Positions 1 to 35,159 of a stretch of DNA of 35,159 bases are shown here, piece by piece. The DNA lies in contig CABZSY010000005.1 in assembly GCA_902528505.1 (NCBI GenBank), forward strand, positions 1-35,159, in the 5' to 3' direction. Position 1 is the stretch's first letter. Each line of letters begins with the position of its first letter. Both the position numbers and the translations under genes were made by a program. The notes below the pieces were generated by a model that searched no databases, was not told where the DNA came from, and saw nothing but the letters and a program-made list of their open reading frames with translations. This stretch comes from an uncultured Pelagibacteraceae bacterium. Its GTDB lineage: Bacteria; Pseudomonadota; Alphaproteobacteria; Pelagibacterales; Pelagibacteraceae.

Positions 1-85
1 CGATTTCTATCCCAATAAATTCAAGTATAAATATCAGTATAGATAGTGAGCATGAAAGTTTATTAAATTGTGTAACTCAAATCTA

Positions 86-1048
86 ATGAAAGGTTTTGAT
101 AAAAAATATAAAAGTTTTCCTGATTATATTCTTAAAATTACAAAACAAATTTGGGAAGGTAAAGACGTTAATTCTATTGCTAATTTTTATACTGAAGATA
201 TTCCAGTGAGGTCCCCCTTTGGAGTAACCTATGGTAATAAACCAGTTATAGATGCAACATTTGCAACCTTAAGAGAATTTCCAAATAGACAATTATTAGG
301 TGAAGATGTTATTTGGAACAAAGATGCTGAAGATGGTTATCATTCATCTCATAGAATTTTAAGCAAAGGTACTCATCTTGGAGATGGTTCATATGGTAAA
401 CCATCTGGTAAAAGTATTTATTATAGAGTTATTGCTGATTGTGCATGTAAATATAATCAAGTTTATGACGAATGGATTGTAAGAGATCAGGGAGCTATGG
501 TAAGACAGCTAGGTTTTACTCCTAAAGAATTTGCTCAAAAAATAATTGAAAACGAAGGTGGTTTAGAAAATTCTAAAAAAATATTTACTTTAAAATCTGA
601 CATGAAATCAGAATACAAACCAAATCCTGCACCCAAAGACTCAGTTGGAGTAAAATATTCAAATATACTTAATACAATTTTTACCAATGATTATAATTTT
701 TCTGATTATGCAAGGGCAGCAAGTATTTACTGGCCAGGAAATAGAATTGGCCACGGAAGAGAAGATATAGAGAAATTTTGGCAATCACTAAAGGGAGCTT
801 TTAGTAATTTTAAATTTTCAACTGAACATATTGGATATTTAGAGGAGCCAGGTAAAAATCCTAAGGCCTCCATAAGATGGTTTTTGAATGCAAATCACTC
901 AAATGATACGTCAGACTTTGGAGAAGCAACAAATAAAAATATTTTTATAATGGGGATTAATCATGCTGAAATAAGTGATGGAAAAGTTATAAGAGAATGG
1001 GTTTTATTTGATGAAGTGGCTATATGGAAACAAATTTTAATGCATTGA
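86..1048 (+). CDS. Tandem SnoaL-like / NTF2-like domain protein
   Basis: ORF 68-1048; the ATG at 86 is a more likely start than the TTG at 68. Two repeated SnoaL-type halves: '..IANFYTEDIPVRSPFGVTYGNKPVIDATFATLREFPN..' and '..ASIYWPGNRIGHGREDIEKFWQSLKGAFSNFKFS..ISDGKVIREWVLFDEVAIWKQI'. Confidence 0.75.
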   Translation: MKGFDKKYKSFPDYILKITKQIWEGKDVNSIANFYTEDIPVRSPFGVTYGNKPVIDATFATLREFPNRQLLGEDVIWNKDAEDGYHSSHRILSKGTHLGDGSYGKPSGKSIYYRVIADCACKYNQVYDEWIVRDQGAMVRQLGFTPKEFAQKIIENEGGLENSKKIFTLKSDMKSEYKPNPAPKDSVGVKYSNILNTIFTNDYNFSDYARAASIYWPGNRIGHGREDIEKFWQSLKGAFSNFKFSTEHIGYLEEPGKNPKASIRWFLNANHSNDTSDFGEATNKNIFIMGINHAEISDGKVIREWVLFDEVAIWKQILMH

Positions 1049-1051
1049 TTT

Positions 1052-2179
1052 ATGGGTAAAATTAAAACAACTCATGTGGGAAGTTTGCCTAGATCATATG
1101 AATTATCGGACCTTTTATTTAAGAAAGACCAAAATCAAAAAATTGACTTAAATAAATTTGATAAAATAGTAACTAGAGATGTCAATGAGGTAGTTAAAAA
1201 ACAGATTGATGTAGGTATAGATATTGTAAGTGACGGTGAAATGTCAAAGATCAGCTATGCAACTTATGTTAAAGATAGATTGGATGGTTTTTCTGGTGAA
1301 AGTGAGAGAAAAGCGCCTAAAGATTTAGATGACTTTCCGTCTTACAAGGAAAGGATCGCAAGAACAGGTGGTACACCTAAATATACAAGACCATGTTGTA
1401 CCAGTGAGCTAAAAGTTAAGGACAAGTCATCTTTAACAAAAGATATTGGAAATTTTAAAGAAGCATTAAGTAAAAATAATCATAAAAGTGGTTTCATGAA
1501 TGCTGCATCTCCTGGTGTTATATCTGCTTTTTTACCAAATAAATTTTATAAAAACGATGATGAATATTTAGAAAATTTATCAAATTTAATGAAAGAGGAA
1601 TACGAAGAAATTATCTCAAATGGAATAAAATTACAGCTTGATTGTCCTGATTTAGCTCTAGCAAGACACATGACTTTTAAAGATTTAAGTGAAAAAGAAT
1701 TTTTAGTTAGAGCAGAAAAACAAATAGAGTGTCTTAACAACGCTGTAAAGAATATTGATAGTTCCAACATAAGACTTCATATCTGTTGGGGGAATTATGA
1801 GGGTCCTCATTTACACGATATTCCTCTAGAAAAGATAATGCCAATTGCTTTAAAAGCTAATGTGCAGACCTACTTAATTGAATCATCTAATCCAAGACAT
1901 TCTCATGAGTGGCAAATTTTTGAAAATTTAAAAGTTCCAAATGATAAAATAATTGCACCGGGCGTAATAGATTCAACAACTAACTTTGTAGAACATCCCG
2001 AAGTTGTAAAGAATAGAATTTTGACTTTTTCTAAAGTCATTGACGCAGAGCAATTATTAGCAGGAACAGACTGCGGATTTAGTACTTTTGCTGGCTTTGG
2101 AAACGTTGACGAAAATATAGTTTACAAAAAACTTGAGTCTCTGGTAAAAGGTTCAGAACTTGCGTCAAAAGTGATTTAA
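1052..2179 (+). CDS. Cobalamin-independent methionine synthase (MetE C-terminal/core) family methyltransferase
   Basis: N-terminal 'TTHVGSLPRS'. Candidate Zn ligands of the MetE core are present: 'LHICWGN' (H..C), 'YLIESSN' (E), 'GTDCGF' (C). The protein is 375 aa, so it lacks the MetE N-terminal half. Confidence 0.8.
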   Translation: MGKIKTTHVGSLPRSYELSDLLFKKDQNQKIDLNKFDKIVTRDVNEVVKKQIDVGIDIVSDGEMSKISYATYVKDRLDGFSGESERKAPKDLDDFPSYKERIARTGGTPKYTRPCCTSELKVKDKSSLTKDIGNFKEALSKNNHKSGFMNAASPGVISAFLPNKFYKNDDEYLENLSNLMKEEYEEIISNGIKLQLDCPDLALARHMTFKDLSEKEFLVRAEKQIECLNNAVKNIDSSNIRLHICWGNYEGPHLHDIPLEKIMPIALKANVQTYLIESSNPRHSHEWQIFENLKVPNDKIIAPGVIDSTTNFVEHPEVVKNRILTFSKVIDAEQLLAGTDCGFSTFAGFGNVDENIVYKKLESLVKGSELASKVI

Positions 2180-2190
2180 TTATCACTTTT
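2167..2190 (+). terminator. Hairpin AAAAGTGAT-ttaatt-ATCACTTTT overlapping the stop of the MetE-like gene
   Basis: 9-bp perfect inverted repeat with 6-nt loop, ending in TTTT. Confidence 0.5.
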
Positions 2191-2263
2191 ATTACCTTAG
2201 AGGAGTGGGTATAGTTTTCTTACTTAAATTATAATTTAACTATAAAAAAAAGAGAGAGAATAT

Positions 2264-3484
2264 ATGAGAAAAATACTTGTTACTTTATTGTTTCTATTTT
2301 TTGGAACATCTGCATTTGCAGATTGTAACATTAAAAGTGGCTCAATAAATATTTTAGCTAATGATTTTCCTGCATTGAGAACTTTCGTTGAAACATCTAA
2401 ACAATGTAAAGGAAGTGCTGATTTTAAAGTGACTCACTCATCTGAGCATAATAAAATCGCAGTGCCAGCATTAACTGCAAATCCGTCTGAATTTTCAGCA
2501 AGAATTGCTGCAAACAGTTCGATTGTTCCTTTAATGAACCAGGATTTGATTAGACCATTAGATGATCTTGTTAAAAAATATGGAAAAGGAATTCAAGACT
2601 CTCAATTAATTACAATTGATGGAAAAGTAATGGCTGTAGCATTTATGGCTAATACTCAGCACTTGTATTATAGAGAAGATATTTTAAAAGATATGGGTAT
2701 AGCAGTGCCAAAAACATATGAGGAAGTCGTTGCTGCTTCTGAAAAGATTAGAGCTTCAGGAAAAATGCAACATCCATATGCAGCTGCTTATAAAGCTGGA
2801 TGGAACTTAGCAGAAGAATTTGTAAACATGTTTATTGGTCATGGTGGTGAATTCTTTAAATCTGGAAGTGCAGAGCCAAACATTAATAACGCAAAAGGTG
2901 TTGCAACTTTAAATATGTTAAAAAAATTATCTGAATTAAGTAATCCTGATTACTTAACTCATGATAGTGAAGCAATTAAAGTAGAATGGGAGTCAGGGAA
3001 TGTTGCATTAATGACTTTGTGGGCATCTAGATCAGGAACTCTTTTAGATGATGAAGGTGATCCAAATATTACTGAAGCTACAAAACTAGCTGGACCTGCC
3101 ACTGTTGGTGGAGGAAATATTCCAGCAGCTACACTATGGTGGGATGGTTTTACTCTTGCAAAAAATAGATCAGATGCTGATGCTGATGCTACATTTAGAG
3201 CTTTAGCACATGCAGCATCAAATAAGAAAATGGTTGCTGACGCTGCTGATCAAGCTGTTTGGTTAGTGGAGGGATTTGTTCCAGGACCAAAATCTATTGG
3301 TGTAATCGAGGCTGTAAAAATGAAAGCAAAACCATATCCGATGTTGCCACAAATGGGATTAATGCATGGTGCATTAGGAAGTGAGATTGTTGAGTTTTTA
3401 CAGGGTAAAGAGTCAGCTGAACAAGCATTGAAAGACGTTGAGGCTGCTTATATCAGTAAAGCTAAAGAACAAGGCTTTCTATAA
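2264..3484 (+). CDS. ABC transporter sugar-binding protein, family 1 (CUT1 SBP)
   Basis: Signal peptide 'MRKILVTLLFLFFGTSAFA'; SBP_bac_1-like body ('YYREDILKDMGIAVPKTYEEVVAASEKI', 'ATLWWDGFTLAKN'); followed by two permease genes. Confidence 0.88.
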   Translation: MRKILVTLLFLFFGTSAFADCNIKSGSINILANDFPALRTFVETSKQCKGSADFKVTHSSEHNKIAVPALTANPSEFSARIAANSSIVPLMNQDLIRPLDDLVKKYGKGIQDSQLITIDGKVMAVAFMANTQHLYYREDILKDMGIAVPKTYEEVVAASEKIRASGKMQHPYAAAYKAGWNLAEEFVNMFIGHGGEFFKSGSAEPNINNAKGVATLNMLKKLSELSNPDYLTHDSEAIKVEWESGNVALMTLWASRSGTLLDDEGDPNITEATKLAGPATVGGGNIPAATLWWDGFTLAKNRSDADADATFRALAHAASNKKMVADAADQAVWLVEGFVPGPKSIGVIEAVKMKAKPYPMLPQMGLMHGALGSEIVEFLQGKESAEQALKDVEAAYISKAKEQGFL

Positions 3485-3497
3485 AATCTAAAATTCT

Positions 3498-3520
3498 AAG
3501 TGGGGAATTTTTCCCCACTT
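3498..3520 (+). terminator. Intercistronic hairpin AAGTGGGGAA-ttt-TTCCCCACTT after SBP gene
   Basis: 10-bp perfect stem, 3-nt loop, between the SBP stop (3484) and the next start (3534). No strong U-tract, so it may be an attenuator or 3'-stabiliser instead of a full terminator. Confidence 0.75.
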
Positions 3521-3533
3521 AATTTACATTTAG

Positions 3534-4562
3534 ATGCCTAATAAAACATTTTTTTGGTTTTTTTTACCGACAGGTTTAGCAATGATCCTGTTTATAGGGC
3601 TACCAATAATATCAACTGGCATACAATCATTTTATGCGCAGCATGATCAAATAGTAAAAGAAGTTAAAAAATGTGATCCATTTGGGTGTACCGTTTCAAT
3701 TGTTGTTGATAATGAGGAAACTTCTAAAATTAGAGAAGCAAAGCCTCTTGGAAAATTTAATGGTTTTGGAACTTACACTGACCGAAATCATTTGGCAGTT
3801 GATGAAATAAAAAAATTTTGGAATGAGACTGAGAGTATTAATGCTTTTATAGATCAAGTTACCAATCTTCCTTTTTACAAAGCTTTAATATTCACTTTAA
3901 CATACTGTTTATTTGTAACCCCAAATGTGCTTTTGTTAGGTTTTATAATAGCACTAAGCTTAAATGCGGTTGCCAGAAAAATTAGAGGACCATTAATTTT
4001 TGGAACAATTTTACCCATGATAGTAACTCCTTTAGTTGGTTCTTTGGTTTTATTTTGGATGATTGATTCTCAAGGAATAATCGGAGCAAATATTCAAAAT
4101 TTAATGAATGACCCTTATTTATCTCTTAAATCTTCAAAAACATTGACTTGGATAACAATAATAATATATGGTATTTGGCATCACTCCCCTTTTGCATTTG
4201 TAGTATTTTATGCAGCTCTTCAAACGGTTCCACAAGAACCAGTAGAGGCCGCTATTATTGACGGTGCATCAAGATTTCAAAGAATTAAACACATTGTATT
4301 ACCTCATATATATCCAGTAGTTACTTTTGTAGCATTGATCTCTTTAATGGATAATTTCCGAGTTTTTGAACCAATAATTGGATTTAGTGCAGAAGGAAGT
4401 GCACAATCTTTATCATGGTTAATTTACGATAATCTGGTTAATGAAGAAGTAATATTATTCGGCTCTGCTGCAGCAACTTCCATTATGACTATAGTTGGTA
4501 TAGCAATTTTATTAGCTCCTGTTTTAATAAGAACTTGGAAAGAATTTAGGATAGCAAGATAG
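3534..4562 (+). CDS. ABC sugar transporter permease (MalF-like)
   Basis: Multi-TM protein with the BPD_transp_1 EAA-loop-like motif 'EPVEAAIIDGASRFQRIKHIVLPHIYPV'. Confidence 0.88.
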   Translation: MPNKTFFWFFLPTGLAMILFIGLPIISTGIQSFYAQHDQIVKEVKKCDPFGCTVSIVVDNEETSKIREAKPLGKFNGFGTYTDRNHLAVDEIKKFWNETESINAFIDQVTNLPFYKALIFTLTYCLFVTPNVLLLGFIIALSLNAVARKIRGPLIFGTILPMIVTPLVGSLVLFWMIDSQGIIGANIQNLMNDPYLSLKSSKTLTWITIIIYGIWHHSPFAFVVFYAALQTVPQEPVEAAIIDGASRFQRIKHIVLPHIYPVVTFVALISLMDNFRVFEPIIGFSAEGSAQSLSWLIYDNLVNEEVILFGSAAATSIMTIVGIAILLAPVLIRTWKEFRIAR

Positions 4563-4564
4563 TT

Positions 4565-5446
4565 ATGGATTATGGATTAGATAAAAAAACAACAAGTTTA
4601 AAAACTTTCAATACAATTTTTATAATTGTCTGGCTTTTGATTGCTTGCTTTCCATTTATTTGGACATTTTGGGGATCTTTTAAAGTAAGAGCTGATTTCT
4701 TTTCCAGATCAGATTGGTGGTATGCTATTTCAGCTTTTAATACTTTAATTGAAACTGGAGGAAAATTTACTACAAACGCCTATAGTCAAGCATGGACTGA
4801 AGGAGAGTTTTGGAAGGCATCAAAAAATACAGTTATTGTTACTATTTTTGTTGTTAGTATTTCTTTATTCTTGGGAACTCTAGGCGCATATGCTCTATCA
4901 AGATCTACGAAAAATTATGCGTTTTGGTTATTAATTCTGGCCTTAATTTTTAGAGCAATGCCACACATAACCTTAGTATCTGGTTATCTTTTTCCCTTTT
5001 TTGAGCTTCAAATTTGGGGAATATTACCCACAACAATTGTTGTGTTGGTTGCTATAAATCAACCATTTACACTATGGCTTCTATATTCTTTTTTTAAAAC
5101 AGTACCTAGAGAACTTGATGAGAGTGCTTTGATAGATGGATGTTCATACTTTCAAACTTTCAGACACATTATAATGCCAGTAATGTGGCCAGGGGTGATA
5201 ACTGCAGGATTGTTTAGTTTAATGTTAGCCTATAATGATTTCACTGTAACTGCATTACTATTAAATCAAGAAAATCACACAATGGTACCCAAGATACAAA
5301 GTTATTTAGGAACTAACCAACATGAGGGAAATTTAATGTGGGCCGTATCATCCGTTGTATCAGCCACAGCTCCTCTTTTTATTTTGGTAATGTTTTTTCA
5401 ACGACAAATTATTAGTGGTCTGACAGCTGGAGCTATCAAAGGTTGA
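4565..5446 (+). CDS. ABC sugar transporter permease (MalG-like)
   Basis: EAA-loop motif 'ELDESALIDGCSYFQTFRHIIMPVMWPG'; C-terminal 'ISGLTAGAIKG' typical of MalG-type permeases. Confidence 0.9.
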   Translation: MDYGLDKKTTSLKTFNTIFIIVWLLIACFPFIWTFWGSFKVRADFFSRSDWWYAISAFNTLIETGGKFTTNAYSQAWTEGEFWKASKNTVIVTIFVVSISLFLGTLGAYALSRSTKNYAFWLLILALIFRAMPHITLVSGYLFPFFELQIWGILPTTIVVLVAINQPFTLWLLYSFFKTVPRELDESALIDGCSYFQTFRHIIMPVMWPGVITAGLFSLMLAYNDFTVTALLLNQENHTMVPKIQSYLGTNQHEGNLMWAVSSVVSATAPLFILVMFFQRQIISGLTAGAIKG

Positions 5447-6105
5447 TAAAATATAGGGCTTTATTATTTGGATCAATTGGGACCATTGTTGAAACGTCTG
5501 AAATTCAAAGAAGATCATTTAATATTGCATTTAAAATTGCAGGTCTTAAATGGAATTGGACAAAGGAAATTTACAAAAATTTACTCATTAAATCTGGTGG
5601 TGAAGAAAGAATATTGAGATATGCAAAACAAACTAAAAGCAATGTTAATTCCAAAAATTTAATCGAATTAAAAACAAAAATATTTAATAGCTACTTAAAA
5701 AAAAATAAACTTAAATTAAGAACTGGCATTAAGGAAATAATAAAATATTGTAAACAACAAGAAATCAAACTAGCTTTAGTTTCTTCAACCTCTAAAAATA
5801 ATATAAATTCAATTTTTTTTTGTTTAAGGGACAGTTTAAATAAAAAGGATTTTGATTTTATTGGTAATTCAAAATTAGTTAAAAAACCTAAACCATCTGC
5901 TGAAATATACAAATTGGCTTTAAAAAAACTTAGACTAAAACCTAAAGATTGCATTGCAATAGAGGATACTCAAGTAAGCCTTAATTCTGCAATAAAAGCT
6001 AGATTGAAATGTTTTATATTTCCAGGAAATTTTCACAGGTCTAAAAAATTTAATGGTGCCTTTAAAGAAATAAATAAAATAAATAAAAATATATTTAAAT
6101 CTTAA
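5443..6105 (+). CDS. HAD-superfamily hydrolase (CbbY/beta-phosphoglucomutase-like)
   Basis: 'LALVSSTSKNN', 'KKPKPSAEIYKLALKKLRLKPKDCIAIEDTQVSLNSAIKA' are HAD motifs. TTG start overlaps the upstream stop (TTGA). Confidence 0.75.
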   Translation: MIKYRALLFGSIGTIVETSEIQRRSFNIAFKIAGLKWNWTKEIYKNLLIKSGGEERILRYAKQTKSNVNSKNLIELKTKIFNSYLKKNKLKLRTGIKEIIKYCKQQEIKLALVSSTSKNNINSIFFCLRDSLNKKDFDFIGNSKLVKKPKPSAEIYKLALKKLRLKPKDCIAIEDTQVSLNSAIKARLKCFIFPGNFHRSKKFNGAFKEINKINKNIFKS

Positions 6106-6563
6106 GTTTCAGGAACAAACAATAGGCACAAACCATTATTACAAAATCTTTTTCCAGTAGCTGTTGGGCCATCGAGAAAAACATGTCCATGATGAGCACC
6201 ACAATTTGCACAATGGTATTCTATTCTTTTCATGCCAAAAGAATAATCTATTTTAGTTTTAAAAGCACCTGGGAGTGCCTCACTAAAAGATGGCCAACCA
6301 GTTCCACTATCAAACTTAGCCTCAGATGAAAACAATTTGGCTCCACAATTAGCACAAAGATAAAATCCTTTTCTTTTCTCATTAAGTAATTTACTTGTAA
6401 ATGCTCTTTCTGTGCCTTCATTAAACATGATTTCTTTTTGTTTTTTAGTTAAATTTTTATTGATAATTTTTTTAATTTCCGAAAAAGCAAATTTGTAAGG
6501 GGCAAGAAGTAACGAAAAAAATGACAGACTTACAATTTTTATAAAGTTTCTTTTTTTGTACAT
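6102..6563 (-). CDS. msrB: Peptide-methionine (R)-S-oxide reductase, exported
   Basis: Two CANCGA Zn motifs, 'DSGTGWPSF', 'EYHCANCGAHHGHVF', 'KRFCNNG' catalytic Cys; hydrophobic N-terminal leader. Confidence 0.92.
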   Translation of the reverse strand: MYKKRNFIKIVSLSFFSLLLAPYKFAFSEIKKIINKNLTKKQKEIMFNEGTERAFTSKLLNEKRKGFYLCANCGAKLFSSEAKFDSGTGWPSFSEALPGAFKTKIDYSFGMKRIEYHCANCGAHHGHVFLDGPTATGKRFCNNGLCLLFVPET

Positions 6564-6695
6564 TCTATACTCATACGAAAAAAATTTATTATTTCAATAA
6601 ACACCTGTGTCACAACAAAAATAAAAATTAAATAATTCACTTTTGTAGAATCTTAGCTACAATCTAAAAAAAAATATTAAATTCAAAGGAGAATA

Positions 6696-7061
6696 ATGAA
6701 AAAATTTGAAGAACTAATGAGCGTTAGTAACGAGATTGAAAATATAACTGCAGAGGATGCAAAGAAAAAAATTAATGACCCAAATGTTCAATTTATTGAT
6801 GTTAGAGATAAAGAAAGTTTTTCAAAGGGTACTATAGGCAATGCGGTACACATGGATAGAGGTCTACTTGAATTTTACTTGGCTGAAGGAAGCCCTCTTG
6901 AAAACAAAATTTTTAAAGACAATCCAGAAAAAGAATATGTAGTTTTTTGTGGTGTAGGTGGACAGGGGACATTAGCTACCAAAACTATGAAGGATATGGG
7001 AATAAAAAATGTAAAAAATATTTCTGGTGGTATGGCTGAGTGGAATAAAATTAAAGATTAA
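6696..7061 (+). CDS. Rhodanese-like domain protein
   Basis: 'VQFIDVRDKESFSKGTIGNAVHM', active-site loop 'VVFCGVGGQGTLA', 'KNISGGMAEW'. Preceded by AAGGAG. Confidence 0.92.
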   Translation: MKKFEELMSVSNEIENITAEDAKKKINDPNVQFIDVRDKESFSKGTIGNAVHMDRGLLEFYLAEGSPLENKIFKDNPEKEYVVFCGVGGQGTLATKTMKDMGIKNVKNISGGMAEWNKIKD

Positions 7062-7671
7062 TTGAATAAATTATTTCACTAACCACATATAAAGTAATTA
7101 TAAACATTATAAAAATTATTATCCAATTAATTATATTCCAAATTTTTTCATTATTTAGATATTTTGAAAAATAATTTGATGCATATCCAATAAAAAAGAA
7201 AAAAAGTGTTGAGGCTATAGAAGCTCCAATACCAAAGATTATTTTATCATTTAACAAAAAATTTTTCGAAAAATTACCTAAAAAAAACACAGTATCTGAA
7301 TAAACGTGAGGATTTAAATAAGTAAAACCTAAAGTCTTAAAAATTATACTAATTAAAGAAATTTTTTTAAAATTTTGATTTAAATCAATTTTTTTACTAT
7401 TCAATTTTATTTTTGAATAAATAAAATGAACTAAAAAGAAAAGTAAAAGAATATTAAAAATTAATTCAATTGTAGAAGTAAAATATTGATCAAAATAATA
7501 AAAAAGAAAAATACCTACAAAAATTAGGAGACAATCTGAAATTGAGCAAATGAAACAAACTGTAAATGTAAATTGTTTCTTTAAGCCCTGCTCTATTACA
7601 AATATATTTTGAGCCCCAATAGCTAAGATTAAACTTAGGCTGGTAAAGAAACCTAATAATAAAAATTCCAA
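7051..7671 (-). CDS. LysE/ArgO-family amino-acid exporter
   Basis: 206 aa, multi-TM; 'LAIGAQNIFVIEQGLKKQ' is the LysE/ArgO signature. Confidence 0.85.
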   Translation of the reverse strand: MEFLLLGFFTSLSLILAIGAQNIFVIEQGLKKQFTFTVCFICSISDCLLIFVGIFLFYYFDQYFTSTIELIFNILLLFFLVHFIYSKIKLNSKKIDLNQNFKKISLISIIFKTLGFTYLNPHVYSDTVFFLGNFSKNFLLNDKIIFGIGASIASTLFFFFIGYASNYFSKYLNNEKIWNIINWIIIFIMFIITLYVVSEIIYSINL

Positions 7672-7679
7672 AATATTTA

Positions 7680-8156
7680 CTAATCTTTCAAGTTTAAAAG
7701 CTGATCTAGAGCTTTGTGTTTTTTTAACTCCTGTAGAAATTTAGCTAAGGCAATTAATTCCTGTTTTGCGAAAGGTTTCATAATTTCTTCAATTTTTTCG
7801 GTAGGTAATAAACCTAACTTTGTAGTGTGTGAAATCAGTTTTTTTTTTTTTAAAATATCAACTTTTCTTCTTACAGTCTCTCTTGGTATGTTTAAAATAT
7901 AAGACACAGCAAAAATAGTTAATTTTTTTTTACTATATATTTCCTCAACTTTTTTTTGTCTTATATTCTCCCAAACACTGTTCCAATTACTCCCTTGTTT
8001 AGTATTATGTATTAAATAATGAGCTCCGATTGTTGAGATAATAATAAAAGATTCATAATCAATACCAATCATTGATCTAGAATCTATAAACTGTATATTT
8101 CGAAAATTAATCAAGTGAAACAGAGTTTCACTGTAAGAATCCAGATTTTTTTTCAT
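7680..8156 (-). CDS. HTH-type transcriptional regulator
   Basis: 'LTIFAVSYILNIPRETVRRKVDILKKKKLISHT' resembles a winged-helix DNA-binding segment; co-directional with lysE-like and VOC genes. Confidence 0.6.
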   Translation of the reverse strand: MKKNLDSYSETLFHLINFRNIQFIDSRSMIGIDYESFIIISTIGAHYLIHNTKQGSNWNSVWENIRQKKVEEIYSKKKLTIFAVSYILNIPRETVRRKVDILKKKKLISHTTKLGLLPTEKIEEIMKPFAKQELIALAKFLQELKKHKALDQLLNLKD

Positions 8157-8165
8157 TAAAAAAAA

Positions 8166-8576
8166 TTATTCTGAATTTGCTGTAAGTGTTTTTATTTCTA
8201 AAATATTTTCGTTTGGATCTTTAACAAAGAAAGTTTCTTGTTCGTATTTAGTACCTTTAAATCTTAAATAAGGCTCATCATAATATTTGGTTCCACTATC
8301 TTTTAATCTTTGTTTTAAACTGTCAAAATCTTTTCTTGATAAATGAACACCAAAATGTGGAACTGATACATTTCCCATATCTACGTCATGTCTCTCACTA
8401 TCCAATTTATGCTCACTTTTATGGAGTGTTAATTCGTTTCCCCAAAAATCAACATCTGCCCATTCCTGAGCTGAGTTATCTAATCTGCATCCCAAGGTTT
8501 CACTATAAAATTTTTTCGCTATCTCTAAATCTCCACATGGAATTGCCAAGTGAAAACAGTTAGTATTTTTGTACAT
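8166..8576 (-). CDS. VOC (glyoxalase/bleomycin-resistance/dioxygenase) family protein
   Basis: 'HLAIPCGDLEIAKKFYSETLGCRLD', 'ETFFVKDPNENILEIKTL'. Confidence 0.9.
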   Translation of the reverse strand: MYKNTNCFHLAIPCGDLEIAKKFYSETLGCRLDNSAQEWADVDFWGNELTLHKSEHKLDSERHDVDMGNVSVPHFGVHLSRKDFDSLKQRLKDSGTKYYDEPYLRFKGTKYEQETFFVKDPNENILEIKTLTANSE

Positions 8577-8644
8577 AAATTATCCTTTAATTACTAAATT
8601 TAATCATTATATAACTTGTAATTTTAAATTCAACTAGCATAAAA

Positions 8645-9223
8645 ATGAATGACTTTTTACAATCAATAATTGACCGAGATCCTGCAGCTAAGTCAAAATT
8701 AAGTTTAATTTTAACTTACCCAGGAGTGAAGGCAGTTTTTTTTCATAGGATTGCAAATTTTTTTTCTACTGCAAAATTTGATTTGATTGCAAGAATCATC
8801 TCTCAATTTTCAAGATTCATGACTGGTATTGAAATTCATCCTAGAGCAAAAATAGGAAAAAATTTATTTATTGATCACGGTATGGGAGTTGTTATTGGGG
8901 AAACCTCAGAAATTGGTGATAATGTAACTATCTATCATATGGTAACGTTGGGAGGAATAGCTCCTTCTATAAATTCAGATAACCAAAGAAATGTTAAACG
9001 TCATCCAACAATTGAAAATGAAGTTGTTATTGGGTCAGGTGCTCAAGTATTAGGTCCAGTCACTGTTGGGTGTTGTGCAAAAATTGGAGCTAATGCTGTA
9101 ATTACAAAAGATGTTCCTGAAAAAGCTGTTATGGTTGGGATACCTGCAAAGAATGTTGGTATGGCAGACAGTGAATTTAAGCCATATGGTATTACTCCCG
9201 ATAGTGATAAAAAATCAGAATAA
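8645..9223 (+). CDS. cysE: Serine O-acetyltransferase
   Basis: Left-handed beta-helix hexapeptide repeats: '[43 protein letters not shown]', '[24 protein letters not shown]'. Confidence 0.93.
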
Positions 9224-10224
9224 TGAATGATTTACAAAATGATTTTATTTCAGGGATTGGAAATACTCCCTTAATAAAATTAAGAGCGGCATCAGAAATA
9301 ACTGGATGTAATATTTTTGGAAAAGCAGAATTTTTAAACCCTGGAGGCTCTGTTAAAGATCGAGCAGCTCTTGCTTTAATTAAAGATGCTCAAGAAAAAA
9401 AATTAATTGCTAAAGGTGGAACAGTTGTGGAAGGCACAGCTGGAAATACTGGGATTGGTTTAGGTCTTTTAGGAAATTCATTAGGTTATAAAACTATTAT
9501 TGTAATGAATGATAATCAAACTCAAGAAAAAAAAGATATTCTCAAAAATCTTGGAGCAGAACTAAAACTAGTTCCAGCTAAACCTTATAAAGATGATAAT
9601 AATTTTGTTAAAGTTGCAGCAAGATTAGCCGATGAACTTAGACCTTCTAATAATAATGGAGTAATTTGGGCTAATCAATTTGATAATACAGCAAATGCCA
9701 AAGGTCATTACGAAGGAACAGGTAAAGAAATTTGGGATCAAACCGATGGTAAAGTCGATGGATTTGTATGTTCTTCAGGAACTGGAGGAACAATTTCAGG
9801 AGTTAGTAATGCTCTTAAAGAAAAAAATAAAGATATAAAAATTTTCCTTTCAGATCCAAAAGGTTCTGCTCTTTATAATTATATAAAAAACGGAGAATTA
9901 AAATCTGAAGGTGGATCAATAACGGAAGGAATTGGATCTAGTAGAATAACTACAAATTTTAAAGATGCTAAAATTGATGATGCTTATTCAATTGATGATC
10001 ATGAAGCCTTGCCAATTCTTTATGATTTAATACAAAATGAAGGATTAAGCTTAGGGACCAGCTGTGGGATTAATATTGCAGGAGCCATTAGAATGGGTAA
10101 AGAATTAGGACCAGGAAAAACGATTGTTACAATTCTTTGTGATAGAAGTGATAAATATGCCACTAAAATGTTTAATAAAGAGTTCTTAAAAGAAAAGGGA
10201 CTACCAGTACCTAGTTGGTTTTAA
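9223..10224 (+). CDS. cysK: Cysteine synthase (PLP-dependent O-acetylserine sulfhydrylase)
   Basis: 'GGSVKDRAALALI' (PLP Lys), 'EGTAGNTGIGLGLL', 'GTGGTISGVSNALK'; TAATG overlap with cysE. Confidence 0.93.
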   Translation: MNDLQNDFISGIGNTPLIKLRAASEITGCNIFGKAEFLNPGGSVKDRAALALIKDAQEKKLIAKGGTVVEGTAGNTGIGLGLLGNSLGYKTIIVMNDNQTQEKKDILKNLGAELKLVPAKPYKDDNNFVKVAARLADELRPSNNNGVIWANQFDNTANAKGHYEGTGKEIWDQTDGKVDGFVCSSGTGGTISGVSNALKEKNKDIKIFLSDPKGSALYNYIKNGELKSEGGSITEGIGSSRITTNFKDAKIDDAYSIDDHEALPILYDLIQNEGLSLGTSCGINIAGAIRMGKELGPGKTIVTILCDRSDKYATKMFNKEFLKEKGLPVPSWF

Positions 10225-10637
10225 ACATAAATCTTGTCAGCTAATCCGTAACAGAGAACACCACTTAATATTGTAAGCACTAAGGGTGCATAAATTGCTT
10301 CATCTGAAGTTTTATCAGTGTGCCCAAGTTTGTTTATTTTGGTACTATAAAAACCAACAATAAATGCACAAAGGTTTTGCAAGAAAATTACATTAAAGAA
10401 ACCCCAAGTAGCTTCCAAGCCGTTAGGTCTTATAAAGCCGACATATATTGCCATTAAGGTTGAGCCAATAAATATAGATCCAAAAAATCTAACTACACCT
10501 GCGCCTGTAGCATCCATTCCATATTGATTTAAAAAAGATTGAGTTTGGAAAACACACCTAAATCCATAGTAAGCAAAGCCTATAAAATGAATTAAAAAAA
10601 GAATTAAATAAAAAATTCCATTAAATTTTTCAATCAT
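10221..10637 (-). CDS. Small integral membrane protein, unknown function
   Basis: 138 aa with about four hydrophobic segments; overlaps the cysK stop tail-to-tail. Confidence 0.6.
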   Translation of the reverse strand: MIEKFNGIFYLILFLIHFIGFAYYGFRCVFQTQSFLNQYGMDATGAGVVRFFGSIFIGSTLMAIYVGFIRPNGLEATWGFFNVIFLQNLCAFIVGFYSTKINKLGHTDKTSDEAIYAPLVLTILSGVLCYGLADKIYV

Positions 10638-10730
10638 ATTTTAACAATATCAAAGATAGGTTTTGAATACACTTTATTTTTTGCGAAAATAAATCAAATT
10701 TCAATTGTGAGTTGATGAAGGTTTTGCATA

Positions 10731-10784
10731 TTTGATATACACATTTGACGCACGACGTTTTAATGAATGTGTAACAGTATCAAA
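10731..10784. promoter_or_regulatory. Interrupted inverted repeat upstream of small-protein cluster
   Basis: TTTGATA-TACACATT ... AATGTGTA-acag-TATCAAA: 15 paired bases with a 4-nt bulge around a GACGCACGACG-containing core, 46 nt before the ATG at 10830. Confidence 0.45.
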
Positions 10785-10829
10785 TTAAAAATAGATTAAT
10801 TGTAATATTAAAAAAATTAAAAGGATACT

Positions 10830-11213
10830 ATGGACGCAAAAGAACAAACTAAAAAAGCATATGAACTATTTAGTTCAGGAGATATGGAAACTTTTTTTAA
10901 GGATATAATCGATGATGAAATCGTTTGGACATTTCCAGGCAAAGAAGGTGTACATCCACTTTCTGGAGTTCACAAAGGAAAACAAGCAATGATGGCTGCA
11001 ATGTCCAAAATCCCATCTACTTGGCCAAATTTCCATTTAAAAGTTTTAGATATGATAAGTGAAGGTAATAAAGTATTCGCAAGAGTTCATGCAACTGCGG
11101 ATAACATGGATACTATGTTTGGTCACTATTTTGAAGTGAGTAACGAGGGAAAAACAAAAGTTATGATGACTTTTGATGATACACTTAGCATGTTCAATGC
11201 AATGAAGAAGTAA
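10830..11213 (+). CDS. SnoaL-like / NTF2-superfamily protein
   Basis: 'KKAYELFSSGDMETFFKDIIDDEIVWTFPG..GVHKGKQAMMAAMSKI' is a typical NTF2/SnoaL N-terminal region; RBS AAAGGA. Confidence 0.8.
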   Translation: MDAKEQTKKAYELFSSGDMETFFKDIIDDEIVWTFPGKEGVHPLSGVHKGKQAMMAAMSKIPSTWPNFHLKVLDMISEGNKVFARVHATADNMDTMFGHYFEVSNEGKTKVMMTFDDTLSMFNAMKK

Positions 11214-11236
11214 GAAACAATAGTTTGGAGCGAATA

Positions 11237-11506
11237 ATGGTAAAAATTATTGGTAACTTTGAAGTTAATGATTGGGTTCACTGGAAAAAAATGTTTGACC
11301 AACATTCTAATGCAAGAGAAGCTGCAGGAATTAAAACAATTTATGTTGGAAATGAAATAGAAAATACAAATAAAGTACATATCGTAATGGAAACACCTAC
11401 GGCAGATACAATGCAAAAATTCATGCAAGATCCCGAAAATGCCAGAGTAATTGAGAAATCAGGACACAAACAAGAGACAACAGTAATGAGCGTTTGCTCT
11501 GACTAA
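11237..11506 (+). CDS. Small ferredoxin-like (DUF3764/Dabb-like) alpha+beta protein
   Basis: ATG at 11237 favoured over TTG at 11225. 'MVKIIGNFEVNDWVHWKKMFDQHSNAREAAGIKTIYVGNE..KVHIVMETPTADTMQKFM' has the beta-alpha-beta pattern of DUF3764/ABM-like proteins. Confidence 0.55.
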   Translation: MVKIIGNFEVNDWVHWKKMFDQHSNAREAAGIKTIYVGNEIENTNKVHIVMETPTADTMQKFMQDPENARVIEKSGHKQETTVMSVCSD

Positions 11507-11527
11507 ACAATAAAAAAAGGAGAAAAA

Positions 11528-11815
11528 ATGAAATACTATATGGTAACTCACACTTTTAAATCGAAAGAAATGAAAGACAAATTTAACGAGGTTTTAGGCG
11601 GCATGTCCAGAGAAGATATGATTAAATCTTCCACTAGTGATAAAGCTAAATGCCAAATGACATATTACACCCCGGGTGATACTATGACAATGTTTTGTCA
11701 TTGGATGGCAGAAAGTACTGATGCTATTAATGAACAGCTTTCTCAGATGAACGATTTTTTTGAACCTCATCAATTTACTGAAGTTAAAGAGGAAGTTTTC
11801 GATTTTAACAAATAG
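11528..11815 (+). CDS. Small conserved-type protein, possible ferredoxin-like fold
   Basis: 95 aa, strong SD AAGGAG; 'MKYYMVTHTFKSKEMKDKFNEVLGGM..' fits a beta-alpha-beta pattern. Confidence 0.55.
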   Translation: MKYYMVTHTFKSKEMKDKFNEVLGGMSREDMIKSSTSDKAKCQMTYYTPGDTMTMFCHWMAESTDAINEQLSQMNDFFEPHQFTEVKEEVFDFNK

Positions 11816-11824
11816 GAGATAAAA

Positions 11825-12298
11825 ATGAAAAAAACAATATTAACATTAATAATTTCACTATTAACAACCTACTCTTTAGCTGAAACAGGTAAATTTAATG
11901 CCTCTGGAGCAGGGTCTTGGGCAGTAAATGTAATGGATGGAGGAAATGGAAATATGAGTATTACTTATGATGGTAATGCTGGTCTTTCAGATAAAGAAGG
12001 AAGTATTTTTGATAAGTCTACAATGCACTGTATTGGAGGACTAACTTTGGTTGCCGGAAAATTTGATGACGAAACAGGTATGTGTACTTTTTACCTAATG
12101 GATGGTGAAAAGGTTTTCATTAATTATAAAGGTAAAGGAACTGGAGGCCAAGGTGGATCTGGAGACTTTGTAATTGTTGGTGGTACTGGAAAATATGAAA
12201 AAATTTCTGGAACAGGTTTCTCTAGCAGACAAAATATTAAAGGTAAAGCTGGAATGGCTCATTCATTAAATCAAATGAGTGGAAATTATACTTATTAA
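11825..12298 (+). CDS. Secreted protein, probable allene-oxide-cyclase/dirigent-like beta-barrel
   Basis: Signal peptide 'MKKTILTLIISLLTTYSLA'; Gly-rich repeated strands; 'GDFVIVGGTGKYEKISGTGFSS' resembles the AOC-like barrel motif. RBS TAGGAG. Confidence 0.5.
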   Translation: MKKTILTLIISLLTTYSLAETGKFNASGAGSWAVNVMDGGNGNMSITYDGNAGLSDKEGSIFDKSTMHCIGGLTLVAGKFDDETGMCTFYLMDGEKVFINYKGKGTGGQGGSGDFVIVGGTGKYEKISGTGFSSRQNIKGKAGMAHSLNQMSGNYTY

Positions 12299-12319
12299 TC
12301 AAAAAACAGGAGATATATA

Positions 12320-12697
12320 ATGAGAAAAACGACATTAATATTACTATTTAGTGCTCTTCTTTCATCAACTGCAATTGCAGGGATGTCGGATAGTGATAAA
12401 TCTAGAGCTTGGGAATGTAGCGGGATTTATATGGCCAACTACTTTTTGCCATCTGGTGAAACTTTTGAATACAGTATGAAAGAAAAATCAATGGCATCTG
12501 TAAAAGTTCTTAAATCTTATGCTTTAGAAATAGGAATTCCTGAAAAGGAATGGGATGATGGAGTAAATAAAGCTGTTGATAAGTTTTATGGCTCAAAATA
12601 TGATGAAGCAAAAACAGAGGCTTGTCATACTTTTGTAAATTCAGCTGTTCCAGACGGTGAAGAGCGAGTTAAAAAAGTAGTACAGACTTTATATTAA
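12320..12697 (+). CDS. Secreted small protein, unknown function
   Basis: Signal peptide 'MRKTTLILLFSALLSSTAIAG'; two Cys in the mature part (WEC, EAC); RBS CAGGAG. Confidence 0.6.
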   Translation: MRKTTLILLFSALLSSTAIAGMSDSDKSRAWECSGIYMANYFLPSGETFEYSMKEKSMASVKVLKSYALEIGIPEKEWDDGVNKAVDKFYGSKYDEAKTEACHTFVNSAVPDGEERVKKVVQTLY

Positions 12698-12717
12698 ATT
12701 AACAAAAGGAGAAAATA

Positions 12718-13008
12718 ATGGAAAAAGAAATGTTAGCATTAGTAAATTTTAAAGAAGGTAAAATGGAGACTTTCATGGGATGGATGCAATCTGATGAGGG
12801 AATGGGTGTTAGAAAAAGTGTTGCCTATCCAGAAAAAACTATTGGAGCAATGAAACCAGATAAAACAGGTATGTTGTTCAAGGTTTCAGTTCATAATGAA
12901 CCTGGAATGAAAGAATTTGTAACTGGAAATAACCCTACTGCAAAAGCGATTTATGAAGAATGCATAGAAAGTGCTCAGCTTTGGGAAATGTCAGAGATAA
13001 GTCTTTAA
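12718..13008 (+). CDS. Small protein, possible ferredoxin-like fold, resembles product of 11237-11506
   Basis: 96 aa; RBS AAAGGAG; 'FKVSVHNEPGMKEFVTGNNPTAKAIYEE' parallels 'HIVMETPTADTMQKFMQDPENARVIEK'. Confidence 0.55.
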   Translation: MEKEMLALVNFKEGKMETFMGWMQSDEGMGVRKSVAYPEKTIGAMKPDKTGMLFKVSVHNEPGMKEFVTGNNPTAKAIYEECIESAQLWEMSEISL

Positions 13009-13022
13009 CTTAATAATTAAAA

Positions 13023-13313
13023 ATGCAAGCTGGTTATGCTATTTTTAATATCGAAATAACTAATCCAGAAGATTATAAAGAATATGTTGAAAAAGTTAAA
13101 CCGGTTGCAGAAAAATTTGGTGGTGATTACATAATTAGAGGTGGTACAAACCAAATTATAGAAGGAACTTGGCAATATAGCAGAACTGTTGTAATAAAGT
13201 TTCCGTCCTATGAAAAAGCATTGGAATGGTACAATTCGGAAGAATATCAACCAATAAAACAAATCCGGTTAGTTAATGCAAACACTAATGGGATAATAAT
13301 ACAAGGAGCATAA
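13023..13313 (+). CDS. DUF1330 family protein
   Basis: 'MQAGYAIFNIEITNPEDYKEYVEKVKPVAEKFGGDYIIRGG..ALEWYNSEEYQPIKQIR' matches the DUF1330 pattern. Confidence 0.88.
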   Translation: MQAGYAIFNIEITNPEDYKEYVEKVKPVAEKFGGDYIIRGGTNQIIEGTWQYSRTVVIKFPSYEKALEWYNSEEYQPIKQIRLVNANTNGIIIQGA

Positions 13314-13315
13314 AA

Positions 13316-13636
13316 ATGTCGATATTAGAAAAATATAGCGCTGCTTTGAAAAACAAAGATGAAGCAGCAATGAATGAACTTTTGCATGATGATTTTAAAT
13401 TTACAATGCATAAGTCAGGAAATGTTTTAAATAAAAGCGACGTAATGAAATGGGCTATGAGTGGTGACATTAATCAAGATAAAGTGAGAATAGTTTACGA
13501 AAATGATGAAGTAGGAGTTCATCATGCTTTTGTGACATTTAATGATGGTAATGTTGAAGCTGTAATGGCTGTTTACAAATATAAAGATGGAAAAATAGCA
13601 AGCTTGGAGACAGGCGCTACTCCAATACCTAAATAA
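13316..13636 (+). CDS. SnoaL-like / NTF2-superfamily protein
   Basis: 'MSILEKYSAALKNKDEAAMNELLHDDFKFTMH..VMAVYKYKDGKIASLETG'; RBS AAGGAG. Confidence 0.75.
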   Translation: MSILEKYSAALKNKDEAAMNELLHDDFKFTMHKSGNVLNKSDVMKWAMSGDINQDKVRIVYENDEVGVHHAFVTFNDGNVEAVMAVYKYKDGKIASLETGATPIPK

Positions 13637-13674
13637 TTATATAAATTTAGCGAGATATCATTTAAAGTCACAAA

Positions 13675-14007
13675 ATGAGTCTCGCTACTTCCTACCTTTT
13701 TCTAGGAATTGCTGTTTTCTTAGGTGTTACTTCAAATAGTTTTGCAAAAAGTGCTGAGGGATTTACCCTTCTCTTTCCAAGTATCATTACAGCAATTACT
13801 ATAGTTCTATGTATGTATGCACTTTCTTTAGTGATGAAAAATATACCAATGGGCATAACCTATGCGTCATTTGCAGGATTAACAATTATAGCAACTGTTA
13901 TCGTTGGTATTATCAGATTTAACCAAGTGCCAAATTTATATTCATTAATTGGATTAGCTCTTATAATCATTGGTGTGTTAATGGTTAACTTATTAGGAAA
14001 TAATTAA
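13675..14007 (+). CDS. SMR-like small membrane transporter (EmrE-type fold), lacks the Glu14 equivalent
   Basis: 110 aa, 4 TM; 'SAEGFTLLFPSIIT', 'IPMGITYASFAGLTII', 'LYSLIGLALIIIGVLMVNLLG' align with EmrE; GGT (Gly17) at the EmrE Glu14 position. Confidence 0.8.
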   Translation: MSLATSYLFLGIAVFLGVTSNSFAKSAEGFTLLFPSIITAITIVLCMYALSLVMKNIPMGITYASFAGLTIIATVIVGIIRFNQVPNLYSLIGLALIIIGVLMVNLLGNN

Positions 14008-14009
14008 AT

Positions 14010-14234
14010 ATGATTAAAAAAAAATATGCACAATTTGTTTTTATTTTCTTAATGTCTTTTGGAATGAGTTTAATTATGAGTGGTGTTGTTGTAGCTGTTA
14101 ATACAAGTTTAACTGATGGATTTTTTGGAAGGTGGTTTTATTCTTGGATGTTTGCTTTTCCTGTTGCTCTAATAGCTGCTATTTTAATAGCACCAGTGAT
14201 AAGATCACTCATAGATAAAATTACAATAGATTAA
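14010..14234 (+). CDS. DUF2798-type small membrane protein
   Basis: 74 aa, two TM; 'FIFLMSFGMSLIMSGVVVAVNT..FFGRWFYSWMFAFPVALIAAILIAPVIRSLIDKI' fits DUF2798. Confidence 0.75.
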   Translation: MIKKKYAQFVFIFLMSFGMSLIMSGVVVAVNTSLTDGFFGRWFYSWMFAFPVALIAAILIAPVIRSLIDKITID

Positions 14235-14236
14235 CT

Positions 14237-14572
14237 ATGAAACCTTTTTTAGGATATTTATTCTTAGCAAATGGAATTATATTTGGAATAGCCTCAAACA
14301 GTCTTGCTAAAATTTCTGATGGTTTTACAAAATTTACTCCATCGTTCTTATGTATATTATTTATGTGTATTACAATGTTTTCAATAGCAAAGGCTATGTC
14401 TGCTCTTCCCGTTGGGTTTGCTTATTCTACTTACAGTGGATTAACTGTAACAGGGGTTGTTCTATTTGCTGTACTTAAATTTAACCAAATTCCAAATATC
14501 TATGGGATAATTGGAATAATATTAATTATAATTGGTGTAGTGATGGTAAATTATTTGGGGAGAATAAGTTAA
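14237..14572 (+). CDS. SMR-like small membrane transporter (second paralogue), lacks the Glu14 equivalent
   Basis: 111 aa, 4 TM; 'SDGFTKFTPSFLC', 'LPVGFAYSTYSGLTVTG', 'IYGIIGIILIIIGVVMVNYLG'; GGA (Gly17) at the Glu14 position. Confidence 0.8.
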   Translation: MKPFLGYLFLANGIIFGIASNSLAKISDGFTKFTPSFLCILFMCITMFSIAKAMSALPVGFAYSTYSGLTVTGVVLFAVLKFNQIPNIYGIIGIILIIIGVVMVNYLGRIS

Positions 14573-14578
14573 TAAACT

Positions 14579-14932
14579 CTAATTGTTTTTAAAATTATCT
14601 GGTAATTGATGAATTCCATTTTCATTCAAGTTTAATTCAAATTCATCTTCCACATTTTTTATATCAAGAGGCGAGTATAAATGGGGATACATATCACCAT
14701 TAGAGGCTTGCTCCCAAAGCAAATGATCAAGATGTAAGGTATGTACTTTTAATAAGATTAAATCATTCTGTTTAGAGAAGTATTTTTTTAAAGTTTCTAA
14801 AACTTGATCCTCCTCAGAAAAGTGAATATATCCATCCTTTAAATCCTTTGATGAACCAGAATAAACACCACTATTTTTTGCTTTAGTCCACTCTTCTTTA
14901 TTTAATATTTTAAAAATATACTTTAAATTCAT
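14579..14932 (-). CDS. DUF952 family protein
   Basis: 'YIFKILNKEEWTKAKNSGVYSGSSKDLKDGYIHFSEEDQVLETLKKYF..DMYPHLYSPLDI' matches DUF952. Confidence 0.88.
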   Translation of the reverse strand: MNLKYIFKILNKEEWTKAKNSGVYSGSSKDLKDGYIHFSEEDQVLETLKKYFSKQNDLILLKVHTLHLDHLLWEQASNGDMYPHLYSPLDIKNVEDEFELNLNENGIHQLPDNFKNN

Positions 14933-14947
14933 AATTAATTAAAATTA

Positions 14948-15751
14948 TTAACTAACAGGTTTTAATAATTTTAAAAATTTATTATGGATTATTTTGTTGG
15001 ATGAAACTAAGATATTTCCACCTTTGATCGCATCTTTGTTGTCCCAGGTGTTAAGGCAGCCACCTGCAGCTTTTATAATCGGAATCAATGGGTGAATATC
15101 CCAAATTTTATTTGAACATTGAATTACAATATCAAGTCTTCCTTCAGCTAAGTGTGAATAGCTCAAAGCATCACTACAGGGAAATTGCATTAGTTTTAAA
15201 ATTTGAGGAATTTTTTTTTGTTTACTTAAAGATAATGATCCATGAAATGCAGCAGATACTTTAACGTTTTTAAAGGTTGCTTTTTTATTTACCTTAATTT
15301 TTTGTTTTTTACCATTTTCAACTACATAAGCCACTTTATCTGAATAATTTAAATAGTATTTTTTCAAAACAGGGAAATTTGCTAATCCTAAAATTGGAGA
15401 ACCTCTATAATTTAAAGATATTAAGTTACTCCATGTTGGATTACCTATTACAAAGGATCTTGTTCCATCAATTGGATCAATTACCCAAGTAAAATCACTT
15501 TTTGATTTTTTATATCCAAATTCTTCGCCTATCACTTGGTGATTTGGGAATTTTTTTTTTATTTTAGATCTTATAAATCTTTCAAATGCTTTGTCTGCTG
15601 TTGTTACAGGGTCATACCCTTTACCTTTAAGTTTGTTTGATATTTTGAAAGCTCTGTTTAATTTAGAATAATAAAATATTGTTAGATCTTTAGCTAATTG
15701 GTTTAAAAAATTAGCAAATAATAGATATTTTTTTGTGTCAAAATTGTTCAC
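14948..15751 (-). CDS. Inositol-monophosphatase family phosphatase (histidinol-phosphatase-like)
   Basis: 'GEEFG', 'WVIDPIDGTRSFVIGNPTW', 'IWDIHPLIPIIKAAGGCLNTWD' are IMPase motifs. Confidence 0.88.
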   Translation of the reverse strand: MNNFDTKKYLLFANFLNQLAKDLTIFYYSKLNRAFKISNKLKGKGYDPVTTADKAFERFIRSKIKKKFPNHQVIGEEFGYKKSKSDFTWVIDPIDGTRSFVIGNPTWSNLISLNYRGSPILGLANFPVLKKYYLNYSDKVAYVVENGKKQKIKVNKKATFKNVKVSAAFHGSLSLSKQKKIPQILKLMQFPCSDALSYSHLAEGRLDIVIQCSNKIWDIHPLIPIIKAAGGCLNTWDNKDAIKGGNILVSSNKIIHNKFLKLLKPVS

Positions 15752-15791
15752 AAATGACTCATACTATTTAATCTATATTGATTAAAGATAA

Positions 15792-16826
15792 TTATACCCT
15801 TATTCTTCTACCTGTTTTTGCACTTTTTTTAATTGCTGCAAATATTTTTAAAGAAATTAAACCATCATTACCATTTACTTTTGGTTTAACTTTTTTAAAA
15901 ACAACATCTGAAAAATGATCTATTTGGTTTACTAATGTGTCATCATCTTTTTTATTTTTATCTTTTGTAATTAATATTTTATTCCACCAACTTCTCTCTT
16001 TTTTATAGTACCAATATCTTAAATTTGGAAATTGTATTGAGCCATTAGTTCCACCTATCAAATAAGCAGATTGATCGGTAACTGGATAGGCAGGATTTTC
16101 CCCAGCAGTTAATTCATAACTCCATGGAGCAACAATAGTATCAGAAATATTTAATGTACATAAAGCACCTGACTCAAAAATTAAATTTACAGTTGCCGTA
16201 TCCTCAACTTTATATTTTCTCGTTTTATTAGTTGTAAAAGCTTGAACATAAGTAACTGATCCTAATAGGTAACAAATCATATCTATGTCATGTACGAGAT
16301 TTATACCAAGTGGTCCACCTCCTCTAGTTGTTCTCCAACTTTCTTTGAAATATTCCATATGCTTGTAAAACCAACATAATACATTAGCAGAAACAATATT
16401 TCCTAATTTACCAGATCTGATGATTGTTTTTACTTTTGAAACAATTGCATTGTGTCTTCGATGATAACCAATCAATAATGGGGTTTTATTTTTCTTTGAG
16501 CTGATTATAATTTTTTTTGCAGATTTTATATTATGTGAGATTGGTTTTTCTAAGAGAACTGGTATTTTTTTTTTTAAAAAGCTAATTGTATGTTTTTCAT
16601 GTAATTTATTTGGAGTTGCAACTATTACAGCATCTAATTGATTTGCCTTTAAAAGAGAAGATACATTAGAATATAATGGAATTTTGTACTTATTTGACAG
16701 TTTTTTTGCATTTTCACTAATATCAACAATTGAGTGTAAATTTGCTTTTTTTGATTTTGAAATTGCCTTTATATGCTGAAGGCCCATTAAACCTGTTCCA
16801 ACAATTGATATATTAATTTTTTTCAT
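15792..16826 (-). CDS. Gfo/Idh/MocA-family oxidoreductase
   Basis: 'VGTGLMGLQHIKAI', 'VIVATPNKLHEKHTISFLKKKIPVLLEKPISH', 'GGGPLGINLVHDIDMICYLLG'. Confidence 0.93.
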   Translation of the reverse strand: MKKINISIVGTGLMGLQHIKAISKSKKANLHSIVDISENAKKLSNKYKIPLYSNVSSLLKANQLDAVIVATPNKLHEKHTISFLKKKIPVLLEKPISHNIKSAKKIIISSKKNKTPLLIGYHRRHNAIVSKVKTIIRSGKLGNIVSANVLCWFYKHMEYFKESWRTTRGGGPLGINLVHDIDMICYLLGSVTYVQAFTTNKTRKYKVEDTATVNLIFESGALCTLNISDTIVAPWSYELTAGENPAYPVTDQSAYLIGGTNGSIQFPNLRYWYYKKERSWWNKILITKDKNKKDDDTLVNQIDHFSDVVFKKVKPKVNGNDGLISLKIFAAIKKSAKTGRRIRV

Positions 16827-16897
16827 AATTAAGCTAATTTTACGTAATAGAAAATATATGAATATATTTTTTTTAGCTTTTATTAAACTAACTTAAA

Positions 16898-17659
16898 TTA
16901 AGTAATACCACCATCTACAACAAAACTTTGTTTCGTACAACCTGATGATTGATCAGATGATAAAAATAAAACTAATCTGGCTACATCATCTGGTTTAAGT
17001 TGTCTTTTGATAGCTTGGCTATCTAATATGAGTTTTTTATATTTAGGAGTAAGCCAATGCTTAATCTGTCTTTCTGTAGCAATTGAACCTGGTATAACAG
17101 AATTAGTTCTAATGTTATATTTTCCAAATTCTTGTGCAAAAGATCTTGTTAAACCAACCACGGCTGATTTTGCTGTTTCATAAACAACTTTATCTCCTTC
17201 TCCTAACATCCATGATACTGAACTTAGATTTACAATTGATCCTGATTTTATTTTTTTCATACCCTTTACAACTGCTTGTGCAGCAAAAAAATAGTGTTTT
17301 AAGTTTATTCCCATCCTATTTTCCCAATATTTTTCATCAACCTGTTCTGTAGTGTGCCTATCATCATTTGCAGCACTATTAATTAGACAATGAATTGCAC
17401 CTTTTTTTGAAATGATGTCTTTAATAATATTTTGTAATTTTTTTACATCCAAAATATTACATTCAATGAATTTAGGAACTCTATATCCCTTTTTTTTTAT
17501 GTTTTTAATTAATTTATTGGATGATTTAAGGTCAATATCTATGAAATAAACTTCACTTTTTTGTTCACAAAAATACTCGACTATTGTAGCTCCTATACCA
17601 GAACCACCTCCTGAAATAAAAACTCTTTTATTTTTTAAATCTGAATATACTACTTTCAT
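16898..17659 (-). CDS. Short-chain dehydrogenase/reductase
   Basis: 'FISGGGSGIGATIVEYF', 'INSAAND', 'YETAKSAVVGLTRSFAQEFG' (YxxxK), 'VDGGIT'. Confidence 0.92.
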   Translation of the reverse strand: MKVVYSDLKNKRVFISGGGSGIGATIVEYFCEQKSEVYFIDIDLKSSNKLIKNIKKKGYRVPKFIECNILDVKKLQNIIKDIISKKGAIHCLINSAANDDRHTTEQVDEKYWENRMGINLKHYFFAAQAVVKGMKKIKSGSIVNLSSVSWMLGEGDKVVYETAKSAVVGLTRSFAQEFGKYNIRTNSVIPGSIATERQIKHWLTPKYKKLILDSQAIKRQLKPDDVARLVLFLSSDQSSGCTKQSFVVDGGIT

Positions 17660-17661
17660 AA

Positions 17662-18756
17662 TTAAATTCTTTCCTTCGTCTTCAAATCGAATAAAGATAT
17701 ATGGGCTAGATCAAAATATAATTTTATTTCTTTTTCAAGTTCAATTTTAATTGTAGATGGGAATTTTGCCAAAATTTCTTGATTTGAATAGTCTAATGTG
17801 ACTATTTGTTCATGGCCAATATATTCACTTAGATCAGCACGTAAATTAATATCAAAGTCATCTTCATTCAATTTTTTAAAATAAATATGTTCTGGTCTGA
17901 TACCAAAATATATTTCTTTGTTATTTAAATCTGAATTCTCTTTAAAATCATAATTATTGATTGGGACTTCTAAACTTGAGTCATCAGCTAAAAATGAAAT
18001 ATTATTTGAATTTTTAATTAACCTGCCTCTAATCAAATTCATAGAAGGTGAACCAATAAAATCTGCTACAAAAGTATTGCTAGGTTTATTGTAAATATTT
18101 TCTGGAGTTTCATTTTGCTGAATGACACCGTGATTCATTATAGCTATTTTTGTTCCTAAGCTCATAGCTTCTGTCTGATCGTGTGTAACATAAACTACAG
18201 TAGTTTTTAGCTGTTGGTGAAGTTTTTTGATTTCACGCCTCATCTCAACTCTCAATTTTGCATCTAAATTAGATAATGGTTCATCAAATAAAAATATTCT
18301 TGGCTCTCTTACTAAAGCTCTACCAATAGCGACTCTCTGTCTTTGACCTCCAGATAATTGAGAAGGCTTTCTCTCTAACAATTTATCAACTTGTAAAAAT
18401 GTAGAAACTTTTTCTAATTGCTCTGCAATCTTTTCTTTTGAAGTTTTGGCTTGTTTAAGACCAAAAATCATATTTTCCATAACATTCATCGACGGATAAA
18501 GTGCGTAAGATTGAAAAACCATTGCAATATTTCTATCTTTTGGCTCTACTTTACTCACATTATAGTCGTCTATAAAAACATTTCCTTCATTTATAGTTTC
18601 AAGACCTGCGATAATATTTAATAAAGTTGACTTTCCACATCCAGACGGCCCTAGTAGCACTAAAAAATTTCCTTCATCAATTTCTAAATTAATTTTTCTC
18701 AATACCTCAGTTGTTCCAAAGTTTTTTGACAATTCTTCAATTTTTAAAGTTTTCAT
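17662..18756 (-). CDS. ABC sugar transporter ATP-binding protein (UgpC/MsmK/MalK type)
   Basis: Walker A 'GPSGCGKSTLL', signature 'LSGGQRQRVAIGRAL', Walker B 'IFLFDEPLSNLDA', C-terminal TOBE-like domain. Confidence 0.94.
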   Translation of the reverse strand: MKTLKIEELSKNFGTTEVLRKINLEIDEGNFLVLLGPSGCGKSTLLNIIAGLETINEGNVFIDDYNVSKVEPKDRNIAMVFQSYALYPSMNVMENMIFGLKQAKTSKEKIAEQLEKVSTFLQVDKLLERKPSQLSGGQRQRVAIGRALVREPRIFLFDEPLSNLDAKLRVEMRREIKKLHQQLKTTVVYVTHDQTEAMSLGTKIAIMNHGVIQQNETPENIYNKPSNTFVADFIGSPSMNLIRGRLIKNSNNISFLADDSSLEVPINNYDFKENSDLNNKEIYFGIRPEHIYFKKLNEDDFDINLRADLSEYIGHEQIVTLDYSNQEILAKFPSTIKIELEKEIKLYFDLAHISLFDLKTKERI

Positions 18757-18758
18757 GT

Positions 18759-19664
18759 TTATCCTTTCACAGCTCCTGAAGTTAATCCTCTAATAAAATA
18801 TTTTCCTGCTAAAACATAAACTATAAGTGTTGGAATTCCTGCAATTATAGCTGAGGCCATATCTACGTTGTACTCTTTAATACTAGTGCTAGATAAAACC
18901 ATATTATTTAGTGCAACCTGAATTGGTGCTGCCTCCCCAAATGAAAAAGTTGATCCAAACAAAAAGTCATTCCAAATTTGAGTAAATTGCCAAATAACAG
19001 TTACAACAATAATTGGAGCAGAAATAGGAAGTAAGATTTTGAAAAATATTTTAAAGAAACCAGCTCCATCAATTCTTGCAGCTTTAACTAATTCAGTAGG
19101 TACTGAAATATAGTAGTTTCTAAAAAATAAAGTTGTAAATGGAATTCCATAAACTGTATGAACTAATACAAGTCCTACAACTGAATTTGATATTCCTAAA
19201 GTTCCAAGAGTTCTAGCCATAGGAAGTAATATTGCTTGAAAAGGAATAAAACATCCAAATAATAAAAATAAGAAAACCCATTGATCTCCTTTAAATCTCC
19301 ATTTTGTTAAAACGTAGCCAGTCATCGCTCCTATAAATGTTGAAAAAAACACAGCAGGCACAACCATCTTAATTGAATTCCAAAAATAAGGTCTTAAAAA
19401 GGTGTCACCTGCTCCATAACCTCTTCCACCCCAAGCAACTAACCATGAATCAAAATTCAACGAGCTTGGCCAAGTTAAAAGTGTTCCTTGTCGAATTTCT
19501 TCCATTGTTTTAAGTGAAGTTACAACCATTACATAAAGAGGAAAAATAAAATAAGAAGCAAAAAGAATTAAAACAAAATATAAGAACCACCTCAAAAACA
19601 TATTTGTATATTTAGATTTTTGCTCTAATTTTTTATAAGAAAATGATTGTAAGTTATCTTGCAT
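18759..19664 (-). CDS. ABC sugar transporter permease (MalG-like)
   Basis: 'PTELVKAARIDGAGFFKIFFKILLPISAPI' EAA loop; C-terminal 'FIRGLTSGAVKG'. Confidence 0.92.
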   Translation of the reverse strand: MQDNLQSFSYKKLEQKSKYTNMFLRWFLYFVLILFASYFIFPLYVMVVTSLKTMEEIRQGTLLTWPSSLNFDSWLVAWGGRGYGAGDTFLRPYFWNSIKMVVPAVFFSTFIGAMTGYVLTKWRFKGDQWVFLFLLFGCFIPFQAILLPMARTLGTLGISNSVVGLVLVHTVYGIPFTTLFFRNYYISVPTELVKAARIDGAGFFKIFFKILLPISAPIIVVTVIWQFTQIWNDFLFGSTFSFGEAAPIQVALNNMVLSSTSIKEYNVDMASAIIAGIPTLIVYVLAGKYFIRGLTSGAVKG

Positions 19665-20529
19665 TTTCTCTCCTTAGTTCTGAATATAAATATGGAATGA
19701 TTACAGCGGCTACAGCCATAAACATCATCATTGCACTTGCTGCAGATAATCCTACTTGACTTTTATGAAATGCAGCTTGTGTCATAAATAAAGCTGGCAT
19801 TGTTGTTGAAATACCTGGTCCACCTTGTGTTAGAGCTACTATTAGATCATAACTTTTTATAGAGATGTGAACTAAGATTACAAAACTTGTAAAGAATACT
19901 GGCCTCATCATTGGTAATAATATTTTCCAATAAACAGTAAATAACCCAGCTCCGTCGATTTTTGCAGCTTTAACAATCTCATCCTCAACTGATCTTAATC
20001 CAGCTAAAAATAATGCCATTACAAAACCAGCAGATTGCCATACACCTGCTATAACGATGGTATAAATGGCCATTTCACGATTAACTAACCAGTCAAAAGT
20101 AAAATTTTCGAAACCCCAGTCTATAAACATCTTCTGAATCCCAAGAGTTGGATTTAGTATCCATTTCCAAGCAGTACCAGTAACTATAAAAGATAAAGCC
20201 ATTGGGTATAAATAAATTGTTCTAAGGACACCCTCAGCCCTAATTTTTTGATCTAAAAAAATTGCTAAAATTATTCCTATGACAATGCAAAAAATTAAGA
20301 ATAAAGCTGTAAACACTAAAAGGTTATCTACCGATATAAGCCATTTTCTTGAGGCCCATAACTTTTCATATTGTCCAAAACCCCACAATTCATATTTTGG
20401 TAAAATTTTTGAATTTGTAAAAGATATATATAAGGTCCAAAGCACAAACCCGTAAACAAACCAACCAATTAGACCAACTGCTGGGGCCATTACGATTTTT
20501 GGTAAATTTTTTTCTAACCACTTGAACAT
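19654..20529 (-). CDS. ABC sugar transporter permease (MalF-like)
   Basis: 'VEDEIVKAAKIDGAGLFTVYWKILLPMMRPV' EAA loop; multi-TM. Confidence 0.92.
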   Translation of the reverse strand: MFKWLEKNLPKIVMAPAVGLIGWFVYGFVLWTLYISFTNSKILPKYELWGFGQYEKLWASRKWLISVDNLLVFTALFLIFCIVIGIILAIFLDQKIRAEGVLRTIYLYPMALSFIVTGTAWKWILNPTLGIQKMFIDWGFENFTFDWLVNREMAIYTIVIAGVWQSAGFVMALFLAGLRSVEDEIVKAAKIDGAGLFTVYWKILLPMMRPVFFTSFVILVHISIKSYDLIVALTQGGPGISTTMPALFMTQAAFHKSQVGLSAASAMMMFMAVAAVIIPYLYSELRRENAR

Positions 20530-20553
20530 TATAAATATTTTTTTTGATTAAAA

Positions 20554-20583
20554 AAAAGGCCACTTAGTTAAAAGTGGCCTTTT
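20554..20583 (-). terminator. Intercistronic hairpin after SBP gene (AAAAGGCCACTT / AAGTGGCCTTTT)
   Basis: 12-bp perfect stem, 6-nt loop; on the - strand followed by a T-run. Sits between the SBP stop (20597) and permease start (20529). Confidence 0.85.
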
Positions 20584-20596
20584 AATTTTTATTGAT

Positions 20597-21853
20597 TTAC
20601 ATATTTGCTAAAACTGAGTCAGCTAAAGCATTAGCAGCATCTACAGAGGACATATTAGAATTAAAATGTTCTGTAATTATATCTTGTAAAGCAGCTTTCA
20701 TAGTATTTCCTTGAGCCATACCATGAGCAAAACTTGGAACTAGTCCACCACCAGCGCCTGCAGTTTTAATATCAGCGTTTGAAGTTTTTGCACATTTATC
20801 AAACTCATCCATTGAAACATCTAATCTAGCTGGAATAGAACCTTTGTATAGGTTAAATACTTTTTGGAAGTTTTTACCCATCATTAGTTTCGCTAACAGT
20901 TTTTGACCTTCTTGTTTATCTGGGTCACTTGTTTTGTAGAATATAAAGCTATCTACGTTATATAAGTAACCATTGTTAGAAGGAGTCGGAGAACAATAGT
21001 AATCTACTCCTGGTGTTTTACCAGCAGCAGTAAACTCTCCTTTAGCCCAGTCACCCATGATTTGGAAACCTGCTTTTCCTTCAATTACCATACCAGTAGC
21101 AACGTTCCAGTCTCTTCCTGGGCTACCTTCATCAGTATAACTTTGAAGTTTTCTCATTTGGTCAAAAACTTTTACTGTAGTCTCACTTCTTAAACAACTT
21201 TCTTTAAGATCTACATAACAGTTCTTGTAGTAATTATTTCCACCAATACCCATAGCAACTGCCTCAAAAACTGTAGCATCTTGCCAAGCTTGACCACCGT
21301 GTGCAAATGGAATTATTCCTGCGGCTTTAAGTTTTTCAGCAGCAGCATTTACTTCATCCCACGTTGTTGGAACTGAAATACCATTAGCATCAAAAACAGC
21401 TTTATTAGCCCACATCCAGTCAATTCTATGAATATTAACAGGAGCAGCACAATACGGCCCGCTGTTATTTTCACATTTATGTACTGCAGCAATCATTGGA
21501 TCTAATAAATTATCCCAACCCTCTGATTGAGCAATTGGATCGATGTTGTAAGGTGCCACAACGCCCTCTTGGTCGTACTCTTGAATTGTAGGACCTTTAA
21601 TTTGAGAGGCAGATGGAGGATCACCAGCAACAATTCTTGCTTTTAGGGCGACATTAGCAGCGTCACCACCGCCTCCTGTTACAGGCATGTCTAACCATTC
21701 ACCACCATTAGCGGCAAAATCGTCTTTTAGAACTTTTAGAGCAGCCGCCTCACCACCTGATGTCCACCAATGCAGTACCTCAATTTTTGGAGCTGCGTAA
21801 GATGAAGTTGATGTGAAAGCAAATGCAATTAAAGCGATTATAAGTTTTCTCAT
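20597..21853 (-). CDS. ABC sugar-binding protein, glucose/mannose-type
   Basis: Signal peptide 'MRKLIIALIAFAFTSTSSYA'; 'PKIEVLHWWTSGGEAAALKVLKDDF', 'WQDATVFEAVAMG' resemble glucose/mannose SBPs. Confidence 0.88.
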   Translation of the reverse strand: MRKLIIALIAFAFTSTSSYAAPKIEVLHWWTSGGEAAALKVLKDDFAANGGEWLDMPVTGGGGDAANVALKARIVAGDPPSASQIKGPTIQEYDQEGVVAPYNIDPIAQSEGWDNLLDPMIAAVHKCENNSGPYCAAPVNIHRIDWMWANKAVFDANGISVPTTWDEVNAAAEKLKAAGIIPFAHGGQAWQDATVFEAVAMGIGGNNYYKNCYVDLKESCLRSETTVKVFDQMRKLQSYTDEGSPGRDWNVATGMVIEGKAGFQIMGDWAKGEFTAAGKTPGVDYYCSPTPSNNGYLYNVDSFIFYKTSDPDKQEGQKLLAKLMMGKNFQKVFNLYKGSIPARLDVSMDEFDKCAKTSNADIKTAGAGGGLVPSFAHGMAQGNTMKAALQDIITEHFNSNMSSVDAANALADSVLANM

Positions 21854-22032
21854 ATCTTCCCTTTTTGTTATTTAACTTTTATATAAAATCTAACTATAGG
21901 TAGAAGGAAGACTAAAAGTAAATTAAAAAAGATCTTATTCAACTTCAAGTTGATTTATTTTTTTTATTTTTTAATGGTTTTTTTTTAATTTAATTAACAC
22001 AAAATATTATAATTCAATTTTTAATTGAAATT

Positions 22033-22935
22033 TCAACTAGTCGCAATTCTACTAAGTCTTGCAGCACCTCTAACACCACTTGCATCACCAAATTTAGGTT
22101 TTAAGAAAACTCCTTGGTATTCTTTACCTATAACAAATTTCTTAACCATAGACTCTATTTCGCTTAAAAAATCAATCTCATTTGAAACTCCACCACCAAA
22201 TATAAAAGCATCTGGGTCTAAAATATTTATAATACTTGAAAGAGACATAGCAAGATTTACTTTAAAATCATCTATAAATCTTTCAGCATCTAGATCGTGC
22301 TTACGATTTAACTCAAAAATCTCATTTGTTTTTAAGTTTTTTCCATAAAGTTTATTAAATCTTTTTGCTAAACCTAAACCAGAAATAAAACTTTCAATTT
22401 CAGCTTCTCTAGCATTATTAGAGTCAAAATTTTCTTTTTTTGCAGCAAAATATGGAATTTGATTATGTCCCCACTCACCTGCTACACCATTTGGGCCACT
22501 TATAATTTGTTTATCAATTACAAGTCCACCTCCAGCTCCTGAACCTAAAATAATTCCATAAACTATTTTATAATTTTTTCCTGCTCCATCAATTGCTTCA
22601 GATAATGCAAAGCAATTTGCATCATTTTCGCAAAAAACTTCTTTACCAAGCGCTTTACGTAAATCATTTTGAAAAGGTTTTTTTTCAAGCCAATAACAAT
22701 TTGGTGCATTTTTTACTAAACCTGTTTGAGGAGAATGTATTCCTGGGTGACATACCCCTATAGGTAATTCCATTTTAAATTCTTTTTCTAATTTTTGATT
22801 AATATCTTTAATGGCATTAATTATTGATAAATAATCTTTAGGACAAGCAGTTCTAGATCTGTGTTTCTCTTGACCGTTTTGTTCTAAGACCACAGTTTCT
22901 ATTTTTGTAGCACCAACATCTATACCTATTTGCAT
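22033..22935 (-). CDS. ROK-family sugar kinase
   Basis: 'IGIDVGATKIETVVLEQNG', 'ENDANCFALSEAIDGAG', 'GSGAGGGLVIDKQIISGPNGVAGEWGH', 'FIFGGGVSNEI'. The Cys-rich ROK Zn motif is not evident. Confidence 0.9.
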   Translation of the reverse strand: MQIGIDVGATKIETVVLEQNGQEKHRSRTACPKDYLSIINAIKDINQKLEKEFKMELPIGVCHPGIHSPQTGLVKNAPNCYWLEKKPFQNDLRKALGKEVFCENDANCFALSEAIDGAGKNYKIVYGIILGSGAGGGLVIDKQIISGPNGVAGEWGHNQIPYFAAKKENFDSNNAREAEIESFISGLGLAKRFNKLYGKNLKTNEIFELNRKHDLDAERFIDDFKVNLAMSLSSIINILDPDAFIFGGGVSNEIDFLSEIESMVKKFVIGKEYQGVFLKPKFGDASGVRGAARLSRIATS

Positions 22936-22937
22936 AA

Positions 22938-23687
22938 CTAATATGTAGCTCTACCACCGCTTAAATCAAAAACAGCGGCTGTTGAAAATGAATTTTCTTC
23001 ACTAGATAACCATGTGACAAGAGATGCTAATTCCTCAACTTTTGCAAATTTATTTCTTGGAATTTTTGATAGCATATAATTAATATGCTCTTCAGTCATT
23101 TGATCAAAAATCCTTGTTTTTGCAGCAGCAGGAGTAACACAGTTTACTGCTATATTTTTTTGAGCAAGTTCTTTTCCGAGTGATTTAGTTAGGCCAATTA
23201 CTCCAGCTTTTGATGTGCTATATGCACTGGCATTAGGATTACCTTCTTTACCAGCTATAGATGCTATGTTTACAATTCTCCCATAATTATTTTTTTCCAT
23301 GAAAGGAACTACTGCTTTACAACAATAAAAAACTGCATTGAGGTTTAAATTAATTACCTTATTCCACTCTTCTATTGGATATTGTGCAACTGTAGTATTC
23401 ATACCTGCCACACCTGCGTTATTTATAAAAATATCTATTTTTCCATGTGAACTTTCAATTTCAGTTAATTTCTCATTAATCTTATTAAAATCACTGACGT
23501 CAACTATTTGATAAGATAAATTTTTAGAGTTTACTTTTTCTAAAGCTTTTTTAGCTTCATTTTCATCAATATCCCAAATAACAACTTTTGCTCCTGACTC
23601 TATAAATCTTTCTGTAATTGCTAAACCAAATCCTTGAGCCCCACCAGTTACAACAGCTACTCTATTTTCTATGTCAAACTTGATCAT
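22938..23687 (-). CDS. Short-chain dehydrogenase/reductase
   Basis: 'VVTGGAQGFGLAITERF', 'INNAGVAG', 'YSTSKAGVIGLTKSLGKELA'. Confidence 0.92.
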   Translation of the reverse strand: MIKFDIENRVAVVTGGAQGFGLAITERFIESGAKVVIWDIDENEAKKALEKVNSKNLSYQIVDVSDFNKINEKLTEIESSHGKIDIFINNAGVAGMNTTVAQYPIEEWNKVINLNLNAVFYCCKAVVPFMEKNNYGRIVNIASIAGKEGNPNASAYSTSKAGVIGLTKSLGKELAQKNIAVNCVTPAAAKTRIFDQMTEEHINYMLSKIPRNKFAKVEELASLVTWLSSEENSFSTAAVFDLSGGRATY

Positions 23688-25162
23688 ATTATTTTTTTAT
23701 TTTTTTTTGATCTTATTAAAGGAAAAGCAAGTGCAATTAAAGATAAAATAAAGAATGTTAAGGCAATGGGTCTAGTTAGAAACATAAGCCAATTTCCATC
23801 AAATATTACAATTGATTGTCTCAAAGTTCCTTCAACTAGTTCACCTAAAATTAATCCAATTATAACTGGAACAACTGAAAAACCATATCGTCTCATAAAA
23901 AATCCTAGTACACCAAAAAATAACATTATCCATACATCAATTATTGATTGGCTTAATGAGTAAGTTCCACAAACTGAAACTGCAAATATCATTGGCCATA
24001 AAATTTTATTAGGTACAAGAGTAATTCTTGCAAAAAGTTTTGCACCAAAGAAACCAAAAATAAAAAATAAAACATTAGCCACTAACATTGCGCCAAAAAT
24101 TCCATAAAGAAATTCAGGTTGTTCCTTAAATAGATCTGGTCCAGGTCTTACTCCATGGATAATTAACCCTGTTAATATAACTGCAGTAGTTGCGCTTCCA
24201 GGAATACCAAGTGCTAATGTAGGAACCATAGCACCACCTGTAGCAGCATTATTTGCTGCTTCGGCACCTGCAATTCCCTCTACTGAACCTTTTCCAAATT
24301 CTTCAGGATTTTTTGAAAATCTTTTTGCCTCAGAATAACCAATTAAAGATGCAACAGTTCCTCCCTCAGCTGGTAATACTCCTATAAATGATCCAATCCC
24401 ACTTGATCTAAGGATTGTTTTCCAAGTTTTTTTATAGTCATCTTTAGTTGGAAGTTTTACGGCTTTTAAGGCTACTCTCTTAAATACTTGATCTAGTAAA
24501 GTAGATTGAGTTAACATTTCACTTATTGCAAACAAACCAACAACAACTGGAATAAATCCTATACCTACTGAAAGCTCATTAATACCATAAGTGAATCTAT
24601 CTATAGATGTCATGAAATCTTTTCCAACTGTTGATATTAAAATTCCAAAAGCTCCTGCTATTAAATTCTTTATTGGACTTCCATCCCCAATCGAAGCCAA
24701 CATAGTTAAACCAAAAATTGCTAAAGCAAAATATTCAGGTTGACCAAATTCATATGCAAGGTTTGCCAATATAGGTGCAAAAAATACCAGAACTATAACA
24801 CTAAATATCCCTCCAACTGTGCTTGAAACTGTTGCCATACCTAAAGCTCTACCTGCTTCACCTTTTTGAGCCAATGGATATCCATCTAAACATGTCGCTG
24901 CTGCAGCTGGAGTTCCGGGTGTATTAATAAGTACAGCCGTAATTGCTCCTCCATATGTTCCTGCGCAATATATAGATGTTAACAAAATAATTGCAGACAA
25001 AGGATCCAAAGTCATAGTGAAAGGTAATATTAATGCACCTCCTGTCGTAGGTCCTAAGCCAGGCAGAACTCCTAAAACTAATCCAAATAAAGTTCCAAAT
25101 AATAAAACTAATAATAGTTTTGAACTAAACAAAGGAGCCATCATTAAAATTAGATTATCCAT
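23684..25162 (-). CDS. tctA: Tripartite tricarboxylate transporter large permease (TctA family)
   Basis: 'GLVLGVLPGLGPTTGGALILPFT', 'LINTPGTPAAAATCLDGYPLAQKGEAGRALG', 'TLALGIPGSATTAVILTGL' are TctA signatures. Confidence 0.95.
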   Translation of the reverse strand: MDNLILMMAPLFSSKLLLVLLFGTLFGLVLGVLPGLGPTTGGALILPFTMTLDPLSAIILLTSIYCAGTYGGAITAVLINTPGTPAAAATCLDGYPLAQKGEAGRALGMATVSSTVGGIFSVIVLVFFAPILANLAYEFGQPEYFALAIFGLTMLASIGDGSPIKNLIAGAFGILISTVGKDFMTSIDRFTYGINELSVGIGFIPVVVGLFAISEMLTQSTLLDQVFKRVALKAVKLPTKDDYKKTWKTILRSSGIGSFIGVLPAEGGTVASLIGYSEAKRFSKNPEEFGKGSVEGIAGAEAANNAATGGAMVPTLALGIPGSATTAVILTGLIIHGVRPGPDLFKEQPEFLYGIFGAMLVANVLFFIFGFFGAKLFARITLVPNKILWPMIFAVSVCGTYSLSQSIIDVWIMLFFGVLGFFMRRYGFSVVPVIIGLILGELVEGTLRQSIVIFDGNWLMFLTRPIALTFFILSLIALAFPLIRSKKNKKII

Positions 25163-25163
25163 T

Positions 25164-25670
25164 TTAATAATAATAAAGATTTGTAATTATTCCTGGAGGA
25201 AACCTAAGTCCTAAAATCATTTCAAAAAAAATAAAGACAACTAAAGGAAAAATTATACTTACTAATAATAAATAAAAAACTCTTCTTTCACCCCAATTAT
25301 ATGATACAAAAATTGATAATATTGAAATTGCTAAAAAAAAATCTAAAGTTTTTGAAATTACTATAAATAAAACGAAACTTATAATTGTTAAAAAAAAGGG
25401 CTTAGGTAAATTTTTTTCTTTTTTCCAAGGTCTTCTAAAAGATAAATAATAGATAATTGAAGTTAGTACAATTATCAAGACAAGCAAGCCTTTTGGAAAC
25501 GTAGCAGGTTGAATTCCTCTATTTAAAATTGGCGGAACAGTGTCAAATGAGAAAGTGGATATTAATAATATCGTTGAAACTAATATGATTGTAAAAAAAA
25601 CTTTAAACTCTGTTCTAAAAAAAAAGGGCAAACTTTTGTTTGCCCTTTTTTTATTTCGTACATTATTCAT
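25164..25670 (-). CDS. tctB: Tripartite tricarboxylate transporter small permease (TctB family)
   Basis: 168 aa, 4 TM, between tctA and tctC; start codon uncertain because the annotated N-terminus overlaps a terminator-like hairpin. Confidence 0.75.
   Translation of the reverse strand: MNNVRNKKRANKSLPFFFRTEFKVFFTIILVSTILLISTFSFDTVPPILNRGIQPATFPKGLLVLIIVLTSIIYYLSFRRPWKKEKNLPKPFFLTIISFVLFIVISKTLDFFLAISILSIFVSYNWGERRVFYLLLVSIIFPLVVFIFFEMILGLRFPPGIITNLYYY
25619..25652 (-). terminator. Strong hairpin GGGCAAAC-(4 nt)-GTTTGCCC flanked by A/T tracts, after tctC
   Basis: AAAAAAAGGGCAAAC/GTTTGCCCTTTTTTT, 15-bp stem, 4-nt loop, 9-T tract on the - strand; overlaps the predicted tctB 5' end. Confidence 0.85.
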
Positions 25671-25695
25671 ATTAAAAAATGTACTTTGATTAAAA

Positions 25696-26671
25696 CTACT
25701 TAATGTAACCTAAAGCTTTAAGTTGAGCAGTCATTTCTGCAAGCATAACTTCCATTTGCTTACCCCACTCATCAGCTCCAACTACACTGGTTGAATCAAG
25801 ACCAATGTCAGTTAAAAAACTTTGGAAATATTTATGCTCCATAGCTTTTATCATTGCATCCTCTAATTGTTTTTTTCTATCTCCAGGGACACCTTTTTTT
25901 GTTACAAATCCTCTAACTGTAGATAAAACAACTGGAATCCCTAACTCAGTAGCAGTAGGAACATTACTTAATTTTTCCATTCTATTACTTGCTAAGACAA
26001 CTGACACGCATAAAGTACCATCTTCTATTTCAGTAACAGCTTCACCTAAATTTAAAACACCTACATCAATATCTCCTTTGATAAGGTTCGTTTTAATAGG
26101 TCCAACACCTTTGTAAGCTACAATTGTTGGGTCTGTTAATTTTCCTTTTTTTAGTAAAAGCAATAGCACTTACATCATCAATACCACCTACATGAGTTGT
26201 TCCATATTTCAACGATTTTGATTTTTGAGCACTAATAAACTTTTTTGCATCTTTGATGTCATTTTTACAATTAACAACAAATAATTGAGGATCATCTGTT
26301 CCTCTCGCTAACGGTTGCATATCACTTAATTTAACTTTGGTTTTTCCCAAAGCCATAGATACAGCATGTCCAGTAGTCCAAGTTAAAGTATGATTTCCAT
26401 CTGCTGGTAAAGTCATCATATAATCCATAGATGCAGCTCCACCACCACCTTTTTTGTTAACTAATTGCATATCTTGTTTTAGATATCTTCTAGTTCTTAA
26501 CAACATCATTCTAGTAGTTACGTCTGTACCACCACCAAAACCAGCATGTGTAACTGCTTGAATTGGGTGACCGTCTGCTTTAGCAGATGTAATCATAAGT
26601 GGAAGTGCTACGACAAAGAATTCAGTCACTAAAAACGCAGCAGCCAAAAACAATTTAAAGCTTTTTTTCAT
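25696..26671 (-). pseudogene. tctC: Tripartite tricarboxylate transporter solute-binding protein (TctC family), split by a frameshift
   Basis: ORF 26093-26671 (signal peptide, '..YGTTHVGGIDDVSAIAFTKK|RKINRP') and ORF 25696-26169 ('..KKGKLTDPTIVAYKGVGPIKTNLIKGDIDVGVLN..') are the two halves of one TctC protein, joined by a 1-nt shift at the T7 run 26146-26152. Confidence 0.85.
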
Positions 26672-26740
26672 TATTTCCCTCTTTAGTTAATTTATAATGC
26701 GATATATAAACATAATCTAATATGTGTGGTAAAGAAAAAA

Positions 26741-27733
26741 ATGTCTGACAATAAAAAAAATATAGCTGTTTTATTAGGTGACCCATCAGGAATTGGCCCA
26801 GAACTTATTGTAAAGTTACTTGATAATAAAATTTGTAACGATTCTAACCTAGTTGTCATTGGAGAGAAAAAAATTTTAGAAGATGGAGAAAAAATAGTAG
26901 GGAAAAAAACAAATTTAAAATTTGTTGAAAATTTTAAAGACATTAGTTTTAATGGAAAAGATAAATTTTTTCTCGATATCTCAAAAGGTGCAAATAGAAA
27001 TTATAAATTAAGTGAAGTTTCAGCCGAGTCTGGAAAAACTGTATTAGATGCATTAGAATTAGCTTTAGATCTTGCTAAAGAAAATAAAATTGATGCTATC
27101 AATTTTGGTCCAATGAATAAAACAAGTTTGATGATGGGTGGTTGTGAATACAATGATGAACACGACTTCATGCAAGCAAAACTTGAAATGAAAGAATTTT
27201 GTTGTGAGTTTAATGTTGTTGATAATTTTTGGACAGCTCGAGTTACTTCGCATATTCCTCTAAAAGATGTTGCAAAAAATATTACCAAGGAAAATATTTT
27301 AAAACCAATTAAGCTTTTAGATAAAACTTTAAAAATGAGTGGAATTGAAAGACCTAGAGTTGCTGTTCAAGCACTTAACCCGCATGCAGAATTTGGAAAC
27401 GAGGAAAAAGACGAAATAATACCTGCTATCAAGGAGGCAAAAGAACTTGGTATTGATGCAGATGGACCACTACCATGTGATACTTCTTTTATCACAGCAT
27501 TTAAAAACAAAAATCATGATTGCATTGTTGGTATGTATCATGATGCATTACAGTGTGGTCTAAAAGCTTTTGGTTTCGATAGAGGAGTTACGGTTTCGGG
27601 AGGATTAAGTGTTCCAGTTACGACACCAGCTCATGGTACAGCTTTTGACATTGCTGGTGATAATAAAGCAAACTTGGAGCCAACATTAAATTCTTTTAAA
27701 TTAGCATTAACAATGGCTAAAAATAAACAATGA
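26741..27733 (+). CDS. PdxA-family dehydrogenase (4-hydroxythreonine-4-phosphate dehydrogenase-like, probably PdxA2 type)
   Basis: '[20 protein letters not shown]', '[11 protein letters not shown]', '[16 protein letters not shown]', '[26 protein letters not shown]', '[13 protein letters not shown]'. ATG 26741 favoured over GTG 26726. Confidence 0.88.
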
Positions 27734-28905
27734 GTAAAATAAAAGAGATAAGAACAAAAGTTTATCAATGGAATGGAAAAACTGTCCCCCCTCAAAATAA
27801 TTTTTGTACAAATGCTTCGGATCTTTTATTTGAAAAATCTGACGCAATGGGATCATTCAGATTTCATGAGTGGCTCATATGTGAAATAGAAACTGATGAT
27901 GGAGTTATTGGAATTGGTAATGCTGCGTTAGCTCCACAAATTGCAAAAAAAACTATTGATACTTATTTAAAACCATTGGTAGTTGGTGAGGATCCTTTTG
28001 ATTATGCCTATATTTGGGAGAAAATGTACAGAAGAACTCATGCATGGGGTCGAAGAGGAATTGGCATGGTTGCAATTTCAGCAATAGACATAGCTATCTG
28101 GGATATAATGGGAAAAATCACAAACAAACCAGTATTTAAACTTCTTGGGGGTAGAACTAAAGAAAAAATTCCTGTTTATGCATCAAAGCTTTATAGCCAA
28201 CCCATTAAAGAACTTCAAAAGGAAGCAGAGAGTTACGTAAAGCAGGGTTTCAAAATGTTTAAAATGAGATTTGGTTGGGGTCCAAAGGATGGCCCTGATG
28301 GTATGAAAAAAAATATTGCGCTTGCTGAAGCTATTAGAGAAGTAATTGGTGAAGATACAGATCTGATGATGGAATGCTATATGGGTTGGAACTTAGATTA
28401 TGCGAAAAGTATGATCCCTAAATTAATGAAATTTAATCCAAGATGGCTTGAAGAACCAGTGATTGCAGATGATATCCATGGTTATGAAGAATTAAATAAA
28501 ATGAACATGATACCAATTTCAGGGGGTGAACATGAGTTCAATATATTTGGTTTCAAACAGTTACTTGACCTTAAAGCCGTGAGTTATATTCAATATGATA
28601 ATAATAGAGTCGGAGGTTTTACTGCGGCTCAGAAAATTAATGCTATTGCAGAAGCTCACCAAGTTCCAGTAATTCCTCATGCAGGACAAATGCATAACTA
28701 CCACTTAACAATGTCAAATTTTAATTGTCCAATATCAGAATTTTTTCCTGTCCATGACGTCGAGATTGGAAATGAGCTTTTTTACTATATCTTTGAAGGG
28801 GATCCAGCTCCTAAAGACGGTTTTATAAATCTAGATGATAATAGACCAGGACTAGGTCTAACAATAACTGACAAATATAAAACTGACTTTAAGATTATAG
28901 AATAA
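27730..28905 (+). CDS. Enolase-superfamily (mandelate racemase group) sugar-acid dehydratase
   Basis: '[32 protein letters not shown]', 'FKMRFGW', 'WLEEPV', 'GGEHEF', '[12 protein letters not shown]', '[10 protein letters not shown]'; resembles L-rhamnonate/L-lyxonate-type dehydratases. ATGA overlap with the pdxA-like gene. Confidence 0.88.
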
Positions 28906-29817
28906 TTAATAATTATTTACTTCTTTAAGTGTTGGCATTGAACTTGCTGCCCCTGCTCTGGTTGTGGATATACCTGCAACTTTATTTGCAAAAATTAATG
29001 CATCTTTAAATTTTAAATCATTCGCTAAGCCTACTGCAAAAGCTCCGTTAAACGCATCACCAGCACCAGTAGTATCTACAACCTGATCTTTTAATTTTAA
29101 AGCATCAATAAAGTATTCCTCATTCTCATTAGCAAAATAGACACCTCTTTCTCCCAAAGTAATAATAATATTTTTTACCCCTTTTTTTAAAAATTCTCTT
29201 CCTGCAATCTTAATATCTTTCTCTGTGAAAATTTTATTTTTTAAATAAAATTCAGCCTCAGTTTCATTTGGTGTAAAAAAATCTAACAAAGAAAAATTTA
29301 TTTGATCAATGCTTCTTGCTGGCGCAGGATTTAAAATAGTTAAGCAATTATTTTCCTTGGCTTTTTTTAAAGAATAAATTGTAACTTCATTTGGAGTTTC
29401 CATTTGAGTAAGGAAAATTTTGGATTTTTTCAAAATCTCTAAATTGTTATCAATATCTTTATTATTTAACTGAGCAGCTGCACCTGGAACAATATTAATT
29501 GCATTACTGCCATCATAATCTATCATTATGCCAGCAACACCAGTAGATAAGTTTTTATCTTTTGTTATGGAGTTAGTATTTACACCTGCATCTTCATATA
29601 TCTTAAATGCCATATCTGCATGACTATCTTCACCCATTTTAGTTATAAAATTTACTTTTCCTTCAAGTCTGGCTGCAGCAATTGCCTGATTAGAACCTTT
29701 GCCACCTGGCCCAACCAGATGTTTATTTCCTAAAACTGTCTCTCCTTTGATTGGTATCTTTTCTGCATAAAAACAAAGATCTGCAACAAAAACTCCAAAT
29801 ATACAAATAGGCTGCAT
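28906..29817 (-). CDS. PfkB-family carbohydrate kinase (ribokinase-like)
   Basis: 'GGKGSNQAIAAARLEGKVNFITKMGEDSHA', 'VDTTGAGDAFNGAFAVGL', 'NPAPAR'. Confidence 0.92.
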   Translation of the reverse strand: MQPICIFGVFVADLCFYAEKIPIKGETVLGNKHLVGPGGKGSNQAIAAARLEGKVNFITKMGEDSHADMAFKIYEDAGVNTNSITKDKNLSTGVAGIMIDYDGSNAINIVPGAAAQLNNKDIDNNLEILKKSKIFLTQMETPNEVTIYSLKKAKENNCLTILNPAPARSIDQINFSLLDFFTPNETEAEFYLKNKIFTEKDIKIAGREFLKKGVKNIIITLGERGVYFANENEEYFIDALKLKDQVVDTTGAGDAFNGAFAVGLANDLKFKDALIFANKVAGISTTRAGAASSMPTLKEVNNY

Positions 29818-29831
29818 TATTTTTTAAATTT

Positions 29832-30296
29832 CTATGTCCAAACCTTACCGTCTGGTAAAATCACACCCTTAGTTAATATAAAACATCCAAAAGGTCTTGC
29901 ATCGGTGGTTGTAACTATACAGTATGCTTTTTTTGCCTCTTTATAAAAATCCTGTCTAGAAATGGAACCAACTTTCCAATTTTCACCTGATACTTTTTTA
30001 ACCACATCAATAAATTCTTTATGTGTTTCTGTTAATTCATCTGGTTTATCATCTACTTCCATTCTTAAAGTTGGAGATCCACCTTGTGGAACAACAAAGC
30101 TATCGAGTGGGAAAACTGAAAGAATTGCTGAGGCTGCTTCTTTAATACCAACCCCATCTAGTCTTATTACTTTATCATTAGATGTATTTGCGGGAAAATT
30201 TGCATCAGCTATGATTAATTTTTCTCCATGTCCCATTGATCTTAGATGGAAAAGTAATTCAGGACTTAAGACTGGATTAATATTAATTAACATCAA
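29832..30296 (-). CDS. RbsD/FucU-family sugar mutarotase (FucU-like)
   Basis: 'INPVLSPELLFHLRSMGHGEKLIIADANFPA', 'VIRLDGVGIKEAASAILSVFPLDSFV', 'EAKKAYCIVTTTDARPFGCFILTKGVI'. Confidence 0.9.
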   Translation of the reverse strand: MMLININPVLSPELLFHLRSMGHGEKLIIADANFPANTSNDKVIRLDGVGIKEAASAILSVFPLDSFVVPQGGSPTLRMEVDDKPDELTETHKEFIDVVKKVSGENWKVGSISRQDFYKEAKKAYCIVTTTDARPFGCFILTKGVILPDGKVWT

Positions 30297-30317
30297 ATTA
30301 TTATATTACATAAAAAA

Positions 30318-30344
30318 AAAGGGTGGAATAAAATTCCACCCTTT
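30318..30344 (-). terminator. Intercistronic hairpin after SBP gene (AAAGGGTGGAAT-aaa-ATTCCACCCTTT)
   Basis: 12-bp perfect stem, 3-nt loop, T-run on the - strand; between the SBP stop (30366) and fucU start (30296). Confidence 0.85.
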
Positions 30345-30365
30345 AATTATAGTTAATTCTAAAGA

Positions 30366-31298
30366 TTATTTAAAATCGTTAGCGTTTTCTGTTGTTACTA
30401 ATTGTGTACCAGTATCAATATTTATATCAATACTTCCACCATTAGCTAACTCAAGAGCATATTTCACACCATAAGCACCCATGTTATAAGAGAACTGAGC
30501 AATTGTTGCTGTCATTTCTCCTTTAAGAATACTTGTAGCTGCATCCGGAGTAGCATCAAACCCAACAACTACTACATCATTCATATCTGCATCTTTAAGA
30601 GCTTGCATAGCACCTAGTCCCATGTTGTCGTTAGAAGCAAATATTGCTTTGATGTTAGGATTCTTTAAAATTATAGACTCTGTTACTGATCTACCTTTTG
30701 CTGTGTCCCACTCTGCAGTTTGAGTTGCAACAATGTTTAAACCACAATTTTTAAATCCTTTGATTGCACCATCTCTTCTAAGTAACGCAGTAGACTGAGA
30801 CTCGATACCAGTTAAAATTGCAACGTCAGAACCTTTTGGAGTTTTGTCACAAATAAATTTTGCAGCTAATTCTGCACCATTCATATTGTTAGTTCCAATA
30901 AATGTTACACCTTCGTTAATTCCTTTGGTGTCAACAAATACAACCGGAACTCCACTTTTTATTGCATCATCAACAATTGGTGCAAATGCATTTGGATCTC
31001 CTGGTGCTAGTGCTAAAGCATCAACACCTTTGGCAAGTTGGTCTTCAACTTGATTTATTTGTGCCTGAACATCACCTTCTTGAGGAGGTGCAATTAAAAT
31101 TAATTTAACTCCTAATTTTTTAGCCTCTTCCTCAGCACCTTTTGTTACAGATGCCCAGAAAGGATTTCCAGATCCAGGACCTTTGATGCTAAACAAGATT
31201 TTTTTACCATGTCCATCAGCAAAAGAAACTGAACCTAAACTAATTGATAAAAATATTGCTGTAAAAAGAACAACAATTTTTTTTGTTAAGTTTTTCAT
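30366..31298 (-). CDS. CUT2-type periplasmic sugar-binding protein (RbsB-like)
   Basis: Signal peptide; 'GSGNPFWASVTKGAEEEAKKLGVKLILIAP', 'AIFASNDNMGLGAMQALKDADMNDVVVVGFDATPDA'. Confidence 0.93.
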   Translation of the reverse strand: MKNLTKKIVVLFTAIFLSISLGSVSFADGHGKKILFSIKGPGSGNPFWASVTKGAEEEAKKLGVKLILIAPPQEGDVQAQINQVEDQLAKGVDALALAPGDPNAFAPIVDDAIKSGVPVVFVDTKGINEGVTFIGTNNMNGAELAAKFICDKTPKGSDVAILTGIESQSTALLRRDGAIKGFKNCGLNIVATQTAEWDTAKGRSVTESIILKNPNIKAIFASNDNMGLGAMQALKDADMNDVVVVGFDATPDAATSILKGEMTATIAQFSYNMGAYGVKYALELANGGSIDINIDTGTQLVTTENANDFK

Positions 31299-31408
31299 TT
31301 ATTTATTCCCCTATTGTTATTTGAATAATCTAAATTAAATAAAAATTTTGGAAAAAATTCAACTGTTTATACAGTCAAAACAACTTTTACGTGTAAAATG
31401 AATTTTAA

Positions 31409-32422
31409 TTATTTTCTAGTTCCAAGATCTCGTCTAAGAACATCTATATAAACAGCTATAACAATAATTGACCCGATTAAAACCTGCTGCCAGAATGAGC
31501 TGACATCCATTAAATTAAGTCCATTTCTTAAAATGCCCATAATCATTACACCAGCAAAAACTCCTAGTACCGTTCCTCTTCCACCAAAAAAACTTGCACC
31601 GCCTATAATACATGCTGCAATAGCATCTAATTCGGATTGCAAACCTGCATTTGGATAACCAGAGTCTGTCCTTCCTGCTAAAATTAATGCTCCAATTCCT
31701 GATAGAAAGCCACAAAGAGAATACACTATGATTAAAATTTTATTTACATTTATACCTGATGCTCTAGCAGCACTTGGATTTCCGCCTATTGCGTAAATCC
31801 ACTTTCCTGTTCTACTGTGGTTAAGAAAAAACCAAAAAATAACATACACAACTGCAATTAAAACTAAACTAACAGGCAGATACTGTGACTTTTCTAATCC
31901 AAGCCAAGTTAAATCAATTCTACCATGTCCCAAATATCTAACTTCGTCTGTGAAACCACTAATTGGTGTTCCACCAGATATAAGGTTTCCTGTCCCTCTA
32001 AAAATATAAAGTGTTCCTAAGGTCATTATAAATGGATGGGGCATCCTCAATAAAGTAATTCCAGCTCCATTAAACAAACCACACAAGAACCCTGCTATCA
32101 GAGGAGTTATAACAACTATAAACCATGGTGCTCCTGCTTTAGCAACAATTGCTAAAACCATGAGTGACAACATCATTATTGAGCCGACAGAAAGATCTAT
32201 ACCAGCAGTTACGATGACCATGAACACCCCTAAGGCTAACATTGATTGCCAAGAGATTTGTTTGAAAACGTTAGTTACATTTCTCCATGATAAGAAGACA
32301 TCTGGCTGCAAAATATGCATTACCAGTATCATAAGCACGAGCAATAAAAGAATGCCATACTTTTCAATGTAGGGCATTAATTTTAAATATAGACTTTCTT
32401 TCTTGTTATCTTTTTCTTCCAT
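31409..32422 (-). CDS. CUT2-type sugar ABC permease (RbsC-like)
   Basis: 'VIVTAGIDLSVGSIMMLS', 'AIGGNPSAARASGINV', 'ELDAIAACIIGGASFFGGRGTVLG'. Confidence 0.95.
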   Translation of the reverse strand: MEEKDNKKESLYLKLMPYIEKYGILLLLVLMILVMHILQPDVFLSWRNVTNVFKQISWQSMLALGVFMVIVTAGIDLSVGSIMMLSLMVLAIVAKAGAPWFIVVITPLIAGFLCGLFNGAGITLLRMPHPFIMTLGTLYIFRGTGNLISGGTPISGFTDEVRYLGHGRIDLTWLGLEKSQYLPVSLVLIAVVYVIFWFFLNHSRTGKWIYAIGGNPSAARASGINVNKILIIVYSLCGFLSGIGALILAGRTDSGYPNAGLQSELDAIAACIIGGASFFGGRGTVLGVFAGVMIMGILRNGLNLMDVSSFWQQVLIGSIIVIAVYIDVLRRDLGTRK

Positions 32423-32423
32423 T

Positions 32424-33173
32424 TTATTTTTTACCCATTATCCATCCAATTACTTCATCCCTTGAAGTATTTGAAAGTTCGGACTCTGCAAAATTTGTCC
32501 CTTGAAAAAGCGCCATCACTCGATCGCAAACTGAAAAAATATCATCCATTCTATGACTTATAACAATAACACCTACGCCCGTTTTTTTTAAGCTGTTGAT
32601 TAAATCTAAAACTTTTCCAACCTCTTTGATAGCTAATGCAGCTGTTGGTTCATCCATTATCACAACTTTCGCATTAAATGCTGTTGATCTAGCAATAGCC
32701 ACAGCTTGTCTTTGACCTCCAGAAAGTTCTTCGACTTTTTGATCAGCACTCTTAACATTAATTTTAAGTTTTCCTAGATGTGCGTTTGTTAATTCTTTTA
32801 TTTTATTAAAATCTAAAAATTTTAAAAAACCAATATTTTTGGTAGGCTCTCGCCCTAAGAAAATATTTTCTCCAATAGGCAAATTTCCAGCGAGAGCAAG
32901 GTCTTGATAAACCATTTCTAATCCAAGATTTTGTGAGTCCTTAGGGCTCTCTAAAATTTCCTCTTTACCTTGAAAATATAATGAACCTGAACTTGGTTTA
33001 TATAGACCCGATAGTACTTTCATTAAAGTTGATTTACCTGCTCCATTATCTCCAACTACACCTAAACATTCTCCTGCATGTACTTTTAAGTCAACATTTT
33101 CTAAAGCAGTAATTGTACCAAAATATTTAGTTATTCCTTTTGCTTCTAATAGTGGATTTTGGAAAGTTGACAT
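32424..33173 (-). CDS. CUT2-type sugar ABC ATP-binding protein (single-domain, FrcA-like)
   Basis: Walker A 'GDNGAGKSTLMKVLSG', 'ELSGGQRQAVAIARS', 'VVIMDEPTAALAIKE'. Confidence 0.95.
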   Translation of the reverse strand: MSTFQNPLLEAKGITKYFGTITALENVDLKVHAGECLGVVGDNGAGKSTLMKVLSGLYKPSSGSLYFQGKEEILESPKDSQNLGLEMVYQDLALAGNLPIGENIFLGREPTKNIGFLKFLDFNKIKELTNAHLGKLKINVKSADQKVEELSGGQRQAVAIARSTAFNAKVVIMDEPTAALAIKEVGKVLDLINSLKKTGVGVIVISHRMDDIFSVCDRVMALFQGTNFAESELSNTSRDEVIGWIMGKK

Positions 33174-33195
33174 AAATTACGAAATTATAAAAAAA

Positions 33196-34218
33196 TCAAT
33201 TAATTGCAACAGGTTTTGAGACTATTAGATTGACTGTCTTCTTATTTGCTATTTTACAGAATTTAGGTTTTAAATTTTTTCTAATTAAGCTCATATCTTT
33301 TAAAACTATGTCCCCCATGTTAAAAAAAGCAGACTTTAAAGCCCCAGCTCTATGAGCAGAAAACAAAATATTCTTTACTTTTCTCAAAGAACTTTTTTTT
33401 GGAACTGGTTCCTCAGGAAAAACATCTGTAGCAACAAATATGCTTCTTTTTTTCACTGTGTTTATCAAATCCTTAAAATTTACAACCGCTGCACGACTCA
33501 TCAATACAAAGCAGGAGTTAGGTTTCATTTTATTTAAAAGTTTTTTATCTATGAAGTTTTTGTTTTTTGTAGTCACAGTCGCTAATACATAAATAATCTC
33601 ACAATTTTCAAACATTTTGCTTAAGCTAATAGTTTTGAAACCGAGTTTTTTAATTTTTATTTTTGGAATCCATGGATCATAAACATTTATATCTTTGGTG
33701 AATGGTAATAATAATGGATACAAAGATTTAGCTAGATCTCCAAAACCTAATAATCCTATTTTCTTTTCTGACAATAAAGAGGCTTTCAAATTACTCTCTA
33801 ATCCATATTTTTCTTTACCTTTAATAAAATCTAAATGAGAAGTATGAATATTTCTTAACAAAGATAAGGTCATCCCAAGAGCGATTTCTGCGACTGGTTT
33901 TGAAAAAACAGGAGAAGTTGCAATAACGTGAATTCCCTTTTTAAAACAGTATTGATAATCCATATTATTAATAAAATTACTTTCAACATTTATAATTGCT
34001 TTCAATTTTTTTGCTTTTATCAAAAGATTTTTTGGTAAATCAGGTTGGCCTATAATAAATGAAGCTTTGTGGATATTTTTCTCATAAAAAAAATTTTTTT
34101 TATTTTTTGGTGCAAAAAGTAATTCATATTTTGATTTGAGAATTTTATATTTATCTTTAGAAAAAATTAATTCTAGAGTTCGTGGAAATGGATCAACTAT
34201 GGCAATATGTTTTTCCAT
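33196..34218 (-). CDS. D-isomer-specific 2-hydroxyacid dehydrogenase family protein
   Basis: 'KIGLLGFGDLAKSLYPLL', 'LNKMKPNSCFVLMSRAAVVNFKDLI', 'VATDVFPEEPVP', 'SAHRAG'. Confidence 0.85.
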   Translation of the reverse strand: MEKHIAIVDPFPRTLELIFSKDKYKILKSKYELLFAPKNKKNFFYEKNIHKASFIIGQPDLPKNLLIKAKKLKAIINVESNFINNMDYQYCFKKGIHVIATSPVFSKPVAEIALGMTLSLLRNIHTSHLDFIKGKEKYGLESNLKASLLSEKKIGLLGFGDLAKSLYPLLLPFTKDINVYDPWIPKIKIKKLGFKTISLSKMFENCEIIYVLATVTTKNKNFIDKKLLNKMKPNSCFVLMSRAAVVNFKDLINTVKKRSIFVATDVFPEEPVPKKSSLRKVKNILFSAHRAGALKSAFFNMGDIVLKDMSLIRKNLKPKFCKIANKKTVNLIVSKPVAIN

Positions 34219-35159
34219 TTAAATAAGTATACGTTTTACTTCCTCTTCACTGAATTTTTTTGGCTTTTCACATTTAGTAAGGATTTTTTGAGGTATACCA
34301 GTGGTAGCTGCTTTCATTGTTGATTGAATTATATCAAGAACATGAAGTGATAATTCTCCTGAGCATCTATGTTTCTTTTTTTGCTGAATTGAATAAAGCA
34401 TTTCAGATAAACCAACACTCCTATAATTAGCATTCGTAGAAGACTCATTAGATCTACCACTTGATGAAGTAATATTTATTTTTCCTAAATGCATTTTATC
34501 AGTTTTGTGTTCTCCCCATCTACCTCCCTCAGTAACTGAAATATAAACAGATCCACCAAACATATTTGGATCAGGTACAATGATTGAGCCTTTAGTTCCA
34601 TAAAGCTCCATATGGTTTCTTTGGTGATTTACGACGTCGAATGACAATGTCACTTGAATAATTGCTCCTGTATGAAACTGTATGGTTGCTAGATAAGTTG
34701 TGGGTGTTTCAACTTTAAAAGATTTGTTTTTTTTTGGTCCAGCCCCATAAATTCTTTTTTTGAAAGCTGTTAGTGTTCTCCCCTGTACTTGTTTTGCTGG
34801 TCCAAGTAAGTTTACTAGTGTTGTAAAAAAGTAAGGTCCCATATCAATTACAGGTCCGCCTTCTTTTCTATACCAAGACTCAGGTTTTGGATGAAATGAC
34901 TCTACACCTGGAAAGGCAAAAATTGCATTACCAAGTTTTATATCTCCAATTAGATCTGAGTCTATCAACTCTCTTGCTTTTTGAATTCCTCCGCCTAAAA
35001 AAGTATCAGGAGCGTTACCAATATAAAGTTTCTTTTTTTTTGCTAGAGCTACGAGTTCTTTTCCTTTTTCAAAATATGTAGCTAAAGGTTTTTCTGAATA
35101 AACATGTTTGCCTGCAGTTAAAACTCTTTTAGATACTATGTAATGAGATTGGGGTATTG
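34219..35159 (-). CDS. Gfo/Idh/MocA-family oxidoreductase (5' end beyond the window)
   Basis: The ORF track starts at 34968, but the frame is open to the window edge and reads 'IPQSHYIVSKRVLTAGKHVYSEKPLATYFEKGKELVALAKKKKLYIGNAPDTFLGGGIQKARELIDSDLIGDIKLG', which includes the family EKP motif. Confidence 0.88.
   Translation of the reverse strand, partial: IPQSHYIVSKRVLTAGKHVYSEKPLATYFEKGKELVALAKKKKLYIGNAPDTFLGGGIQKARELIDSDLIGDIKLGNAIFAFPGVESFHPKPESWYRKEGGPVIDMGPYFFTTLVNLLGPAKQVQGRTLTAFKKRIYGAGPKKNKSFKVETPTTYLATIQFHTGAIIQVTLSFDVVNHQRNHMELYGTKGSIIVPDPNMFGGSVYISVTEGGRWGEHKTDKMHLGKINITSSSGRSNESSTNANYRSVGLSEMLYSIQQKKKHRCSGELSLHVLDIIQSTMKAATTGIPQKILTKCEKPKKFSEEEVKRILI

Follow-up and report, generated by a model that had tools for sequence, protein, structure and literature searches.

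SMR proteins are a minimal model for proton-coupled transport, and the three subtypes of the family that transport cations are held to require their central membrane glutamate. Two Glu14 carboxylates in EmrE couple drug transport to protons and form hydrogen bonds to Tyr60 and to the backbone of Trp63 (PMC11133458). The central Glu of Gdx, Qac, and polyamine SMRs binds cation and protons alike, and a review of the family names it as a key feature together with a Tyr switch, a binding-site Trp, and a GXG fulcrum in TM3 (PMC9574504). In the lipid SMRs ArnE/ArnF, the central Glu is often missing, with Asn in its place and the Tyr switch retained, and it has been suggested that these proteins are perhaps not proton coupled (PMC9574504).

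The 35,159 nucleotides of Pelagibacteraceae DNA analyzed here (the window) encode two four-helix SMR proteins, SMR-A (13675 to 14007, + strand; 110 aa) and SMR-B (14237 to 14572, + strand; 111 aa), that score far over the PF00893 cut-off of 23.7 bits (63.8 and 56.3 bits, respectively). Between them lies a gene for a 74-aa membrane protein of the DUF2798 type (14010 to 14234, + strand; Pfam PF11391, 68 bits), with a gap of 2 nt on either side. By phmmer, both SMR proteins align with EmrE over ≈103 residues without gaps, and a glycine codon lands on Glu14 in each, GGT in SMR-A (13723 to 13725, + strand) and GGA in SMR-B (14285 to 14287, + strand). With the EmrE equivalents in parentheses, SMR-A contains Gly17 (Glu14), Asn21 (T18), Tyr63 (Y60), Phe66 (W63), and Thr70 (G67), and SMR-B contains Gly17 (Glu14), Asn21 (T18), Lys52 (49), Tyr63 (Y60), Tyr66 (W63), and Thr70 (G67); EmrE numbers are used from here on. 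The ORF coordinates and the alignment thus confirm an earlier reading of the letters alone, the first-pass annotation, which had put Gly at the Glu14 position of both proteins. AlphaFold models of the two proteins have four helices, with a pLDDT of 70 (moderate quality) for SMR-A and 82 for SMR-B. Compared with EmrE in Foldseek, they give TM scores of 0.78 and 0.80, and EmrE and Gdx-Clo are the best PDB matches of both (TM 0.72–0.80 for the top chains).

To place these two proteins in a wider context, we gathered their homologs from more than 200 Pelagibacterales (SAR11) loci, yielding 129 distinct A and 112 distinct B proteins. Assignment to A or B followed residue 63, at which no Gly14 protein had anything but Phe or Tyr. 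All 241 carry Gly14, Asn18, Phe63 (A) or Tyr63 (B), and Thr, Cys, or Ala at 67, and Tyr60, Lys22, and Asn102 are invariant as well. The 60 SMRs used for comparison, 15 from Pelagibacterales and 45 from other Pseudomonadota (one of these from a viral contig), have instead Glu14, Trp63, and Gly67 without exception and Thr18 in 55 cases; no intermediate between the two patterns was found among the 241 and 60 proteins. Gly14 is a fixed clade trait and not a peculiarity of one genome. Of the four key SMR features, A and B retain only the Tyr switch in full. A compensating Asp or Glu was sought in the membrane part of TM1 to TM4 and found in none of the 129 A and 112 B proteins, barring Glu87 at the loop/TM4 edge in 3/129 A. 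The first-pass annotation had suggested looking for a clade defined by Gly plus SNS, had described the rest of the fold as kept, and had allowed that a proper alignment might reveal an acidic residue at the functional position. The clade exists, marked by Gly14 and Asn18, and the alignment places no acidic residue at position 14. The SNS is common to the two proteins of the window but not invariant across the family, in which Gly14, Asn18, and Lys22 are fixed, position 17 is mostly Ser or Ala, and position 19 mostly Ser or Gly. Similarly, the EmrE-like fold and the Tyr60 switch are kept, but Trp63 and Gly67 are replaced in every A and B. Position 49 of SMR-B, near the end of TM2, is invariantly basic (Lys in 110/112, Arg in 2/112) and is mostly His in the Glu-bearing SAR11 relatives. 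One SMR-B from another genus of the family (genome G211, locus L082, 6491 to 6832) has an extra TM1 residue, NGYFLK versus NGFLK.

Among the subtype profiles, the best match of both proteins is the Qac type (E = 9e-24 for SMR-A and 6e-17 for SMR-B). A and B share fold, length, and the Tyr60 switch with Qac-type SMRs (EmrE, QacC/G/H/J) and differ from them in the absence of the central Glu, Trp63, and the GXG fulcrum and in the replacement of Thr18 by Asn18. The tree that the first-pass annotation had proposed was built from 99 proteins with columns 14, 18, 63, and 67 removed, and it places A (support 99/98) and B (100/99) as clades of their own, joined to each other (98/87), inside a Pelagibacterales clade (100/100). 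The Glu-bearing members of the Pelagibacterales clade fall outside A and B in no resolved branching order, and residue 14 needs one change on the tree. A and B are sister families, and the Glu was most likely lost in one event before they split, because the tree joins them without the help of the trait columns and because their changes are identical at 14 and 18 and similar at 63 and 67. Independent losses in A and B are not favored by the tree; an AU test in which A was held together with the Glu-bearing rows does not reject them (p = 0.40). The presence of the same loss in both paralogs, to which the first-pass annotation had appealed, is therefore correct as an observation but does not amount to two independent ones, given the A+B node.

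The ancestor of A and B was probably a Glu-bearing, Qac-like SAR11 SMR lineage that is still present in some genomes. A different contig of the genome studied here encodes a third SMR, in which the Glu is normal. The Glu-bearing Pelagibacterales SMRs (e.g., at loci L206-L214 and L036) share with A and B the Pelagibacterales clade and the loop 3 motif KY(K/N)QIPN, but unlike them retain Glu14, Thr18, Trp63, and Gly67. Their genes mostly adjoin TauD, thioesterase, and BKACE genes. At L206-L214, the Glu-bearing SMR gene sits between a TauD-family dioxygenase gene and thioesterase/BKACE genes, a context that suggests a link to quaternary amine (carnitine-like) metabolism. An Arctic SAR11 island containing an SMR gene has a gene list that matches the TauD/thioesterase/BKACE context (PMC12421898), and by that context its SMR probably belongs to the Glu-bearing lineage and not to A or B. 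A search of the open-access literature found no description of Glu-less SAR11 SMR proteins; the one pertinent article on SMRs in SAR11 that it turned up was that on the Arctic island.

In 148 sampled Pelagibacterales genomes, nearly all at least 90% complete, A occurs in 83 and B in ≈110 (113 were tallied, of which three are cross-hits to A). In samples of 289 genomes at class level and 399 at phylum level, the matches to A and B that lay outside the order were all much weaker; all of those whose sequence was read have Glu14, although such searches favor A/B-like sequences, so that Glu-less SMRs unrelated to A and B may exist elsewhere. An origin from phage was considered and rejected, since the single viral-contig match is 35% identical and Glu-bearing. 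The usual site in Pelagibacter is the end of a shuffled island between cysE-cysK and an inositol-monophosphatase-like (IMP) gene, and in other genera and a second family A or B lies outside this cysK-IMP island. The gene types of the island, in varying order, are SnoaL-like, DUF1330, DUF2798, DUF952, GYD-like, carboxymuconolactone-decarboxylase-type, DSBA-like thioredoxin-domain, and other small proteins. The region from cysE-cysK to the IMP-like gene (10221 to 14572 of the window; loci L056-L091) is a Pelagibacter hot spot, in which small proteins (SnoaL, DUF1330, DUF2798, SCO4226-like, and others) recur in an order and number that differ between genomes. Directly upstream of SMR-A in the window is a SnoaL-like gene (13316 to 13636, + strand; Pfam SnoaL_2), and the remainder of the variable island (10830 to 13313, + strand) encodes SnoaL-like, DUF3764-like, SCO4226-like (a weak match), and DUF1330 proteins, two proteins with a signal-peptide-like hydrophobic N terminus, and one protein with no Pfam match. 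No riboswitch or other known RNA was found near the operon. Elsewhere in the window, two adjoining ORFs (25696 to 26671, − strand) resemble, from their translations alone, the two parts of a single frameshifted substrate-binding protein of the tripartite-tricarboxylate type, and they adjoin TctB- and TctA-like genes.

What might an SMR protein do without its central glutamate? The usual exchange of two protons for a cation should be impossible in A and B because both carboxylates are gone. We see about an even chance that A and B represent an SMR variant without proton coupling by the central carboxylate, acting as a homodimeric facilitator or flippase for a non-cationic compound. The assembly that we envisage is antiparallel and dual-topology; since A is found in genomes lacking B, and B in genomes lacking A, a pair of identical subunits would be its simplest composition. 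Such a dimer would still alternate access, and its cargo, a polar or amphipathic compound that is not a cation, would follow the gradient of that compound itself, by facilitated diffusion or flipping, through a neutral pocket to which each subunit would contribute Asn18 and Tyr60. The small enzymes of the same island would probably make or consume this cargo; that it consists of small organic, perhaps reactive or aromatic, metabolites is a guess suggested by the island. Coupling to protons could also proceed through another residue or a water chain invisible in sequence.

A more specific form of transport is unlikely but deserves consideration: A and B could be flippases for a lipid or lipid-linked metabolite, convergent with ArnE/ArnF, with the neutral pocket binding the polar head group and the TM2 portal passing the tail. 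Replacement of the central Glu with retention of the Tyr switch is common to A/B and ArnE/ArnF (PMC9574504); the latter are a precedent in function and not close relatives. Membership in this Glu-poor lipid subtype, an outcome that the first-pass annotation had allowed for, is ruled out by the profile scores: the ArnE/ArnF models reach only E = 0.02–0.07 and 13–15 bits, against cut-offs of 92–99, so that the similarity is barely detectable and the sequences lie near Qac instead. The substitution itself also differs, as A and B have Gly and not Asn at position 14, and their Asn is one helical turn off, at 18. Finally, no glycolipid operon was seen, and the recurrent neighbors of A and B include no recognizable lipid-carrier or polysaccharide gene.

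We regard as similarly improbable that A and B form an obligate heterodimer in the manner of paired SMRs, perhaps with DUF2798 as a third subunit. Like EbrA/EbrB and MdtI/MdtJ, A and B can be two SMR genes in one operon. A census covered 116 distinct SMR-A genes whose flanks were available. The nearest gene downstream, in the same orientation and mostly 1–2 nt away, is DUF2798 for 64 of them and SMR-B for 25; most A-DUF2798 or A-B arrangements are 1–2 nt apart or slightly overlapping, and A-DUF2798-B is often a tight operon. The nearest recognized gene upstream is DSBA-like in 53/116 and SnoaL-like in 32/116. DUF2798, as the commonest direct downstream neighbor of SMR-A, is a candidate accessory subunit, and the frequent sharing of one operon by A and B allows for a mixed complex of the two with DUF2798. 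Co-occurrence is above expectation as well, with both genes in 73, A only in 10, B only in 37, and neither in 28 of the 148 genomes (counted by hand; Fisher p = 2e-5), but genome incompleteness and relatedness inflate this value. Against an obligate pairing, each protein is found alone, single-contig genomes included (A without B in G013 and G015, B without A in G005 and G026). Unlike paired SMRs, moreover, A and B are both Glu-less and often have DUF2798 between them. We also calculated a charge bias as Lys/Arg in the N terminus, loop 2, and C terminus minus those in loops 1 and 3. Paired SMRs typically differ in sign (PMC9574504), whereas the values for A (−0.64) and B (−1.08) have the same sign and are close to that for SMRs outside the order (−0.76). 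The weakness of this bias and the solitary occurrence of either gene would fit a dual-topology homodimer.

A third alternative, which we consider less probable still, is that A and B transport nothing and, their transport site being dead, serve in the membrane as a scaffold, sensor, or decoy. Three features that matter for transport in characterized SMRs, namely Glu14, Trp63, and the GXG fulcrum (PMC9574504), are gone, and replacement of the Gly67 fulcrum could impair alternation and thereby favor a static role. The pattern of constraint argues otherwise. A and B are under strong purifying selection, with a median dN/dS of 0.039 and 0.049, respectively, in moderately close pairs. Position 14 makes use of each of the four Gly codons. 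In SMR-A, 15 of 17 pocket-lining positions, picked by what is known of the EmrE and Gdx structures, are invariant, compared with 8 of 38 other positions in TM1 to TM3 (p = 1.3e-5). The pocket of SMR-B is likewise more conserved than the rest of TM1 to TM3 (p = 0.0013), the nine pocket positions named in PMC11133458 give the same result, and the Tyr switch is invariant. This looks like the conservation pattern of a working binding site. The first-pass annotation had offered a different transport mechanism or a non-transport role; the residue pattern supports the former, and the conservation of the pocket lining of A, which exceeds that of any other part of the protein, makes a pure non-transport role less likely. 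Its case against decay holds because Gly14 is invariant and selection is purifying, and loss in one genome through decay, sequencing error, or misalignment, which we credit with practically no probability, is refuted by Gly14 in 241/241 proteins, four Gly codons, a dN/dS of ≈0.04, and the gap-free alignment.

The genes are carried by SAR11, which count among Earth's most abundant bacteria and dominate the surface ocean, and A or B is present in most of the Pelagibacterales genomes sampled. An annotation as drug or quaternary ammonium efflux, which such genes would receive, is probably wrong. With somewhat less than even confidence, we propose that A and B constitute a fifth functional subtype of SMR proteins, restricted to SAR11, in which four linked replacements in the core would have turned a proton-coupled cation exchanger into an uncoupled facilitator or flippase for neutral cargo. 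The clade would show how coupling can be removed from a minimal transporter and which residues change alongside, and comparison with the Glu-bearing relatives within Pelagibacterales offers a direct test of the transition.
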